Assembly (NCBI GenBank): GCA_944384905.1
Contig: CALWVE010000031.1
Location: forward strand, 1-64,000
Reading direction: 5' to 3'
Length of the DNA stretch: 64,000 nt
From: an uncultured Clostridia bacterium
Lineage (GTDB): Bacteria > Bacillota > Clostridia > Oscillospirales > Acutalibacteraceae
Below the pieces are notes generated by a model that saw only the letters and a list, made by a program, of their open reading frames with translations, did no database searches and had not been told where the DNA came from. A program made the translations under genes and the position numbers. This document shows, piece after piece, positions 1 to 64,000 of this stretch; positions within the stretch are counted from its first letter, which is position 1, and every line of letters begins with the position of its first letter.

Positions 1-57
1 TTCAAAAGCAAAGAAATACAAGATATAGATATGTTGGCAGAAAAAGAGCGGGAATGA
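1..57 (+). CDS. C-terminal end of an upstream gene (partial)
   Basis: Frame 1 is open from the window edge to a TGA at 55-57 and would encode 18 residues ending in a charged tail (LAEKERE). The stop lies inside the ascending arm of a rho-independent terminator, which is the usual arrangement for a gene end, so this frame is preferred. Frame 3 is also open and runs past the terminator. The function cannot be told from so few residues. Confidence 0.4.
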   Translation, partial: FKSKEIQDIDMLAEKERE

Positions 58-87
58 ACACCTCATGTTGTGTTTTCCCGCTTTTTG
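47..87 (+). terminator. rho-independent terminator
   Basis: AGCGGGAA (47-54) pairs with TTCCCGCT (75-82) and is followed by a T run. An inner ACAC/GTGT pairing extends the stem. It closes the partial gene at the window start and isolates the following small ORF. Confidence 0.75.
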
Positions 88-146
88 TTTCCGCCGTACT
101 GTATGAAATGTTGTCCCTTTAGACAAACAGAAAGAGGGGATACACC

Positions 147-268
147 ATGACATATACGATTAAATCGGTAGGCGGACACGTGGAAGTTTTTGATCATCGC
201 GGGGAATTTGTTTTTCGGCCGATACACGTCAGGAGGCCATGGAAGATCTTCGCGATTTGTGTGCTTGA
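147..268 (+). pseudogene. small conserved-looking protein, apparent -1 frameshift in a T run
   Basis: An ATG at 147 follows a GAGGGG ribosome-binding site and encodes MTYTIKSVGGHVEVFDHRGE and a few more residues. The frame then runs into rnpB and reads nonsense. If one T is added to the T5 run at 211-215, the protein continues with ADTRQEAMEDLRDLCA and stops at TGA 266-268, giving a compact protein of about 40 residues. The restored C-terminus is helical and acidic, as expected for a real small protein, and its stop touches the rnpB -35 box. The break could be real decay, programmed frameshifting or a sequencing error. The family is not named with confidence. Confidence 0.6.
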
Positions 269-293
269 CAAGTCTTGGGCTTTCTTCTATAAT
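265..293 (+). promoter_or_regulatory. sigma-A promoter of rnpB
   Basis: TTGACA at 265-270 and TATAAT at 288-293 are separated by exactly 17 bp, a perfect consensus promoter. Transcription would start near 300, matching the 5' end of the RNase P RNA. The -35 box contains the TGA stop of the preceding small ORF. Confidence 0.9.
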
Positions 294-300
294 ATTTTCT

Positions 301-642
301 GCGAGCAGACTGAACAGCTGCGGGCACAAGTCCGGAAACGGCGTGTCTGAGGAAAGTCCGAGCTCCAAAGGGCAGGATAGCGGCTAACGGCCGCCGAAGG
401 CGACTTCAGGGAAAGTGCAACAGAGAGATACCGCCGGCTTTGGCCGGTAAGGATGGAAAGGCGAGGTAAGAGCTCACCGGCGCACAGGAGACTGTGCGGC
501 CATGTAAACCCTATCCGGAGCAACACCGCAGAAAAGGCATACGGCGGCCCGCCGGCCTTATGGGTGGCATGAACCGTGGCGGCAACGCCCGGGCGAGATA
601 GATGGCTGTTCACGACAGAACTCGGCTTATAGGTCTGGTCGC
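301..642 (+). ncRNA. rnpB: RNase P RNA, bacterial class A
   Basis: This is the catalytic RNA that removes the 5' leader from precursor tRNAs together with the protein RnpA. The hallmark conserved blocks are present: GAGGAAAGTCC near 348, ACAGAGAGA near 420, GTAAGAGCTCACC near 465, GTAAACCC near 505, and ACAGAACTCGGCTTATA near the 3' end. The terminal P1 helix forms between GCGAGCAGAC at 301 and GTCTGGTCGC at 633-642. The length of about 342 nt is normal for class A. It is transcribed from a perfect promoter and followed by a T run and a separate hairpin terminator. Confidence 0.97.
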
Positions 643-650
643 TTTTTTAA

Positions 651-690
651 AGAAATCTGCCGATCCGCTTGGATCGGCATTTCTTTTTTG
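651..690 (+). terminator. rho-independent terminator after rnpB
   Basis: TGCCGATCC (658-666) pairs with GGATCGGCA (671-679) around a GCTT loop. Flanking AAAGAAA/TTTCTTT extends the stem, and TTTTTT follows. Confidence 0.85.
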
Positions 691-773
691 TTTTGGTTGT
701 GGTATAATACGGGCAGCGCCTGTCCGCCGAGCGGGCAGAGCAAACGGGTTTTGCCCGAAACGGAGGTTTTTGT

Positions 774-1211
774 ATGCTGAAAGGAATCCCGGCGATCATT
801 CCGCCGGAACTGCTTCGCCTGCTTTCTGAAATGGGCCATGGCGATGAACTGACAATTGGAGACGCGAATTTCCCCGCGCACACCTGCTGTGACCGCGTGG
901 TGCGTATGGACGGCCATTCCGTACCGGAAATTCTGGACGCTGTTTTGAAGCTCATTCCGCTTGATCCGTATGTGGATCATCCGGTTTCGCTGATGCAGGT
1001 TGTGCCCGGCGATACAGTGGAAACGCCGATCTGGGATACATACCGCGAAATCATTAAAAAGTATGACGACCGCGAAGATCCCATCGAAAACATCGAGCGC
1101 TTTGCTTTTTACGATCGTGTAAAAGAAAAAAGCTCGTTTGTCATCATGAGCGGCGAAACGGCTTTGTATGCCAACATCATCCTGAAAAAGGGCGTTATTA
1201 CGCCGGAATAA
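774..1211 (+). CDS. RbsD/FucU family sugar mutarotase, FucU-like
   Basis: The 145-residue protein has the FucU family's opening MLKGIPAIIPPELLRLLSEM, with a catalytic-type histidine in MGHGDELTIGDANFPAH (residues 20-36) and the late RFAFYDRVKE and ANIILKKGV motifs. The family interconverts anomers of fucose or ribose in the cytoplasm, forming decamers. FucU-type length and the C-terminal GxxALYANIILKKG segment favour L-fucose mutarotase over RbsD. A TATAAT at 703-708 is the only promoter element seen, and a hairpin terminator follows, so it is probably monocistronic. No other fucose gene lies nearby, so the substrate is uncertain. Confidence 0.85.
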   Translation: MLKGIPAIIPPELLRLLSEMGHGDELTIGDANFPAHTCCDRVVRMDGHSVPEILDAVLKLIPLDPYVDHPVSLMQVVPGDTVETPIWDTYREIIKKYDDREDPIENIERFAFYDRVKEKSSFVIMSGETALYANIILKKGVITPE

Positions 1212-1218
1212 GCAATAA

Positions 1219-1258
1219 AAAGCGGCATGGTTTATACCCCCATGCCGCTTTATTTTTA
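1219..1258 (+). terminator. rho-independent terminator, probably bidirectional
   Basis: AAGCGGCATGG (1220-1230) pairs with CCATGCCGCTT (1240-1250), with A and T runs outside both arms. It can serve the fucU-like gene and the convergent AlkD-like gene. Confidence 0.85.
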
Positions 1259-1270
1259 TAAACTTACAAC

Positions 1271-1948
1271 TTAACCTTGGAGATTCTCTGCGATATATTT
1301 ACTCGCTTCCCGAATACTCAGTGGGTTCATGTTTTCTTTATGGACTTTCAGAAAATTCCGTACCCAGTCCGGGTTCGTCTTGGAATAGTCCCGTAGGCTC
1401 CAGCCGATTGCCTTGGTGATGAAAAATTCCGTGCTGCCCAAATTGTTCAGCAGGATTTTTTCAAGCAGCTCGGTATCGGTTTGTTCTTTTCTTCCAAGCT
1501 GATGATCGATAGCAATTCTGCGAATCCAAAAATCGGGATCGGTTGACCAGTTAAGGATCAGTTCTCTGCCTTTCGAATTGTTTGAAACCAGGTACCCGAT
1601 GGTTTTATTAAACCCATCGATGCTATCCCACCACGCTTTGGTTCGCAGGTATTTTTCGATATGCGGCACATCGTCCAGCGTTAGCAGTCGGTGCATAGCC
1701 GAAAGATAATCGATGACAAAATACTGAAATTCACGATGCTCGTCTGCATAGCTTTGATCCAACAGTTCCCAGTTGACTTGTTTTTGCTTCTTTTCGGCTT
1801 TTAGAAATGATTGGTACAAAGCCTTTCTTTTGGGTGTTGGCAAACCGTAAAAAGGGAAGAGGTTTCTCATATACGCGGCCATTTTTTCAGCGCAAGCCGG
1901 ATCTTGATTTTTTTCAAAATCACTTTTTAAAGTCAGATAAAAATCCAT
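1271..1948 (-). CDS. DNA alkylation repair enzyme (AlkD-like)
   Basis: The 225-residue protein matches the DNA_alkylation (AlkC/AlkD) family, HEAT-repeat glycosylases that remove N3- and N7-alkylated purines. Typical features include FYGLPTPKRKAL near residue 35, WWDSIDGF near 110, FWIRRIAIDHQL near 140, and FFITKAIGWSLRDYSK near 175; the aspartate in SLRDYSK and the tryptophans fit the DNA-binding groove. The start at 1948 was chosen because GGAGAAAAATGA sits just upstream; an extension to 2194 is open but has no family similarity. It faces the broken small gene at 2025 and is probably transcribed alone. Confidence 0.88.
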   Translation of the reverse strand: MDFYLTLKSDFEKNQDPACAEKMAAYMRNLFPFYGLPTPKRKALYQSFLKAEKKQKQVNWELLDQSYADEHREFQYFVIDYLSAMHRLLTLDDVPHIEKYLRTKAWWDSIDGFNKTIGYLVSNNSKGRELILNWSTDPDFWIRRIAIDHQLGRKEQTDTELLEKILLNNLGSTEFFITKAIGWSLRDYSKTNPDWVRNFLKVHKENMNPLSIREASKYIAENLQG

Positions 1949-2024
1949 TTCATTTTTCTCCTTTTGCGCCGAATTTAGCACGGCTATCCGCGATTCCCCA
2001 TAAGCTGGAAGAGGGGGAAATCTT

Positions 2025-2216
2025 ATGAACAGTTGTGAACTAATCAGCGCAATTACAGCGCTGGCCGCCGTTTTGGCGAAAGGGAAAACCACCGAAGAAA
2101 TCAGCTTCCTGGCGGTTGTTTTAACATAACTTGGCGACACGCTGGGAACGATTGCTGCGCACCAGGAAAAGTGCTGTCCGGATCTACAGGCCACCGATCT
2201 GCAATTGCCCGATTAA
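2025..2216 (+). pseudogene. small clostridial protein (DUF6774-like) interrupted by an in-frame TAA
   Basis: A GAGGGGGA ribosome-binding site precedes ATG 2025. The frame encodes MNSCELISAITALAAVLAKG and on to FLAVVLT, then meets TAA at 2127-2129, and continues in the same frame with LGDTLGTIAAHQEKCC to a TAA at 2214-2216. From memory of this small clostridial family, the expected text across the stop is FTQLGDTLATIAA, so a glutamine codon CAA has probably become TAA by one C-to-T change. The total length of 63 codons and the Cys-Cys tail fit the family. It may be a real pseudogene, a suppressed stop or a base-call error. Confidence 0.6.
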
Positions 2217-2226
2217 AATAGGTTCG

Positions 2227-3249
2227 TCAGGCTGTGGGCGGCTGATCGTAAATGCCCTGAACAGACACTTCGCCGGAAAAGATGATTTCGTCTTTTCCTT
2301 CCGGCGTGCGGATGACCAGTTCGCCGCTTTCGGTGATATCGACGGCGATGCCCGTCAATAGGCCATCGGGCCGCTGTGCGCTGACCTGTCGCCCGATGCT
2401 CACGCAAAGTTCGCGGTAATCCTGCATGATCCGCTGTGTCTGGTGTGTTTGGTGCAGCTCAAGCAGCGGCTCGAATTCGTTGAGAATGGCGGCCAGCAGT
2501 TCGGCACGCCGGATGTCATGGCCGCAGGCCAGCTGCAGCGAAGTCGCTTTGTAGGCGATTTCTTCAGGGAAGCTGCCGGTGTTGGCGTTTACGCCGATAC
2601 CGGCCAATACATAATCGACCTGATTTTCTTCTGTGGACATTTCGAGCAGCATGCCGCTGAGCTTTTTGCTGCCCAGGACAATGTCGTTGGGCCATTTGAT
2701 GCGGGCATCCAGACCATATAGGTTTCGGATGGCGCGGCATACGGCCAGGCCGGAAACGAGCGTCATATTGGCAGCTTCTGTGGGCGGGCAGTCGGGCCGA
2801 AGTAGCAGCGTAAACCACAAGCCGGCGCCGGGCGGAGAAATCCATTTGCGCCCCAGGCGTCCTTTGCCGCCGGTTTGTTCTTCCGATACAAAAACACTTC
2901 CGTGAACGGCGCCCTGCATGGAACAGCGTTTGGCTTCCGTGTTGGTGGAATCGATCGTCTGGTATGTATACAGCGTGTGCCCCAAAATCTTGGTTCGCAA
3001 GAAAGGCGCCAGCGTGGCAGTGGAAATAAGATCCGGTGCGCCGAGCAGCCGGTATCCTTTATTGGTAACCCGTTCGATGGTATAGCCTTCGTCCAGCAAG
3101 CCGTGAATGATCTTCCAGATCGCGGTGCGCGAGACGTTTAATTTTTCCGAAAGTTCTTCTCCCGAAATGAAATCGTTCGCCTGCGTCAGCATTTGCAGAA
3201 CGATTTCTTTTTTAGCAGGCGCCGTTTTGACGCCCGGTTGTTTTTCCAT
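2227..3249 (-). CDS. birA: bifunctional biotin--protein ligase and biotin repressor
   Basis: BirA activates biotin with ATP and attaches it to biotin carboxyl carrier proteins; with its N-terminal winged helix it also represses biotin genes. Residues about 15-65 form the helix-turn-helix (SEKLNVSRTAIWKIIHGL), the catalytic domain has GGKGRLGRKW near 128 and KWPNDI near 190, and a C-terminal SH3-like barrel ends the 340-residue protein. ATG 3249 is preferred over the TTG at 3255 because AAGGAGG lies 8 nt upstream of the ATG but only 2 nt from the TTG. No biotin synthesis gene is in the window. It points away from the DUF951-prfA operon. Confidence 0.95.
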   Translation of the reverse strand: MEKQPGVKTAPAKKEIVLQMLTQANDFISGEELSEKLNVSRTAIWKIIHGLLDEGYTIERVTNKGYRLLGAPDLISTATLAPFLRTKILGHTLYTYQTIDSTNTEAKRCSMQGAVHGSVFVSEEQTGGKGRLGRKWISPPGAGLWFTLLLRPDCPPTEAANMTLVSGLAVCRAIRNLYGLDARIKWPNDIVLGSKKLSGMLLEMSTEENQVDYVLAGIGVNANTGSFPEEIAYKATSLQLACGHDIRRAELLAAILNEFEPLLELHQTHQTQRIMQDYRELCVSIGRQVSAQRPDGLLTGIAVDITESGELVIRTPEGKDEIIFSGEVSVQGIYDQPPTA

Positions 3250-3317
3250 GGACAAGTCCTCCTTTTTCGATTGGCTTTTTTATTATAACCTGCTTTTTTC
3301 GCTCGGACAAGGCCTTC

Positions 3318-3346
3318 TTGCAAGTTGTGACGGATTGCGGTATAAT
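3318..3346 (+). promoter_or_regulatory. sigma-A promoter of the DUF951-prfA operon
   Basis: TTGCAA at 3318-3323 and TATAAT at 3341-3346 are 17 bp apart, 41 bp upstream of the DUF951 start codon. Confidence 0.8.
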
Positions 3347-3386
3347 ACATGTGAATTGAAACAGCAGGATAAATGGAGGGTTTCAC

Positions 3387-3581
3387 ATGGATGTACGTCC
3401 CGGGGACGTTTTGCAGATGAAAAAGCCGCATCCGTGCGGCAGCCGCGAATTCCTTGTGCTGCGTTCGGGAATGGATTTTAAAATCCGCTGTGTGGGCTGC
3501 GGCCGCGAAGTGATGGTTCCGCGCCTGAAATGTGAAAAGAATATCAAAAAAATCGTTCATCCGGAAGAAGCTGAAGCTTAG
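3387..3581 (+). CDS. DUF951 family protein
   Basis: The 64-residue protein belongs to DUF951, a small Firmicutes family of unknown role. It shows the usual VRPGDVLQMKKPHPCGS start, then REFLVLRSGMDFKIRCVGCG and REVMVPRLKCEK. Cysteines in HPCGS and CVGCG could bind a metal, but this is not proven for the family. The ATG follows GGAGGG. It opens the transcript that continues into prfA 49 bp later. Confidence 0.92.
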   Translation: MDVRPGDVLQMKKPHPCGSREFLVLRSGMDFKIRCVGCGREVMVPRLKCEKNIKKIVHPEEAEA

Positions 3582-3630
3582 CGCGTTCTGTTTTGCATAA
3601 ATTTAGGTATAAGAAAGGCAGGACAGAACG

Positions 3631-4710
3631 ATGTTTGAAAATCTGGAAGTTTTTTTGCGCCGAAAAGAAGAATTGACGGCGCGTATGTACGATCCCGCAG
3701 TAGCCGCCGATCCGGAGCGTCTGCGGGAAGTGATGCAGGAGCTCAATGAAGTTACGCCGCTGGCCGATACGTATGCGGAGTACCTTTCCGCACAACAAAC
3801 CGCGCAGGAAGCGCTCAATTTGCTCGACGAAACAGATGATCCCGAGCTGCACGAACTGGCTCAGGAAGAGTTGCGTGCGGCGCAGGCACGTTCGGAAGAA
3901 CTGGATACCCAACTTCGGCTGTTGCTGCTCCCGCGTGACCCGCGCGATTCCAAAAGCGTGGTGGTTGAAATCCGTGCCGGCGCAGGCGGGGAAGAAGCCG
4001 CGCTTTTTTCGGCCGATTTGTACCGTATGTACACCATGTACGCCGAGCGCCAGGGTTGGAAAACGGAAATCGGTACGCTCAACGAAACGGAACTGGGCGG
4101 AATCCGCGAAATTGGTTTCATGATCGAAGGGCAGGGCGCGTTTTCCCGCTTGAAGTTTGAAAGCGGTGTTCATCGCGTGCAGCGTGTACCGGTAACCGAA
4201 TCGCAGGGCAGAATCCAGACGTCTACCGCGACCGTGGCTATCATGCCGGAAGTGGACGATGTGGAAATACAGATCGATCCCAAAGATCTGCGCATCGATA
4301 CGTTCCGTTCCAGCGGCGCGGGCGGACAGCATATCAATAAAACTTCGTCCGCCATCCGCATTACCCATTTGCCCACAGGGCTGGTGGTGGAATGCCAGGA
4401 TGAGCGCAGTCAATATAAAAATAAAGATAAAGCCATGAAGGTGCTGCGCGCACGACTGTTTGATATGGAACAGCAAAAGCGCGACAGCGAGATTTCACAG
4501 GCGCGCCGGGAACAGGTGGGCAGCGGCGATCGTTCCGAACGGATCCGCACCTATAATTTCCCGCAGGGCCGTGTAACCGATCACCGGATCGGACTTACGC
4601 TGTATCGTCTTCAGGATATTATGAATGGCGATCTTACGGAACTGATCGACGCTCTGACGGCGGCCGACCGGGCCGAAAAACTTCGGGCAGTGATGGAGCC
4701 CGAATCCTGA
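3631..4710 (+). CDS. prfA: peptide chain release factor 1
   Basis: RF1 reads UAA and UAG stop codons in the ribosomal A site and triggers hydrolysis of peptidyl-tRNA. The 359-residue length is standard. The catalytic GGQ is in [15 protein letters not shown] near residue 230, and the stop-codon recognition region lies around [19 protein letters not shown] (residues 180-200). It is followed with no gap by the threonylcarbamoyl-AMP synthase fusion; the release-factor methyltransferase prmC, which often sits between these two in Firmicutes, is not here. Confidence 0.97.
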
Positions 4711-4733
4711 TGCATGAACAAGGAGATGTTACT

Positions 4734-6380
4734 TTGCAGACATTGCTGCTACACACTGAAAATCCGGCGGATATCGAGCAGGCCGGCGCAATTCTGCGCG
4801 GCGGGGGACTTGTGGCTATTCCCACCGAGACCGTCTACGGCCTGGCTGCAGATGCGCTGAATCCGGAAGCGGCCAAGGCAATTTTTGCCGCCAAAGGACG
4901 CCCGGCCGATAATCCGCTGATTGTCCATATTTGTGATTTGAATCAATTTCCCGAACTGGTTCGGGAAATTCCGGAATCGGCCTGGCGGCTGGCCAAAGCA
5001 TATTGGCCCGGCCCGTTGACAATTATTTTGCCGCGTGCAGATTGTATTCCCGATGCCGTGAGCGCGGGTTTGCCTACGGTTGCCGTGCGCTTCCCGTCTC
5101 ATCCGGCCGCGCAAGCTGTGATTCGCGCTTCGGGCTGCCCGCTGGCGGCGCCCTCGGCAAATCTTTCCGGCAAACCCAGCCCTACAACGGCGGCTCATGT
5201 AATGGAAGATATGGACGGCCGTATCGACGCGGTTTTAGACGGCGGCCCCTGTGACGTTGGCGTAGAGTCTACGGTCATCACGCTGGCTACTCAGCCGCCG
5301 CGCCTGCTGCGTCCCGGCGGGATTACGCTGGAACAGCTTCAGGCTGTTCTGGGAGAAGTGGAAGTCGATCCGGCCGTAACCCATCAGCTGGCGGCTGGCG
5401 TTCGTGCGGCTTCTCCGGGTATGAAGTACAAACACTATGCCCCCAAAGCACAGGTGACGATGCTTTCGGGCACCAGCGAACAATTTGTTTCGTTCGTGAA
5501 TCAATGGGCCGGGCGACCTGTCCGTGCGGCGGCTTTGTGTTATGAAGAAGAAAAAGACCGGATTCGTATTCCCGCAATTTCCTGCGGGAAAAGCGACGAC
5601 CTGGCCGCGCAGGCACAGCATCTTTTTGATGCGCTGCGCCGTGTAGATGATGATTTGCACGCTTCGTGTGCATTTGCTCATTGTCCGCCGCAAGAGGGCG
5701 TGGGGCTTGCCGTTTATAACCGGCTGGTTCGCGCCGCGGCTTTCCATCAGATCGATCTGACGCCGCGTGTGATCGGCCTGACAGGGCCGACAGGCGGGGG
5801 AAAATCCGTTGTGAGCGATCATCTGCGCGCGCTGGGCTGCGTTATCATCGATTGTGACCAGATTGCGCGGGAGGCCGTTCGAGATGCGGATGTACTGAAA
5901 AATCTTTGTGCTACGTTCGGCGCGGATATTCTGGATGAAGACGGTGCGCTGATTCGCCGCCGATTGGCGGAGCGCGCGTTTGCGTCTCAGGAAACCACCC
6001 AGAAACTCGACGACATCACCCATCCGTGGATTATGGCCCGAGTCGGGGAGCAAATCCGGGCGGCGCAAAAGCTGCCTGTTCCGGCTGTGGTGGTCGATGC
6101 GCCGCAGTTGTTTGAAGCGCACGGGGAGAGCTTGTGCGATTGTGTGCTGGTTGTAACTGCTCCGCAGGAAGAACGTCTTCGCCGCATTTGCGCGCGCGAC
6201 GGTCTTACACGGGAAGAAGCGCTCCGGCGTATGAGCATTCAGCTTTCCGAAGAAGAATTTTTGCGTCGTGCCGATTGTGTGATTCATAACCTTAATTTGC
6301 AGGATACGCTGGCTCAGGCCGAAGCGTTTCTGCGTTCGATGAACCCTTATGGAGGAACAGCGGATGAAGCAAGCCACTAA
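4734..6380 (+). CDS. fusion of L-threonylcarbamoyladenylate synthase (Sua5/YwlC) and dephospho-CoA kinase (CoaE)
   Basis: Residues 1-345 are a full Sua5/YwlC protein, which makes threonylcarbamoyl-AMP for the t6A37 tRNA modification: GLVAIPTETVYGLAADAL near residue 25, SANLSGKPSPT near 145, and a Sua5 C-terminal domain with SPGMKYKHYAP near 230. Residues from 346 on are a full CoaE, the last enzyme of CoA synthesis: P-loop GLTGPTGGGKS, then IDCDQIAREAV and DITHPWI. The frame is continuous across a short junction. TTG 4734 is preferred as start because AAGGAG lies 8 nt upstream and the N-terminus then matches the family; ATG 4710, overlapping the prfA stop, is the alternative. The lytic transglycosylase start overlaps its end. 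Confidence 0.93.
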   Translation: MQTLLLHTENPADIEQAGAILRGGGLVAIPTETVYGLAADALNPEAAKAIFAAKGRPADNPLIVHICDLNQFPELVREIPESAWRLAKAYWPGPLTIILPRADCIPDAVSAGLPTVAVRFPSHPAAQAVIRASGCPLAAPSANLSGKPSPTTAAHVMEDMDGRIDAVLDGGPCDVGVESTVITLATQPPRLLRPGGITLEQLQAVLGEVEVDPAVTHQLAAGVRAASPGMKYKHYAPKAQVTMLSGTSEQFVSFVNQWAGRPVRAAALCYEEEKDRIRIPAISCGKSDDLAAQAQHLFDALRRVDDDLHASCAFAHCPPQEGVGLAVYNRLVRAAAFHQIDLTPRVIGLTGPTGGGKSVVSDHLRALGCVIIDCDQIAREAVRDADVLKNLCATFGADILDEDGALIRRRLAERAFASQETTQKLDDITHPWIMARVGEQIRAAQKLPVPAVVVDAPQLFEAHGESLCDCVLVVTAPQEERLRRICARDGLTREEALRRMSIQLSEEEFLRRADCVIHNLNLQDTLAQAEAFLRSMNPYGGTADEASH

Positions 6381-6969
6381 AAAGCGGCGATTCCCCATTT
6401 TGGGCGTTTTGGCAGGTGTATTGATCCTTGTTTTAGCTTCGTCTGGGGTGGTATACCACGCCTGGGACTGGATGTTGCATCAGCAATACCCGCAGGAATA
6501 CCAGGAAATTGTCGAGGAAGAAGCGGCGCGGTATGAGCTGGATCCCATGCTGGTTTATGCCGTGATTCGTGCCGAAAGCGGATTTGACGAACAGGCTGAA
6601 TCGGCGGTGGGCGCACGCGGCTTAATGCAGCTGATGCCGTCTACGTTCGACTGGCTTCAGGAAAAAGACCGCGAAGACCTGCTTTCTCATGATTTTCTGT
6701 TTGACCCGCAGGTAAATATCCACTATGGCTGCGCGCTTTTGCGTCTGCTGATCGATTTGTATGGAAGCGAGGAAACGGCTATCTGTGCGTATAACGCGGG
6801 GATGGGAACGGTTTCCGGCTGGCTGGAAGATGAATCGATTTCCGAAGACGGTACGAATTTGCTTTCCATTCCGTACCCCGAAACGGCCGCCTATCTCGAA
6901 CGGGTTTTGAGCAACCGTTCCATGTATCAGCGCCTGTATGGCGAAACTGCTCAAACTGTATCCACGTAA
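6364..6969 (+). CDS. lytic transglycosylase (SLT family), membrane-anchored
   Basis: Residues 1-30 contain a basic start and one membrane segment (ILGVLAGVLILVLASSGVV), followed by an extracytoplasmic SLT domain that cuts peptidoglycan between MurNAc and GlcNAc. The catalytic glutamate is in VIRAESGFD near residue 68, followed by GARGLMQLMP and CAYNAGMGTV, which are signature SLT motifs. ATG 6364 is chosen because GGAGG lies 8 nt upstream; 6349 has no such site. It overlaps the end of the coaE domain by 17 bp, and coaE next to a lytic transglycosylase gene is a known clostridial neighbourhood. Confidence 0.93.
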   Translation: MKQATKKRRFPILGVLAGVLILVLASSGVVYHAWDWMLHQQYPQEYQEIVEEEAARYELDPMLVYAVIRAESGFDEQAESAVGARGLMQLMPSTFDWLQEKDREDLLSHDFLFDPQVNIHYGCALLRLLIDLYGSEETAICAYNAGMGTVSGWLEDESISEDGTNLLSIPYPETAAYLERVLSNRSMYQRLYGETAQTVST

Positions 6970-7021
6970 ACGAACAGCATTGCCTGTTTGAAGATATAAA
7001 AATTCAGGAGGAATTTTGATT

Positions 7022-8431
7022 ATGGCAGAAAAAACACCCGCCGAAGTACTCGGCGAACAGCTTTTGATTCACAAGGAGCATGCGGCCGTACGCTGCACAG
7101 ACGAACAGCTTGCGGCAGCAGACGCGTTCTGCGAAGGCTATAAATCGTATCTGGACACTTCCAAAACCGAGCGTGAAGCCGTGACCACCACGATTGCGCT
7201 GGCCGAAGCCGCCGATTTTACGGCTTTTGATAAGTCCAAAACGTATCAGCCCGGCGACAAAGTGTATTTCAATAATCACGGCAAATCGATCTGCCTGGCT
7301 GTTATCGGCCGTCAGGGCACGAAAAACGGCGTGAAAATTGCCGCGGCTCATATCGATTCTCCCCGTCTCGACCTCAAGCCCATCCCGCTGTATGAAGCCA
7401 ACGAACTGGCTCTGCTCAAAACGCATTATTACGGCGGCGTGAAAAAATATCAGTGGACCGCGCTTCCGCTGGCTATGCACGGTGTGGTTTCCAAAGCCGA
7501 CGGCACCTGCGTAGAAGTAAAGATCGGCGAAGACGATCAGCCGGGCGATCCCAAATTCTGCGTGACCGACCTGCTGCCGCATCTGGCTCAGGAACAGATG
7601 ACCAAGACGCTGGCCGCCGGTATTGCGGGTGAAGACCTCAACATCCTGGTAGGCAGCCGTCCGGTTTGCCGTGAAAAAGGTGAAAACCGCTTTAAGCTCA
7701 ATGTGCTCAAAGCGCTCAACGAAAAATACGGTATGGTTGAAGGCGACCTGATGTCCGCTGAAATCGAATTCGTACCCAGCGCCAAGGCTGCCGATATCGG
7801 TTTCGACCGCAGCCTGATCGGTTCCTATGGTCACGATGACCGTGTTTGCGCTTATCCTTCCGTTATGGCTGCTCTCGATTGCGGTACGCCGGAATCCACC
7901 GTTGTAGTGGTACTGGCCGATAAGGAAGAAATCGGTTCCGTAGGCAATACGGGCCTTAACTCCAACTTCCTGTGCGACTTCATCGAAGATCTGGCCGACC
8001 TCGACGGTATGGCGGTTCGCGATGTTATGCGTCGTTCCGAATGCCTCTCCGCCGACGTGTGCGCCGCTTATGATCCTACTTATGCTTCCGCTTATGAAGC
8101 CAACAATAGCTGCTATGTAAATTACGGCGTTGGCGTGATGAAGTATACCGGTTCCCGCGGTAAGGGCGGTTCCAACGATGCTTCCGCCGAATACACCGGC
8201 AAGGTTCGCCGCTTGTTCGATAAGAACAACGTGCAGTGGCAGATCGGCGAACTGGGCCGCATCGACCTGGGTGGCGGCGGAACGGTGGCTTTGTACATCT
8301 CCGGTCTGGGCGCTGATGTTATCGATGTAGGCGTACCGGTGCTTTCCATGCATGCTCCATATGAAGTGGTTGCCAAAACAGACGTTTATATGCTGTATCT
8401 GGGAATCAAAGCCTTCTTTGAAGAAGCTTAA
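7022..8431 (+). CDS. M18 family aminopeptidase
   Basis: The 469-residue cytoplasmic metallopeptidase removes N-terminal, often acidic, residues from peptides. M18 motifs are clear: KIAAAHIDSPRLDLKP near residue 105 (metal-binding His and Asp), VVLADKEEIGSVG near 300 (catalytic and metal-binding Glu), and PVLSMHAPYEV near 440 (last metal-binding His). The subunits usually form a large tetrahedral dodecamer. ATG 7022 has AGGAGG 10 nt upstream; the in-frame TTG at 7016 is less likely. The gene has strongly biased codons, suggesting high expression, and ends in a clear terminator. Confidence 0.95.
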   Translation: MAEKTPAEVLGEQLLIHKEHAAVRCTDEQLAAADAFCEGYKSYLDTSKTEREAVTTTIALAEAADFTAFDKSKTYQPGDKVYFNNHGKSICLAVIGRQGTKNGVKIAAAHIDSPRLDLKPIPLYEANELALLKTHYYGGVKKYQWTALPLAMHGVVSKADGTCVEVKIGEDDQPGDPKFCVTDLLPHLAQEQMTKTLAAGIAGEDLNILVGSRPVCREKGENRFKLNVLKALNEKYGMVEGDLMSAEIEFVPSAKAADIGFDRSLIGSYGHDDRVCAYPSVMAALDCGTPESTVVVVLADKEEIGSVGNTGLNSNFLCDFIEDLADLDGMAVRDVMRRSECLSADVCAAYDPTYASAYEANNSCYVNYGVGVMKYTGSRGKGGSNDASAEYTGKVRRLFDKNNVQWQIGELGRIDLGGGGTVALYISGLGADVIDVGVPVLSMHAPYEVVAKTDVYMLYLGIKAFFEEA

Positions 8432-8442
8432 TTTGTTTTTGA

Positions 8443-8476
8443 ATGCCGTCGGACCTACATCCGACGGCATTTTTGC
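8443..8476 (+). terminator. rho-independent terminator
   Basis: ATGCCGTCGGA (8443-8453) pairs with TCCGACGGCAT (8460-8470), followed by TTTTG. Confidence 0.9.
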
Positions 8477-8570
8477 ATATAATTGTAAATTTTGTACGAA
8501 CAGGCTCTAAAAACGCCTTTCTTGCGTTATAATTAGAATAATGAAAAAATAAAAGGGAGAGGCTCTGCGG

Positions 8571-9440
8571 ATGAAACGCTGTCTGTTGATTATCAATCCT
8601 TGTGCGGGCAAAAAAACTGCTGTGAAAAACCGGACCATGATGGAGTCCGTTCTGCATGAATATGGTTATGTGTGTACAACCGTTCTGACAACCGGCCAGG
8701 GGGACGCAACCCGTATAGCGGCTGAGCGTCAGTCGGATTTTGATTTGATTCTCTGCTCCGGCGGAGACGGAACCCTCAATGAAGTTGTGGCGGGTTTAAC
8801 GCAGGTAAACAGTGTGAAGCCGCTGGGGTATATTCCTGCCGGCAGTACGAACGATTTTGCCAGTTCGCTGGGTATCTCTACAGATCCTGTCAAGGCGCTG
8901 CAGCAGATTGTAACCGGTACGCCGCATCCGATCGATTTGGGATCGTTTGGCGGGCGCACGTTTACGTATATTGCGGCCTGCGGTGCGTTTACCCGGGCTT
9001 CTTATGCAGTGGCGCAGGAAAAGAAAAATCAGTGGGGCAATTTGGCTTATATTATGGAAGGCATTCGGGAATTGCCAACAATCCGTTCTTTTCCGCTTAG
9101 CGTACAAATAGGTGAAACCCACCTGGAAGATGAATTCTGGTGGTTCTCCGTAACCAACGCCAAATCGGTTGGTGGCCTGATCCGCCTGGGAGACGAACAG
9201 GTTGCGCTGGACGACGGCAAACTGGAAATCATGCTGATCCGTCCCGGGGATGTGGCTCGGATTTTTTGGGCGCTGCAAACGCACAAATACGATATTCCGG
9301 AAATTCACTTTTGTTCTGCCGATTCCGTTTCGATATCGTCTCAGGGTGTGATTCCCTGGACACTCGATGGAGAACAGGCCGAAAGTGACGGAACCATTCA
9401 AATTAAATGTTTGCCCGGCGCTTTGAATCTGATGATTTAA
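8571..9440 (+). CDS. diacylglycerol kinase-like lipid kinase (YegS/DagK family)
   Basis: The 289-residue protein has the diacylglycerol kinase catalytic fold: LLIINPCAGKK at the start, the nucleotide-binding SGGDGTLNEVV near residue 63, and PAGSTNDFASSLGI near 90. It would phosphorylate diacylglycerol or a related lipid at the membrane for phospholipid recycling. The C-terminal half is the usual beta-sandwich domain with DDGKLEIMLI and WTLDGEQAE. GGGAGAGG precedes the start, and a TATAAT at 8528-8533 may be its -10 box. The HAD gene follows after 29 bp. Confidence 0.9.
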   Translation: MKRCLLIINPCAGKKTAVKNRTMMESVLHEYGYVCTTVLTTGQGDATRIAAERQSDFDLILCSGGDGTLNEVVAGLTQVNSVKPLGYIPAGSTNDFASSLGISTDPVKALQQIVTGTPHPIDLGSFGGRTFTYIAACGAFTRASYAVAQEKKNQWGNLAYIMEGIRELPTIRSFPLSVQIGETHLEDEFWWFSVTNAKSVGGLIRLGDEQVALDDGKLEIMLIRPGDVARIFWALQTHKYDIPEIHFCSADSVSISSQGVIPWTLDGEQAESDGTIQIKCLPGALNLMI

Positions 9441-9469
9441 AATGAGAATGGAAAGTTTGGATAAAGGAA

Positions 9470-10300
9470 ATGAAACTGGTCTTTTTGGATATTGACGGAA
9501 CACTCACACCGCCGGCCGGGCATACGATTCCTGCATCGGCGCTTGAAGCTTTGAAGCGGGCAAAGAAGAACGGACATCGCCTGTTTTTGTGCAGCGGTCG
9601 AAATCGCGAAATGTATCAGCCCATAGCGGCTCAGTTCCCGTTTGACGGCGCAATCGGATGCGCCGGGGGGTGGATTGAAATAGACGGTCAGCCGATTTTT
9701 GATTCCCCCCTCGAAGAATCTGTGGTAGAGCACACCGTTCAAATCCTGCATGACCATGATTTTTATGCGGTGCGGGAGTGTCTGGACGGCTCCTTTATGG
9801 ATGAACGCCTGACAGATTTGCTTAGCAACCCGGCGGCCGTAAAGGGCAAAGAAGAATGGCTGCGTTGGCAGAAAACCATGGGGGAGGCCTTTGGCTGGCA
9901 ACCTTCGCAGAACTATCATGGAGACGCTGTTTACAAACTTGTTTTCATCGGGTTTGACGCCGATCAGATGGCCCGTATCACGGAACTTCTGGACCCGCTT
10001 TTCCGGGTCTGTGTACATAACGCGCCCGGGGAAGCGCTGTTTAACGGCGAACTCATTCCACGAGCTTTTGATAAAGGTCGTGCGGTTGCCTGTATCTGTG
10101 AAAAATTAGGGATTTCACTTTCGGATACCGTTGCCTTTGGCGATAGCCCTAACGACTTGGAAATGCTCCAGACGGTTCAGCTTGGTTTCGCGATGGGGAA
10201 TGCACACCCGGCCTTAAAAGCGCAAATTCCACATAGTTGCCCGCGTTTTGATGAGAATGGTCTGTTTAAAGGCTTTGAAATGGCAGGGTTAATCGAATAA
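9470..10300 (+). CDS. HAD superfamily hydrolase, Cof type
   Basis: The 276-residue protein shows the HAD phosphatase motifs in order: LDIDGTLTPP (residues 6-15, nucleophile and acid aspartates), LFLCSGRN near 40, a catalytic lysine in FDKGRAV near 200, and AFGDSPNDLEML near 222. The large C2-type cap between motifs 1 and 3 places it in the Cof/YcsE group, which dephosphorylates sugar phosphates, FMN or similar small molecules. The substrate cannot be read from sequence. It is probably cotranscribed with the lipid kinase and ends at a bidirectional terminator. Confidence 0.9.
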   Translation: MKLVFLDIDGTLTPPAGHTIPASALEALKRAKKNGHRLFLCSGRNREMYQPIAAQFPFDGAIGCAGGWIEIDGQPIFDSPLEESVVEHTVQILHDHDFYAVRECLDGSFMDERLTDLLSNPAAVKGKEEWLRWQKTMGEAFGWQPSQNYHGDAVYKLVFIGFDADQMARITELLDPLFRVCVHNAPGEALFNGELIPRAFDKGRAVACICEKLGISLSDTVAFGDSPNDLEMLQTVQLGFAMGNAHPALKAQIPHSCPRFDENGLFKGFEMAGLIE

Positions 10301-10304
10301 AACA

Positions 10305-10338
10305 AAAAGCACACGGTGTCTTGCATCGTGTGCTTTTT
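10305..10338. terminator. bidirectional rho-independent terminator
   Basis: AAAAGCACACG pairs with CGTGTGCTTTT, giving an A run on the left and T run on the right. It sits between the HAD gene and the convergent GNAT gene and can stop both transcripts. Confidence 0.85.
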
Positions 10339-10387
10339 ATAGCCGGAAAAACAAATCTTTATCTCCGAAGCATTTTGTTGCCTTAAT

Positions 10388-10412
10388 AGGGAACCATCGC
10401 CGGGGGTTCCCT
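10388..10412. repeat. isolated hairpin resembling the last hairpin of the 22.2-kb element
   Basis: AGGGAACC (10388-10395) and GGTTCCCT (10405-10412) form a perfect stem. The loop side TCGCCGGGGG closely resembles TCGTCGGGGG in the last hairpin at 22318-22346, so this may be a remnant of the same intergenic repeat family. No T run follows in either direction. Confidence 0.5.
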
Positions 10413-10460
10413 GTTGAGATAACAAGCTTATCCAGCTTGAACCATCATGTGCTTTTGGTT

Positions 10461-10961
10461 TTAGAGTATTTTACGATAGAGCCGCTCCATTGAGCCGAAA
10501 TTCAGCCGTGTTTGCTCACAGGCGCCAAAGCCCAGCTTTTCATAAAATTTTCTTGCGCGGGTATTCTGTTCAAATACCCACAATATCACATCGGAATAGC
10601 CGGATTCCTGCATTTGGTTAAGCACATGGTCCATTAGCTGCGCGCCATAACCCTTGTGCCAATTGCCAGGCAGGCTATGGATACAAATGAGCTCGGCGGT
10701 GTGCGGGTTTGAACCTTCCCGATCCGGCCCACAGGCGGCGATAGCGTGCGGTTGTCCGTTAACAGATTCAATCGAGATTTGGTGGGTTCCCTGTTCCAAA
10801 ACGTGTCGGTACATCGCTTCCGCTTTAGTAAGGTCGGTATACCGCACCAGATCTTCCTTGGAAAGAATCTTTTGGAATGCGGATTTCCAGGATTCCACCT
10901 GAATGTGTGCCAGTGTTTTTTCGTCGCCCGGTTTTGCCGAACGAATGGAAACGGAGGTCAT
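10461..10961 (-). CDS. GNAT family N-acetyltransferase
   Basis: The 166-residue protein has the GNAT fold: VSIRSAKPGDEKTLAHIQ at the start, an acetyl-CoA-binding loop near residues 107-117 (HKGYGAQLMDHVL), and the closing NTRARKFYEKLGF near 135-147. It would transfer an acetyl group from acetyl-CoA to an unknown amine. AGGAGGCGAATTTA precedes the ATG. It lies 15 bp downstream of the nitroreductase gene and is probably cotranscribed with it. Confidence 0.9.
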   Translation of the reverse strand: MTSVSIRSAKPGDEKTLAHIQVESWKSAFQKILSKEDLVRYTDLTKAEAMYRHVLEQGTHQISIESVNGQPHAIAACGPDREGSNPHTAELICIHSLPGNWHKGYGAQLMDHVLNQMQESGYSDVILWVFEQNTRARKFYEKLGFGACEQTRLNFGSMERLYRKIL

Positions 10962-10976
10962 TAAATTCGCCTCCTA

Positions 10977-11762
10977 TTATCGGAATTCCACATCGTCCGT
11001 GCGCCGGGGGGCCGTTCTGGCGTAGCGAACGGCCGGATAGCCCAGCAGCATAACGGCGGCAGGCGGCTGATCCTGCATACCAAGCCATTCCCGAACAGCG
11101 GGGAGAGAGGCTGCCAGTCGGCACAGATATCCATTGTACATAGCACCCAAGCCCAAAGAAACGGCAATGAGTTCCACACACTGGGCGGCTAAACCGGCGT
11201 CCAGCGCATTGTCTGTTCCGATAAACAGAACGGCCGGCGCATTGCGGAACAGATATTCGTCTTTCGGCAGATCGTTTCTGCCTTCATAAAAATGTTTGAG
11301 CAGCCGGAGAATCCTCGGATCATTTTCAGTTGAAATCGCTTCTTCTACCGCCTTCCAGAAGATGGATTTAAACAAATCCAGATCCTTCTGAACAAATACA
11401 AAACGATTGTGCTGTGTGTTTTTGGCTGTGGCGGCGTGACGGCCGGCTTCGGCCAGCATCATCAGTTTGTCGGATTCAATTGCCTGAGACGTATAGGAAC
11501 GGACACTTCGGCGGAATTTAATGGTATTGAGCAGATTTTCCGCCGGCAGGTCAAATGTTTCCGGCGTGTATTCGATGGTAGGATCATCCGCATATTCGGG
11601 GATACGGATGGCGTTTTGCGGACAGATCGCCGCGCAATGCCCACAGAGGAAGCAGTCGCCCCGTGCCTGGGCATGGCCGTTTTGAAGAAACAGATTTTTC
11701 TGGATACAGTCGGCAACACAAAGGCCGCAGCCAGTGCACAAAGACGTATTAAGTTCAATCAT
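10977..11762 (-). CDS. nitroreductase with N-terminal 2x[4Fe-4S] ferredoxin domain
   Basis: Residues 1-60 hold two CxxCxxCxxxC clusters (CTGCGLCVADC and CFLCGHCAAICP), each for one [4Fe-4S] cluster. Residues about 85-255 form an FMN-binding nitroreductase domain (FRRSVRSYTSQAI, then AAQCVELIAVSLGLGAMYNG). Such anaerobic fusions accept electrons from ferredoxin to reduce nitro compounds, quinones or other substrates; the true substrate is unknown. GGGAGG precedes the start. It heads a two-gene transcript with the GNAT gene from the promoter at 11795-11824. Confidence 0.93.
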   Translation of the reverse strand: MIELNTSLCTGCGLCVADCIQKNLFLQNGHAQARGDCFLCGHCAAICPQNAIRIPEYADDPTIEYTPETFDLPAENLLNTIKFRRSVRSYTSQAIESDKLMMLAEAGRHAATAKNTQHNRFVFVQKDLDLFKSIFWKAVEEAISTENDPRILRLLKHFYEGRNDLPKDEYLFRNAPAVLFIGTDNALDAGLAAQCVELIAVSLGLGAMYNGYLCRLAASLPAVREWLGMQDQPPAAVMLLGYPAVRYARTAPRRTDDVEFR

Positions 11763-11794
11763 ATCAAAAACCTCCCAAATCGTATTCTATGGGT

Positions 11795-11824
11795 ATCGTA
11801 CCATGTTTGAATGCAGGTTGTCAA
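11795..11824 (-). promoter_or_regulatory. sigma-A promoter of the nitroreductase-GNAT operon
   Basis: On the minus strand TTGACA (11824-11819) and TACGAT (11800-11795) are 18 bp apart, 33 bp upstream of the nitroreductase start. Confidence 0.65.
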
Positions 11825-11876
11825 TTGAGGAGAAAACGAACGAAAACTTTCTGTTTGTCGGTCATCTTGGAAATAC

Positions 11877-11937
11877 GACAAAAAAGTAAAGATTTTGTCA
11901 AATTGAGGTTGCAAAAGTGCTCAAATCCTCCTATAAT
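11877..11937 (+). promoter_or_regulatory. promoter and possible operator of the uracil permease operon
   Basis: TTGCAA at 11909-11914 and TATAAT at 11932-11937 are 17 bp apart. Just upstream, GACAAAA (11877-11883) and TTTTGTC (11893-11899) form a perfect inverted repeat with a 9-bp centre, a possible operator. The short leader (about 55 nt) has a small GCCGG/CCGGC hairpin but no terminator, so classical PyrR attenuation is not evident. Confidence 0.7.
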
Positions 11938-11997
11938 AGTCGATGGCCGGCATAAACCGGCGGATTCTGTCAAATTTACAGTTGGAGGGTTTAGGCG

Positions 11998-13392
11998 ATG
12001 AATGAATCCAATGCACCCATTCGCGATGCGAGAAGTCTGGGTATCCCGAAAATGCTTTTGTTGGGAATCCAGCACATGTTTGCCATGTTCGGCGCAACCA
12101 TTCTGGTTCCGATTCTGGTAAACGGTTATTTTGGCGGTGAATTGAGCCACGCGCTTACCGTACAGGTTACGCTGTTCTGCGCTGGTTTCGGCACCCTGTT
12201 TTTCCACGTTTGTTCCAAGTTTAAAGTTCCGGCTTTCCTTGGTTCTTCCTTTGCTTTCCTGGGCGGTTTTGAAACCGTATCCAAATTGAGCACCGGCATT
12301 TACGAAGGAATGCCCAACGATGAAAAAGTGCTATATGCCTGCGGCGGTATCGTTGTTGCCGGCGGTTTGTATCTGCTGCTGGCACTGATCATCAAGCTGG
12401 TTGGAGTAAAGCGCGTCATGCGTTTCCTGCCCCCGGTCGTAACGGGCCCGATTATTGTCTGTATCGGCCTGGGTCTGGCCGGTTCCGCTATCAGCAATGC
12501 TTCTCAGAACTGGCTGCTGGCTATTATTGCACTGGCTGTTATCATCGTATTCAACATCTGGGGCAAAGGCATGTTCCGCATTATCCCCATCCTGATGGGT
12601 GTAGTTATTTCCTATCTGGTTGCAGTAGGAATGCATATGGCCGGCATGACCAATGCGGACGGCTCGGCTATTTTGAATTTTGCTCCGATCGCTTCCGCCG
12701 ACTGGCTGGGTCTGCCGCCGTTTGCTATCGCTAAATTCGATGTAACCGCTATTCTGGTTATGGCGCCCATTGCGCTGGCTACCATGATGGAGCATATCGG
12801 CGACATGTCCGCTATTTCCGCTACGGTAGGCGAAAATTACCTGGCTGATCCGGGTCTGCATCGTACGCTGATCGGCGACGGTCTGGCTACTTCTCTGGCC
12901 GGTTTGATCGGCGGTCCTGCCAATACCACATATGGCGAAAACACCGGTGTGCTGGAACTTTCCCGTGTACACGATCCGCGCGTCATTCGTCTGGCTGCTA
13001 TTTTTGCGATTCTTCTCAGCTTTATTCCCAAGGTTTCTTCTGTTATCAGCACGATGCCTGCCGCTATCATCGGTGGTGTGAGCTTTATGCTGTACGGTAT
13101 GATTTCTGCAATCGGCGTTCGTAACATTGTGGAAAACAAAGTGGATCTGACCAAATCCCGCAACCTGATTATTGCTGCGGTGATTTTCGTCTGCGGTCTG
13201 GGCTTCAGCAGTGGCCTGACCTTTACGGTTGCCGGCGTTTCCATCACGCTGACCGGTCTGGCTGTAGCTGCTCTTGCCGGTATTCTTTTGAATATCATCC
13301 TGCCGGGTAACGATTACGAATTCGGTGTCAACGCCAAGGGCGATCAGAGCCGCGGCGTAAGCATCAAGCCGAACGTTGAAGACGAAAAATAA
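11998..13392 (+). CDS. uraA: uracil permease (NCS2 family)
   Basis: The 464-residue protein is a nucleobase:cation symporter of the NCS2 family with about 12-14 membrane segments. Diagnostic motifs include LLLGIQHMFAMFGATILVP at residues 20-38, PPVVTGPIIVCIGLGLAG near 145, MEHIGDMSAI near 262 (the conserved glutamate that binds uracil), and GGPANTTYGENTGV near 302. The following gene is upp, so imported uracil is trapped at once as UMP. GGAGGG precedes the ATG. High codon bias suggests strong expression. Confidence 0.93.
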   Translation: MNESNAPIRDARSLGIPKMLLLGIQHMFAMFGATILVPILVNGYFGGELSHALTVQVTLFCAGFGTLFFHVCSKFKVPAFLGSSFAFLGGFETVSKLSTGIYEGMPNDEKVLYACGGIVVAGGLYLLLALIIKLVGVKRVMRFLPPVVTGPIIVCIGLGLAGSAISNASQNWLLAIIALAVIIVFNIWGKGMFRIIPILMGVVISYLVAVGMHMAGMTNADGSAILNFAPIASADWLGLPPFAIAKFDVTAILVMAPIALATMMEHIGDMSAISATVGENYLADPGLHRTLIGDGLATSLAGLIGGPANTTYGENTGVLELSRVHDPRVIRLAAIFAILLSFIPKVSSVISTMPAAIIGGVSFMLYGMISAIGVRNIVENKVDLTKSRNLIIAAVIFVCGLGFSSGLTFTVAGVSITLTGLAVAALAGILLNIILPGNDYEFGVNAKGDQSRGVSIKPNVEDEK

Positions 13393-13434
13393 TCGACTGT
13401 CTGCATAAAAGAGATTTAAGAAAGGATGTACAAA

Positions 13435-14073
13435 ATGAACTACATGGAAAATGTCACCGTTATGGATCATCCGCTGATTCAGCACAAGATTTCGATTCTG
13501 CGTGATAAGAATACGGGTACCAACGAATTCCGTAGGCTCGTAGAAGAGATTGCTATGCTGGAAGGCTTTGAAGCGCTCAGCGATCTGCCGCTGCAGGATG
13601 TAGAAATCGAAACGCCGATTGAAACCTGCATGACGCCCATGATTGCGGGCCGTAAGCTGGCGGTAGTGCCGATCCTGCGCGCCGGATTGGGCATGGTCTC
13701 TGGTATCCTGGCGCTTGTGCCCAGCGCAAAGGTAGGACACATCGGTTTGTATCGCGACGAAGTTACGCACGAACCGCATGAATACTACTGCAAGCTTCCC
13801 AATCCCATTAACGAGCGTACAATCGTTGTGCTGGATCCGATGCTGGCAACCGGTGGCTCCGCTGTAGACGCTGTATCGATGATTAAGCAGCACGGCGGTA
13901 AAAACATCAAGTTCATGTGCATCATTGCGGCGCCCGAAGGCGTAAAACGTCTGCACGAGGCACATCCTGACGTTCAGATCTATGTCGGTCATATGGATCG
14001 TCAGCTGAATGAAGACGCTTATATCTGCCCGGGTCTGGGCGATGCGGGCGACCGTATTTTCGGAACCAAATAA
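13435..14073 (+). CDS. upp: uracil phosphoribosyltransferase
   Basis: Upp converts uracil and PRPP to UMP and pyrophosphate. The 212-residue protein shows [16 protein letters not shown] near the start, the PRPP-binding [16 protein letters not shown] near residue 130, and [17 protein letters not shown] near 165, all typical. ATG 13435 is preferred over ATG 13426 because the AAAGGA site ends immediately before 13426. It is 42 bp downstream of the permease and forms the uracil salvage operon with it. Confidence 0.96.
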
Positions 14074-14081
14074 TTAAGAAA

Positions 14082-14110
14082 ATCGGCTTGCTAAGCGAGC
14101 CGGTTTTTTG
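14082..14110 (+). terminator. rho-independent terminator after upp
   Basis: CGGCT and AGCCG arms around a loop are followed by GTTTTTTG. Confidence 0.8.
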
Positions 14111-14111
14111 T

Positions 14112-14888
14112 TTATCCGTTAAAATATGTTTCTACGCCTTGTGCAATGGCTTTGGCGTAATCCCGATAGTAGGCATCAAATAATTCGTTATCCCGGTCGC
14201 TGGTGATAAACCCCATTTCCAGAATACAGCTCACCATGTTCGTGAGTCCGTTTACATTGTAATCGTCTTGCGGGTCCATCATGGTGCCGGTGCGAATTTC
14301 GCGCAAATCCATATAGCCCAATTTTTCAAATTGTTGAAAAAGCAACCTGCATAGTCTGTAATCTTCCGCCGGTTTATTGTGGGCGATCCAGGCTTCAATT
14401 CCGTTCGCTTCCTCAGGTCCGGCATACATATTCCGATGCAGTGAAATCAGCAGATCAGCGTCGTTTTCATTGGCGAATTGTGCGCGTTCGGTTGTGTCTA
14501 AGTACGAATCATCGTCCTGCGTTAGGATGACACGAAAGCCCATTTTTTCCAGCTCCTTTTTTGTGGCCAGAGCCAACCGTAGATTATCGTCTTTTTCACG
14601 CCGCAAAAGCTGCTCTCCCTGCGTGAGAATAGAGCCCGGATCTTCTCCGCCGTGGCCCGGATCGAGACAGATGGTGTAGCGCGTTTGCGGAGTTGGAGTC
14701 GGAAATGTGGGTGCGGGCAGCTCAATCGCTTCATTCGCGGCTGAAACCTGGGCGGCTTCCGCTTTTCCGATTGCCGCACGTCCGAAAAGCCCAACCATGG
14801 AGCAGGCCAGCAATAAGATAATCCCCACCGGCAGGAATGGCCTGAACCAAAAAGGAATAAAAATTCTGCTTGTCCGATTTTGTTCCAT
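14112..14888 (-). CDS. N-acetylmuramoyl-L-alanine amidase, Amidase_3 type (CwlD-like)
   Basis: The protein has one N-terminal membrane segment (residues 18-36) and a short Pro/Thr-rich linker, then a zinc amidase domain from about residue 68 that cleaves the MurNAc-L-Ala bond. Zinc and catalytic residues are visible in CLDPGHGGEDPG, LRREKDDNLRLA, LLISLHRNMY and CILEMGFITS. The 258-residue, single-domain, membrane-anchored layout resembles CwlD, which makes the muramic lactam of the spore cortex, and the host is a spore former; a general cell-wall amidase remains possible. It converges on upp. Confidence 0.88.
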   Translation of the reverse strand: MEQNRTSRIFIPFWFRPFLPVGIILLLACSMVGLFGRAAIGKAEAAQVSAANEAIELPAPTFPTPTPQTRYTICLDPGHGGEDPGSILTQGEQLLRREKDDNLRLALATKKELEKMGFRVILTQDDDSYLDTTERAQFANENDADLLISLHRNMYAGPEEANGIEAWIAHNKPAEDYRLCRLLFQQFEKLGYMDLREIRTGTMMDPQDDYNVNGLTNMVSCILEMGFITSDRDNELFDAYYRDYAKAIAQGVETYFNG

Positions 14889-15017
14889 TTTTTCGCCTCC
14901 ATCCGTTTTGTTATCATCAGTATAACATTAGGTTAGGGTAGGAAAAACGTGAATAAAATCGAATTCAACAAAAAAATTAAAATAGGGGGCAATCCAATAA
15001 AAAAGATGGTGCATTTG

Positions 15018-15046
15018 TTGACAAAAGTACCGGTTTCGGTTATGCT
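15018..15046 (+). promoter_or_regulatory. sigma-A promoter of the Nudix gene
   Basis: TTGACA at 15018-15023 and TATGCT at 15041-15046 are 17 bp apart, 27 bp upstream of the start codon. Confidence 0.75.
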
Positions 15047-15073
15047 ATGAACGTATGTGAGGAGGAATTTTCC

Positions 15074-15505
15074 ATGAAGAAAGAAAAATCTTGCGGAGCT
15101 GTCATTGCCTGCAATATAAACAATGAGGATAAAATTCTGCTGATCCGTCATCGCAACGGCGGCCATTGGGCTTTCCCGAAAGGCCATGTGGAACACCACG
15201 AAACTGAAGCTCAAACGGCCTTGCGTGAGATTCGGGAAGAAACCGGGCTTTCGGATGTTTGCCTGGATACCGGATTCCGGTATGTCAATACCTATTCTCC
15301 GAAACCGGGCGTCATGAAAGACGTGATTTATTTTGCCGCCCGTACGCAAACGCAGACGGTTGTTGTGCAGGAGGAAGAGGTGCTTTCCTATACGTGGGAA
15401 ACGCCCCAAAAGGCTCTTACGCTGGTCACGTTTGCAAATGACCGGCATTTGATCGAAGCCTATCTGGATTATTGCGCCAAAAAAGAAAAGGAGACTGGGG
15501 TATGA
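15074..15505 (+). CDS. Nudix hydrolase, possible bis(5'-nucleosyl)-tetraphosphatase
   Basis: The 143-residue protein carries a perfect Nudix box beginning GHVEHHETEA at residue 38 and ending REIREETGL, which binds the metal and hydrolyses nucleoside diphosphates linked to another group. The preceding HWAFPKGH matches the Ap4A hydrolase subgroup of Nudix proteins. ATG 15074 follows GAGGAGG; ATG 15047 lies upstream without a site. Its stop overlaps the start of the next gene, so the two are coupled. Confidence 0.92.
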   Translation: MKKEKSCGAVIACNINNEDKILLIRHRNGGHWAFPKGHVEHHETEAQTALREIREETGLSDVCLDTGFRYVNTYSPKPGVMKDVIYFAARTQTQTVVVQEEEVLSYTWETPQKALTLVTFANDRHLIEAYLDYCAKKEKETGV

Positions 15506-17178
15506 AAGAGAAGAAATCCGTTCGAAGTGTTGTGATCCAGATTGTACTGTTTTTAGCTGCGGCTTTCGTTGCCTTCTGGTTCATGCTTCCGCCTATTCAT
15601 CCCCGCAGTCCGCTGTTTTGGCAGTATGTGCTGGTTCTGATCGTAGAAGCGTTGGTGATTTTCGGATTTGCTTCTTTGAAGCAGGCTATTTTTTCCGGTG
15701 TTGCCCAGCCGCATGCGGGTTCAAACCAGGTGATCGATCTGGAAGAGCTCAAGCAGGCGCGCAAAATTTGGTTCAAACCCCGCCATGTCAAAGTTCTGCT
15801 GATTGCCGCGGCCGTTATCGTAGGCTTGGGTATTTTGGCTACGGTAGTGGGTTCTCAACTGTTTAACGCTAAAAGCTATAGCCGCCTGATTACCTATCAG
15901 GAAGGCAATTTTTCCGAAGATGTTGCGGAAATTTCCATGAACCAGATTCCGGTTGTGGATCGCGAAACCTCCATTGCCCTGGGTAAGCGCAAGCTGGGCG
16001 AAATGTCCGATCTCGTTTCTCAGTTTAATATTGCAGAAAACTATACGCAGATTAACTATAACGGACAGCCGGTTCGCGTTTCTCCGCTGATGTACGGCGA
16101 CGCGATCAAATGGCTCAAAAACATGGGCAACGGCATTCCGGGCTATATCATGGTAAATATGACAACGCAGGAAGCTTCGCTGGTTCGCCTGGATCAGGGA
16201 ATCCGCTATTCCGAAAGCGAATACTTTATGCGCAATATTTATCGTCATCTGCGTTTCCAGCATCCGACCCGCATTTTCGACGATGTCACGTTTGAAATTG
16301 ACGACAACGGCACGCCGTATTGGGTAGCTTCTACCGTAGAATACCGTATCGGCTGGTGGAGCGGATACGATATCGGCGGCGCAGTGCTGGTCAACGCCCT
16401 TACGGGTGAATCGGCTTATTATGATCTGGAAGATATTCCGTCCTGGGTCGATCAGGTTTTCAGTTCCAGTCTTGTAGTGGAACAGCTGACCTTTATGGGC
16501 AAGTACACCAACGGTTTCTTTAACTCCATTTTTGGCCAGACGGGCGTTCTGCGTCCTACGGAAGGCTATAACTATCTGGCGATCAACGATGACGTTTGGC
16601 TGTATACCGGCATGACGTCTGTGCTGGCGGATCAGTCTAACGTCGGTTTTGTACTGGTTAACCTGCGTACCAAAGAGACTAAATTTTATTCCATCCCCGG
16701 CGCGGAGGAGTATTCTGCGATGAGTTCGGCGCAAGGGCAGGTACAGCACCTCAACTACACGGCCACATTCCCGCTGCTTTTAAATGTTGCCGACCGGCCT
16801 ACGTATTTTATGTCGCTGAAAGATGCGGCCGGGCTGGTTAAGATGTACGCCTTTGTCGATGTCGCCCAGTATCAGGTTGTCGGCACGGGCGATACCGTGG
16901 ACGCCGCGCGCGATGATTATATTATGAAGCTTTCGAACGAAAATATCGAAACGCCTTCTGCGCAGGAAGATATCACGGCGCTGGTTGAAAAAATCGCTTC
17001 GGCTGTTGTAGACGGAAACACGGTTTATTATATCCGTTTGGCCGGCAGCGAAGATGTTTATACGGTTCCTGTTTCGCTTTCAGATCAGCTGCCGTTTGTG
17101 GCTGTCGGCGATCACATCACGCTTACAGTCAGTTCGACAGATAGCTTTAAGAAAGTGTTGGCGGTGAAATTTCCCTAA
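15502..17178 (+). CDS. conserved membrane protein of unknown function with large external domain
   Basis: The 558-residue protein has membrane segments near residues 10-27, 37-55 and 95-118, followed by about 440 residues that should lie outside the membrane. The outer part has repeated stretches that resemble PepSY-like modules (FEIDDNGTPYWVAST, GGAVLVNALTGESAYYDLED, GFVLVNLRTKETKFYSI), but I cannot assign a family. AAGGAG precedes ATG 15502, which overlaps the Nudix stop by 4 bp (ATGA), so translation is coupled. It ends at a strong terminator before spoIIIAA. Similar proteins exist in clostridia, but no function is known to me. Confidence 0.8.
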   Translation: MKEKKSVRSVVIQIVLFLAAAFVAFWFMLPPIHPRSPLFWQYVLVLIVEALVIFGFASLKQAIFSGVAQPHAGSNQVIDLEELKQARKIWFKPRHVKVLLIAAAVIVGLGILATVVGSQLFNAKSYSRLITYQEGNFSEDVAEISMNQIPVVDRETSIALGKRKLGEMSDLVSQFNIAENYTQINYNGQPVRVSPLMYGDAIKWLKNMGNGIPGYIMVNMTTQEASLVRLDQGIRYSESEYFMRNIYRHLRFQHPTRIFDDVTFEIDDNGTPYWVASTVEYRIGWWSGYDIGGAVLVNALTGESAYYDLEDIPSWVDQVFSSSLVVEQLTFMGKYTNGFFNSIFGQTGVLRPTEGYNYLAINDDVWLYTGMTSVLADQSNVGFVLVNLRTKETKFYSIPGAEEYSAMSSAQGQVQHLNYTATFPLLLNVADRPTYFMSLKDAAGLVKMYAFVDVAQYQVVGTGDTVDAARDDYIMKLSNENIETPSAQEDITALVEKIASAVVDGNTVYYIRLAGSEDVYTVPVSLSDQLPFVAVGDHITLTVSSTDSFKKVLAVKFP

Positions 17179-17210
17179 AAGCACTTTCGCTTAATTGAAT
17201 CGTTCATAAC

Positions 17211-17256
17211 AAAACGCCTTTGTGTGACGGAAGTCCGCAGAGGCGTTTTTCTTTTT
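17211..17256 (+). terminator. rho-independent terminator before spoIIIA
   Basis: AAAACGCCTTTG pairs with CAGAGGCGTTTT (17238-17249), followed by a T-rich tail. Confidence 0.8.
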
Positions 17257-17258
17257 GT

Positions 17259-17286
17259 TCTAATTGCTTCCCGGCGGACATACCCT
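17259..17286 (+). promoter_or_regulatory. candidate sigma-E promoter of the spoIIIA operon
   Basis: TCTAATT (17259-17265), a 13-bp spacer and CATACCCT (17279-17286) match the sigma-E pattern kmATATT / CATACAnT in part (5 of 7 and 7 of 8). It lies right after the terminator and 31 bp before spoIIIAA. Known biology: spoIIIA is a mother-cell sigma-E operon in Bacillus. The assignment is by pattern only. Confidence 0.5.
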
Positions 17287-17316
17287 TGTAGTACAAACCT
17301 CAAGGGAGGAAAAAAC

Positions 17317-18330
17317 ATGGAACCGAAAGCCTGGAAAGATCTTTGGAATTTGTTGGGGCAGCCGGTATGGGGCGCTCATTTGCCGGCGTATCTGCTGCGC
17401 GATTTGCAGGATATCCGGATTCGCCGGGGGAGAGTCTCTGCCTTGACTTGTTCCGGAAGGATACTTTTCCCTTGCCGGGAAGGAGGAATCCGGGATCGCC
17501 CCACAGCATCCAGCGTTCTTTATCATGAAAACGAAATGAAAGAACTGGTTTGCCGCTTGTGTTTGGGCAGCCTGTATACGCACGAAGACGAAATGAAAAA
17601 CGGCTTTTTGATTTTGCCGGGCGGTCATAGAGCCGGTATCTGTGTCGAGTGCGTTTCGGAAGAAGCTTCGGTTTTTTCGGCCGAGCGGATCAGCTCCATT
17701 GTGATCCGTGTGACACGTGATGTACCGGGATGCAGCCGGATTATTCCCGAAGTGATGGGCGAAAGCCTGCTTTCCGGCTTTCTGCTTTGCGGCCGCCCGG
17801 CTTCCGGGAAAACGACTTTGCTGCGGGATCTGATTCGATCTTTGTCTTCGGGAGATCAGCTTCGTCCGCTGCGTGTGGCGGTTGTAGATGAACGGCGGGA
17901 ATTTTCCACCTTACTGGAAGACCCATTGTGTACGGCCGAAATTTTTTCGGGATACAAAAAAGAACGCGGAATCGTACAGGCTATTCGTTTTCTCGCTCCG
18001 GATGTTTTAGTCTGCGATGAAATTGCCGACGAAAAAGAAGCAGAGGCGCTGATTCGAGCCGCCGGAGCCGGAGTAGGCGTGATTGCTTCGCTGCATGCGG
18101 CAGACTTTGACGATTTATCCCGCCGCCCGGTTTGGGAAAGTTTGCGGCAGGCGAATCTGTTTTCCGCTGTCGGATTTTTGCAGGGACGGGAAGCGCCCGG
18201 CCGTCTGCGTGTCATTCAAAAAACGGAGGGCAATCATGAAGTGGTTTGGTGTTCTGCTGATTCTTTCGGCGGCATGTCTGGCGGGGCTGTATCAGGCCGA
18301 AAAGTTTACGCGTCGTGTGCAGGGACTTAA
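17317..18330 (+). CDS. spoIIIAA: stage III sporulation protein AA, ATPase
   Basis: SpoIIIAA is the secretion-type ATPase that powers the SpoIIIA-SpoIIQ feeding channel between mother cell and forespore. Walker A is GRPASGKTTLLRD near residue 160 and Walker B-like LAPDVLVCDEIAD near 230; the N-terminal region has DIRIRRGR. GGGAGG precedes ATG 17317. The frame extends 95 bp into spoIIIAB, giving 337 residues where about 310 is usual. One extra A in the A6 run at 18218-18223 would instead end the protein at TGA 18237-18239, overlapping the spoIIIAB ATG, so the tail may be artificial. Confidence 0.93.
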   Translation: MEPKAWKDLWNLLGQPVWGAHLPAYLLRDLQDIRIRRGRVSALTCSGRILFPCREGGIRDRPTASSVLYHENEMKELVCRLCLGSLYTHEDEMKNGFLILPGGHRAGICVECVSEEASVFSAERISSIVIRVTRDVPGCSRIIPEVMGESLLSGFLLCGRPASGKTTLLRDLIRSLSSGDQLRPLRVAVVDERREFSTLLEDPLCTAEIFSGYKKERGIVQAIRFLAPDVLVCDEIADEKEAEALIRAAGAGVGVIASLHAADFDDLSRRPVWESLRQANLFSAVGFLQGREAPGRLRVIQKTEGNHEVVWCSADSFGGMSGGAVSGRKVYASCAGT

Positions 18331-18715
18331 ACAGATTCAAGCCGTTTTTACATCTTTGCGTGCCGGAATCGCCTATCGCTGGGAACCGCTGGCCGATTTG
18401 CTGACATTCAGCCCGCGCAATGCGTTTTCGGAAAGCTGGATGCAGCAGTTACAAAAAAAACAAGGAATAGGCACCGCTTGCCTTACGGCTGCACAGCGGC
18501 TGGTTTTGCATACGGATGACGTTCGTCTGCTTGAGCGATTTGCGGCGGATGCCGGCAAACTGGGGCATCAGGAACAGTTGGAGGCTATCGATCTCTTGCT
18601 GCAGCAGCTGGATGAAAACCTGAAGACGGCACGGCAGGAGGCGCAGAACCGCAGCCGTGTGCAGCTGGCCATGGCGGTCTGCTTGGGCGGTGTGGTCAGC
18701 CTGCTTCTGATCTGA
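18236..18715 (+). CDS. spoIIIAB: stage III sporulation protein AB
   Basis: SpoIIIAB is a membrane protein of the SpoIIIA complex, related to GspF-type platform proteins. The 159-residue protein has an N-terminal membrane segment (FGVLLILSAACLAGLY) and a C-terminal one (LAMAVCLGGVVSLLLI) around a helical, cytoplasmic-type middle (LRAGIAYRWEPLADLL, then LLLQQLDENLKTARQ). CGGAGGG precedes ATG 18236. It overlaps the spoIIIAA frame. Confidence 0.93.
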   Translation: MKWFGVLLILSAACLAGLYQAEKFTRRVQGLKQIQAVFTSLRAGIAYRWEPLADLLTFSPRNAFSESWMQQLQKKQGIGTACLTAAQRLVLHTDDVRLLERFAADAGKLGHQEQLEAIDLLLQQLDENLKTARQEAQNRSRVQLAMAVCLGGVVSLLLI

Positions 18716-18740
18716 AAAACAGGAAGATACGAAAGGAAGA

Positions 18741-18944
18741 ATGAACGGTATGGATGTGGATCTGATTTTTAAAATAGCCGCCATCGGCATTATCGTAGCG
18801 GTTCTCAATCAGCTGCTGATTCGTTCCGGCCGGGAAGAACAGGCGATGATGACGACGCTGGCCGGGTTGATTGTGGTGCTTATGATCCTGATCGGTGAAA
18901 TCAATACGCTGTTTGAAACCGTCAAATCGGTGTTTGGGCTGTGA
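18741..18944 (+). CDS. spoIIIAC: stage III sporulation protein AC
   Basis: The 67-residue protein has two membrane segments and the family signature DLIFKIAAIGIIVAVLNQLL near the start, then SGREEQA. It is a small membrane part of the SpoIIIA complex. AAAGGA precedes ATG 18741; ATG 18750 in the same frame is a less well-placed alternative. The length matches the Bacillus protein. Confidence 0.94.
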   Translation: MNGMDVDLIFKIAAIGIIVAVLNQLLIRSGREEQAMMTTLAGLIVVLMILIGEINTLFETVKSVFGL

Positions 18945-18950
18945 TGGACC

Positions 18951-19349
18951 ATGGCAGGGTGGATGCTGTTTTCGGCAACGGCAATTGTCGTTGTTGCGTT
19001 AATCAAACTGCTCGAAAAAACCAGCCGGGAATATGCGGTGTTTCTTTCTCTGGCCGCGGTTCTGTTGGCAATCGGTGCGGCGCTGGCTTCCGTTCAGCCT
19101 GTGCTCGATTTAATCGGAGAACTGTCCGGAATCGGAAACCTGAACGCAGATTGGGTTCGCATCTTGCTCAAAACACTGGGCATTTGCCTGTTGTGTCAGA
19201 TTACGGCCAGTGTATGCCGGGATGCCGGGGAAAACAGCCTGGCGTTCGGTGTGGAAACGGTTTGCCGGTTCACGGTGTTGGTGGAATCTTTGCCGCTTTT
19301 GCAGGATTTGTTAGACGCGATCATTCGTTTACTGGGGGGCGGTTTATGA
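18951..19349 (+). CDS. spoIIIAD: stage III sporulation protein AD
   Basis: The 132-residue hydrophobic protein has about four membrane segments and the typical LLEKTSREYAVFLSLAA, then GICLLCQITASVCRDAGE. It partners SpoIIIAC and AE in the membrane. The start lies only 6 bp after spoIIIAC, with no strong ribosome-binding site, so translational coupling is likely. The stop overlaps the spoIIIAE start (ATGA). Confidence 0.94.
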   Translation: MAGWMLFSATAIVVVALIKLLEKTSREYAVFLSLAAVLLAIGAALASVQPVLDLIGELSGIGNLNADWVRILLKTLGICLLCQITASVCRDAGENSLAFGVETVCRFTVLVESLPLLQDLLDAIIRLLGGGL

Positions 19350-20467
19350 AAATTCGAATAGCCGGTGTGCTCCTTGTGTTGATTTGCTGCATGATATCCT
19401 TTCCTGTGCAGGCGTATGAAGCCGATGCAGAGGAAATCTATGCCGAACAGTATGAGGCAAGCGGAGCAGGGGAGCTCCCGGGTCTGCTGCCAGAAGATAC
19501 TCAGGAGCAGATGAATCAATTGGGAATCACACCCGAAAATGCCGCCCAACAGGCCGGTTCTTCCGGTTGGCTGGAACAGATCGGCAACACACTGCGCGAT
19601 AAATTGGCTGCTCCACTGCGTACATGCGGGCTGTGTCTCGGTGTGGTGGTGCTAGCGGGTTTATCGAAGGTTCTTGAAACGGATTCTCTTTCCGAGCTGC
19701 CGTCTGATTTAGCGTCGATTGCGTCTTTTTTGCTCTTATTGCCGCCGCTGGTTTCCGTTATCCAGACATCTAAAGAAGTGCTGGACGGCGCTTCCGCTTT
19801 TATGATTGGGGCTGTACCCGTTTATACCGGTGTGCTGGCTTCTCTGGGAAAGACTGTTTCAGCCGGTGTGCTGGGCGCCTGGATGATGGCGGCCGGAAAC
19901 GCGGTAGCTTGGCTCGCGCAGCAGATGATCCTGCCGTTTTTGCTGATTTTGCTGGCCTTTGCCGCCGTTTGCGGAATTGCCGCGCCGGAATTTGGACATA
20001 TCGGCGACGGACTTTACAGCGTGGTCAAATGGGTGCTGATTCTGTCTGTTACAGTGTTCACCGGTTTGCTTTCCATGCAGAGCCTGCTTTCCGGCGCGGC
20101 GGACGGTGCGGCCGGAAAGGCCGCGCGCCTGGTGATTCGCAATGCCGTTCCCGTTGTCGGGGGGCTCATCGGGGATGCAACGGGAGCGGTACAGGCCAGC
20201 ATCACACTGCTGCGGTCGGGAATCGGAGCCTTTGTGCTTTTGGCACTGCTCATGACTTTTTTGCCTTTGCTGGCCGAAGCGGCCATCTGGATCGGCGTTT
20301 TGTACCTTTCATCCGTATCGGCGCAGCTGTTTGGACTGACCCGGCTTTCCGGCTTGTTTACGGCCTGCAAAACCGTTATGCAGATTCTTTTTGCCTGCGT
20401 CATCAGCAGCGGGATGATCTTAACGGTGTGTGCCGGGATCATCCTTTCAGTGGGAGGTGCCGCATGA
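19346..20467 (+). CDS. spoIIIAE: stage III sporulation protein AE
   Basis: The 373-residue protein begins with a signal peptide (IAGVLLVLICCMISFPVQAYEA) and then has about seven membrane segments. Family features include LGVVVLAGLSKVLE near residue 100 and the glycine-rich VVGGLIGDATGAVQAS near 270. It is the largest membrane component of the channel. It overlaps spoIIIAD by 4 bp and spoIIIAF by 4 bp. Confidence 0.94.
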   Translation: MKIRIAGVLLVLICCMISFPVQAYEADAEEIYAEQYEASGAGELPGLLPEDTQEQMNQLGITPENAAQQAGSSGWLEQIGNTLRDKLAAPLRTCGLCLGVVVLAGLSKVLETDSLSELPSDLASIASFLLLLPPLVSVIQTSKEVLDGASAFMIGAVPVYTGVLASLGKTVSAGVLGAWMMAAGNAVAWLAQQMILPFLLILLAFAAVCGIAAPEFGHIGDGLYSVVKWVLILSVTVFTGLLSMQSLLSGAADGAAGKAARLVIRNAVPVVGGLIGDATGAVQASITLLRSGIGAFVLLALLMTFLPLLAEAAIWIGVLYLSSVSAQLFGLTRLSGLFTACKTVMQILFACVISSGMILTVCAGIILSVGGAA

Positions 20468-20928
20468 ATGTGATACAGGGCGCGGCGCTGACCATTTGCC
20501 TGGCGCTGCTGCTTACCGTGCTCATCCGGCATCTGGCCCCGAAAGGTCTTTCGCAGACTTTGCTGAGGCTGGTATGCGGACTGTTTATTCTGGCTACGGT
20601 TTTTCAGGCTGTCCGCGGCATTCCGCTGTGGCTTTCTTCTTTTGATTTCTCCTGGGATATGCAGGAAAGTGAACTGGCGCAAACCGTTTATCGCCAGCGA
20701 ATGGGCGAAGCGGAGGGGGCTATCTACGACTATACGGCAGGCTTATTGGATGCGGCGGAAATCCCGTGGCTTGAACTGCACATTTTTATGGATACACAGC
20801 AAAATGAGAGCATAGAATTAGACAGAATCCATGTAACGGTTCCATCGGCATCTGCGCGTGACCGGACGGTATCGCTGCTGGAGGAACTGTTTGTGGGGGT
20901 GACGATTGAGGTGGAAACGAATGAATGA
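20464..20928 (+). CDS. spoIIIAF: stage III sporulation protein AF
   Basis: The 154-residue protein has two N-terminal membrane segments (residues 5-22 and 36-54), then a ring-building-type domain ending with IHVTVPSASARDR and LLEELFVGVTIEVE. SpoIIIAF is thought to form a ring with AG and AH. GGGAGGTG precedes ATG 20464, which overlaps the spoIIIAE stop. It overlaps spoIIIAG by 8 bp. Confidence 0.92.
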   Translation: MNVIQGAALTICLALLLTVLIRHLAPKGLSQTLLRLVCGLFILATVFQAVRGIPLWLSSFDFSWDMQESELAQTVYRQRMGEAEGAIYDYTAGLLDAAEIPWLELHIFMDTQQNESIELDRIHVTVPSASARDRTVSLLEELFVGVTIEVETNE

Positions 20929-21481
20929 TCAAATCAGGGAGATTGGCCGCCGGATTTCTTCCGGCGTACAGAGGAAAAAAAGTCTGGTTTGGATTTTTTT
21001 GCTTGCCGGATGCGGCATTGTGTTAATCCTTGCGGCGCGCATACCTTCCAAAGAAACACCGGCCTCTGATCCGGCGGTTTCCTCGGTTTCGCAAGCTGCG
21101 ATCGAAGAAGCATTGGAAGAACGTCTTCGCGGTTTGGTGGAAGCGATCACAGGAAATGATGAAGCTTCCGTTTTGGTCACCTTGGAAGGCGATAGCCAAA
21201 CCGTGTACGCCACGCAGGGAAAAACCAACGTTGATAAGCAATCCGACGGAACGGAAACATCCCGCAGCCAGACGGACAGTGAGAACAGTTATGTGATTGT
21301 GAAAAATGCGGACGGTTCCCAGTCGGCGCTTAAGCTGACGGAAATTTATCCGCAGGTTCGGGGCGTTGTGGTGGTTACGCCTCAGGCGGAAGACGCTCGG
21401 ATAGAAGAGCGTATTGTCACAGCCGTTACAACAGCTTTCGGCATCCCGTCTTCCCGGGTTTGTGTTGTATTATCAAATTAA
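20921..21481 (+). CDS. spoIIIAG: stage III sporulation protein AG
   Basis: SpoIIIAG forms a large ring in the intermembrane space between mother cell and forespore. The 186-residue protein has one membrane segment (LVWIFLLAGCGIVLILAA, residues 22-40), a polar linker, and a ring-building domain: EASVLVTLEGDSQTVYA, EIYPQVRGVVVVTPQAED, and the end IPSSRVCVVLSN. GAGGTGG precedes ATG 20921. Confidence 0.94.
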   Translation: MNDQIREIGRRISSGVQRKKSLVWIFLLAGCGIVLILAARIPSKETPASDPAVSSVSQAAIEEALEERLRGLVEAITGNDEASVLVTLEGDSQTVYATQGKTNVDKQSDGTETSRSQTDSENSYVIVKNADGSQSALKLTEIYPQVRGVVVVTPQAEDARIEERIVTAVTTAFGIPSSRVCVVLSN

Positions 21482-21497
21482 ATCAGGAGGATTCAGC

Positions 21498-22100
21498 ATG
21501 AAAGTAGGAAAAAGACAGTTGGTTTTGGCATCTTTGGTTTTGGCTTTGGGGGCGGCCGTTTATCTTAACTGGACGCTTTCCGATGGCATTCCGCTTACGA
21601 CAACCGGAGAGACGGCTACTTCTTCCGATGCCTTGGAAGAAAAACTCGTCAACGCCAACCTGACAAATGAAACCGAAACGGGCGCGGAAAGCGGCTCGAA
21701 AGCGGAACAGGCGAATACATCAGGGGGAGAGGATGCTTCGGTAGAAGCCGCCAAAACGTTCAGCGAAGCACGCATGGCCCGTCAGCAATCCCGCGATGAA
21801 GCGATTGAGCTGCTTGAATCGGTGCTGCAAGACGTAGAGGCCGATGAAGAAACCAAGAAAGAAGCCATCGAACAAGCGGCTGAAATCGCCCAGAATATTT
21901 TACAGGAGACCAACATCGAAAACCTGATTAAAGCCAAGGGCTGCACAGACTGTACCGTTTATCTGGAAGACGAACAGTGTACGGCCGTTGTCAGCAGCGA
22001 CTTTACACAGGCAGACCATCTGGTCGTTATCCGTGATATTATTGTAGATCAAACCGGTCTTTCGGCTGACGCCATTAAAGTGGTTCCGGCTGCCGGCTAA
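21498..22100 (+). CDS. spoIIIAH: stage III sporulation protein AH
   Basis: SpoIIIAH lies on the mother-cell side and binds SpoIIQ from the forespore. The 200-residue protein has an N-terminal membrane segment (LVLASLVLALGAAVYLNW), an acidic linker, a helical stretch (ARMARQQSRDEAIELLE) and a YscJ-like ring-building domain with AKGCTDCTVYLED and FTQADHLVVIRDIIVDQTG. AGGAGG precedes ATG 21498. It ends the operon at a strong terminator. Confidence 0.95.
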   Translation: MKVGKRQLVLASLVLALGAAVYLNWTLSDGIPLTTTGETATSSDALEEKLVNANLTNETETGAESGSKAEQANTSGGEDASVEAAKTFSEARMARQQSRDEAIELLESVLQDVEADEETKKEAIEQAAEIAQNILQETNIENLIKAKGCTDCTVYLEDEQCTAVVSSDFTQADHLVVIRDIIVDQTGLSADAIKVVPAAG

Positions 22101-22140
22101 AAAATACCCGCCTGCTGTTTTGTAGGCGGGTATTTTTTAT
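22101..22140 (+). terminator. rho-independent terminator of the spoIIIA operon
   Basis: AAAATACCCGCCT pairs with AGGCGGGTATTTT, with A and T runs outside, so it may also act on the minus strand. Confidence 0.92.
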
Positions 22141-22192
22141 GAGAAATTGTTTTTAGGGTTAAATTAAGATTACAGACGAAAAAAGTTTCGAT

Positions 22193-22346
22193 CAAACCTT
22201 TTTAAAGGTTTGCGGTTTCCAAAGGCAGAGCCTTTGGCCGCTTTCCGCAGAAAGCGGAACTCTTTTGCATCATTAAACGCAGGAAAGGGTGAAAAAACAG
22301 TCCTGCGGACTGTTTTGAGGGGAAACCCTCGTCGGGGGTTTCCCCT
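22193..22346. repeat. chain of five perfect hairpins, intergenic repeat element
   Basis: Five different perfect palindromes follow one another in 154 bp: 22193-22212 (CAAACCTT arms), 22219-22237 (CCAAAGGC), 22238-22257 (CCGCTTTC), 22294-22316 (AAAACAGTCC) and 22318-22346 (AGGGGAAACCC). Each stem is 8-11 bp with a 3-7 nt loop. The element lies between the convergent ends of spoIIIA and an ABC operon and has no coding frame. Read on the minus strand, the fourth hairpin is followed by T6 and could terminate the ABC operon. Similar multi-hairpin units occur, from memory, in intergenic regions of related Oscillospiraceae genomes. A shortened relative of the last hairpin is at 10388-10412. Confidence 0.8.
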
Positions 22347-22390
22347 AATAATTGATGCTGCTCACTTTTTAGCACACGTGTATCTTTTAT

Positions 22391-23167
22391 TTAAGAACCT
22401 GTAGAACGATACCGGCTGACGCCGAATCGCCAGAATAGCAGGCAAGGTACAACGAATACACAGCCCACAAGCGGCAACAGCCCCAGCCAGGGTTCTTCAC
22501 GCTGTCCGATTAGATATAAAAATGGATAATACTGGAACAGCGCAAACGGGACGACATAGGTACAAAAACGAAGCACACCTTTGCCGTAGATGCCTACAGG
22601 GTATTTCCCGTATTCCCGGGCGCCGTCTGTAAAAATATTCATAAATTCCAGTCCTTCGATCGTGAAGAAGCAGAATCCGGCGTACAAAATAAACAGCGAT
22701 GCAAATACAACCGTTCCCCCGAAGATCATGGAAACCACGGTTAACGCCCGCGGCAGATCCCAGGAAATGCCGCTGTTTGAAACGCTGTAAATCAACATGA
22801 CAATAGCCTGCAGGAACCGGCCGAACCGCGTGAATTCGATCCTTTGTCCCAATACCTGTAGAATCAGCCCGCGCGGCCTGACCAAAATGCGGTCAAACTG
22901 TCCGTTGGAGATCATCGAGGAAAAAGCGTCAAATCCACGGAAGAAACACTCGGCCAGTGTAAACGCCATCAGCACAATGGAAAAGCAAAGCAGGCACTCG
23001 CCGAATGAAAACCCTTTCACGGTGTTGAAGCGGTCGAACATAAACCATACGCCCAAAAACACATTGAACGAGACCAGAAACTGCCCGATCATCGTGAGGA
23101 AGAACGAGGTTTTATATTGCATACAGCTTTTCAGGTGAATCAAAAAGTAGTTCAGATATAGTTTCAA
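22391..23167 (-). CDS. ABC-2 type exporter permease (second permease)
   Basis: The 258-residue protein has about six membrane segments and matches the ABC-2 permease group often annotated as DUF990. The start is probably the TTG at 23167 because GAGGAGGTG lies 8 nt upstream; a longer frame to 23209 would overlap the neighbouring gene without a site. Conserved patches include RILVRPRGLILQVLG near residue 95 and a C-terminal FFTIEGLEF. It works with the adjacent permease and ATPase; the substrate is unknown. Confidence 0.87.
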   Translation of the reverse strand: MKLYLNYFLIHLKSCMQYKTSFFLTMIGQFLVSFNVFLGVWFMFDRFNTVKGFSFGECLLCFSIVLMAFTLAECFFRGFDAFSSMISNGQFDRILVRPRGLILQVLGQRIEFTRFGRFLQAIVMLIYSVSNSGISWDLPRALTVVSMIFGGTVVFASLFILYAGFCFFTIEGLEFMNIFTDGAREYGKYPVGIYGKGVLRFCTYVVPFALFQYYPFLYLIGQREEPWLGLLPLVGCVFVVPCLLFWRFGVSRYRSTGS

Positions 23168-23180
23168 CTTCCGCACCTCC

Positions 23181-23984
23181 TCAGCCGCCGGCCAGCGTGA
23201 CTTTGGCAAGTCCGCGCCGTTCCATCCATTTGCCCAGTACAGTTAAGGTAAACAGCCAGAATACTTGTAAGCCCACTGCCTGCAAAAGCGCATCGCCGGT
23301 CAAATCTCCGCCGTAAATACGCAAAGGAACGTTTTGTGCAGAAGCAAACGGAAGACATTCGCAGATCTGACGCAGGCCGTCCGGCAAAAAGGGAAGCGGA
23401 ACAATCGAACCGCCCAGCAAGTCGGCGGCGGAAACGAAAACCATCCGGGTTCCCTGCGGATTGACAAAGAAAAAGGCGCTCATATAAATCACCATGGTCA
23501 AGGCAACCACATTCCCAAGCGCGAATACCATTGTCAGGATAAACCAGGCAAAGGCCGGAAGAGAAGCGGGAAGCGAAAGCCCGTACGGAGCAGGGATAAA
23601 AGACGCTACCAGCAAAATCGGAATGCAGCGCAGCAAAGCCTTGGCACACCGTGTAGCCGCCGAACGGGTAAACCACATGGCATAAACGCCAACCGGACGG
23701 CAAAGGTCATAGGCTACGGTGCCGCTGGTTACGGCGTCAAACAGTTCCGATTCCCAAAACCAGGTCATAAACAGCGCCAAAAAAGCCTGCTGGAGCCATA
23801 CATAGCTGGAAAGTGCCGCAAATCCCATCGGGAAAGCCGACGGATCGCCTTCATAAAAAGCTTTAAACAGCAGAACATTCATCATCCCCCAGAAAAACTG
23901 GGTGGAAATGCCCGCCAGTGCCGCACTGCGGTATTGCAGGCTATGGATAAATCGGATACGGAAAAAAGACAGATACTTTTTCAT
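23181..23984 (-). CDS. ABC-2 type exporter permease (first permease)
   Basis: The 267-residue protein has about six membrane segments (for example LFKAFYEG with flanking helices and FILTMVFALGNVVALTMVIY) and a conserved VAYDLCRPVGVY loop near residue 90 that resembles the RPRG loop of its partner. It pairs with the second permease to form the channel. GGAGGCGG precedes the ATG. It lies 11 bp after the ATPase gene and 13 bp before the second permease start. Confidence 0.87.
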   Translation of the reverse strand: MKKYLSFFRIRFIHSLQYRSAALAGISTQFFWGMMNVLLFKAFYEGDPSAFPMGFAALSSYVWLQQAFLALFMTWFWESELFDAVTSGTVAYDLCRPVGVYAMWFTRSAATRCAKALLRCIPILLVASFIPAPYGLSLPASLPAFAWFILTMVFALGNVVALTMVIYMSAFFFVNPQGTRMVFVSAADLLGGSIVPLPFLPDGLRQICECLPFASAQNVPLRIYGGDLTGDALLQAVGLQVFWLFTLTVLGKWMERRGLAKVTLAGG

Positions 23985-23995
23985 GTTCCGCCTCC

Positions 23996-24796
23996 TTATA
24001 CACCGTAGCGGTGATACAGGCGGGCGGTCAGCTCGTCCAACGAAAGTTCGCCGGTGTCGTCCAGCGCGCGCAGGTCGTCAAAGGTGCCGTCCATCAAAAC
24101 TTTTCCCTTGCCGATCAAAATGATCCGGCTTGCCAGCGCTTCGATGTCCTGCATGTCGTGGGTAGTGAGCAATACGGTCGTATGGTGCAGCCGGTTTTCT
24201 TCCTGGATAAAATGGCGCACCGCTAATTTGGAAACGGCGTCCAGGCCGATTGTCGGTTCGTCCAAAAACAGAAGTTTCGGCCTGTGCAGCAAAGCGGCCG
24301 CAATTTCACAGCGCATCCGCTGACCCAAAGAAAGTTGACGGGCGGGTGTGCGCAGCAGCTCGGATAAATCGAGCAGTTCGGTCAGTTCATCGAGCGTTTT
24401 TCGATAGGAAGCTTCTTCGATTGCGTAAATGTCCCGCAGAAGCTCAAAAGAATCGATGACCGGCACGTCCCACCACAATTGACTGCGCTGACCGAATACG
24501 ACGCCGATTTCCCGCACATAGCGTTTGCGCTCTTTCCACGGCACATATCCGTTTACGCGGCAGATTCCGCTATCCGGCGTGAGAATGCCGGATAAAACTT
24601 TGATGGTACTGCTTTTTCCGGCGCCGTTGGGGCCTATGTAACCGACGATCTGTCCTTCGGGAACAGAAAAGGAAATATCGTTTAATGCGCGTATCTCCTC
24701 GTATTCCCGTTTGCCCAGAGCTTTGAGCGCTTCACGGAACCCCGCGCGTCGACGGGCCACCCGGTAAACTTTGGTTAAGTGTTCCACTTCGATCAT
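23996..24796 (-). CDS. ABC transporter ATP-binding protein (ABC-2 exporter)
   Basis: The 266-residue ATPase has Walker A GPNGAGKSSTIK near residue 56, a signature motif variant QLSLGQRMRCEIAAAL near 155, and Walker B KLLFLDEPTIGLD near 173. An N-terminal stretch of about 35 residues before the core (RRRAGFREALKALGKRE) is typical of the ATPases that pair with DUF990-type permeases. AGGAGG precedes the ATG. It is first in a three-gene operon behind a long leader and a strong promoter. The exported substrate is unknown. Confidence 0.92.
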   Translation of the reverse strand: MIEVEHLTKVYRVARRRAGFREALKALGKREYEEIRALNDISFSVPEGQIVGYIGPNGAGKSSTIKVLSGILTPDSGICRVNGYVPWKERKRYVREIGVVFGQRSQLWWDVPVIDSFELLRDIYAIEEASYRKTLDELTELLDLSELLRTPARQLSLGQRMRCEIAAALLHRPKLLFLDEPTIGLDAVSKLAVRHFIQEENRLHHTTVLLTTHDMQDIEALASRIILIGKGKVLMDGTFDDLRALDDTGELSLDELTARLYHRYGV

Positions 24797-24990
24797 ACTG
24801 TTTCCTCCTGGTAGTCATAATGATGCATCGGCGCCGGGCAGCCAGAGGACGGTAACGGGCCGTCAGTAGCCTGTTCGGAACAATGCCCTATCTTGCCAAG
24901 CGGCGGCTTCGCGCACGGCCGCAAAGCCTTTCTTCGTTTTGTACGAAGTACCGTTGTGGATAGCTTCTTTTTCATATAATCTGAAAAAGG
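24797..24990 (-). other. long structured 5' leader of the ABC operon
   Basis: About 190 nt separate the predicted transcription start (near 24990) from the ATPase start codon. On the minus strand it holds several hairpins: CTTTTTCA/TGAAAAAG near 24960-24985, CTTCG/CGAAG, GGCTT/AAGCC, and GACGG/CCGTC. No known riboswitch class was recognised. A 60-codon frame (24975 to 24793) crosses the leader, but it has no ribosome-binding site and overlaps the ATPase site, so a protein is unlikely. It may be a cis-regulatory RNA. Confidence 0.5.
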
Positions 24991-24996
24991 GAATAC

Positions 24997-25025
24997 ATTC
25001 TAGCATAACTTTTAATGAATGTCAA
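24997..25025 (-). promoter_or_regulatory. sigma-A promoter of the ABC operon
   Basis: On the minus strand TTGACA (25025-25020) and TAGAAT (25002-24997) are 17 bp apart, directly after the sulfatase terminator. Confidence 0.85.
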
Positions 25026-25063
25026 CAAAAAGACCCGCCTGAAAAGAAAATCAGGCGGGTTCT
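25026..25063 (-). terminator. rho-independent terminator of the sulfatase gene
   Basis: ACCCGCCTGA and TCAGGCGGGT form a strong stem; on the minus strand CTTTTTG follows. Confidence 0.9.
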
Positions 25064-25070
25064 TATAATT

Positions 25071-26387
25071 TTATACGATACGGCGTCTTAACGACGGATC
25101 ATAGCCGGCTGTAATGGCTGCCAGCTGTTCTGACATCGTTTTGACTACTTCGGTATAAGAAGCGTCGTCTGCCAGATTGCGGCTTTCGGTCGGATCGTTT
25201 TTCATGTCGTACAAATCCGTGGGTTTTCCGGCTGCACCGGTCACGACCAGTTTGTAGTTTTCATTGCGCAGCATGAACCAATCCTGCTTGCCCAGATGGT
25301 TTTCTGCAAAAACGGCCGGATGATCGGTTTTTTCTCCGGCTGCGAGCGGCAAAAGGCTCTTGCCGGGCAGCGTTTTGCGGCTGGAGGAACCCGCAAATTC
25401 CATACAGGTTGGGTAGTAGTCCACGGCGGAAACGGGAGTATCGACAACAGGAACCTGTTTCATGCCGGGAACTTTTACAATCAGCGGAATGCCGCAGGAA
25501 CGTTCATACGGGAGGCATTTATTGACAAGTCCGTGGCTGCCCTGCATATCGCCGTGATCCGCCGAGAAGAGAACCAGCGTATCGTCAGCAAGCCCCAGTT
25601 TTTCGAGTTCGTCGAGAATCTTGCCTACATTGGCGTCAATTTGCGAAACCATGCCATAGTAGAGCTTTAAGTAAATTTGAATGTCGTTGCCGTAGCGCTG
25701 ATAGTCGGGGCAAAGCTCAAACGGACGCGGGCTCGGCGGCGACTGCGTAGGCGTATAGGGCTGAACAGGCGCAAAGCATTCCGGCATCGGGAATTCCACG
25801 CCGTCATACAGCGCTTCATATTCCGGAGAAGGCTGTTCCGGATAGTGCGGCGCCTGGAAGAAAATCGTTTCCATGAATGGCTTATCCTGAGCGGCCAGTT
25901 CACGCAGGCGTTCAATACCCAGCTGAGCCGTTACGTCGGTTCGGTGACCGTCAAAACGATGCTCAGTCAGGTTTTCATCGTAAAAGCATACGTCTTTCAA
26001 AAAGCCGTTGTAGCACTGATAACCGATAAAGTGATTGTGTCCGGCCCAAAATTCGCGCGGCACGGGGCAGTTGCCTTTATCGCCCAGATGCAGTTTGCCA
26101 ACAAAACTGGTATCATAGCCCAACGCGTGCAGTTCATCGGGCAGACAAAGTTCGTTGGGGGAAATGGCGTCGCAGTTGTCCTGCACGCCACAGTCCATCG
26201 AATAGCGTCCGGAATATAGTAACCCGCGGAACGGCGTGCAGACAGGATTGTTGGAATAGGCATTCGTAAACAACGTACCTTCCGAAGCAAGCCGGTCCAG
26301 ATTGGGTGTTTTAACAAACGGCGACAAACAACCTAATGCATACTTGTGCATCTGATCGGTAAAGATCATCAAGATATTTTTTGGCAT
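25071..26387 (-). CDS. type I sulfatase (Cys-type)
   Basis: The 438-residue alkaline phosphatase-superfamily enzyme hydrolyses sulfate esters. The active-site motif CTPFRGLLYSGRY near residue 50 has the CxPxR form, in which the cysteine is converted to formylglycine; in anaerobes this needs the radical SAM maturase anSME, which is not in the window. Metal-binding residues are in MIFTDQMHKYALG at the start and LFSADHGDMQGSHG near 275. No signal peptide is visible, so it is probably cytoplasmic. ATG 26387 has GAAGGAG upstream. A palindromic operator covers its promoter. Its substrate (host glycan, steroid or other sulfate) is not known. Confidence 0.9.
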   Translation of the reverse strand: MPKNILMIFTDQMHKYALGCLSPFVKTPNLDRLASEGTLFTNAYSNNPVCTPFRGLLYSGRYSMDCGVQDNCDAISPNELCLPDELHALGYDTSFVGKLHLGDKGNCPVPREFWAGHNHFIGYQCYNGFLKDVCFYDENLTEHRFDGHRTDVTAQLGIERLRELAAQDKPFMETIFFQAPHYPEQPSPEYEALYDGVEFPMPECFAPVQPYTPTQSPPSPRPFELCPDYQRYGNDIQIYLKLYYGMVSQIDANVGKILDELEKLGLADDTLVLFSADHGDMQGSHGLVNKCLPYERSCGIPLIVKVPGMKQVPVVDTPVSAVDYYPTCMEFAGSSSRKTLPGKSLLPLAAGEKTDHPAVFAENHLGKQDWFMLRNENYKLVVTGAAGKPTDLYDMKNDPTESRNLADDASYTEVVKTMSEQLAAITAGYDPSLRRRIV

Positions 26388-26437
26388 AACAAACTCCTTC
26401 CATTCCATTCTGCTTCTGCAGAACTCCACTGGCTTTG

Positions 26438-26475
26438 ATTATATCATTTTACTTATGGTTTGCAAGTAAAATGAT
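26438..26475 (-). promoter_or_regulatory. sulfatase promoter covered by a perfect 12-bp palindrome
   Basis: On the minus strand TTGCAA (26465-26460) and TATAAT (26443-26438) are 16 bp apart. A perfect inverted repeat, ATCATTTTACTT (26443-26454) and AAGTAAAATGAT (26464-26475), overlaps the -35 box and abuts the -10 box. It looks like a repressor operator. No repressor gene is adjacent. Confidence 0.75.
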
Positions 26476-26524
26476 GGATGATTTACAAACCAAAGGAAGG
26501 AGCCGTTGTATGTAGATTTGAAAA

Positions 26525-27079
26525 TTACCAACGGATATCTACTTCAATTTTGTACACTTCATAATCATGATCGACATAATATTCTTTATCACCTGACCAG
26601 AAACTGTGAGCGATCTTTTTTTCTTTATAACGTATGGGCATAACATAGGTAGAGGCGCATCCGTTCGGGAAGCCCTTTTCCGTCATTAATTGGACCAGCA
26701 AGCGCAGAAGTGCCTGCTGTTCTGTCCAGGAATCATAGCTGTAAATTTTACTAAAAGAGTCATGGGGAGGCGTTGTGGTCTCCAAACGTTGCGTACTGCG
26801 TACACCATTTTCCCATTCATGAAAGTCAACGCAATAAGGATCAATATAACTGTAACCGTCGGAATCCCATTTGTCCGCGTAACAGTTGAAAAAGCCGAAC
26901 AGCCGGCGCTGGCCGGAGCGCTGCTTATGTACACATTCCATTTCAACATAATCCATCGCTTTGGACGCAAGCGACTGCATATGTTTTTGCTGCATGAGGT
27001 CACGGATATCATCCTCTTGAGTATGAGGCTTGGGCGGCTCGTATGGGGGAATATCCTTTAAATTATCATAAAAGCTCAT
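26525..27079 (-). CDS. hypothetical protein
   Basis: A 184-residue protein preceded by GAGGAGG. It has no signal peptide or membrane segment. Features are a Pro-rich start (IPPYEPPKPHTQEDDI), a Cys/Trp/Tyr-rich middle (LFGFFNCYADKWDSDGYSYI), and a tyrosine-rich, acidic end (GDKEYYVDHDYEVYKIEVDI). I do not recognise the family. It lies between the sulfatase region and the nusB operon and has no obvious cotranscribed partner. The mixture of aromatic and charged residues suggests a soluble folded protein. Confidence 0.7.
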   Translation of the reverse strand: MSFYDNLKDIPPYEPPKPHTQEDDIRDLMQQKHMQSLASKAMDYVEMECVHKQRSGQRRLFGFFNCYADKWDSDGYSYIDPYCVDFHEWENGVRSTQRLETTTPPHDSFSKIYSYDSWTEQQALLRLLVQLMTEKGFPNGCASTYVMPIRYKEKKIAHSFWSGDKEYYVDHDYEVYKIEVDIRW

Positions 27080-27185
27080 ACATTTTCCTCCTCGTTGTTT
27101 TTAAATCTAGCTTATTTCGATAATAGGCTTTTAAAACAAAAAAGTCAATAGGAGAGCAGAAATAACCGAAAGCTTTGTCAGATAG

Positions 27186-27213
27186 TTGATTCCCCGGGAA
27201 AATATGATATAAT
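27186..27213 (+). promoter_or_regulatory. sigma-A promoter upstream of the nusB operon
   Basis: TTGATT at 27186-27191 and TATAAT at 27208-27213 are 16 bp apart. Transcription would start near 27220, followed after about 80 nt by a terminator. Confidence 0.75.
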
Positions 27214-27219
27214 ATTCTT

Positions 27220-27303
27220 ACCGGTGCAGCTTGAAAAGTAGACAAATGCCGCTTTTGCGGGAAATTTGCAAAAAGACGTACCGGGCAAGGTGCGTCTTTT
27301 TTT
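27220..27303 (+). ncRNA. candidate small RNA or attenuator leader of the nusB operon
   Basis: Between the promoter and nusB lies a complete short transcription unit. It starts near 27220, has a hairpin around GCCGCTTTTGCGG (27248-27260), and ends in a terminator, AAAGACGTAC paired with GTGCGTCTTT followed by a T run (about 27272-27303). No protein frame is plausible and no known RNA family was recognised. It may be an independent RNA of about 80 nt, or an attenuator that controls read-through into the operon. A second TATAAT (27338-27343) nearer nusB lacks a clear -35 box. Confidence 0.5.
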
Positions 27304-27362
27304 ATTCGGCTGCGTATTTTGTTCATTCTTTTTCTATTATAATAATCGACAGGAGGTCCGTT

Positions 27363-27788
27363 ATGACCAGACATGAATCCCGTGAACAGGCGTTCGCTGT
27401 TGTATTTGAACGCCAGTTTACCGATCACACATTTGATGAAATTATCGAAGCGGCCACCGAGAGCCGTGATTTTGTGTGCAGCGGTTTTTGCAGCCGCCTG
27501 CTCAAGGGTGTAGAGGCACATGCCGAAGAAATTGACGCCGCCATCGAAGCAAACTGCCGCGGCTGGAATCTGCGCCGTTTGTCCAAAGTGTCGCTGGCTG
27601 TTTTGCGTCTGGCAGTTTATGAGTTGCTGTTTGAAGACGATATCCCCGAAGGCGTTTCGGTAAACGAAGCCGTAGAACTGGCCAAACAGTACGGCAGCAA
27701 AGAAGACGCCTCGTATGTCAACGGCGTGTTGTCCGGTATTCTGCGCAGCCGCAAAAATCCGGAAGCGCCTGTGGAAGCCGAAGCATGA
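27363..27788 (+). CDS. nusB: transcription antitermination factor NusB
   Basis: NusB binds boxA RNA with NusE/S10 and prevents early termination of rRNA transcription. The 141-residue, all-helical protein begins TRHESREQAFAVVFERQF, has LRRLSKVSLAVLRLAVYELL near residue 78 and GVSVNEAVELAKQYGS near 100, all typical. AGGAGG precedes ATG 27363. It leads a seven-gene block with overlaps or very short gaps. Confidence 0.96.
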   Translation: MTRHESREQAFAVVFERQFTDHTFDEIIEAATESRDFVCSGFCSRLLKGVEAHAEEIDAAIEANCRGWNLRRLSKVSLAVLRLAVYELLFEDDIPEGVSVNEAVELAKQYGSKEDASYVNGVLSGILRSRKNPEAPVEAEA

Positions 27789-28729
27789 GCGAATCTTTAA
27801 ATGCCTGTATCGGCATCGATACCAGTAACTATACAACCTCGGCCGCCTTGTTCAGCGGGGGCGAAGTGAAGGTCAATAGCAAAAAACTGCTGCCTGTACG
27901 CCCGGGTGAAGTTGGACTGCGCCAAAGCGACGCGGTGTTTCATCATGTTCAGCAGCTTCCCGAGGTTTTGACTCCTGTTCTGGAACAGGCGGGTAAACCG
28001 GTGGCCATCGGCGTGTCCGATCGTCCGCGTGCGGTTGAAGGCTCTTATATGCCGTGCTTCACGGTAGGGAAGACGGTGGCAAGCGTTTTGGCGCAGACCC
28101 ATGGGGTTCCGCTGCACTATTTTTCCCATCAGCAGGGGCACATTGCCGCAGCCGTTTATTCAGCAGATAAACTGAACCTTTTAAAAGAAAAATTTCTGGT
28201 TTTTCATGTCTCCGGCGGCACAACCGAGGCGCTTCTCGCGACGCCCGGTGCAGACGGTGCGCCACAGGCTGAGCTTGTCGCATCCTCTTTGGATCTGAAA
28301 GCCGGACAGGCTGTCGATCGTGTCGGTGTAATGCTGGGCTTGCCGTTCCCGGCGGGTCCGCATCTGGAACAGCTGGCCCTGCAATGGCACGATAAAATCA
28401 AGATGCGTCCGGTAATGAAGGGCAGCAGCTGTTCACTTTCCGGCGTGGAAAACCGCTGCCGCGCCATGATGGAAGCCGGTCACCCGAAGGAAGAAATCGC
28501 CCGCTACTGCCTGGAATTCATCCGCGTATCGCTTGCGGCCATGTGTACGGCTTTGCTGGAAGAATACGGCTCGCTTCCGGTTGTGTTTGCAGGCGGGGTG
28601 ATGTCCAACAGCATCCTGCGTGAATCGCTTTCTGCGCGGTTTGGCGCTTATTTCGCGCAGCCTGCCTTTTCGGCCGATAACGCGGCCGGAACGGCTGTTT
28701 TGACCGCCCGAAAGGAGGGGCTGCTGTGA
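27785..28729 (+). CDS. TsaD/Kae1-like protein (paralogue of the t6A synthase subunit)
   Basis: The 314-residue protein has the ASKHA fold of TsaD/Kae1: CIGIDTSNYTTSAALF at the start, the metal-binding pair in FSHQQGHIAAA near residue 115, VFHVSGGTTEALL near 140, and the nucleotide-binding VVFAGGVMSNSILRE near 275. It is shorter and more divergent than true TsaD, which clostridia normally encode elsewhere. In clostridia such paralogues often sit beside nusB or xseA. Its function is unknown; a link to tRNA modification or carbamoyl transfer is inference. It overlaps nusB and xseA by 4 bp each. Confidence 0.85.
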   Translation: MSESLNACIGIDTSNYTTSAALFSGGEVKVNSKKLLPVRPGEVGLRQSDAVFHHVQQLPEVLTPVLEQAGKPVAIGVSDRPRAVEGSYMPCFTVGKTVASVLAQTHGVPLHYFSHQQGHIAAAVYSADKLNLLKEKFLVFHVSGGTTEALLATPGADGAPQAELVASSLDLKAGQAVDRVGVMLGLPFPAGPHLEQLALQWHDKIKMRPVMKGSSCSLSGVENRCRAMMEAGHPKEEIARYCLEFIRVSLAAMCTALLEEYGSLPVVFAGGVMSNSILRESLSARFGAYFAQPAFSADNAAGTAVLTARKEGLL

Positions 28730-29976
28730 GCGGACCGCTTGTTTTAACCATCACGCAGATCAACACCTACCTGAAATCTCAGTTTGAAAGCGACGAACGG
28801 CTGGCTCATTGTTTTGCCGTAGGCGAAATTTCCAATCTGACCGATCATTACGCTTCGGGGCACATTTATCTTTCTTTAAAAGATGAGCGGAGCGTGATTC
28901 GCGCCGTGATGTTTGCTTCGGCGGCGCGCAGGCTCAAATTCCGCCCGTGTAACGGTATGCGTGTGCTGGTGCGCGGCCGCATCACCGTGTATGAACCGCA
29001 GGGGCAATACCAATTCTATATAGAAGATATGCAGCCGGACGGCGTAGGCGCCCGCGCGCTGGCGCTGGAACAGCTTAAAGCGAAACTTCAAAAAGAAGGC
29101 CTGTTCGATTCCGACCGTAAACGCTCGCTTCCGTTGTATCCGCAGCGGATTGCCGTAGTGACGTCACCTACGGGAGCGGCTGTTCGGGATATTCTGCAAA
29201 TTACAGGACGGCGCTGGCCGCTTGCTCAAATTGACTTATATGGCGTGCTGGTGCAAGGGGAACAAGCCCCGGCGCAGATTGCAGAAGCCATTTATCAGGT
29301 TGGAAAAGACGCGAAAGCCGATCTGGTGATCGTGGGACGCGGCGGCGGTTCTGCGGAGGACCTTTGGGCCTTTAACGACGAACAGGTCGTGCGCGCCGTA
29401 GCAGCTTGTCCGATTCCGGTTGTTTCCGCCGTAGGCCATGAAACGGATTTTACGCTGTGCGATTTTGCGGCCGATCTTCGTGCCCCCACGCCCAGCGCTG
29501 CCGCGGAACTCTGTACGCCTGATTGGCAGGAAGAGCTGCAGCGGGTTTCTTCCGCGCGGGAGCGCATGGCGCAGCTGGTTAAAGATGAAATCGAAAACGC
29601 CCGAATGGCGCTGGATGTACTTACTACCACGGCCACAGGGCATCATCCCAAAAATCTGGTTGATCAGCAATACCAGAAACTCGATCTGCTGGTGAATCGG
29701 ATGCAGACACAGATGCGGCACCAGCTCCAGCTGCGGCGGGAACGGTTCGGTGTTCAGGCGGCGCGTCTAGATGCGCTCAGCCCGCTGCGTGTTTTGGGGC
29801 GCGGCTATGCCGTTGTTTATAAAGATGAAAAAGCCGTTTCCAAGGCGGAGGCGATTAGCCGCGGCGATTCCGTTCGCGTTCGAATGGCTGACGGTGAACT
29901 GCTTTGTATGGTAGAAGATACGGTAGCCCATCAGGAAAAGGAGGGGGAATATGGACGAACAGACATTGACCTTTGA
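28726..29976 (+). CDS. xseA: exodeoxyribonuclease VII large subunit
   Basis: XseA with several XseB copies degrades single-stranded DNA from both ends. The 416-residue protein has an N-terminal OB fold (VGEISNLTDHYASGHIYLSLKD from residue 27 on), then the catalytic region with VVTSPTGAAVRDI near 145 and VGRGGGSAEDLWAFNDE near 203, followed by a long coiled-coil region. The start is GTG 28726, with AAGGAGG upstream, overlapping the preceding stop. Confidence 0.96.
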   Translation: MSGPLVLTITQINTYLKSQFESDERLAHCFAVGEISNLTDHYASGHIYLSLKDERSVIRAVMFASAARRLKFRPCNGMRVLVRGRITVYEPQGQYQFYIEDMQPDGVGARALALEQLKAKLQKEGLFDSDRKRSLPLYPQRIAVVTSPTGAAVRDILQITGRRWPLAQIDLYGVLVQGEQAPAQIAEAIYQVGKDAKADLVIVGRGGGSAEDLWAFNDEQVVRAVAACPIPVVSAVGHETDFTLCDFAADLRAPTPSAAAELCTPDWQEELQRVSSARERMAQLVKDEIENARMALDVLTTTATGHHPKNLVDQQYQKLDLLVNRMQTQMRHQLQLRRERFGVQAARLDALSPLRVLGRGYAVVYKDEKAVSKAEAISRGDSVRVRMADGELLCMVEDTVAHQEKEGEYGRTDIDL

Positions 29977-30160
29977 GCAGGCTATGAATAAGCTTCAGGC
30001 GATTGTAGAGCGACTGGAAGCCGGGGAAGAGACGCTGGATAACTCGATCAAACTGTTTGAAGAAGGCGCGAAGCTTTCTTCTTTCTGCTATGATAAGCTG
30101 AAATCGGCTGAACAGAAAGTTAATCGGATAGCTGAAAAGGAGAACGATGAAAATGTTTAA
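29951..30160 (+). CDS. xseB: exodeoxyribonuclease VII small subunit
   Basis: The 69-residue helical hairpin protein wraps around XseA. Family features are LTFEQAMNKLQAIVERLEAG, then LDNSIKLFEEGAKLS and LKSAEQKVNRI. It overlaps the end of xseA by 26 bp and the start of ispA by 14 bp, so it is translated with them. Confidence 0.96.
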   Translation: MDEQTLTFEQAMNKLQAIVERLEAGEETLDNSIKLFEEGAKLSSFCYDKLKSAEQKVNRIAEKENDENV

Positions 30161-31037
30161 TGAAGCTGCCTATCTGGAAGAGGTTGAAGCGCTTCTTTCC
30201 GCCCATGTGCCGCAGAAAGAAGCCTTGCAGGCTCGTTTGTTCGAGGCGGAACGGTATAGTTTACTCGCTGGCGGCAAGCGTGTGCGGCCTTTGCTGTGCG
30301 GTGCTTTTTGTGCGCTGTGCGGGGATGAAGCTGGACATGCGCTTTGGTTTGCTGCGGCGGTTGAAATGATCCACACGTACTCGCTGATTCACGACGATCT
30401 GCCCTGCATGGATGATGATGATCTGCGCCGCGGCCGCCCTTCCAATCATAAAGTTTACGGGGAAGCGTTGGCGCTGCTGGCCGGGGATGGTCTGCTTACA
30501 AAAGCATTCGAAACGATTGCCTGCCCCCAGGCGCGGGAAACCTGCGGCAACGAAGCCGTTGCCCGTGCAGTTTCCTGCCTGGCAGAACTGGCGGGGGACC
30601 ACGGCATGGTCGGCGGTCAGGTCATCGATCTGAGCACCGAAAACAACGAAGCGGCCGGACTTGATGTTCTGCAGGCAATGGACGAAGGCAAAACAGCGGC
30701 TCTGATTGAGGCCGCCTGTGTATTGGGCTGTTTGGCGGCGCATGCCGGGGAAGAGCAGATCCACGCCGCGCGTGTCTATGCACATGGCGTCGGGCTGGCT
30801 TTCCAGATTCGCGACGATATTCTTGATGTCATCGGCGATCAGGCCGCTTTGGGTAAAAAAACAGGTGTAGACGCCCATAACGGCAGACGCACGTATGTGT
30901 CGTTATTGGGCGTAGAAAAGGCCCAGCAGCTTGTAGAAGAATATACGGAACAGGCCGTGCGGGCGCTTGCCGTATTCCCGGGGGATAGCAGTTATCTGGC
31001 CGATTTTGCTCGCCGCCTGGCCCAGCGGATGCACTGA
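30147..31037 (+). CDS. ispA: polyprenyl (farnesyl) diphosphate synthase
   Basis: The enzyme condenses isopentenyl diphosphate with DMAPP and GPP to make farnesyl diphosphate for quinones and undecaprenyl lipid. The 296-residue protein has GGKRVRPLLC near residue 40, the first aspartate-rich motif HDDLPCMDDDDLRRG near 83, and the second QIRDDILDVIGD near 222. The residues before the first motif suit short-chain (C15) synthesis. AAAAGGAG precedes the ATG. The dxs gene that often follows is not here. Confidence 0.94.
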   Translation: MKMFNEAAYLEEVEALLSAHVPQKEALQARLFEAERYSLLAGGKRVRPLLCGAFCALCGDEAGHALWFAAAVEMIHTYSLIHDDLPCMDDDDLRRGRPSNHKVYGEALALLAGDGLLTKAFETIACPQARETCGNEAVARAVSCLAELAGDHGMVGGQVIDLSTENNEAAGLDVLQAMDEGKTAALIEAACVLGCLAAHAGEEQIHAARVYAHGVGLAFQIRDDILDVIGDQAALGKKTGVDAHNGRRTYVSLLGVEKAQQLVEEYTEQAVRALAVFPGDSSYLADFARRLAQRMH

Positions 31038-31894
31038 TGGCGCGGGTTTATACCTTTACGGTCACGCAGCCGTGTGATGTGAAAACATTTCTTCGGCATC
31101 GATGCGGCCTTTCCTCGCGCATGATCATCCGCTTAAAGCAGGAAGAAACCGGGATCACGGTAAACGGCAAGCACGCCCGTGTGATCGATATGCTTGCCGC
31201 AGGCGATACAATTGAGCTTCAGATGCCGGAAGAGACCGACGATTCTCCCGGTATCTGTGCGCCGGTTTCGGTGTTGTGGGAAGATGAAGATTTTCTCGTG
31301 ATCGATAAACCGGCAGATCTGCCGATTCATCCTTCTGCCGGGCACGAAACAGATGCGCTTTCTTTGCGCGTGCGCGGCTATTATGCTGACCGCGGAGAAA
31401 AAACGACGTTTCGCCCGCTGTATCGATTGGATAAAGATACGTCCGGGCTGCTCATTGCCGCTAAAAACAGTTACGCCGCGGCGGCTTCTTCTTTAGAAAA
31501 AATTTATTTCGGGGTTTGCGAAGGGGAAATCGCAAATCCGGGAACGATCGATTGCCCGATCGGGTTGCTTCCGGGGCATTCGATTCAGCGCGGCTGCGTC
31601 GATTCCGGTCAGCCTGCGGTTACGCATTTTGAGCCGATCAAAAGCGACGGAAAGCATACGCTGCTTCGTTTTCGGCTGGAAACGGGGCGAACGCATCAAA
31701 TCCGTGTGCATATGGCGTCGATCGGCCATCCGCTTGCCGGAGATGATTTTTACGGTGGTTCGCTGAATATTTTAGGCCGTCAGGCGCTGCATTGCGGAGA
31801 GGCGGTGCTTACTTTTCCGCCGCGGGAACAGCGAATAATGTTTTCGGCTCCGTTTCCCGAAGATCTGCGCCGGGCGTTTCCGGCTTTGTTTTAA
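31037..31894 (+). CDS. RluA family pseudouridine synthase
   Basis: The 285-residue protein has an S4-like N-terminal region (FLRHRCGLSSRMIIRLK) and an RluA catalytic domain that converts uridine to pseudouridine in rRNA or tRNA. The catalytic aspartate is in LYRLDKDTSGLLIA near residue 135; LETGRTHQIRVHMASIGHPL near 215 is the second family motif. The precise RNA target is unknown. Its ATG overlaps the ispA stop. Confidence 0.93.
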   Translation: MARVYTFTVTQPCDVKTFLRHRCGLSSRMIIRLKQEETGITVNGKHARVIDMLAAGDTIELQMPEETDDSPGICAPVSVLWEDEDFLVIDKPADLPIHPSAGHETDALSLRVRGYYADRGEKTTFRPLYRLDKDTSGLLIAAKNSYAAAASSLEKIYFGVCEGEIANPGTIDCPIGLLPGHSIQRGCVDSGQPAVTHFEPIKSDGKHTLLRFRLETGRTHQIRVHMASIGHPLAGDDFYGGSLNILGRQALHCGEAVLTFPPREQRIMFSAPFPEDLRRAFPALF

Positions 31895-31929
31895 TTTGTG
31901 TTTATTTTTCAGGAAGGGAAGGGATTGTT

Positions 31930-32784
31930 TTGCCCGCCGCTATCACGCATTATTTCCACGGAAAACAGGTTGCCGAAAAACTGCGTCTTTCTGTAAACGA
32001 GGCGTTTACTTTGGGGTGTCAGGGCCCGGATTTTTGGTTTTGCCATCGCTTTTTCCCTTGGCAGCGCGGAGAGAAAAAAGCCGATTTCGGTGGTTTTCTG
32101 CACGATACGCCGGCCGATCAGCTTTTGAGCCGCATGCAGAAAATTGTAGAGGAAAGAAACGATCCGGTATTGCGTTCGTATTTCTGCGGTTTTTTGTGCC
32201 ACTATGCGGCGGACCGCACTTGTCATCCTTATATCAACAGTTTGGCGGATTCACTCAACAGCCGCATTTCGGGGCAATCCGCTTCCATTTTTCATAACGA
32301 AATTGAATCTGCGCTCGATACGATTCTTCTCCGGCATAAAACCGGCAAACTTCCGGGAGAGTTCCGTTTGCAGGATACCATGCCTTGCGGAAAAGATGTA
32401 ACGCAGGCTGTACCGCCGCTTTATGCGCAGCTTGGAAAACAATACAATGTATCCATTTCCACGGAGGTGGCCGAACAGGCAATCCGGGATGCACATGCCG
32501 CTTTTTCGGCTCTGCGCGATCGAACGGGGCTAAAATATCGTCTGGTGCGGCTGGCAGAAGGGAAGAAGAAGCGCAGTCTGTCCTGCCATTTTCGGCCGAT
32601 GCTGGAGTCCGCTGAAATTGATTATGCTAATCTTTCAGGAGCCGGCTGGACGGATTCACAAGGCGCAGAACATTTCGAAGATTTCTTTATGCTGTTCGAT
32701 GCCGCGGTTTCGGATGCCTGTTTTTTGATCCAAAAATTTATAAATCATGAGCAAATCGAGCCCTATTGCAAGAAGAGTTTTTAG
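31930..32784 (+). CDS. zinc-dependent phospholipase C family protein
   Basis: The 284-residue protein starts PAAITHYFHGKQVAEKL, matching the clostridial zinc-dependent phospholipase C-like family (PF00882). Possible metal ligands are in ITHYFHG, GCQGPDFWFCHRF near residue 32, FLHDTP near 55 and FLCHYAADRTCHPYI near 85. No signal peptide is seen, so a secreted toxin is unlikely and an internal phosphohydrolase role is inferred. The start is a TTG at 31930 with GGAAGGGAAGGG upstream; a longer frame to 31792 lies inside the previous gene. It ends the nusB block. Confidence 0.8.
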   Translation: MPAAITHYFHGKQVAEKLRLSVNEAFTLGCQGPDFWFCHRFFPWQRGEKKADFGGFLHDTPADQLLSRMQKIVEERNDPVLRSYFCGFLCHYAADRTCHPYINSLADSLNSRISGQSASIFHNEIESALDTILLRHKTGKLPGEFRLQDTMPCGKDVTQAVPPLYAQLGKQYNVSISTEVAEQAIRDAHAAFSALRDRTGLKYRLVRLAEGKKKRSLSCHFRPMLESAEIDYANLSGAGWTDSQGAEHFEDFFMLFDAAVSDACFLIQKFINHEQIEPYCKKSF

Positions 32785-32809
32785 TTAAAAATTGCGTCTG
32801 TTATCAATT

Positions 32810-32863
32810 TGTAATCTTTTTGTCATCTTTCCTCTTGACTTTGTAACCATTTTGTAATATTAT
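32810..32863 (+). promoter_or_regulatory. sigma-A promoter with two WalR-type boxes
   Basis: TTGACT at 32835-32840 and TATTAT at 32858-32863 are 17 bp apart. TGTAAC-N5-TGTAAT (32842-32858) fits the WalR consensus TGTWAH-N5-TGTWAH exactly, within the promoter spacer. TGTAAT-N5-TGTCAT (32810-32826) fits with one mismatch, upstream of -35. Confidence 0.7.
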
Positions 32864-32912
32864 TAAAACCGTAAATTGCGAAAAAGGTTTTCAGAAAGGC
32901 AGGAGGAAGCAG

Positions 32913-34154
32913 ATGCAGTTTTCGGAAGATGCAAGTAAAAAGCACCTGAAAGGCCGTTTGGCCGGTTCGCGCCGCGTAAAAGGTGTTTCTATTTTGAATC
33001 TGGCCTTGCCGGTGTTTTCGCTGTTATTTCTGGCTGCAACCATTTTGTATTGGAATACCGCTTCGTTCGGTCTTTCCGTTTATGTTGATGGCGATAAAGT
33101 AGCAACCGTAGAAGACGAAACCGTTTATGGCGAAGCCAACAAGCGCATCAGCGAAATGGTTACGTATGAAGCCGCTGCTGCTTCCGATTATTATCGTACA
33201 CCCAGTTATGAAATCACCCTGACCGATAGTCTGTCCAGCGTGGATTCCGTTATGGAATCGCTGCTTTCTCAGTATGAAGGCGAGCTGACAGAGGCTGTCG
33301 GGCTTTATATTGATGGCCAGCTGTCGGTTGTTGTCGAAGATGAAGAAGAGCTTACTTCTGCATTGGATACGTACAAACTGAACGCCGGTACTGTTTCCGG
33401 CTCGGAAAAAGAATTTGTTCAGGATGTCCGCGTGGTGCCGGGGCTGTATGCCGATGGCTCGGTTGTTTCTCCCAATATGCTTCGTCAGATGCTGACGGGC
33501 GGCGTGCTCGGACTGGATGTTTCCGAAACGGTAACGGATACCCATGTTGAAGAAATTGCCTATAAAACCGAATATACGAAGGATAGCAGCCTGTATGAAG
33601 ATGAATCTGTTGTTACCCGTGAGGGTGTAAACGGTTCTGTTTCCTGCGTGGATCGCGTTACGCTGGTAAACGGCAAGGAAACTTCCCGCGAAGAGATTTC
33701 CCGCGATGTTCTCAAGGAAGCTGTTTCGGAACAAGTCAAGGTTGGAACGAAAGAACGTCCGGCTCCTTCCGGTTCTTTCTGCTGGCCCACGCCTTCTTTG
33801 AATATGATTATGACTTATTTTGAAGAACGCTGGGGCTCATTCCACGGTGCGCTGGATATTTCGGGTCCTTCCGCAGAAGGATCGGATATTCTGGCATCTG
33901 ATTCGGGAACCGTTGTGTGGTCCGGAAACTGCGACGACGGATATGGCAACTACATCATTATCGATCACGGCAATGGATTCCAGACCTGGTATGCACATTG
34001 CAGTGCGCTGTTTGTTTCAGCGGGCGATCAGGTTACCAAGGGTGAAGTGATTGGCCTTGTGGGCAATACGGGTGATTCGTATGGCGCACACCTTCATTTT
34101 GAAATCCGTTTAAACGGAGAGAAAGTTGACCCGCTTCAGTATACTTCTTATTGA
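32913..34154 (+). CDS. M23 family metallopeptidase with G5 domain, membrane-anchored cell-wall hydrolase
   Basis: The 413-residue protein has a basic start, one membrane segment (residues 28-45), a long external stalk, a G5 domain (residues about 205-285, with EEIAYKTEYTKDSSLY and KVGTKE), and a C-terminal M23 endopeptidase that cuts peptide cross-links. Zinc ligands are in FHGALDISG near residue 310 and GAHLHFEIR near 390, and the catalytic His is in TWYAHCSALF. Its promoter carries WalR-type boxes, consistent with a cell-wall hydrolase under the essential WalRK system. AGGAGG precedes the ATG. Confidence 0.93.
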   Translation: MQFSEDASKKHLKGRLAGSRRVKGVSILNLALPVFSLLFLAATILYWNTASFGLSVYVDGDKVATVEDETVYGEANKRISEMVTYEAAAASDYYRTPSYEITLTDSLSSVDSVMESLLSQYEGELTEAVGLYIDGQLSVVVEDEEELTSALDTYKLNAGTVSGSEKEFVQDVRVVPGLYADGSVVSPNMLRQMLTGGVLGLDVSETVTDTHVEEIAYKTEYTKDSSLYEDESVVTREGVNGSVSCVDRVTLVNGKETSREEISRDVLKEAVSEQVKVGTKERPAPSGSFCWPTPSLNMIMTYFEERWGSFHGALDISGPSAEGSDILASDSGTVVWSGNCDDGYGNYIIIDHGNGFQTWYAHCSALFVSAGDQVTKGEVIGLVGNTGDSYGAHLHFEIRLNGEKVDPLQYTSY

Positions 34155-34157
34155 TAA

Positions 34158-34190
34158 AAAATGCCGCGGTAAAATCCGCGGCATTTTATT
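34158..34190. terminator. bidirectional rho-independent terminator
   Basis: AAATGCCGCGG and CCGCGGCATTT form a near-perfect stem with A and T runs, between convergent genes. Confidence 0.9.
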
Positions 34191-34756
34191 TACTTGCTTA
34201 TATGTACGGTCATATGTTCACGCATGCGATCTTCGCCTAAAATGACGCGATAGAGATTCAACATATTCTCGCGGGTGTTGGGGTGATTCTTCCCGCCAAG
34301 CTGCAAAATAGAGAAACGTACGCTAAACAGGGTTACGTCAAAGGGCTGCAAAACCGCGCCGTTTTTGGTGTAGAAACGGATGCGGCGTTCGCGATTGGCC
34401 CGATCTTCCGGATCTTGGGCTGTTTGAACAGCCTCGCATTCAATCAAAATGCCGTGCGGATAGGCTTGCTGCAATACTTCCAGCACACGGCTGCCCCAGC
34501 CTTCGTCCCGATGGCCGCGTACAACGGCCAGATAATCGAGCAAGACTGGGTGTTCGGGTTCTCCCGGTACAGCTGCCAGGCAAGCATAAGCGATCAGGCT
34601 GTCATTGTGGAAAAAGCCTTCCACACGATAAAAGCCTTTTTCACAAGAATCTAAAATCACAGAGAGCGGTTTGAGTTCGCTGGCAGGAAAGTCAATTTGC
34701 ATGTGATTTTCATGAAGCTGAGCGATTTCTTCGCTGTTTAACTTTCTGATTTCCAT
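34190..34756 (-). CDS. GNAT family N-acetyltransferase
   Basis: The 188-residue protein has GNAT features: KPLSVILDSCEKGFYRVEGF, then LLDYLAVVRGHRDEGWGSRVLEVL near residue 75 (acetyl-CoA loop) and RRIRFYTKNGAVLQPFDV near 130. The substrate is unknown. AAAGGAG precedes the ATG at 34756. The divergent radical SAM gene starts only 14 bp away, so its promoter must lie within that gene; TTGACG and TACGAT on the minus strand near 34820-34850 are possible elements. Confidence 0.87.
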   Translation of the reverse strand: MEIRKLNSEEIAQLHENHMQIDFPASELKPLSVILDSCEKGFYRVEGFFHNDSLIAYACLAAVPGEPEHPVLLDYLAVVRGHRDEGWGSRVLEVLQQAYPHGILIECEAVQTAQDPEDRANRERRIRFYTKNGAVLQPFDVTLFSVRFSILQLGGKNHPNTRENMLNLYRVILGEDRMREHMTVHISK

Positions 34757-34770
34757 AGAGGGCTCCTTTT

Positions 34771-35730
34771 ATGCAAAACCTTTTTCAATATTCCGATAAC
34801 AACAAACGTTATCATACTTTATCGTATCATAACCGGAGCCGTGGCGTCAAGCGGGTGAAGGCTGTGCTGAATGCCGGGCTGACCTGCCCCAATCGGGACG
34901 GGAGTCGGGGGAAAGGCGGCTGCCTTTATTGTAGCCGCGGCGGAAGTTATTTTTCCGGTTGTGGCAGTCTGACCGAACAGTTGCTGACCGAACGGGAACG
35001 TATTCATCGTAAAATGCCGGAAGCTTCTCTGGTTGCTTATTTTCAAGCCGGGACAAACACCTATGCGCCCGTATCGAAGCTGCAACAATTTTGGGAGGAA
35101 GCGCTCGCTTGCCCGGATGTTGAGGCTATGGCGATTGCCACACGCGCAGATTGTTTGCCCGATGATGTGTGTGACGCGCTAGCTCAGCTTGCGAACCGCA
35201 TAGAACTTACGGTTGAACTCGGCTTGCAAACGGCGTGGGATTCCACGGCGGAAATCATTGGGCGCGGACATACTTGGGACGAATTTAAAAGTGGTTATTT
35301 TAAATTGAAAGAGTGGGGGATTCGCTGCTGTGTGCATTTAATCAACGGTTTGCCCGGCGAAACACAGCAGGATATGCTGGGAACAGCGCGTTTGCTGGCA
35401 AATTTGCGCCCGGACGCCGTGAAAATCCATTCCCTCCATGTGATGGAAAATACAGAATTGGCAGATTGGTGGCGTGCGGGACGTTACATACCCATTTCAA
35501 GAGAGGATTATGTGTCGGCCGTGGTGGGCCAACTGGAACTTTTACCACCCGAAACCGTAATTGAACGCATAACAGGCGACGCAGACCGTTCGCAGCTGCT
35601 GGCACCGCTGTGGAGCGCGGATAAAAAGAAAGTATTGGCGGCTATCGACCGCCGTTTGGTTGAACGAAATACCTGGCAAGGGCGGCTTTACCGGCCGGAG
35701 TCAGTTCAGAACAAGGATAGCAACGTTTAA
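34771..35730 (+). CDS. TIGR01212 family radical SAM protein (YhcC-like)
   Basis: The 319-residue protein has the radical SAM cluster in a modified spacing, GLTCPNRDGSRGKGGCLYCS near residue 36, where three cysteines bind [4Fe-4S]. Other family marks are FQAGTNTYAPV near 90, ELGLQTAWDSTAE near 150 and HLINGLPGETQQDM near 190. YhcC/TIGR01212 proteins resemble the tRNA/elongator Elp3 group, but the reaction is not established. GAGGG lies 8 nt before the ATG. Its 3' end overlaps the convergent tspO by 30 bp. Confidence 0.92.
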   Translation: MQNLFQYSDNNKRYHTLSYHNRSRGVKRVKAVLNAGLTCPNRDGSRGKGGCLYCSRGGSYFSGCGSLTEQLLTERERIHRKMPEASLVAYFQAGTNTYAPVSKLQQFWEEALACPDVEAMAIATRADCLPDDVCDALAQLANRIELTVELGLQTAWDSTAEIIGRGHTWDEFKSGYFKLKEWGIRCCVHLINGLPGETQQDMLGTARLLANLRPDAVKIHSLHVMENTELADWWRAGRYIPISREDYVSAVVGQLELLPPETVIERITGDADRSQLLAPLWSADKKKVLAAIDRRLVERNTWQGRLYRPESVQNKDSNV

Positions 35731-36165
35731 GATTCCGGCGAAAATCAGCCAAAGTAAATAAGGTAATTGAAGCCAGCCTGCAATCCGGTCGATCTGTGCA
35801 AAAGTCCAGGTCATTGCGGCTGCTAAAATAAACAGTAAAACGATCCAAATAGCGCCCAGCGTGTAAGCGTTCAGACGGAAGAACAGGATGGGCCAAAAGA
35901 AGTTGATGACCAATTGCGCCGCAAAAAGTGTTAGTGCGTTTTCCCGCTGCGGGGATTGGTTTTGCGCTACCCGTGCTGCACCGATTCCCATCAACAGGTA
36001 TAAAATAGACCAAATAATCGGAAAAACGATGGCAGGCGGTGTGAAAACCGGTTTATTGATTTGCTCAAAAGATTCAAAACTGTCACGGATCAGCCAGCCG
36101 GCCACGCCGCCGGTCAACAAGGCTACTGCCGAGAAAAATACATAACTGCGGATTTTTTGTGTCAT
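35701..36165 (-). CDS. TspO/MBR family membrane protein
   Basis: The 154-residue protein has five membrane segments and the TspO pattern: INKPVFTPPAIVFPIIWSIL (residues 37-56), an Asn in LVINFFWPILFF near 87, and a last helix with LPYLLWLIFAGILN. TspO proteins bind porphyrins and other hydrophobic ligands and are linked to stress. The ribosome-binding site AAGGAGG lies in the descending arm of the comM terminator, 8 nt before the ATG. It overlaps the radical SAM gene end by 30 bp. Confidence 0.92.
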   Translation of the reverse strand: MTQKIRSYVFFSAVALLTGGVAGWLIRDSFESFEQINKPVFTPPAIVFPIIWSILYLLMGIGAARVAQNQSPQRENALTLFAAQLVINFFWPILFFRLNAYTLGAIWIVLLFILAAAMTWTFAQIDRIAGWLQLPYLLWLIFAGILNVAILVLN

Positions 36166-36206
36166 AAAAAGCGCCTCCTTGCCAAAAGTATACGGGCAAA
36201 GAGGCG
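36166..36206 (-). terminator. terminator hairpin that contains the tspO ribosome-binding site
   Basis: On the minus strand CGCCTC and TTGCC (36206-36194) pair with GGCAA and GAGGCG (36183-36172), then CTTTTT, then the tspO ATG. The AAGGAGG of tspO is inside the second arm, so the hairpin can both stop comM transcripts and hide the tspO site. Confidence 0.75.
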
Positions 36207-36238
36207 TGATTTATTCAGTTTGGCAAGCTTTTTGCCGA

Positions 36239-37777
36239 TTATAATTCGCGCGTCCAGTATTTTCGATCCAAACTGCGGTACTGAACGGCTTCCGCAACAT
36301 GCGGCGCGCGAATCGTTTCGCTGTGATCCAAATCGGCAATGGTTCGGGCAACTTTTAAAACACGGTCGTAAGCTCGTGCGGAAAGGCCAAAACGTTCAAA
36401 CGCATTTTTCAGCAGAGATTTGGCCGCTTCATCCAAAGGACAATCCTGTTCTAAGCGCGAAGCGGGAATATTGGCGTTGCAGGTAATGGCGGTGCCTTTA
36501 AAACGCTCTTGCTGGATTTTCCGCGCCGCATTGACCCGCTTTTTGATTTCGGCCGAAGTCTCTTCCTGCTTTCGGGATGTCAGCGCATCAAATTCAACGG
36601 GCGGCACTTCTACGTGAATATCCAGCCGATCCAAAAGCGGCCCTGAAACGCGGGAAAGATAGCGATTTACGGCCCCGGGCGAGCAAGTGCAGGGGCGGGT
36701 AGGGTGTCCGAAATAGCCGCACGGACACGGATTCATGGCGGCCACCAGCATAATAGAACAAGGATAGCTTACACTTCCGTTTACACGCGCAATGTTAACC
36801 GTTCCGTCTTCCAGCGGCTGACGCAGAACTTCCATAGCCGAACGCGAAAATTCAGGCAGTTCGTCCAGAAACAATACGCCGTTGTGGGCGAGTGAAACTT
36901 CGCCGGGGCGCGGGATAGAACCGCCGCCGGAAAGGCCGGCTACCGAAATCGTATGATGTGGGGAACGGAACGGCCGGGTTCGGATCAACGCGCCGCCCGC
37001 CGGTAAAATGCCCGCTACAGAATGAATTTTTGTCGTTTCAATTGTTTCTTCAAACGTCATATCGGGCAGAATAGAAGGGATGCGCTTGGCAAGCATGCTT
37101 TTGCCTGAGCCCGGACTGCCAATCAACAGCACATTATGTCCGCCGCTTGCGGCAATTTCCAGGGCGCGTTTGGCTTCTTCCTGACCTTTTACTTCCGAAA
37201 AATCGGGCAGGGAGATAGGGGGAAGGTCCGCGGAAGAGGCAGGCTTGATTGCTTTCGGTGCTTCTTCGCCCCGCAAAATGCGGCAAAGCGAAAGAATGTC
37301 CCGTACGGGAACAACTTGTAAGCCTTCCACCACGGCGGCCTCTTCTGCGTTGGCTTCGGGAACAAAGGCGGTGGAAAAGCCGGCCGCTCTGGCCTGGATG
37401 GCCATGGGCAGCGCGCCGCGCACCGGACGGACTTCTCCCGAAAGCGACAATTCGCCGAAGAAAACGGCGTCATTCGGATTGAAACGGTCGCTCAGCTGAC
37501 GGGATGCATGCGCCAACGCAACAAAAATCGGCAAATCGTAAAGCGGACCCTCTTTCCGTTTGTCAGCCGGCGCAAGATTGACGGTAATCCGGCTGACGGG
37601 GAAATCAAATCCGCAGTTCTTCATGGCGGAACGCACACGATCGCGCGATTCCTTTACGGCCGCATCCGGCAAACCGACAATTTCAAACGCCGGCAATCCG
37701 GATGAAAGCGAGGCTTCCACCTCTACTGCAAACGCATCCAAACCATACAGGCCGATGCTGTAAATTTTTGAAACCAT
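36239..37777 (-). CDS. comM: YifB/ComM family AAA+ ATPase (Mg chelatase-like)
   Basis: The 512-residue protein has an N-terminal ChlI-like domain (GLPAFEIVGLPDAAVKESRD near residue 28), a central AAA+ module with Walker A LIGSPGSGKSMLAKR near 218 and Walker B GVLFLDELPEFSR near 305, a Cys-rich insert (CPCGYFGHPTRPCTCSPG near 355), and a C-terminal Mg chelatase domain. ComM is a helicase that promotes branch migration when transformed DNA is integrated; the role in this organism is inferred from family. A terminator lies between it and tspO. Confidence 0.93.
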   Translation of the reverse strand: MVSKIYSIGLYGLDAFAVEVEASLSSGLPAFEIVGLPDAAVKESRDRVRSAMKNCGFDFPVSRITVNLAPADKRKEGPLYDLPIFVALAHASRQLSDRFNPNDAVFFGELSLSGEVRPVRGALPMAIQARAAGFSTAFVPEANAEEAAVVEGLQVVPVRDILSLCRILRGEEAPKAIKPASSADLPPISLPDFSEVKGQEEAKRALEIAASGGHNVLLIGSPGSGKSMLAKRIPSILPDMTFEETIETTKIHSVAGILPAGGALIRTRPFRSPHHTISVAGLSGGGSIPRPGEVSLAHNGVLFLDELPEFSRSAMEVLRQPLEDGTVNIARVNGSVSYPCSIMLVAAMNPCPCGYFGHPTRPCTCSPGAVNRYLSRVSGPLLDRLDIHVEVPPVEFDALTSRKQEETSAEIKKRVNAARKIQQERFKGTAITCNANIPASRLEQDCPLDEAAKSLLKNAFERFGLSARAYDRVLKVARTIADLDHSETIRAPHVAEAVQYRSLDRKYWTREL

Positions 37778-37979
37778 CTTAAAACCTTTCTGCGGAAATT
37801 GCCGCGGTTTTTCTCTTTCTTTTCATTATAAAGCAGGAAAACCGTATGCGCAATTCCGGTTTTGGAAATTTTTGAATAAAAAATAAGTTGCCATATAAGT
37901 TAATGTGGCAAAAAAGTGAATATTTTGAACAAAAAAATACTTGTCAGATTGAATGTTTTACAGAAAATAGAAAACAAGG

Positions 37980-38008
37980 TTGACAAATCTTTGGAAATCA
38001 GGTAATAT
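37980..38008 (+). promoter_or_regulatory. sigma-A promoter of the sigma factor gene
   Basis: TTGACA at 37980-37985 and TAATAT at 38003-38008 are 17 bp apart, 45 bp before the sigma factor. The rest of the 276-bp gap between comM and this gene is A/T-rich and holds only a TTGCCA-N12-TGGCAA inverted repeat (37888-37911). Confidence 0.75.
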
Positions 38009-38053
38009 GTTGACAAGCTAGAATCTTTCTATAACCAGAGGGTGGTGTGATAC

Positions 38054-38629
38054 CTGGAAATAAGCGAACGCACGGATGAAGAACTGATCCGCCTGATTGC
38101 CCAAAAAAATAACGATGCTTTTGTGGAACTGGCGGCGCGTTATCTGTGGCTCATTCGTGCCAAAGCGCAGCAATGCGAAGTCCCGGCGTTTGATACCGAC
38201 GACTTATCGCAGGAAGGGCTGATCGGGCTTTATGATGCGGCTTTAACGTATAATCCAAACGGAGCCGCTTCGTTTAAGACCTATGCCGGCATTTGTATTT
38301 CCAATCGCATCACGTCTGCTCTGCGTAAACAGACAGGTCTCAAAAACAAACCTCTTAATGATTTTGTCTCGATTTTCGATGATGACAATGCCGCCGGTCT
38401 CCAGACGGGTGATTTGGAATCGACGATTTTGTTCAGGGAAATGATTACAGGTGTGTTGAGCCAGGTTAAACATCTTCTCTCCGAGCAGGAACAAAAGGTT
38501 CTTCGGATGTATCTCGGAGGATATAATAGGAAAGAGATCGCGCAGGCACTTTCTGTATCCCTTAAGTCCGTCGATAACACCATCCGGCGTGTCCGCAGCA
38601 AATTTAAGCATCACCGCTGTGATGTTTAA
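38054..38629 (+). CDS. RNA polymerase sigma-70 family factor, SigH-like, probable CTG start
   Basis: The 191-residue protein has region 2 (DTDDLSQEGLIGLYDAALTY near residue 45, then FKTYAGICISNRI) and region 4 (LSEQEQKVLRMYLGGYNRKEIAQ, then SVKSVDN-type recognition helix KSVDNTIRRVRSKFKHH). The layout resembles SigH/Spo0H, which starts sporulation transcription. No ATG, GTG or TTG exists in frame between the stop at 38048 and GTG 38123, which would remove the conserved N-terminus ISERTDEELIRLIAQ. CTG 38054 lies 8-9 nt after AGAGGGTGG and would restore it. It is read from the promoter at 37980. Confidence 0.85.
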   Translation: MEISERTDEELIRLIAQKNNDAFVELAARYLWLIRAKAQQCEVPAFDTDDLSQEGLIGLYDAALTYNPNGAASFKTYAGICISNRITSALRKQTGLKNKPLNDFVSIFDDDNAAGLQTGDLESTILFREMITGVLSQVKHLLSEQEQKVLRMYLGGYNRKEIAQALSVSLKSVDNTIRRVRSKFKHHRCDV

Positions 38630-38732
38630 ATATATATGCCCCAATAGCTTATTTAGAGCGTTGTTCATCAAAGGTTACGGTCAAAATCCGTAGAAGGGCA
38701 AAATCTTTTTTATCCAAGTGAGGTAAGCAATC

Positions 38733-39008
38733 ATGTACGAAGACAAGACTCTCATCTGCAAAGAGTGCGGCAAGGAATTCGTTTTCACCGCCGGCGAGCA
38801 GGAATTTTATGCTTCCAAGGGCTTTGTAAACGAGCCCCAGAGATGCAAAGCCTGCCGTGACGCCCGCAAGAACGCTGCCCGTCCGGAGCGCGAAATGTAC
38901 ACCGCTGTCTGCGCTTCCTGCGGCAAAGAGGCCAAAGTGCCCTTCAAGCCCCGCGAAGATCGCCCGGTTTATTGCAGTGAGTGCTTCGCCAAGATGAGAC
39001 AGGAGTAA
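38733..39008 (+). CDS. zinc-ribbon domain protein
   Basis: The 91-residue protein has two CxxC pairs in the first half (ICKECGKEF and RCKACRDARKN) and two in the second (VCASCGKEA and YCSECFAKM), forming two zinc ribbons. It also has a basic linker. This two-ribbon form is common in clostridia, with no defined role. GTGAGG precedes the ATG. It follows the sigma factor by 103 bp and is closed by a terminator. Confidence 0.9.
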   Translation: MYEDKTLICKECGKEFVFTAGEQEFYASKGFVNEPQRCKACRDARKNAARPEREMYTAVCASCGKEAKVPFKPREDRPVYCSECFAKMRQE

Positions 39009-39068
39009 TCTCCTATCGGGAAATCTAATTTTGCTCTTTTACGGAAAAGCGCATAAACGGATCTTTGT

Positions 39069-39106
39069 AGCGATACAGCCAACCGGCTGTATCGCTTTTC
39101 CTTTTT
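39069..39106 (+). terminator. rho-independent terminator
   Basis: AGCGATACAGCC (39069-39080) pairs perfectly with GGCTGTATCGCT (39085-39096), followed by TTTCCTTTTTG. Confidence 0.92.
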
Positions 39107-39200
39107 GAAAAACTGTGTTTTTTAAGGTTTTCTGTAAAAGATACACTAAAAAAACGCGGAAGATTTTCCGTTAAACTATTTAAAAATAACGAAATGCCTC

Positions 39201-39229
39201 TTGCACTTCCACCACATGTAGTATATAAT
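39201..39229 (+). promoter_or_regulatory. sigma-A promoter of the uxaC operon, near-leaderless
   Basis: TTGCAC at 39201-39206 and TATAAT at 39224-39229 are 17 bp apart. Transcription should start near 39236, right at the GAGGTGAT ribosome-binding site, leaving a leader of about 14 nt. A CGGAA-gatt-TTCCG inverted repeat (39157-39170) about 30 bp upstream may be an operator. Confidence 0.75.
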
Positions 39230-39249
39230 CTGTGTTGAGGTGATATAAA

Positions 39250-40608
39250 TTGAATACAAATTATCTTATTTCTTCTGTTTCCGGTCAGAAGCTGTATGAC
39301 ACAGTGAAAGACCTGCCGATCATCGATTATCACTGCCATCTTTCTCCGAAAGAAATTTTCGAAGACAAGCTTTTCGACAACATCGGCGAAATGTGGCTGG
39401 GCGGCGACCACTATAAGTGGCGTTTGATGCGTGCCAGCGGCGTTGACGAGGAATACGTAACCGGCAGCGCTTCCTGGAAGGATAAGTTTATCAAATATGC
39501 CGAGTCCATCGAATTTGCTGCGGGCAACCCGCTGTATTACTGGACCAAAATGGAACTCGAGCAGTTCTTTGGCGTAACCGAACAGCTCACGGCTGCCAAT
39601 GCTGAAGAAATCTGGGAAAAGGCAAATGCCGTTATCTGCGAAAAGAAGCTTTCTCCCCGCAAACTGATCCTCGATTCCAAGGTTGAATTTATTGCCACGA
39701 CCGACGATATCTGCGACGATCTTTCCTGGCATGCCAAAATTAAAGATGACCCGACTTTTGCACCGGTTGTTACGCCGTCTTTCCGTTGCGACAACCTGCT
39801 GCTGATTCGTAAGCCGGATTATGCCGATTACGTAAAGAAGCTGTCCGGTGTTGTTGGTTTCGAAATCCAGTCCATGGACGATCTCGAAAAGGCCATCTGC
39901 CAGCGTCTTGATTTCTTCAAGGCCAATGGCTGCATCTTCACCGACGTAGGTATCGAATTCTTCCCGGATCATATCGGCACGAAAGAAGAAGCCGATCAGG
40001 TCTTTAAGGCTGCTCTCAAGGGCGAAGCCGTTTGCAACGAAGCTTATTATGGTTTTCTGGGCTATCTGGATGTTTTCCTGGGCTGTGAATATAAGAAGCG
40101 CGGTCTGACCATGCAGATGCACCTGGCCGTTAAGCGCAATGCCAACAGCGTTTTGGCTGCCAAACTGGGCGCCGATGTGGGTGTGGACTGCGTAGGCGAT
40201 ACGATCAGCGGCAACGCACTGATCAGCATTCTGGATGCGATCAACGTAAAGACCGGTCTGCCCAAGACCATCCTGTACACGCTGAATCCCTCCATGGCAA
40301 CTCAGCTTTCCAGCATTGCCGGCTGCTTCTCCAATGTTATTTTGGGTGCTGCCTGGTGGTTCTGCGATCATGTACGCGGCAACAAGGAACAGATCCGTGT
40401 GATTGCCGAAACGACTACGCTCAACACCTTCCTCGGCATGCTGACCGATAGCCGCAGCTTCCTTTCCTATGCTCGTCACGACTTCTTCCGTCGTCTGCTT
40501 TGCGACGTTGTGGGCGAATGGGTTGACAGAGGCGAATTTACCGCTGAAGCTGCCGAAAAAGTGGTTGCCGGCTGCTGCTATGGCAACGTAAAGAAAATCG
40601 TAGGCTGA
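39250..40608 (+). CDS. uxaC: glucuronate (uronate) isomerase
   Basis: UxaC converts glucuronate to fructuronate and galacturonate to tagaturonate. The 452-residue TIM-barrel metal enzyme has LPIIDYHCHLSPKEI near residue 27, GGDHYKWRLMRASGV near 55, and FCDHVRGNKEQIRVI near 370. The start is TTG 39250 with GAGGTGAT 6 nt upstream. It leads a five-gene island. The usual next steps (uxaB or uxuB, uxuA, kdgK, kdgA) are not beside it. Confidence 0.94.
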   Translation: MNTNYLISSVSGQKLYDTVKDLPIIDYHCHLSPKEIFEDKLFDNIGEMWLGGDHYKWRLMRASGVDEEYVTGSASWKDKFIKYAESIEFAAGNPLYYWTKMELEQFFGVTEQLTAANAEEIWEKANAVICEKKLSPRKLILDSKVEFIATTDDICDDLSWHAKIKDDPTFAPVVTPSFRCDNLLLIRKPDYADYVKKLSGVVGFEIQSMDDLEKAICQRLDFFKANGCIFTDVGIEFFPDHIGTKEEADQVFKAALKGEAVCNEAYYGFLGYLDVFLGCEYKKRGLTMQMHLAVKRNANSVLAAKLGADVGVDCVGDTISGNALISILDAINVKTGLPKTILYTLNPSMATQLSSIAGCFSNVILGAAWWFCDHVRGNKEQIRVIAETTTLNTFLGMLTDSRSFLSYARHDFFRRLLCDVVGEWVDRGEFTAEAAEKVVAGCCYGNVKKIVG

Positions 40609-40646
40609 TTTCATTTGGAGTTGTATTGAAATAGCGAGGTATCACG

Positions 40647-41423
40647 ATGCGATTTGGTTTTTGTTCGGATATAACCAATGCACCGGTTTTGAAGAAAATC
40701 GGCTACAATTACATCGAGTACAGCGTTAAAAATATGGTACAGCTCCCGGAAGAAACATTCCGGGAGCATGTCGCCATGCTTAAAGATCTGAATTTCTTTG
40801 CCGAAACGTTCAACTGTTTTTACAGCGATCAGATTGTAGTGGGGGAAGATATTACCCCGCCGGATATTCTGCGGGAATACACCGTAAGCGCAATGGATCG
40901 CGTTGCTCGTCTGGGCGGAAAAGTCGTGGTGTATGGCAGCAGCCGTGCCCGGAATATTCCGGAAGGCTTTTCCAAGGAACGTGCCTATGAGCAGTTCTGC
41001 CAGGCGGCACGAATGACAGGGGAAGCGGCCGCACCGTACGGCATTACCGTTGTGCTGGAACCGCTGAACATAAAAGAAACGAATTTCTTCCATTTGGTAG
41101 AAGAGGGAATTCAGATCGTTCGGGATGTTAACCATCCCAATGTGCAGCTGCTGGCTGATATGTATCATGTCTGCCAGATGAAAGAAGATTTTGCACAGAT
41201 TGTTTCGGCAGGACAAATGCTTCGGCATGTCCATATTGCCGAGCCGGAAAACCGGACGCCGCCCAGCTTTGAAGATGCATTCGATTATAATTTGTTTGCA
41301 CAGGCACTGCAAAAAGCAGGCTACAATGAGCGGTTAAGTGTGGAACCGACCATCCCGGAGGGTGAGTCGTTAGAACATGCGGCTGAGCGTGTTTTGCCGA
41401 TACTGAAAAAATATTTTTCATAA
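40647..41423 (+). CDS. sugar phosphate isomerase/epimerase family protein (TIM barrel)
   Basis: The 258-residue protein belongs to the AP endonuclease 2-like TIM-barrel family. Typical metal-binding places are TVVLEPLNIKE near residue 135 (Glu), LLADMYHVCQM near 172 (Asp, His), HVHIAEPENR near 195 (His), and LSVEPTIP near 232 (Glu). Members isomerise, epimerise or dehydrate sugars and keto-sugars. The substrate is unknown but should be linked to uxaC and the two dehydrogenases around it. It is 38 bp after uxaC. Confidence 0.88.
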   Translation: MRFGFCSDITNAPVLKKIGYNYIEYSVKNMVQLPEETFREHVAMLKDLNFFAETFNCFYSDQIVVGEDITPPDILREYTVSAMDRVARLGGKVVVYGSSRARNIPEGFSKERAYEQFCQAARMTGEAAAPYGITVVLEPLNIKETNFFHLVEEGIQIVRDVNHPNVQLLADMYHVCQMKEDFAQIVSAGQMLRHVHIAEPENRTPPSFEDAFDYNLFAQALQKAGYNERLSVEPTIPEGESLEHAAERVLPILKKYFS

Positions 41424-41441
41424 TACGAAAGGAATTTTATC

Positions 41442-42284
41442 ATGAGTGATTTTGTTCTTTCCGCTTTTGCCGATGAAGCCGGCAAAGAGGTAAGCGCCCA
41501 GATCAGCGCCATGGTGGATAACGGCATCCGTTATCTGGAAGTGCGCGGTGTAGGTGATAAAAATATTGTTGATCTCACGGTTGCGGAAGCTGCCGAACTG
41601 AAAAAGCAGCTGGCCGATCACGGCCTGTCCACCTGGTCGATCGGTTCCCCGATCGGTAAGATCAACATCGACGGTGATTTTGCCGCCCATGTGGAACAGT
41701 TTAAGCATGTGCTCGAGCTGGCCAATACGCTGGAAGCCGGCAACATCCGTATGTTCAGCTTCTTTATGCCCAAGGGCGAAGATCCGGCTCCGTACCGCAA
41801 TCAGGTTATCGAGCAGCTCGGCGTGCTGGTTGAAACCGCTAAAGGTGCCGGCGTAGATCTGTGCCACGAAAATGAAAAGGGCATTTACGGCGACATTGCT
41901 TCCCGCTGCCTTGACATTCTGCAGAATGTTCCCGGCCTGAAAGCCGTATTCGATCCGGCTAACTTCATTCAGAGCGGCCAGGAAACCATGGAGGCTTGGG
42001 AAATGCTGCATCCGTACGTAAAGTACATGCATATCAAAGATGCCGTTGCTGCCGGTGACGTTGTACCGGCCGGTACCGGTGAAGGCCGCATTCCGGAATT
42101 ACTGCCGCTGTATGCTGCTCAGGGCGGTCGTGTGCTGACCATGGAGCCGCATCTGTTCGAGTTCTCCGGTCTTTCCGGTCTGGAACAGGAAGGCGAACGC
42201 AGCGTTGTGGGCAAGCTTTCCTTTGGCAGCCAGCGTGAAGCGTTTGATTATGCTGTGCAGGCGCTGAAAAAAATCACCGGCTGA
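41442..42284 (+). CDS. sugar phosphate isomerase/epimerase family protein (TIM barrel)
   Basis: The 280-residue protein has the same fold as its neighbour but low similarity to it. Metal-site motifs are VDLCHENEKGIYGD near residue 140 (Glu), KAVFDPANFIQSG near 168 (Asp), YMHIKDAVAAGDVV near 195 (His, Asp), and LTMEPHLFEF near 232 (Glu). The GTGEGRIPELL segment near 210 is common in this group. AAAGGA precedes the ATG. It is 18 bp after the previous gene. Confidence 0.88.
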   Translation: MSDFVLSAFADEAGKEVSAQISAMVDNGIRYLEVRGVGDKNIVDLTVAEAAELKKQLADHGLSTWSIGSPIGKINIDGDFAAHVEQFKHVLELANTLEAGNIRMFSFFMPKGEDPAPYRNQVIEQLGVLVETAKGAGVDLCHENEKGIYGDIASRCLDILQNVPGLKAVFDPANFIQSGQETMEAWEMLHPYVKYMHIKDAVAAGDVVPAGTGEGRIPELLPLYAAQGGRVLTMEPHLFEFSGLSGLEQEGERSVVGKLSFGSQREAFDYAVQALKKITG

Positions 42285-42299
42285 TTTTTCTGTCATATC

Positions 42300-42328
42300 C
42301 CGCGGGCTGCCCCGGCGGCAGTCCGCGG
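42300..42328. other. intra-operon hairpin
   Basis: CCGCGG and CTGCC (42300-42311) pair with GGCAG and CCGCGG (42317-42328). There is no T run, so it is probably an mRNA-stabilising or processing hairpin rather than a terminator. It precedes the first Gfo/Idh/MocA gene. Confidence 0.6.
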
Positions 42329-42351
42329 TTATTTAAAGGAGCAAGAGAATT

Positions 42352-43527
42352 ATGGAAAAAGTACGTCTTGGTATCATTGGCGTAGGTAATATGGGTTCCG
42401 GCCATGCTCGTAATATTATGGATGGCAAGTGCCCTGAGATTGAGCTGGCAGCTATTGCCGACATCAATCCCGAACGCATCAAATGGGCACAGGAGAATCT
42501 TCCTGAATCCGTTGAGAAATTCGATGATGCCTACAAAATGATGGACAGCGGCAAGATTGACGCTATTCTGGTAGCTGTGCCGCACTACGATCATCCCAAG
42601 TTTGCCATGGAAGGCTTTAAGCGCGGTCTGCATGTCATGGTGGAAAAGCCCGCCGGCGTTTACACCAAGCAGGTTGCCGAAATGAACGAAGCCTCCAAAA
42701 AGGCCAACGTTGTGTTCGGCATGATGTTCAACCAGCGCACCAACCACATCTATCGCAAAATGCGTGAGATCGTGAAAAGCGTCGAGATGGGCGCCATTAA
42801 GCGTACCTCTTGGATCATCACCAACTGGTATCGTCCGCAGGCTTATTACGATTCCGGCGCATGGCGTGCAACGTGGAGCGGTGAAGGCGGCGGCGTATTG
42901 CTGAACCAGTGCCCGCATAACCTCGACCTGTGGCAGTGGATTTGCGGCATGCCGGTTAAGGTAGACGCCAAGCTGCATTACGGCAAGTGGCACAACATTG
43001 AAGTTGAAGACGACGTAACCACTTATGTAGAATACGCCAACGGTGCAACCGGTACCTTTATCACCACGACGGCTGATTTCCCGGGTACCAACCGTTTTGA
43101 AATCACGCTGGAAAAAGGCAAGCTGATCGCCGAAGGCGACAAGCTCACCAAGTGGGAACTGGATGTCAGCGAACCTGAATTCTCCAAGACCAATACCATT
43201 CCGTTTGGTACGCCGAATGTGACGGAGACCGTTGTGGAAACCGACGGTGAAAATCCGCAGCATGTGGGTGTGCTGAATGCTTTTGCCGGCGCAATTCTGC
43301 GCGGCGAGCCGCTGGTGGCCAGCGGTACCGAAGGCATCAACGGCCTGACGCTTTCCAACGCCATGCATCTGTCTTCCTGGTTGGGTCGTCCGGTTGAGAT
43401 TCCGTTCGACGCTGATCTCTACTATGAAGAACTGATGAAGCGCGTAGCCACCTCCAAGCGCCGCACGGAAGTTCGTGCCGTTGTGGTGGATGATATGGGT
43501 TCCACTTATAACAGCGGCAAGAAATAA
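42352..43527 (+). CDS. Gfo/Idh/MocA family oxidoreductase (first copy)
   Basis: The 391-residue protein has a Rossmann fold with VRLGIIGVGNMGSGHARN at the start for NAD(P), the HVMVEKPAGVYTK motif near residue 95 with the catalytic-region Lys, and the substrate-side GGGVLLNQCPHNLDLWQW near 180. The family oxidises or reduces one sugar carbonyl, often at C3. It is about half identical to the next gene by eye, so the pair is a tandem duplication. AAAGGAG precedes the ATG. Confidence 0.92.
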   Translation: MEKVRLGIIGVGNMGSGHARNIMDGKCPEIELAAIADINPERIKWAQENLPESVEKFDDAYKMMDSGKIDAILVAVPHYDHPKFAMEGFKRGLHVMVEKPAGVYTKQVAEMNEASKKANVVFGMMFNQRTNHIYRKMREIVKSVEMGAIKRTSWIITNWYRPQAYYDSGAWRATWSGEGGGVLLNQCPHNLDLWQWICGMPVKVDAKLHYGKWHNIEVEDDVTTYVEYANGATGTFITTTADFPGTNRFEITLEKGKLIAEGDKLTKWELDVSEPEFSKTNTIPFGTPNVTETVVETDGENPQHVGVLNAFAGAILRGEPLVASGTEGINGLTLSNAMHLSSWLGRPVEIPFDADLYYEELMKRVATSKRRTEVRAVVVDDMGSTYNSGKK

Positions 43528-43546
43528 GTCTTTTGGGGGTGTTGTT

Positions 43547-44731
43547 TTGAATACAGTTCGAATGGGTGTTGTCGGTGTCGGCAATATGGGCAGTGCACAT
43601 GCCATGAATATGTTCACGGGCAAAATTGAACATATGCAGCTTGCCGCCATTTGTGATATCGATCCCAAAAAGCAGGAATGGGCAAAAGAAAATTTCCCTG
43701 GCGTACCGATTTTCTCCGATTATAACGAGATGTTTGCCAGCGGTTTGCTGGATGCCGTAATCGTAGCTACGCCGCATTATATCCATCCCGAAATTGCGGA
43801 AGCAGGCTTGGAAGCCGGGCTGCATGTCATTTCCGAAAAGCCGGCAGGTGTATTCACCAACCAGCTGACGGAATACTATGAAAAAGCCCGTAAGTCCGGT
43901 AAAGTCTTCGGCATTATGTTTAACCAGCGTACGAACCCGCTGTTCCAGAAAGCACGCGAAATTGTGCAGTCTGGTGAACTGGGTCAGCGCAAGCGTCTGG
44001 TCTGGATCATTACCAACTGGTACCGCAACCAGAAGTATTATGATTCCGGTACCTGGCGTGCAACCTGGAACGGGGAAGGCGGCGGCGTACTGCTGAATCA
44101 GGCTCCGCATAACCTGGATCTGTGGCAGTGGATTTTCGGTATGCCCAAGACGATCCGTGCTTTCTGCACCTGCGGTAAATATCACAATATCGAGGTAGAA
44201 GACGATGCGACCATCTACGCCGAGTACGAAGACGGCGCAACGGCTACCTTTATCACGACAACCGGTGACTATCCCGGCACCAACCGCCTGGAAATTACGG
44301 GCGATCGCGGAAAGATTGTACTTGAAAACGGCAAGCTGACCTTCTGGAAGCTGCCGATTCCTGAACGTGAATTCTGCTTTGATCCTGAGGGAAACAAGCC
44401 GACTCCCGAAGTGATCGAATATGTTCCCGATACCAAAGAAACCGCTCATATCGGTATTCTTCAGAATTTCACCAACGCAATTTTGTTTGATGAGCCGTTG
44501 CTTGCTCCCGGTTTTGACGGTATCAACGAACTGACCATTTCCAACGCAGCTTATCTTTCCAGCTGGACGGATAACAGCAAGGTTACGCTGCCGATTGACG
44601 CAGATCGCTATGAAGAACTGCTCAAGGAAAAGGTTAAAAAGTCGATTGAAGAACAGGGTAAAAAAGAATTTACCGGTACGATTTCCGATACGGCGGGCAA
44701 GTTGATTGACCGCTGGAGCGTGAATTGGTAA
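43547..44731 (+). CDS. Gfo/Idh/MocA family oxidoreductase (second copy)
   Basis: The 394-residue paralogue of the previous gene shows VRMGVVGVGNMGSAHAMN at the start, HVISEKPAGVFTN near residue 95, and GGGVLLNQAPHNLDLWQW near 182. The TTG at 43547 is chosen as start because it aligns with the first copy and follows GGGGGTG; ATG 43562 is the alternative. Two related dehydrogenases together could carry out an oxidation and a later reduction on the same sugar ring. It ends at a strong terminator. Confidence 0.92.
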   Translation: MNTVRMGVVGVGNMGSAHAMNMFTGKIEHMQLAAICDIDPKKQEWAKENFPGVPIFSDYNEMFASGLLDAVIVATPHYIHPEIAEAGLEAGLHVISEKPAGVFTNQLTEYYEKARKSGKVFGIMFNQRTNPLFQKAREIVQSGELGQRKRLVWIITNWYRNQKYYDSGTWRATWNGEGGGVLLNQAPHNLDLWQWIFGMPKTIRAFCTCGKYHNIEVEDDATIYAEYEDGATATFITTTGDYPGTNRLEITGDRGKIVLENGKLTFWKLPIPEREFCFDPEGNKPTPEVIEYVPDTKETAHIGILQNFTNAILFDEPLLAPGFDGINELTISNAAYLSSWTDNSKVTLPIDADRYEELLKEKVKKSIEEQGKKEFTGTISDTAGKLIDRWSVNW

Positions 44732-44760
44732 AAATTCTGCCTGTTTCGGCCTTTCTTTTC

Positions 44761-44798
44761 GGAGGCGCTGCAATTTTATTTGCAGCGTCTCCGTTTTT
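44761..44798 (+). terminator. rho-independent terminator of the uxaC island
   Basis: GGAGGCGCTGCAA (44761-44773) pairs with TTGCAGCGTCTCC (44780-44792) with one G-T pair, followed by GTTTTTG. Confidence 0.9.
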
Positions 44799-44808
44799 GT
44801 TTTATAAT
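44780..44808 (+). promoter_or_regulatory. sigma-A promoter overlapping the terminator
   Basis: TTGCAG at 44780-44785 and TATAAT at 44803-44808 are 17 bp apart. The -35 box is the first part of the terminator's second arm. It drives the PHP gene that starts at 44860. Confidence 0.75.
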
Positions 44809-44859
44809 TAAAGAATCACCCATACTAAAAGATAAGCTTGTGCGGAAAGGAAGGATTGT

Positions 44860-45564
44860 ATGTACCGATACGATCTGCATGTTCATACCAGCGAGGCCAG
44901 CCGATGCGGCCGCAGCCCGGCAAAAGATATCGCAAGAGCCTATGCCGATGCGGGTTACGACGGAATCGTGATTACCGATCATTTTATTCACGGGAATACG
45001 GCTGTTTCCGAAGAACTCCCATGGAAAGAACGAATGCAAGCTTATGAAGCTGCCTGCCTTTCTGCCCGAGAAGAAGGCGCCAAACGTGGACTGGATGTCC
45101 TCTTCGGAATCGAACATCGTTTTGGAGACGGGGGAAAGGAAGTCTTGGTTTACGGAATTTTGCCGGAAACTTTGGCGCTTCACCCGGAAATTGAAACAAT
45201 GGAAATTGAAGCATTCTGCCACTTTATGCATCAAAACGGCGCCTACATTTCGATGGCGCATCCGTTTCGAAAAAAGCCCTATATCCCGCAGCCGGGCGTT
45301 TCCGTTGACCCGTCTTTGCTGGATGCGCTGGAAGTGTATAACGCCGGCAATCGTGACGATGAAAACTTCCGGGCGCTCTATTATGCCTGTCGCCATGGTT
45401 TGGGGATGACTTCGGGCGGCGACGTGCACGACGCCGAAAGCGAACAGATTGGTCAGGCCGGTATGCTGTTTTCGCGTCGAATTACCTCTGAAAAGGCGCT
45501 TGCTCAGGCATTGTTTGCCGGAGAAGGGCTGATTCTCAGCAACGGTACGCCGTGTGATGATTGA
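44860..45564 (+). CDS. PHP domain metal-dependent phosphoesterase
   Basis: The 234-residue protein has the PHP motifs YDLHVHTSEASRCGRS at the start, IVITDHFIHGN near residue 37, FGIEHRF near 85, ISMAHPFRKKPYIP near 130 and SGGDVHDAESEQIGQ near 185, which together bind three metals. PHP proteins hydrolyse phosphoesters such as histidinol phosphate or oligonucleotides; the substrate here is unknown. AAAGGAAGG precedes the ATG. It is separate from the second PHP gene at 49471. Confidence 0.87.
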   Translation: MYRYDLHVHTSEASRCGRSPAKDIARAYADAGYDGIVITDHFIHGNTAVSEELPWKERMQAYEAACLSAREEGAKRGLDVLFGIEHRFGDGGKEVLVYGILPETLALHPEIETMEIEAFCHFMHQNGAYISMAHPFRKKPYIPQPGVSVDPSLLDALEVYNAGNRDDENFRALYYACRHGLGMTSGGDVHDAESEQIGQAGMLFSRRITSEKALAQALFAGEGLILSNGTPCDD

Positions 45565-45699
45565 ATTTGTCCTGTGTCCGCTTCGCAAAGACAAAAAAAG
45601 CGTCGTTTCCTCTTCCATTTGAGGGAGCGATTTGTTATAATGATAAATCAGATAAGAATATTATCACAGCGTTTTTACGCACAGAAGGGATGGATCGTT

Positions 45700-47139
45700 T
45701 TGATCAGAACGAGATTTGCACCAAGCCCCACCGGGTTTATGCATGTAGGAAACCTGCGGACAGCTTTGTTTGAATACCTGATTGCCAAGTCGCAAGGCGG
45801 GCAATTTGTACTGCGCATTGAAGATACCGACCAGGAACGTTTGGTAGAAGGTGCGACTCAGGTTATTTATGATACGCTGCGTCAAGTCGGCCTGCAGCAT
45901 GATGAAGGTCCGGATATCGGCGGTGAATTCGGCCCTTATGTGCAGAGTGAACGCAAAGATCTGTACCTGCCTTACGCCAAAAAGCTGGTTGAATTGGGCG
46001 GCGCCTATTATTGCTTCTGCACCAAAGAACGTTTGGATGCTTTGCACGAGCAAAACGCTTTTGGCGGTTACGACCGTCATTGCCGCGATCTGCCCAAAGA
46101 AGAAGTGGATCGTCTCCTTGCGGCCGGCACGCCTTATGTCATTCGCCAAAAAATGCCGCTGACCGGCACCACCACTTATGACGATGTGGTATACGGTACG
46201 ATTTCCATTGATAATAAAGAACTGGAAGACCAGATTCTCATCAAATCCGACGGTTACCCGACCTATAACTTTGCCAACGTAATCGATGACCACCTGATGC
46301 AGATTACACACGTTGTGCGCGGCTGTGAGTACCTGACTTCTACGCCGAAATACGTGCTGCTTTATCAGGCGTTCGGTTGGGACGTGCCCACGTTTGTGCA
46401 TCTGCCACTGATTATGGGTAAAAATGAAGACGGTTCCGTTTCCAAGCTTTCTAAGCGTCACGGTTCCACCAGCTTTGCCGGTCTGATGGATGAGGGCTAT
46501 CTGGCTCCCGTTATCACGAACTATATTGCTTTGCTGGGCTGGTGCCCGAAAGATAACCGCGAACTGTTTTCTCTGAAAGATCTCGAGCAGGAATTTTCCA
46601 TCGACGGTATCAGCAAATCGCCTGCTGTTTTCGATTATGATAAGCTTACCTGGCTCAACGGCGAATACCTGCGCGCCCTTACACCGGAACAGTTCACCGA
46701 GCTGGCCATGCCGTATTACCGCGAGGTGTTTGGCGAAGGGGAAAAGGATTGGTCGCTGCTCACCACGATTTTGCAGCCGCGTGTCACCAAGCTGACGCAG
46801 ATTCCGGAAGTTTTGTCGTTCTTTAAAGAACTGCCTGAATACCCGGCTGATTTCTTTGTCAATAAAAAGAGCAAAACCAATCTCGAAAACTCCAAAACCA
46901 TGCTGGAAGAGGCCATCACGCTGTTGGAAGGCCTGGAAAACTGGCAGATGGATACGCTGCATGATTCGCTGCTTGAACTGGCTGCACGTCTCGGCGTGAA
47001 GAACGGTACGCTGCTTTGGCCGGTTCGTATTGCCGCAGCCGGTGTAACCGTAACGCCCGGCGGCGCTATGGAGATTCTGACGCTTTTGGGCAAAGATGAA
47101 TCGATCCGCCGCCTGAAGCTCGGCCTTTCCAAGCTTTAA
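45700..47139 (+). CDS. gltX: glutamyl-tRNA synthetase
   Basis: GltX charges tRNA-Glu with glutamate. The 479-residue class I synthetase has a HIGH-type motif APSPTGFMHVGNLR near residue 6, FCTKERLDALHEQ near 105, and the KMSKS-type VSKLSKRHGSTS near 250. The start is TTG 45700, which puts the conserved RTRFAPSPTG at the N-terminus; AAGGGATGG is upstream. A TATAAT at 45636-45641 is a likely -10 box. The adjacent glnS shows that Gln-tRNA can be made directly. Confidence 0.95.
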   Translation: MIRTRFAPSPTGFMHVGNLRTALFEYLIAKSQGGQFVLRIEDTDQERLVEGATQVIYDTLRQVGLQHDEGPDIGGEFGPYVQSERKDLYLPYAKKLVELGGAYYCFCTKERLDALHEQNAFGGYDRHCRDLPKEEVDRLLAAGTPYVIRQKMPLTGTTTYDDVVYGTISIDNKELEDQILIKSDGYPTYNFANVIDDHLMQITHVVRGCEYLTSTPKYVLLYQAFGWDVPTFVHLPLIMGKNEDGSVSKLSKRHGSTSFAGLMDEGYLAPVITNYIALLGWCPKDNRELFSLKDLEQEFSIDGISKSPAVFDYDKLTWLNGEYLRALTPEQFTELAMPYYREVFGEGEKDWSLLTTILQPRVTKLTQIPEVLSFFKELPEYPADFFVNKKSKTNLENSKTMLEEAITLLEGLENWQMDTLHDSLLELAARLGVKNGTLLWPVRIAAAGVTVTPGGAMEILTLLGKDESIRRLKLGLSKL

Positions 47140-47178
47140 TTCAGACGTTCCCATTTGATAGAGAAAGGAAGACCTAAC

Positions 47179-48861
47179 GTGTCTGATATTGAAAATAAAG
47201 TTCCCGAAACGGTGGAAGCCTCCAATTTTATCGAGGAATTCATTAAAGAAGATCTGGCTCCGGGCGGCCGCTGTGAAGGCCAGAAGGTTCACACCCGTTT
47301 TCCGCCGGAACCGAACGGATACCTGCACATCGGCCACTGCAAGGCACTGTGCATCAACTTCGGTATTGCTGAAAAATTCGGCGGTTTGTGCAACCTTCGT
47401 TTCGATGACACCAACCCCGCTAAAGAAGATAACGAATATGTAGAAGCCATTCAGGAAGACATCAAATGGCTGGGCTTTACCTGGGATGATCGCCTGTATT
47501 TCGGCAGCGATTATTTTGAACAGACGTATGCCTATGCAGAAGAGCTGATCAAAAAAGGCCTTGCTTATGTTTGTGAGCTGTCTCCCGAAGAGCTGAAGGC
47601 TCGCCGCGGCGATACGAATACGCCGGCAACCAGCCCGTACCGCGATCGCCCGATCGAAGAAAGCCTCGATCTGTTCCGTCGTATGCGTGCTGGTGAGTTC
47701 CCGGAAGGCAGCATGACGCTGCGCGCCAAGATCGATCTGGCTTCCGGTAACTTCAATATGCGCGACCCGGCGCTCTATCGTATCCGCTATATCAACCATC
47801 ACCGTCAGGGAACGAAGTGGTGCATCTTCCCGATGTACGACTTTGCTCACCCGATTCAGGACGCTTTGGAAGGAATTACACATTCTCTCTGCTCGCTGGA
47901 ATACGAAGACCATCGTCCGCTGTACGACTGGGTTATCAATAACGTTTCTGTGCCGAGCAAGCCGCGTCAGATCGAATTTGCCCGTCTGGGTATCAACAAT
48001 ACCGTGATGAGCAAGCGTTATCTGCGCAAAATGGTAGAAGAAGGCACCGTACGCGGCTGGGATGATCCCCGTATGCCCACCCTGTGCGGTTTGCGCCGCC
48101 GCGGCTATACGCCGGCTTCTATCCGCAACTTTATCGAACGCAACGGCGTTTCGAAAGTGGCCAGCACGGTAGAATACGCTTTCCTCGAGCATTGCCTGCG
48201 CGAGGACCTCAACGATCATGCCCGCCGTGTTATGGCGGTACTCGATCCGGTCAAGCTGGTCATCACCAACTATCCGGAAGGGCAGAGCGAAACGTTCGAG
48301 GTTGAAAACAACCCGAATCATCCCGAAGAGGGAACCCGTACGGTTACGTTCAGCCGTGAAGTCTGGATTGAACGCGAAGACTTTATGGAAGAACCCGTTA
48401 AGAAATATTTCCGTCTTTTCCCGGGCAATGAAGTGCGCCTGAAAACAGCCTATGTGGTTCGCTGCACAGGCTGCAAAAAGGATGAGAACGGCCGTGTGGT
48501 TGAAGTGTATGCTGAATACGATCCCGAATCCCGCGGCGGTAATCCGGCGGACGGCCGCAAGATCAAGAGCACGATCCATTGGGTGAATGCTGCTGATGCC
48601 GTGGATGCGGAAGTTCGTCTGTATGATAATCTCTTCACCGTACCGGACCCGGATACGGATCATTTCGAAGAATATCTCAACCCGAATTCGCTGGTTGTCC
48701 TCACAGGCTGCAAAGTAGAGCCTTCTCTGGCTCAGGCCAAGCCGGGCGATGGATTCCAGTTCATGCGTCAGGGCTACTTCTGTGCCGATAGCCAGGATAG
48801 TTCGCCGGAACATCCGGTCTTTAACCGTTCCGTTTCGCTGAAAGACAGCTTTAAATTCTGA
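47179..48861 (+). CDS. glnS: glutaminyl-tRNA synthetase
   Basis: GlnS charges tRNA-Gln with glutamine. The 560-residue protein has the HIGH motif PEPNGYLHIGHCKA near residue 38, the KMSKS variant VMSKRYLRKM near 275, and the C-terminal anticodon-binding domains (VRLKTAYVVRCTG, RQGYFCADSQDSSP). The start is GTG 47179 with AAAGGAAG upstream. Most Firmicutes instead use GatCAB amidation, so glnS here is probably an old transfer found in several clostridia. It is 39 bp after gltX. Confidence 0.96.
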   Translation: MSDIENKVPETVEASNFIEEFIKEDLAPGGRCEGQKVHTRFPPEPNGYLHIGHCKALCINFGIAEKFGGLCNLRFDDTNPAKEDNEYVEAIQEDIKWLGFTWDDRLYFGSDYFEQTYAYAEELIKKGLAYVCELSPEELKARRGDTNTPATSPYRDRPIEESLDLFRRMRAGEFPEGSMTLRAKIDLASGNFNMRDPALYRIRYINHHRQGTKWCIFPMYDFAHPIQDALEGITHSLCSLEYEDHRPLYDWVINNVSVPSKPRQIEFARLGINNTVMSKRYLRKMVEEGTVRGWDDPRMPTLCGLRRRGYTPASIRNFIERNGVSKVASTVEYAFLEHCLREDLNDHARRVMAVLDPVKLVITNYPEGQSETFEVENNPNHPEEGTRTVTFSREVWIEREDFMEEPVKKYFRLFPGNEVRLKTAYVVRCTGCKKDENGRVVEVYAEYDPESRGGNPADGRKIKSTIHWVNAADAVDAEVRLYDNLFTVPDPDTDHFEEYLNPNSLVVLTGCKVEPSLAQAKPGDGFQFMRQGYFCADSQDSSPEHPVFNRSVSLKDSFKF

Positions 48862-48884
48862 TTGGATGGACAGAAAGTAGGTGC

Positions 48885-49481
48885 ATGATGAGCCATCTTG
48901 AAGAAATGAAAGAAGAATTTTTCCGTATTTTCCAGGAAAACATCACCCGCGAAGGTAGTGACCGCTTTCTGGAATGGCTTGCCAAAACGGATTTCTTTAC
49001 CGCACCGGCCAGCTCGAAGTTTCACTGTGCCTGTGAAGGCGGCCTCGTCATGCACAGCTTGAGCGTTTATCACACCATGCGCGAGAAGCATTTTGAAGAA
49101 GGCGTTGACAGCGAAGAGAGCTTTGCGATCACGGCGCTGCTGCACGATATTTGCAAAGCGCAGTTTTATAAAGTTTCTACGCGCAATGTAAAAAACGAAG
49201 AGACCGGCCAATGGGAAAAGAAACCGTTCTATATGATCGAGGATATGTTCCCGTATGGGCACGGCGAAAAATCCGTTTTCCTGATCGAACGTTTTATGCG
49301 CCTGAAAACACAGGAGGCCGTGGCCATTCGCTGGCATATGGGCGGCTTTGATGAAGCAGCCCGCGGCGGCAGTTTTGCCGTGAGCCAGGCATACGATAAG
49401 TATCCTTTGGCGGTGAAGCTTCATCTGGCTGACTTGGAATCGACTTATCTCAGAGAGAAGGGAACCTCCGATGCCCGCTGA
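48885..49481 (+). CDS. HD domain protein (metal-dependent phosphohydrolase)
   Basis: The 198-residue protein has the HD signature: GGLVMHSLSVYHTM near residue 56 (His), ALLHDICKAQFYK near 84 (His-Asp), YGHGEKSVFLIERFM near 125 and a final Asp in KLHLADLESTYL. It is similar to the hydrolase domain of YhaM and small clostridial HD proteins. The nucleotide or RNA substrate is not known. It overlaps the next PHP gene by 11 bp, so the two are coupled. Confidence 0.87.
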   Translation: MMSHLEEMKEEFFRIFQENITREGSDRFLEWLAKTDFFTAPASSKFHCACEGGLVMHSLSVYHTMREKHFEEGVDSEESFAITALLHDICKAQFYKVSTRNVKNEETGQWEKKPFYMIEDMFPYGHGEKSVFLIERFMRLKTQEAVAIRWHMGGFDEAARGGSFAVSQAYDKYPLAVKLHLADLESTYLREKGTSDAR

Positions 49482-50316
49482 ACCTTTTGCCGCCGATCTG
49501 CATAACCACACGCAGTATTCCGACGGTTCCTGTACCGTTTCAGAGGTTTTGGAACTGGCCAAAGCACGGGGACTTTCTGCCGTATCGATTACCGATCACG
49601 ATACCTTTGCCGGTGTGGCGGAAGCCGTTGCTCTTGGAAAAGCAGCGGGGGTAGAAGTGATTCCGGGGATTGAAATTTCTTCGCGCGATCCGGAAACCGG
49701 GCGTAAAGTTCATATTTTGGGCTATCTCTGCCGCGATCCGGAGCCTGTGGAACGTATTTGCCGCAAAACACTGCGTTCCCGAAACGAGGGAAGCGTGCGT
49801 TCGGCGCAGGTTATTTCTGAGATTTATCATCTGCCGCTTTCATTTTTACTGGCGCGCAGAGGATGTTCGACCAGCTTATATAAACAGCATTTGATGCAGG
49901 CGCTCATGGATGCCGGCGTAACAAATGAAATGTTCGGCGAAGTCTTTCATCGTCTGTTCAGCTCAAAAGGTGGACTGGCTTTCTCTAAAACGGAATATCC
50001 CGACGCAAAAGACGCGATCGATGCGGTTCATGAAGCCGGGGGACTGGCTGTTTTGGCGCACCCAAACGCCTATCATTCGGAAGATCTGCTGAATGAACTT
50101 GTCCGTCTCAAAAAACTGGATGGGATTGAAGTCTACCATCCGCGTAATCTGCCGGAATATATCCCGCTGTTTGAAGAAATGTGCCGCGAACACAATTTGC
50201 TGATGACCGGCGGCTCTGATTTCCACGGAAGCTATGGGCGACCGGTTCTGCCCGGAACCTGCTCGGCTTCCAAGCAAACAATAGATAAACTGTTGTCTCA
50301 TATGGCAGTGTTATAA
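49471..50316 (+). CDS. PHP domain phosphoesterase (RNase AM/TrpH-like)
   Basis: The 281-residue protein has AADLHNHTQYSDGSCTV at the start, VSITDHDTFAGVAEAV near residue 37, EVIPGIEISSRDPETG near 62, AVLAHPNAYHSEDLL near 190 and LMTGGSDFHGSYGR near 250, which match the YciV/RNase AM-type PHP group that removes 3'-phosphates or hydrolyses short nucleotides. It overlaps the HD gene by 11 bp. Confidence 0.9.
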   Translation: MPAEPFAADLHNHTQYSDGSCTVSEVLELAKARGLSAVSITDHDTFAGVAEAVALGKAAGVEVIPGIEISSRDPETGRKVHILGYLCRDPEPVERICRKTLRSRNEGSVRSAQVISEIYHLPLSFLLARRGCSTSLYKQHLMQALMDAGVTNEMFGEVFHRLFSSKGGLAFSKTEYPDAKDAIDAVHEAGGLAVLAHPNAYHSEDLLNELVRLKKLDGIEVYHPRNLPEYIPLFEEMCREHNLLMTGGSDFHGSYGRPVLPGTCSASKQTIDKLLSHMAVL

Positions 50317-50348
50317 TTTCAATGAACTTTATTAAGGAGTGAATGTAC

Positions 50349-50603
50349 ATGAAATATTCTTACACAACAAAAGGGACTTGCTCCCGTCGAATCGATCTGG
50401 AACTTGATGGCGATGTCGTGCGCTCGGTTGAATTTATCGGCGGCTGCAACGGCAACACCAAAGGAATTGCGGCTCTGGTAAAAGGCATGAAGGTTGATGA
50501 TGTTATTGCTCGTTGCGAAGGCATTCGCTGCGGCATGAAATCCACTTCCTGTCCGGACCAGCTGACCTGTGCTTTGAAAGAAGCAATGGCTCAGCGTGGC
50601 TGA
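50349..50603 (+). CDS. TIGR03905 family TSCPD domain protein
   Basis: The 84-residue protein carries the TSCPD motif (KSTSCPDQLTCAL near residue 65), plus the FIGGCNGNTKGIAALV segment near 28 and GIRCGMKS, which define TIGR03905. TSCPD domains also occur at the end of B12-dependent ribonucleotide reductases; the stand-alone protein has no known job. ATG 50349 lies 9 nt after AAGGAG; ATG 50343 is too close. It ends at a terminator. Confidence 0.93.
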   Translation: MKYSYTTKGTCSRRIDLELDGDVVRSVEFIGGCNGNTKGIAALVKGMKVDDVIARCEGIRCGMKSTSCPDQLTCALKEAMAQRG

Positions 50604-50623
50604 TTTAACTTAAAATAAACAAA

Positions 50624-50659
50624 ACAGAGGGGCGGCCTTTCGACCGCCCCTCTGTTTTT
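50624..50659. terminator. bidirectional rho-independent terminator
   Basis: AGAGGGGCGG pairs with CCGCCCCTCT with A-rich and T-rich flanks, between the TSCPD gene and the convergent miniprotein gene. Confidence 0.9.
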
Positions 50660-50671
50660 ATGCCTTGGTTC

Positions 50672-50803
50672 TCAGCAACCGCAGCCGCAGCCATTGCCAC
50701 AGCCGTTGTCATTGCTGTACGTTCCGCCGCAACCACCGCAGCAGATCAGCAGAAGAACGATGATAATGATCCAAGAGCACCCGTTAAAACCATTGTTGCA
50801 CAT
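50672..50803 (-). CDS. 43-residue Cys/Gly-rich membrane miniprotein
   Basis: On the minus strand AAAGGAGG lies before an ATG at 50803. The frame encodes MCNNGFNGCSWIIIIVLLLI, one membrane segment, then CCGGCGG and a tail of Gly/Cys/Asn repeats ending GNGCGCGC. Eleven of 43 residues are cysteine. Similar short Cys/Gly-rich single-span proteins are scattered in clostridia without known function; a role in the spore coat or in metal binding is speculation. Upstream, AC-N16-CATAGACTG resembles a sigma-K promoter. The gene is easily missed by length filters. Confidence 0.72.
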   Translation of the reverse strand: MCNNGFNGCSWIIIIVLLLICCGGCGGTYSNDNGCGNGCGCGC

Positions 50804-50952
50804 GTTGTATTTCCTCCTTTCGTTTATACTACAGTCTATGTCAAATACAAAAAGGTGTTACAGATCCATAAAAAATTTCAAAAAGGCTGATTGGCTTAAA
50901 AAATAGGCGAAAATAAAAGATCTAGTGAGCTATTTTAAAATAATCAAATAAA

Positions 50953-51017
50953 TTTGACCTTATTAGACTTTGACTTTTCCTGACTTTCGAGTATACTTAA
51001 AATCAAAGAAAGTCAAA
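50953..51017 (+). promoter_or_regulatory. clp operon promoter with three CtsR-type boxes
   Basis: TTGACT (50970-50975) and TATACT (50992-50997), 16 bp apart, form the promoter. CtsR heptad repeats (7-3-7) flank and cover it: AATCAAA-GAA-AGTCAAA at 51001-51017 on the plus strand, and on the minus strand a good site at 50953-50969 (one clear mismatch) and a weaker one at 50969-50985. This fits autoregulation by CtsR. Confidence 0.85.
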
Positions 51018-51039
51018 GACAAGAAAAGAGGTGTCCGTC

Positions 51040-51501
51040 GTGAGAATGAGCGATCAGATTGCTCAATATATTCTGGAGCTGTTGGATGAAGCCAATGGAA
51101 CCGCCGAGATTCAGCGAAATGAACTGGCCGGCCATATTGGCTGTGTACCCAGCCAGATCAATTATGTTCTTACGTCCCGGTTCACGCCCGAACAAGGGTA
51201 TTTTGTAGAGAGCCAGCGGGGCGGCGGCGGGTATATTCGAATTACGCGCCGGAATATAACAAAGCAGGACGTTGTGATGCACATTGTCAATAATGTCGGC
51301 GATGCGATCGATTCAAACAGCGTACGTGTAATTTTAAACAACCTGTATCAACAGCGTGTGATCGGGGAGAGTGCCTGTCAGTTAATCGCAGCGGCGACAA
51401 ACAACCGGAGCCTTGCGGCCGTTCCGCCGCAGCTGCGCGATGCAGTAAGAGCCTCAATCTTTAAAAACATGTTGTTGGTTACAAAAGTACAGGGAGCTTG
51501 A
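51040..51501 (+). CDS. ctsR: heat-shock repressor CtsR
   Basis: CtsR represses clp genes until heat or misfolded proteins inactivate it, with help from McsB. The 153-residue protein starts RMSDQIAQYILELLDE, has a winged helix-turn-helix with ELAGHIGCVPSQINYVLTSRF near residue 25, the beta-wing RGGGGYIRI near 58, and a C-terminal domain. GTG 51040, with AGAGGTG upstream, is preferred to GTG 51031 and ATG 51046. It is the first gene of ctsR-mcsA-mcsB-clpC. Confidence 0.95.
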   Translation: MRMSDQIAQYILELLDEANGTAEIQRNELAGHIGCVPSQINYVLTSRFTPEQGYFVESQRGGGGYIRITRRNITKQDVVMHIVNNVGDAIDSNSVRVILNNLYQQRVIGESACQLIAAATNNRSLAAVPPQLRDAVRASIFKNMLLVTKVQGA

Positions 51502-51521
51502 TCCCTGAAGGAGGAATGAAT

Positions 51522-52064
51522 ATGCTTTGTCAATCTTGTCATAAAAATACAGCGACTACTCACATCAAATCAATCGTCAACGGAGAATTGACCGAATACG
51601 CATTGTGCTCAGAATGCGCGAAGAAGCTGGGCTACAACCACTTCTTCGGAAGCTTTGCCGATGATTTTGTCGGCGGACTTGGCAGCCTGCTGGGCGGGTT
51701 CTTCGGCGGAGAAGCTGCAAATGAATCCGTAACCCGCTGCCGTAAATGTGGCGCTTCCTTTGAAGAGATTTCCAGAAGCGGTAAAGTGGGATGCGCGGAA
51801 TGTTACCGTACCTTCCGTAATCAATTGCTTCCTTCCATTCAGCGAATTCATGGCACAGCCAATCACCGCGGTAAGCGTCCGGGCAGTTTGGCCATGCAGG
51901 TTGTGAAAAAGCAGGAAATTGTTCCTACACCTGCAGCAGAGCCGAAGCCCAAAACACCTTTGGAAGAAAAGAAAGAAGCTTTGCAAAAAGCCATTCAGGA
52001 ACAAAACTTTGAACAGGCCGCTGTTTTGCGGGATGAAATCCGGGAAATGGAGGGAAAACAATGA
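51522..52064 (+). CDS. mcsA: McsA, activator of the arginine kinase McsB
   Basis: The 180-residue protein has four CxxC zinc motifs: LCQSCHKN and LCSECAKK at residues 2-35, and CRKCGASF and CAECYRTF near 72 and 92, and a C-terminal UVR motif (QNFEQAAVLRDEIREME). McsA binds McsB and raises its kinase activity. AAGGAGGA lies 7 nt before ATG 51522. It overlaps mcsB by 4 bp. Confidence 0.95.
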   Translation: MLCQSCHKNTATTHIKSIVNGELTEYALCSECAKKLGYNHFFGSFADDFVGGLGSLLGGFFGGEAANESVTRCRKCGASFEEISRSGKVGCAECYRTFRNQLLPSIQRIHGTANHRGKRPGSLAMQVVKKQEIVPTPAAEPKPKTPLEEKKEALQKAIQEQNFEQAAVLRDEIREMEGKQ

Positions 52065-53092
52065 GCAAGTGGTATCAAAAATCCGGCCCCGATGGGGACG
52101 TTGTCATCAGTACAAGAATTCGTCTGGCGCGTAATCTGCGGGAATATCCGTTTCCGAATCGCATGAGCAGCGAGCAGCGCGCCGAAGTAGAAGAAAAAGT
52201 GAAAGATGCCGTATTAAATGCGAATCAAGCGTTTTCTTCCATGTTCCGCTGCATCGAGCTTTCTTCTTTAAATAAAGAAGAGCGTGTGGCCCTGGTAGAG
52301 CGGCATTTGGCAAGCCCCGATTTTATTTCGGAACCTAACCACCGCGAACTGATTCTTTCCAACGACGAAGAAATCAGCATCATGGTGAATGAAGAGGATC
52401 ATCTGCGTATCCAGGTGATGAAAGAAGGCATGCAGCTTTCGGAAGTCTTCAATATGGCAGACCGAATCGATACGCTGCTGAACGAACGTCTGAATTTCGC
52501 GTTCGATGATGAGCTGGGTTATCTCACACAGTGCCCCACCAACCTGGGAACCGGCCTTCGTGCATCCTTGATGATGCATCTGCCGGGCCTTCAGGAATCC
52601 GGTGTTCTGGCTCGTATCAATGCCAACCTGAATAAACTCGGATTTGTTCTGCGCGGCATGTATGGCGAAGGTTCTCAGGCCGCCGGCGCGATATATCAGC
52701 TTTCCAATCAGGTTACGCTGGGACTTTCCGAAAAGGATGCGCTGGAAAATCTTACGGGAATGGCCCGCCAGATTATCCGCCAGGAACGGGAAGCGCGCAA
52801 ACAGCTGCGTGAAGACATTTCCGTACAGGATAAAGTCGCACGTGCCTTGGGTATTCTGGGCAGCGCCCGGATGCTTTCATCCAGCGAATTCATGGAATTG
52901 ATTTCGAGCGTTCGTCTGGGCGTAGCCGAGCAGATGTGCAAAGATCTTTCGCTCGACACGGTGAATGCCCTGATGATCGAAGCACAACCCGCTTCTGTTT
53001 CTTCTGCGGCCGGGCATAGTCTCACTCCGCAGGAACGCGATATCCGGCGCGCAGATTTGGTGCGTCAGGTTCTCGCATCTCAAACCAAATAG
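52061..53092 (+). CDS. mcsB: protein arginine kinase McsB
   Basis: McsB phosphorylates arginines of misfolded proteins and of CtsR, marking them for ClpCP. The 343-residue protein belongs to the phosphagen kinase family: VISTRIRLARNLREYPFP near residue 15, HRELILSNDEEISIMVNEEDHLRI near 95, and FDDELGYLTQCPTNLGTGLRAS near 150 with the catalytic Cys. The C-terminal third with GSARMLSSSEFMEL is also typical. Confidence 0.96.
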   Translation: MSKWYQKSGPDGDVVISTRIRLARNLREYPFPNRMSSEQRAEVEEKVKDAVLNANQAFSSMFRCIELSSLNKEERVALVERHLASPDFISEPNHRELILSNDEEISIMVNEEDHLRIQVMKEGMQLSEVFNMADRIDTLLNERLNFAFDDELGYLTQCPTNLGTGLRASLMMHLPGLQESGVLARINANLNKLGFVLRGMYGEGSQAAGAIYQLSNQVTLGLSEKDALENLTGMARQIIRQEREARKQLREDISVQDKVARALGILGSARMLSSSEFMELISSVRLGVAEQMCKDLSLDTVNALMIEAQPASVSSAAGHSLTPQERDIRRADLVRQVLASQTK

Positions 53093-53145
53093 AATTCCTA
53101 AATTTTTATCTAGATTTAAAATCTCGGTGAAAGGAGATTGACATT

Positions 53146-55626
<2,481 letters not shown>

Positions 55627-55640
55627 TCTAGCTTAAACAA

Positions 55641-55677
55641 GAAGTCCTCACAGCAAATTCGCTGTGAGGACTTTTTT
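55641..55677. terminator. rho-independent terminator of the clp operon
   Basis: AAGTCCTCACAGC and GCTGTGAGGACTT form a 13-bp stem followed by TTTTT. Confidence 0.93.
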
Positions 55678-56170
55678 ATGAATTCGAATGCTTGTTTCGC
55701 ACTTCCAAATCAATCAACTTTTCTTTCAAACTCAGCCCGCCGCCAAAACCGGTCAGCGATCCGTTTTTTCCAATAACCCGATGACAGGGGATCACAATAG
55801 GGATCGGATTGTTGTGGCAAGCCATACCGGCGGCCCGTGCACCGCGCGGTGAACCGGCTCTTAGCGCCAATTCACTATAAGAAATCGTCTCTCCATAGGG
55901 GATCAACGTGAGCTGTTCCCAAACACGCTGCTGAAAAGCTGTTCCGCAGGGATTTAGCGGCAAAGAAAAAGTTTGCAGCTTCCCGCCGAAATAATCGTCA
56001 AGCTGGCGGATACAGTCTTTCATAACGGCAAGATCCTGCGGATCAGATGATGCGGCTATGTTCGCAAAATTGCTCACGCTGTTTGGAAGATCAATTTTTA
56101 TAACCGAACCGTTTTCAACCCAAATAGTCAAAACACCAAACGGGGAAGAATAGGCTTGAACAAGGGCCAT
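55676..56170 (-). CDS. ogt: methylated-DNA--protein-cysteine methyltransferase
   Basis: The suicide repair protein moves the methyl group from O6-methylguanine to its own cysteine. The 164-residue protein has the active site PIVIPCHRVIGKNGSLTGFGG near residue 128 and the helix-turn-helix SYSELALRAGSPRGARAAG near 95. GGGGGC precedes the ATG. It converges with clpC and shares its terminator region. With the AlkD-like gene at 1.3 kb and the glycosylase at 57 kb it is one of three DNA repair genes in the window. Confidence 0.94.
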   Translation of the reverse strand: MALVQAYSSPFGVLTIWVENGSVIKIDLPNSVSNFANIAASSDPQDLAVMKDCIRQLDDYFGGKLQTFSLPLNPCGTAFQQRVWEQLTLIPYGETISYSELALRAGSPRGARAAGMACHNNPIPIVIPCHRVIGKNGSLTGFGGGLSLKEKLIDLEVRNKHSNS

Positions 56171-56256
56171 GGAAAAGCCCCCTTTCGTAGTTGTTTCAAA
56201 TATAGAAAAAGTCTCTGGCAGCTTGCTGCGCGGAGACTTTCTATAACAGGAGAAAA

Positions 56257-56826
56257 TTACAGAATGATTTCGCCGTCTACGGTGCCGGAAATACCAGCAG
56301 CGTTGGATTCATCGGTGTCGATGTGCATGGCAGCAGCATATTTGGGGCTTACACGAACCACAACATCACCGAAAGTCAGGGAACGGCCGCTGCCGCAATC
56401 CACTTTCACAGAAACAACCTGCTTGTCCGTTACACCGGCAGCAGCAGCTTCTTCAACGTTGAAATGGATGTGACGCTTAGCAGCAATCACGCCTTTTTCG
56501 ATGGTTACTTCGCCGGCAGGGCCAACCAGTTTGCAGCCCGGGGTGCCTTCCAGATCGCCGGATTCGCGGATGGGAGCGGCAATACCCAGTTTGCGGGCAT
56601 CGGTCAGGGCTACTTCAACCTGCGTTTCGGGACGGGTGGGGCCGAGGATGGACATAACCAGAGAACCCTTGGGGCCTACAACTTCTACTTTCTGATTGCT
56701 GGCGTACTGGCCGGGCTGAGAAAGTTCCTTTTTCACAGTAAGAGCGGCGCCTTCGCCGAACAGCGCAACCAGATCGGCTTCGGTAACATGAAGATGACGT
56801 GCGGAAGTTTCAACCATAACGTTCAT
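56257..56826 (-). CDS. PduL-type phosphate acyltransferase
   Basis: PduL-type enzymes exchange CoA and phosphate on propionyl or acetyl groups, unrelated in fold to Pta. The 189-residue protein has the two-domain pattern with metal-binding histidines: TSARHLHVTEADL near residue 8, AAKRHIHFNVEEA near 115, and YAAAMHIDTDESNAAG near 160. No microcompartment genes or N-terminal encapsulation peptide are present, so it probably serves general acetyl-phosphate metabolism. Confidence 0.92.
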   Translation of the reverse strand: MNVMVETSARHLHVTEADLVALFGEGAALTVKKELSQPGQYASNQKVEVVGPKGSLVMSILGPTRPETQVEVALTDARKLGIAAPIRESGDLEGTPGCKLVGPAGEVTIEKGVIAAKRHIHFNVEEAAAAGVTDKQVVSVKVDCGSGRSLTFGDVVVRVSPKYAAAMHIDTDESNAAGISGTVDGEIIL

Positions 56827-56862
56827 ATGTATTCATTCCTTTTACAAAAAGTTTGTATTTAT

Positions 56863-56891
56863 ATTGTACACCTCTTAGGGCCGAAATTCAA
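56863..56891 (-). promoter_or_regulatory. sigma-A promoter of the pduL-type gene
   Basis: On the minus strand TTGAAT (56891-56886) and TACAAT (56868-56863) are 17 bp apart, 36 bp before the start codon. Confidence 0.75.
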
Positions 56892-56980
56892 TCATTTTGT
56901 GCGAAAACATAGGAAAATCTTCTTTGTTGTGCTATAATACTTATAAATCTAGGTCAGAAATCTGCGGAGGGATGGAAAAG

Positions 56981-57547
56981 ATGCAGGAAACTTGGGAAGA
57001 ACTGCAGAATCGCTGCTGTTCATGTACGCGCTGCGGCTTGTGCAGCACACGGCATCATGTGGTTTTTGGCGTGGGAAACCCGCAGGCAAAAGTGATGTTC
57101 GTAGGGGAAGGCCCCGGGGAAAACGAAGATTTGCAGGGCGAGCCGTTTGTGGGACGCGCCGGTCAGCTTTTGGATAAACTTTTGGCCGCTGTTGATCTGG
57201 ATCGGCACGAAAACATCTATATTGCCAATATCGTCAAATGCCGTCCGCCGCATAACCGCGATCCACTTCCGGAAGAACAGGAAGCCTGCATCGGCTGGCT
57301 TCGCGAGCAGACGCGGCGTATCCGTCCGCGCATCATCGTGTGTTTGGGACGCATTGCGGCTCAGCGTCTGTATAAGCCGGATATCCGCATTACACGCGAA
57401 CACGGTATTTTTGAAGAAAAAGGCGGAATCCTTTTCATGTCTACGCTGCATCCGGCGGCCTTGCTGCGCAATCCCGCGCAAAAACCGGCCGCTTTCGATG
57501 ATTTTATCCGCCTGCGCCAAAAGATGGAAGAACTGGGGCTGCGCTAA
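56981..57547 (+). CDS. uracil-DNA glycosylase, family 4
   Basis: The enzyme removes uracil from DNA. The 188-residue protein has the iron-sulfur cysteines in [14 protein letters not shown] near residue 10 and further C's later, motif 1 in [18 protein letters not shown] near 38, [13 protein letters not shown] near 85, and motif 3 [14 protein letters not shown] near 155. ATG 56981 is preferred because GGAGG lies 10 nt upstream; ATG 56972 is too close. It overlaps the 3' end of convergent spmB by 4 bp. Confidence 0.93.
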
Positions 57548-58062
57548 AATAGCCAGTTCACCACCACAATCGCCGCCGCAGCGGCAGCCAGATCTCCCAG
57601 AAGGGCGGCCGGCAGAACCCAGCCGCTTTTCTTGTAACCCGCGCTTCCCAGATAAACCGCGGCAGCGTAAAAGGTTGTTTCCGTAGAAGAGGCCAGAACA
57701 GAGGCCATGCGCCCAACGAGGCTGTCGGGACCGTGCTGTTCAAGCAAAACGGCGACATAGGCGGAAGCGCCGCTGCCCGAAACCGGACGCAGAAAAATAA
57801 GCGGAACCAGATCAGGTGGAATTTGCAGCAGGTCGGTAACGGGGCGAATCAGATGCGCCAGAATATCGAAGGCACCGGAAGCCCGCAGCATATACACCGC
57901 CATAATCAACCCAACCAAAGTGGGGAGCAGCTGTAACGTAGATTGTGCGCCGTCTTTTGCACCGCTGACAAATGCATCAAACACCGGGACTTTATGAACA
58001 ACGGCTGCAAAAACCGCAACAAATACGAGAAGCGGGATCACCCAATTTCCAATTTCAGCCAT
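57544..58062 (-). CDS. spmB: spore maturation protein B
   Basis: SpmB is a membrane protein with a nucleoside-transporter-like gate domain, needed for spore core dehydration with SpmA. The 172-residue protein has four to five membrane segments with VHKVPVFDAFVSGAKDG near residue 23, LRPVSGSGASAYVAV near 90 and SSTETTFYAAAVYLGS near 125. It overlaps spmA by 8 bp. Confidence 0.94.
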   Translation of the reverse strand: MAEIGNWVIPLLVFVAVFAAVVHKVPVFDAFVSGAKDGAQSTLQLLPTLVGLIMAVYMLRASGAFDILAHLIRPVTDLLQIPPDLVPLIFLRPVSGSGASAYVAVLLEQHGPDSLVGRMASVLASSTETTFYAAAVYLGSAGYKKSGWVLPAALLGDLAAAAAAIVVVNWLF

Positions 58063-58630
58063 TTTTCTTCTCCATCAGTTTGGCCGCCGCAACACAAACA
58101 ATCAAAGAAATCAAGGAAACAATCCAAACGGCGGGCAGAATATCATAAGGATTGGCGCTGCCGTAGTTTCCGCGAAGCGTAGCGGCGTAGGTGGGGATCA
58201 GCTGAAGCGAAGCGGTATTGATGACGACAAACAGCATGGTACCCCGGCAAGGGGTATCTCCCGGATGCAGCCGCGCCATTTCTTTCATGGCGGCAATGCC
58301 CAGCGGTGTGGCGGCGTTTCCCAATCCCAGAAGATTGGCTGAAAAGTTCATGGCCATTTTGTTTTGAACGGTTGTTTCTCCTGCAAAATCGGGGAACAGC
58401 TTTCGAATTACAGGCGAAAAAAGTTTGGCCAGCTTATCGACAAATCCGGCTTGTTCGGCCATACGCATGATTCCCGTCCAGGCGCACATCATGCCGAGCA
58501 TGGAAAGAGAAAGCGTTACGGCGGCTTGCGCGCCTTCGTTCATGGCGGCTGTCAGTTCTTGGGTACGTCCGGTGGCAAACGCAACGGTTATGCCTACCAG
58601 CATCATACCGCACCAGATTTTATTCAGCAT
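58055..58630 (-). CDS. spmA: spore maturation protein A
   Basis: The 191-residue membrane partner of SpmB has MLNKIWCGMMLVGITVAFAT at the start, a GMMCAWTGIMRMAEQAG segment near residue 46, and FSANLLGLGNAATPLGIAAM near 95, which are family marks. AAGGAGG precedes the ATG. It is first in the spmA-spmB operon, which in Bacillus is made in the mother cell. Confidence 0.94.
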   Translation of the reverse strand: MLNKIWCGMMLVGITVAFATGRTQELTAAMNEGAQAAVTLSLSMLGMMCAWTGIMRMAEQAGFVDKLAKLFSPVIRKLFPDFAGETTVQNKMAMNFSANLLGLGNAATPLGIAAMKEMARLHPGDTPCRGTMLFVVINTASLQLIPTYAATLRGNYGSANPYDILPAVWIVSLISLIVCVAAAKLMEKKNG

Positions 58631-58679
58631 AAAGATCCTCCTTGGGAAATATTCCTATGTGTGGCTATTTTGTCGGATA

Positions 58680-58708
58680 TTGACATTTTTCTACTTTGTA
58701 GGTACAAT
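58680..58708 (+). promoter_or_regulatory. sigma-A promoter of the AbrB-like gene
   Basis: TTGACA at 58680-58685 and TACAAT at 58703-58708 are 17 bp apart, 39 bp upstream of the start codon. Confidence 0.88.
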
Positions 58709-58747
58709 GACAAATAGACAGCTTTGTCATCGAAAGGACGTGTAGAT

Positions 58748-59008
58748 ATGATGAAATCCACGGGATTTGTTCGGCAAATCGACCCCTTGGGGCGAATCGT
58801 ACTTCCGCGTGATCTGCGCAAAAGTCTTGAGCTTAATGAACGGGACTCGGTGGAGTTTTTCCTGGACGGAAATACGATCGTAATCAAAAAATATCAGGCC
58901 AGCTGTATTTTTTGCGGCAATGCCGAAGATCTGATCAGTTTTAAAGGAAAATGTGTCTGCCCGTCGTGTGCCAAGAAATTACAAATCTTGACCGAGGAAA
59001 TCGTATAA
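58748..59008 (+). CDS. AbrB/SpoVT family DNA-binding regulator
   Basis: The 86-residue protein has the swapped-hairpin AbrB domain: STGFVRQIDPLGRIVLPRDL, then LELNERDSVEFFLDGNTIVI, and a C-terminal zinc-finger-like part (CIFCGNAEDL and CPSCAKKLQ). AbrB proteins repress stationary-phase genes and shape the timing of sporulation. AAAGGA precedes ATG 58748. It is transcribed away from spmA. Confidence 0.92.
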   Translation: MMKSTGFVRQIDPLGRIVLPRDLRKSLELNERDSVEFFLDGNTIVIKKYQASCIFCGNAEDLISFKGKCVCPSCAKKLQILTEEIV

Positions 59009-59049
59009 AATATTTTTTAGAAATTGTTGTCTGAAAGGATGATTTTAAA

Positions 59050-60429
59050 ATGGTATTTGGCGAGAAAATTCTAGCTTATCAGGACGATATTCTGCGCGAT
59101 CTGGCAAAAGTGGTTGCTATTCCTTCCGTATGCGGAGAAGCGGAAGGTAATCTGCCTTACGGTAAGGAACCCGCCCGCGCACTGGATACCGTGCTGGCTA
59201 TGGCCGAAAGCTATGGACTGAAAACCAAAAACGTGGATTACTATGCCGGCCACGCCGAACTCGGCGAGGGCGAAGAGGTTGTCGTCGTCATGAACCATAT
59301 GGACGTGGTTCCTGCCGGCGAAAACTGGAATACGCCTCCCTTTGAAATGGTCGAAAAAGACGGTGTGCTCTACGGACGCGGCGTAGACGACAACAAAGGC
59401 CCTGCCATTGTTTCGCTGCACTGCCTGCGCGCTCTGAAAGACGCCGGTGTGGTTGGTAAACGCCGTATTCGTGTGGTATTCGGTTCCGGCGAAGAAGTCG
59501 GCATGGACGATATGAACCATTATTTTGCAGAAGAACCGTATCCGACCTACGGTATTACGCCCGATGGCAGCTATGGCGTGTGCCATTGCGAAAAGGGTAT
59601 TCTGCATTTCAAGATTCAGGCCGATCAGGAAGATTCCATCGTCCGTTCCTTTGTTTCCGGAACGGTTGTGAATGCTGTGCCTTATAAGGCCGAAGCGGAA
59701 ATCGCCTGCACGGCAGAACAGGCCCAGGCACTGCGCAAAGCCGCCGAAACGGCTGAAGGCAAGTTTGAAATCACGGATACCGAAGGCGGCGTTAAGATCC
59801 TCTCTTTGGGAACTGCTTGCCATGCTTCCACGCCGTCCGGTGGTTTTAATGCAGCCGCTTACTTGGTTGCTCTGTTGAAATCCGTGTTCAGCAATCAGGA
59901 ATTGGGTGCGCTGATTTCGTTTGCAGCCGAAAAGATCGGCACCACCTACGACGGCAGTGCCGCCGGGGTTGCCTGCTCCGATGAAGCCAGCGGTCCGCTG
60001 ACCTTCAACTTCGGTATTATGCAGATGCAAAACGGCCGCGGCCGTTTGGAAGTAGATATCCGTTATCCGGCCACGCTTTCCAGCGATCCGATAGTGAAAA
60101 CCCTTCGAAAAGCCGCCGAAGCGTATGGCCTGCGCTATGAAACGGATATGGATGAAAAGCCGCTGTATCTGCCCAAAGACAGCAAGCTGATCAGCATCCT
60201 GAGCGAAGCTTATGAAGCCTGCATGCATGAACCCTGCGAGGTATACTCCATGGGCGGCGGTACCTATGCTCGCAGCATGAACAGTAAAGGCGTTGCATTT
60301 GGCGCCGGCTTCCCGGGCGATCTGCCTTCTCACGCACACGATGCCAACGAATGCGTTCGCATTGAAAGCCTGATGAAGCACGCCCAGATCTGCCTGGAAG
60401 CTATGTATCGCCTGTTTACAACCGACTGA
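59050..60429 (+). CDS. pepV: M20 family dipeptidase (PepV)
   Basis: PepV cleaves a wide range of dipeptides and some tripeptides in the cytoplasm. The 459-residue zinc enzyme has VVVMNHMDVVPAGENWN near residue 78 (metal His), YGRGVDDNKGPAIVSL near 112 (bridging Asp), VVFGSGEEVGMDDMNHY near 140 (catalytic and metal Glu), and the closing Gly-rich GAGFPGDLPSHAHDANE near 415 (metal His). AAAGGATG precedes the ATG. Confidence 0.94.
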   Translation: MVFGEKILAYQDDILRDLAKVVAIPSVCGEAEGNLPYGKEPARALDTVLAMAESYGLKTKNVDYYAGHAELGEGEEVVVVMNHMDVVPAGENWNTPPFEMVEKDGVLYGRGVDDNKGPAIVSLHCLRALKDAGVVGKRRIRVVFGSGEEVGMDDMNHYFAEEPYPTYGITPDGSYGVCHCEKGILHFKIQADQEDSIVRSFVSGTVVNAVPYKAEAEIACTAEQAQALRKAAETAEGKFEITDTEGGVKILSLGTACHASTPSGGFNAAAYLVALLKSVFSNQELGALISFAAEKIGTTYDGSAAGVACSDEASGPLTFNFGIMQMQNGRGRLEVDIRYPATLSSDPIVKTLRKAAEAYGLRYETDMDEKPLYLPKDSKLISILSEAYEACMHEPCEVYSMGGGTYARSMNSKGVAFGAGFPGDLPSHAHDANECVRIESLMKHAQICLEAMYRLFTTD

Positions 60430-60441
60430 TTTATCTATACG

Positions 60442-60485
60442 TGGCAGCGGCGGCGTTCAGTACCGCCGCTGCCGTTCATTTTTAG
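60442..60485 (+). terminator. rho-independent terminator after pepV
   Basis: GGCAGCGGCGG and CCGCCGCTGCC form a perfect stem followed by GTTCATTTTTA. Confidence 0.85.
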
Positions 60486-60500
60486 TTAGGAGGCTTTTTA

Positions 60501-61121
60501 ATGAAAGTTTTGTTAATCAACGGAAGCCCGCATGAACACGGAAATACCGATATCGCTCTTCAGGAAGTGGCGACTGGGCTGCAGGAATTCGGTATCGAAA
60601 CCGAAATTTTCTGGATCGGCAATAAGGGAGTGCGCGGCTGTATCGGATGCGGAGCCTGTGCAGGCGGAAAAGGCTGTGTACATCGGGATGTTGTGAATGT
60701 TGCGGCGGAAAAATGTCAGGAAGCCGATGGCCTGATTGTGGGTTCGCCCGTTCATTATGCGGCCTTGTCCGGAGATTTGACCAGCTTTTTAGATCGTCTG
60801 TTTTATTCTTTCGGCAGAGTGTTGGCGCATAAGCCGGCCGCAGGTATCGTTTGTGCCCGTCGCGCCGGTACAACGGCAGCACTGGATCAGCTGAACAAGT
60901 ATTTTACGATCAATCAAATGCCGCTGGTTTCCAGCCAGTATTGGAATATGGTACACGGTAACGCGCCGGGAGAAGCCAAGCTTGACCTGGAAGGTATGCA
61001 GGTTATGCGTGTGCTCGGTCGCAATATGGCCTGGCTGCTAAGATGCATCGAAGCCGGAAAAGCAGCTGGTATCACGCTGCCCGAACGCGAACACCGTGCT
61101 CGCACCAACTTCATCCGATAA
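60501..61121 (+). CDS. flavodoxin-like NAD(P)H-dependent FMN reductase
   Basis: The 206-residue protein has the flavodoxin fold with LINGSPHEHGNTD at residues 5-17 for FMN phosphate and GSPVHYAALSGDLTSFLDRL near 95. A Cys-rich segment, CIGCGACAGGKGC near residue 52, is common to the iron-sulfur flavoprotein subgroup, which may carry a [4Fe-4S] cluster. It probably reduces quinones or flavins in anaerobic metabolism. AGGAGG precedes the ATG. Confidence 0.9.
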   Translation: MKVLLINGSPHEHGNTDIALQEVATGLQEFGIETEIFWIGNKGVRGCIGCGACAGGKGCVHRDVVNVAAEKCQEADGLIVGSPVHYAALSGDLTSFLDRLFYSFGRVLAHKPAAGIVCARRAGTTAALDQLNKYFTINQMPLVSSQYWNMVHGNAPGEAKLDLEGMQVMRVLGRNMAWLLRCIEAGKAAGITLPEREHRARTNFIR

Positions 61122-61126
61122 AATCA

Positions 61127-61160
61127 AACACCGCCTTCCGGTTGGAGGGCGGTGTTTTTA
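61127..61160. terminator. bidirectional rho-independent terminator
   Basis: AACACCGCC (61127-61135) pairs with GGCGGTGTT (61148-61156) and is followed by TTTA; it separates convergent genes. Confidence 0.85.
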
Positions 61161-62081
61161 TTAGGGAAACCTGCTGATAATTTCTTTACTGCACGTCGAC
61201 GGGGAGTAGGGGAACCAATCGATATGCGGTTCTTTATAAAAATAAACAGGCGGGCGCGGCCGCGAAATCTCTTCAAAAACATCAATGATAATCAGCTTGA
61301 TTTTCATTCTGTCCGGGATGATGTTCTTGATAAATACACTGGCCAGGTGACCCGGTTTAGCGCCTTCTTTCAGTTCCGCAAGTCCTGCTAGGTTGGGCGC
61401 CAACTCCACAAAAACGCCGTAGGGCTCTACGCTTCGGATAATTCCGCGTACGGTTTCGCCGGGCTGGAATCGGGCAGCGTTTTCTTCCCAAGTTCCCAGC
61501 AGTTCTTTGTGGCTCAATGTGATCCGTCCGCCTTCTATGCTGCGGATCACGGCTCTAATTTCCATATCGGGCGTAAATCGTTCGCAAGGGTGCTTGATCC
61601 GTGAAACAGAGATAGCATCAATCGGAAGCAGGGCAATTACGCCGCAGCCTACATCGCAGAACGCCCCGAACGGTTCCAGATGGGTGATACGTGCTTCCAC
61701 AATATCGCCCGGGATACGATTGTCGAGCTGTTCGCGCCAGCACTTTTCCTGGGCTTTTCTGCGGGAAAGAACGGCGGTAGGCCGCCCCGACTCATCACTG
61801 GAAAAACCTTCAACCACAAAACAAACCGGACGATTTACACGGGAAATGATAGCAATATCCCGAACAGTTCCCTCCCGGATACCGATCGCGCCTTCATCCC
61901 GGGGAATGATCCCCCGCATGCAGGGAAGTTCAACAATGAGGTTGTGGCTGCTGTCACACAAAACAGCACGGCTTTCCAATACGGTTTCATTTTTGCAGGC
62001 GTCTGCCAAAGCAGCCGGTGAAGCGAGAGCAGCCTGATTTTCAGGGGTATCAAACAATTTCCCCTCGGGATGATATGTCAT
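61161..62081 (-). CDS. S1 RNA-binding domain protein (ribosomal S1-like)
   Basis: The 306-residue protein has three S1-type segments, the best being residues about 122-195 (GDIVEARITHLEPFGAFCDVG) and 207-280 (GETVRGIIRSVEPYGVFVEL). The first (about 40-115) is degenerate. Such proteins are often annotated as 30S S1 in Firmicutes but are shorter than E. coli S1; they bind mRNA or ribosomes. GGAGG lies before the ATG. It diverges from the peptidyl-prolyl isomerase gene. Confidence 0.9.
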   Translation of the reverse strand: MTYHPEGKLFDTPENQAALASPAALADACKNETVLESRAVLCDSSHNLIVELPCMRGIIPRDEGAIGIREGTVRDIAIISRVNRPVCFVVEGFSSDESGRPTAVLSRRKAQEKCWREQLDNRIPGDIVEARITHLEPFGAFCDVGCGVIALLPIDAISVSRIKHPCERFTPDMEIRAVIRSIEGGRITLSHKELLGTWEENAARFQPGETVRGIIRSVEPYGVFVELAPNLAGLAELKEGAKPGHLASVFIKNIIPDRMKIKLIIIDVFEEISRPRPPVYFYKEPHIDWFPYSPSTCSKEIISRFP

Positions 62082-62148
62082 TTGTTTTGGCCTCCTATTC
62101 CGAATGCGGCCATATGCAAAAGGGCCGGATCGATTATCGTTTCTCCGG

Positions 62149-62177
62149 TTGCACTTTGGCGTAAGATCCGCTATAAT
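62149..62177 (+). promoter_or_regulatory. sigma-A promoter of the cyclophilin gene
   Basis: TTGCAC at 62149-62154 and TATAAT at 62172-62177 are 17 bp apart, 31 bp before the start codon. Confidence 0.85.
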
Positions 62178-62208
62178 GGTATCATCTTATTCCGGGAGGC
62201 ACTTGGAT

Positions 62209-63015
62209 ATGAACAGAGTTTTTCGGGCCGCTTCCGTTTTGCTGGCCTTGTGTATGCTGATGGGGATGGCTTCTTGCGGCCAAAAACTTAAAAAAGCCGC
62301 CGATTTAAAGCCCGATGAAGCCAGTTATGAAAAGCCGGTCGGCTATCAGCTGGAACTTCCGCAAAAAGGCGAAGAAATTGCTGTCATCACAACCAGCGCC
62401 GGCGTGATGAAACTGCGCTTTTTCGAAGACGCCGCTCCGAAAGCTGTTTATAATTTTAAGGAACTGGCAAAATCGGGCTTTTTCGATAATCAGATTTTCT
62501 ATCGGGTCATCAATGATTTTATGATCCAGACGGGTTCCGGTACAGGCACCAGCGCGGGCGGGAAGAGCGTATGGGGAGAATCATTCGAGGATGAGTTTGC
62601 TCCGAATCTGTTTAACATTCGTGGCGCCGTTTCCATGGCCAACGCCGGAGCAAATACCAACGGATCGCAGTTTTTTATCAACCAGGCTCGTCCCGAAGCA
62701 TTTTATGGCTGGGAATATTTTGAAGGCGCTTTCGAGCAGTATTATAAATCCAATATCGAAGCGGCCACAGCCAAATACGGCGGGTGGATCAACACGGACG
62801 AGCTGCCGGATGAAGCCAAAACGCTGTATACCGAAAACGGCGGCAATCCTTCCCTGGATGGCTGGTACAACACCAAACAGACAGGTCACACCGTGTTTGC
62901 ACAGGTTTTTGAAGGTCTGGATGTATTGGATACCATCGCAGCCGCACAAACAGATGCCAATGATAAGCCGATCAACGATATCAAGATTGAATCTGTAAAG
63001 ATTGAAACGTACTGA
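62209..63015 (+). CDS. lipoprotein peptidyl-prolyl cis-trans isomerase (cyclophilin)
   Basis: The 268-residue protein has a lipoprotein signal ending in a lipobox (LMGMASC, Cys at about 23), so it is attached outside the membrane. The cyclophilin domain follows: FYRVINDFMIQTGSGTGTS near residue 100, SMANAGANTNGSQFFI near 140, and GHTVFAQVFEGLDVLDTI near 225, split by an insert of about 60 residues. It would speed proline isomerisation in exported proteins. GGGAGG precedes ATG 62209. Confidence 0.93.
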   Translation: MNRVFRAASVLLALCMLMGMASCGQKLKKAADLKPDEASYEKPVGYQLELPQKGEEIAVITTSAGVMKLRFFEDAAPKAVYNFKELAKSGFFDNQIFYRVINDFMIQTGSGTGTSAGGKSVWGESFEDEFAPNLFNIRGAVSMANAGANTNGSQFFINQARPEAFYGWEYFEGAFEQYYKSNIEAATAKYGGWINTDELPDEAKTLYTENGGNPSLDGWYNTKQTGHTVFAQVFEGLDVLDTIAAAQTDANDKPINDIKIESVKIETY

Positions 63016-63028
63016 TCAGATTTTTATT

Positions 63029-63048
63029 CGGCTTTTTGCCGGTTTTTG
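63029..63048 (+). terminator. weak rho-independent terminator
   Basis: CGGC (63029-63032) and GCCG (63038-63041) pair around a T5 loop and are followed by GTTTTTG. The stem is only 4-5 bp. Confidence 0.5.
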
Positions 63049-63050
63049 TC

Positions 63051-63090
63051 GTTTGCGCAATTGACAAACCAAAAGCGCAAACGGTATAAT
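63051..63090 (+). promoter_or_regulatory. pyrG promoter with 8-bp inverted repeat around the -35 box
   Basis: TTGACA at 63061-63066 and TATAAT at 63085-63090 are 18 bp apart. GTTTGCGC (63051-63058) and GCGCAAAC (63075-63082) are a perfect inverted repeat with a 16-bp centre that encloses the -35 box, as an operator would. Confidence 0.75.
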
Positions 63091-63177
63091 AAATAAGTAT
63101 TTTTATTTTGCACGGTTTTTTGGAATTTAGAGAAAGGAAGACGGCTGGCGCAGCTGCGGCAGCCGCGGATTTTGATC

Positions 63178-64000
63178 ATGGCGACAAAATTTATATTTGT
63201 AACCGGTGGCGTTGTTTCCGGTCTGGGCAAGGGAATGACGGCAGCTTCGTTGGGCCGACTGCTGAAAGCACGTGGCCTGCGTGTAACGATGCAGAAGTTT
63301 GACCCGTATCTGAATATCGACCCGGGTACAATGAACCCGATCCAGCACGGCGAAGTGTTTGTAACGGACGACGGCGCAGAAACGGACCTGGATCTGGGAC
63401 ACTATGAACGTTTTATCGACGAAAGCCTGTCTCAGAACAGCAACGTAACGTCGGGCCGCGTGTATTTCAACGTAATCCGCAAGGAAAGAAACGGCGATTA
63501 CGGCGGCGGCACCGTGCAGATTATTCCGCACATCACGAATGAAATCAAAAGCCATATTTATGAAGATAAAGACGAAATCGATGTAGCCATTGTCGAAGTA
63601 GGCGGAACAGTGGGCGATATCGAAAGCCAGCCGTTTCTGGAGGCAATCCGTCAGTTTGCCGCTGAAGTAGGCCGCTCCAACTGCCTGTTCATTCATGTAA
63701 CGCTGGTTCCGTATCTGGCGGCTTCCGGCGAACTGAAAACCAAGCCGACGCAGCACAGCGTTAAGGAAATGCTGACGATTGGTATTCAGCCCGATGTGCT
63801 GGTTCTGCGTACGGAGCATCGCCTGGATGAAGAACAGAAGCACAAGATCGCGCTGTTCTGCAACGTAAAAGAAAACCGTGTTATCGAAAACCTCGATCTT
63901 CCGCTTCTTTATCAGCTGCCGCTTGCTTTGCGTGACGAGAAGCTGGACGAGATTGTCTGCAAATACTTCGGCTTGGATACCAAGGGTGCTGATCTGACCG
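63178..64000 (+). CDS. pyrG: CTP synthase (5' part, runs off the window)
   Basis: PyrG makes CTP from UTP, ATP and glutamine. The visible 274 residues are the synthetase domain: [20 protein letters not shown] at the start (P-loop), [17 protein letters not shown] near residue 40, [20 protein letters not shown] near 140, and [12 protein letters not shown] near 187 for UTP. The glutaminase half lies beyond the window. ATG 63178 is fixed by family alignment, but the only strong ribosome-binding site, AAAGGAAG, lies about 37 nt upstream with a palindrome in between. Confidence 0.96.

Follow-up and report, generated by a model that had tools for sequence, protein, structure and literature searches.

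A uronate isomerase operon with two TIM barrels and two Gfo/Idh/MocA dehydrogenases, a putative 3-keto glucuronidase module of an uncultured Clostridia bacterium

Among the closest described systems is a four-enzyme operon of Agrobacterium (GlycDH-AtOGE-AtHYD-Gfo), in which two oxidoreductases and two TIM barrels act on a glucoside substrate (PMC10628242). The succession of oxidation, elimination, hydration and reduction has been proposed for this operon as well as for the PUE and levoglucosan operons, and the site of AtOGE consists of a metal bound by His132, Asp163, His189 and, weakly, Glu233, with His134 as the catalytic residue (PMC10628242). Here we describe a five-gene cluster found in a window of 64,000 nucleotides (the whole stretch of DNA that was analysed), taken from a genome of 2.19 Mb in 42 contigs that is given as 100% complete. 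These genes probably encode a redox-neutral, non-hydrolytic 3-keto glucuronidase module joined to the first enzyme of hexuronate catabolism.

The five genes, all co-directional on the + strand between 39250 and 44731, lie where the first-pass annotation had placed them, and Pfam and NCBIfam confirm the family of each. The features are:

39069-39096, + strand: terminator-like hairpin that closes the upstream gene; 12 bp stem and T-rich tail, consensus match only
39250-40608, + strand: uxaC, glucuronate isomerase, 452 aa, TTG start after GAGGTGAT
40647-41423, + strand: tim1, AP_endonuc_2 TIM barrel, 258 aa, epimerase-like, LEPL motif
41442-42284, + strand: tim2, AP_endonuc_2 TIM barrel, 280 aa; proposed 3-keto-uronide lyase and/or hydratase
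42300-42328, + strand: GC-rich hairpin in the tim2-gfo1 gap; 12 bp stem, then TTATTT (weak T tract)
42352-43527, + strand: gfo1, Gfo/Idh/MocA dehydrogenase, 391 aa; proposed glucuronide 3-dehydrogenase
43547-44731, + strand: gfo2, Gfo/Idh/MocA dehydrogenase, 394 aa, TTG start; proposed 3-keto-glucuronate reductase or second 3-dehydrogenase
44760-44793, + strand: terminator-like hairpin at the operon end; 14 bp stem, then TTTTTGTTTT

The shared direction, the short intergenic gaps (38, 18, 67 and 19 bp, from uxaC to gfo2) and the flanking terminator-like hairpins agree with the single operon originally proposed, whose start we place 3′ of the hairpin at 39069-39096, which closes the upstream gene. 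The caveat is the hairpin at 42300-42328, inside the set, a possible attenuator or processing site that could let the dehydrogenase genes be regulated apart from the rest. This gap is also where many related operons have an OGE-like gene. It had been stated that the cluster lacks a transporter and the usual uronate enzymes other than uxaC, and both absences hold; kdgA/kdgK-like genes, two uxuA genes and a second uxaC are found elsewhere in the genome. Long antisense ORFs over the operon (e.g. 39025-40614, minus strand) were discarded, since it is the sense frames that match curated families. The operon is preceded by a SigH-like sigma factor gene (38123-38629, below the SigH equivalog cut-offs) and, directly 3′ of its terminator, is followed by a PHP-type metallohydrolase gene (44860-45564; CehA/McbA model at 1e-13, below cut-off).

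The product of uxaC matched Pfam UxaC (PF02614) at 5e-157 and the glucuronate isomerase equivalog NF002794 with 496 bits (cut-off 387). Its best PDB match was the glucuronate isomerase 3iac (5e-101), with which it shares the HxH motif (HCHLSP) and the TDSRSFLSY region. Compared with most of the operon-borne uxaCs in its clade, the window uxaC shows 53-59% identity, a value that drops to 42% for the second uxaC of the same genome, which lies in an apparent uxaC-uxaB-uxaA operon (the uxaB label was given by inspection, and the NCBIfam match of the uxaA-labelled gene is galactarate dehydratase, below cut-off). The kdgA-like gene is of the KDPG-aldolase type and adjoins the KdgK-like gene, while no SDR mannonate oxidoreductase (uxuB) scored above cut-off in this genome. 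Seven GH2 C-terminal domain matches were also detected, so ordinary glycosidases, possibly including a beta-glucuronidase, may be present. Inspection further revealed a kduI/kduD-like pair (L200, 4802-6496) and a kdgA-kdgK-cupin cluster (L201, 7005-9510) in the same genome, suggesting the use of unsaturated uronates.

Both dehydrogenases carry the N- and C-terminal GFO_IDH_MocA Pfam domains, and both had as best PDB match 8tdi, "P2B11 Glucuronide-3-dehydrogenase", with 346 bits for gfo1 (2e-102; next chain 116 bits) and 345 bits for gfo2 (5e-102; next chain 119 bits). The operon hence holds Gfo/Idh/MocA enzymes homologous to a named glucuronide 3-dehydrogenase. Each is about 46% identical to 8tdi, gfo1 being aligned over most of its length, and the motifs EKPAG, NQRTN, WRATW and GGGVL.NQ.PH.LDL are shared with it; K99, N185 and H189 of gfo1 are conserved in the family. 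Meanwhile, DgpA (7xr9) was a distant match (6e-12 to gfo1, 5e-17 to gfo2), and the top NCBIfam model for both was inositol 2-dehydrogenase, with 101 and 115 bits against a cut-off of 355. A tree of 110 dehydrogenases places gfo1 and gfo2 in two separate clades of 56 and 39 members (support 0.99 each) and joins P2B11 with one gene from contig C24 of this genome (60% identity over residues 55-390) and one from genome G168. Thus gfo1 and gfo2 are members of the P2B11 family in the broad sense, not direct orthologues. The G168 gene adjoins an OGE-like gene, with uxaC, SDR uxuB and tim2 nearby. Of 295 genomes sampled from the order, 120 had P2B11-family dehydrogenases (E up to 1e-60). The P2B11 enzyme is probably described in a Nature 2024 study of 3-keto glycosidases; our literature search on glucuronide 3-dehydrogenases, which did not reach that source study, returned nothing useful.

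The gene on contig C24 belongs to a second module (L173, 8374-9240 and 9320-10582), where this closest relative of P2B11 accompanies an OGE-like TIM barrel and adjoins an AraC-type gene. Further clusters of Gfo and TIM-barrel genes were observed at L199 (5762-8440), L035 (7832-10905), L036 (7748-9746) and L058 (1964-4778), and the genome looks rich in such modules.

The two TIM barrels matched AP_endonuc_2 (PF01261) at 1e-27 (tim1) and 1e-21 (tim2). The best PDB match of tim1 was 2zvr, TM_0416 of Thermotoga (4e-17), which we take to belong to the 5-keto-L-gluconate epimerase family; against the model of that family (IolO, NF041099), tim1 scored 87 bits, with a cut-off of 300. For tim2, no close solved relative was found by sequence or fold search. 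Sequence searches gave only weak matches, to Art22 and AsbF, also when a profile of 35 sequences was used, and the fold search with its AF2 model (pLDDT 91.9) retrieved Art22, IolI, AsbF and ketose 3-epimerases, with AtHYD further down among many. These fold matches indicate the general superfamily only, so they do not assign the step, and neither measure links tim2 specifically to AtOGE or AtHYD.

Five residues of tim2 (E143, E145, D171, H197 and E235) are invariant across 35 sequences, the first two within an invariant HENEK segment. Judging from the superfamily, E143, D171, H197 and E235 would bind a divalent metal, giving the dehydrogenases a TIM-barrel partner with such a site. If E143 binds metal, E145 would place a glutamate at the position of the catalytic histidine of the OGE/CGE lyases. 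The IolE-like TIM barrel of related operons is a relative of AtOGE: it matched 8bvk at 5e-28, followed by 8tcs/8tcd/8tct, and by length and motif we judge 8bvk to be AtOGE. Its HNH motif is invariant in 50 sequences and D160, H186 and E227 are conserved, in agreement with the AtOGE site. No OGE-type lyase with this H-x-H pair was found in the window operon, and the OGE-like copies of this genome lie on contigs C41 and C24. Either tim2 would itself be the lyase, or it would be a hydratase with the lyase acting in trans.

Homologues of tim2 were present in 33 of 60 relatives (E up to 0.001), and most of the strong ones adjoin a gfo1-type gene. Scanning GTDB genomes yielded 80 tim2 loci, mostly from gut and rumen Clostridia MAGs. 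A gfo1/gfo2-type gene occurred in 63 of these, both types in 26 and an OGE-like gene in 31, counts that describe tim2 neighbourhoods rather than an independent sample of all Gfo genes, since the loci were chosen through tim2. The presence of tim2 in every locus follows from this selection, so it does not decide between lyase and hydratase. When uxaC, uxuA, SDR-type uxuB, kdgA and kdgK were scored near tim2, 74 strong matches (>150 bits) were obtained in 32 of the 80 loci, 72 of them sharing the strand of tim2 and 70 lying no more than 5 kb from it; a looser threshold raised the loci to 33, and the 48 loci that had no strong match include contigs that end within the neighbourhood. The survey of other genomes that had been suggested as a check shows relatives that join the same genes and the full hexuronate pathway in one apparent operon. 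Full operons of the form uxaC-uxuA-uxuB(-kdgA-kdgK)-tim2-OGE-gfo1-gfo2 were found at L087, L105, L107, L127, L136 and L138, usually beside a divergent AraC-type gene. Locus L116 (uxuA-tim1-uxuB-tim2-gfo2-gfo1) has no OGE match, like the window operon, and tim1 is placed between uxuA and uxuB both there and at L106.

In two genomes, tim2 and gfo1 are fused. The fusion of G015 is a single frame of 673 aa (L048, 6299-8320, minus strand) near an SDR mannonate oxidoreductase gene, and that of G286 spans 676 codons (L204, 8683-10710, minus strand) beside OGE, uxaC and uxuB genes. These fusions favour a tim2 protein that handles the direct product of gfo1.

Gene content, family membership, the conserved clustering with uronate genes and the tim2-gfo1 fusion are read directly from the sequences. 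In the proposed route, which follows the succession put forward for the Agrobacterium, PUE and levoglucosan operons (PMC10628242), Gfo1 would oxidise C3 of a bound glucuronide with NAD+, after which the aglycone would be eliminated and hydration and reduction would follow. The tim2 protein would act as 3-keto-uronide lyase and/or hydratase and be the core partner of the dehydrogenase, and Gfo2 (or Gfo1) would convert 3-keto-glucuronate into D-glucuronate using the NADH formed. D-glucuronate would be handed to the operon's own UxaC, yielding D-fructuronate, and the later enzymes (UxuA, KdgK, KdgA), encoded elsewhere in the genome, would complete the route. The order of reactions, the assignment of TIM barrels to steps, the substrate and the reduction of fructuronate in this genome are what we infer.

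A 3-keto glycoside route feeding the uronate isomerase had already been suggested by the first-pass annotation, and the 8tdi match and the relatives' operons with a full hexuronate pathway lend it support at the sequence level. We favour the glucuronidase reading because both dehydrogenases match 8tdi far above the next PDB chain, because uronate genes cluster on the tim2 strand in related loci, several of them with a full hexuronate operon, because tim2 and gfo1 are fused in two genomes, because the genome holds a kdgA/kdgK-like pair and two uxuA genes, because the window uxaC is closer to operon-borne uxaCs than to the second uxaC, and because the Agrobacterium operon pairs two oxidoreductases with two TIM barrels (PMC10628242). 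Counted against it are the C24 gene, closer to P2B11 than gfo1 and gfo2, which are no direct orthologues; the missing OGE-type lyase, E145 in place of the catalytic histidine and the lack of a close solved tim2 relative; the SDR mannonate oxidoreductase, not above cut-off in the genome, and the operon's lack of a transporter; and the tim2-based choice of loci, 48 of 80 of which have no strong uronate-gene match.

Should the module's substrates be inositol or uronates in free or keto form, the Gfo proteins would be inositol- or uronate-type dehydrogenases and the Tim proteins ketouronate epimerases or isomerases feeding UxaC or downstream steps. We find this unlikely: inositol 2-dehydrogenase is indeed the first NCBIfam model for both Gfo proteins, the nearest family to tim1 is that of 5-keto-L-gluconate epimerase and tim1 sits between uxuA and uxuB in two loci, but all such models score far short of their cut-offs, in contrast to the 1e-102 match to 8tdi, and the cluster, consisting of uxaC, two TIM barrels and two dehydrogenases only, is devoid of the ring-opening hydrolase of the inositol route. 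Of the substrates first suggested, glucuronides are backed by the 8tdi match and the hexuronate operons, and inositol-like compounds gained no specific support. A redox glycosidase of broad specificity that acts on neutral glycosides, with uxaC a mere neighbour or serving a minor substrate, is quite unlikely. Two dehydrogenases and two TIM barrels are combined in known 3-keto systems that use glucosides (PMC10628242), and many related loci have tim2 and gfo1 with no strong uronate genes nearby; however, the same-strand linkage of uxaC, uxuA, uxuB, kdgA and kdgK seen at 32 of the 80 loci, together with the uronate genes next to both fusions, is difficult to account for unless a uronic acid is formed.

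We consider a C-glycoside (C-glucuronide) deglycosidase of the DgpABC/CarABC kind very improbable. The analogy with C-glycoside breakdown drawn at the outset stands for the general parts, a Gfo/Idh/MocA oxidase with TIM barrels, but is a looser one, since both Gfo proteins are far from DgpA and the DUF6379 partner, already noted as absent from the cluster, has no match (PF19906, CGDB) in the whole genome. Membership in the DgpABC/CarABC systems, with their DgpBC-type deglycosidase, was rejected because of this absence, and nothing in the sequence match lists of tim1 and tim2 bore the name of a C-deglycosidase TIM subunit.

When bacteria free glucuronic acid from drug, steroid and plant conjugates, beta-glucuronidases are usually credited with the step, and inhibitors target those hydrolases. 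Operons related to the putative glucuronidase module are widespread in gut Clostridia. We tentatively raise the possibility that gut Clostridia share a widespread, dedicated operon that cleaves glucuronides independently of beta-glucuronidase, by 3-oxidation and elimination, and supplies the hexuronate pathway; tim2 would then represent a novel class of 3-keto-uronide lyase, acting with neither an OGE nor a DUF6379 partner. If true, such a redox route would be missed by glucuronidase annotation and would not be expected to respond to beta-glucuronidase inhibitors. With P2B11-family dehydrogenases in 120 of 295 genomes, a small gene set is enough to test directly which organisms cleave glucuronides in the gut.

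Compared with known systems, the operon shares parts with each. Thermotoga TM_0416 (IolO family) is the closest solved relative of tim1, although tim1 lies far below the IolO cut-off and the cluster has no inositol-specific gene. With DgpABC/CarABC it has in common 3-oxidation by a Gfo/Idh/MocA enzyme followed by a TIM-barrel lyase, but its dehydrogenases are distant and it has no DUF6379 partner. Both dehydrogenases match P2B11 (8tdi) at about 1e-102 with common motifs, although they are 46% identical to it and in separate clades and the C24 gene is nearer. Like the Agrobacterium operon, it has two oxidoreductases and two TIM barrels; the OGE-type TIM (HNH) is not in the window operon, whereas uxaC is not among the four Agrobacterium genes. 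As for the ketogenic hexuronate pathway (UxaC-UxuB-UxuA-KdgK-KdgA), only uxaC is in the window cluster, with two uxuA and kdgA/kdgK-like genes elsewhere and no SDR uxuB above cut-off, but this uxaC belongs fully to its family, and related operons also include uxuA, uxuB, kdgA and kdgK.
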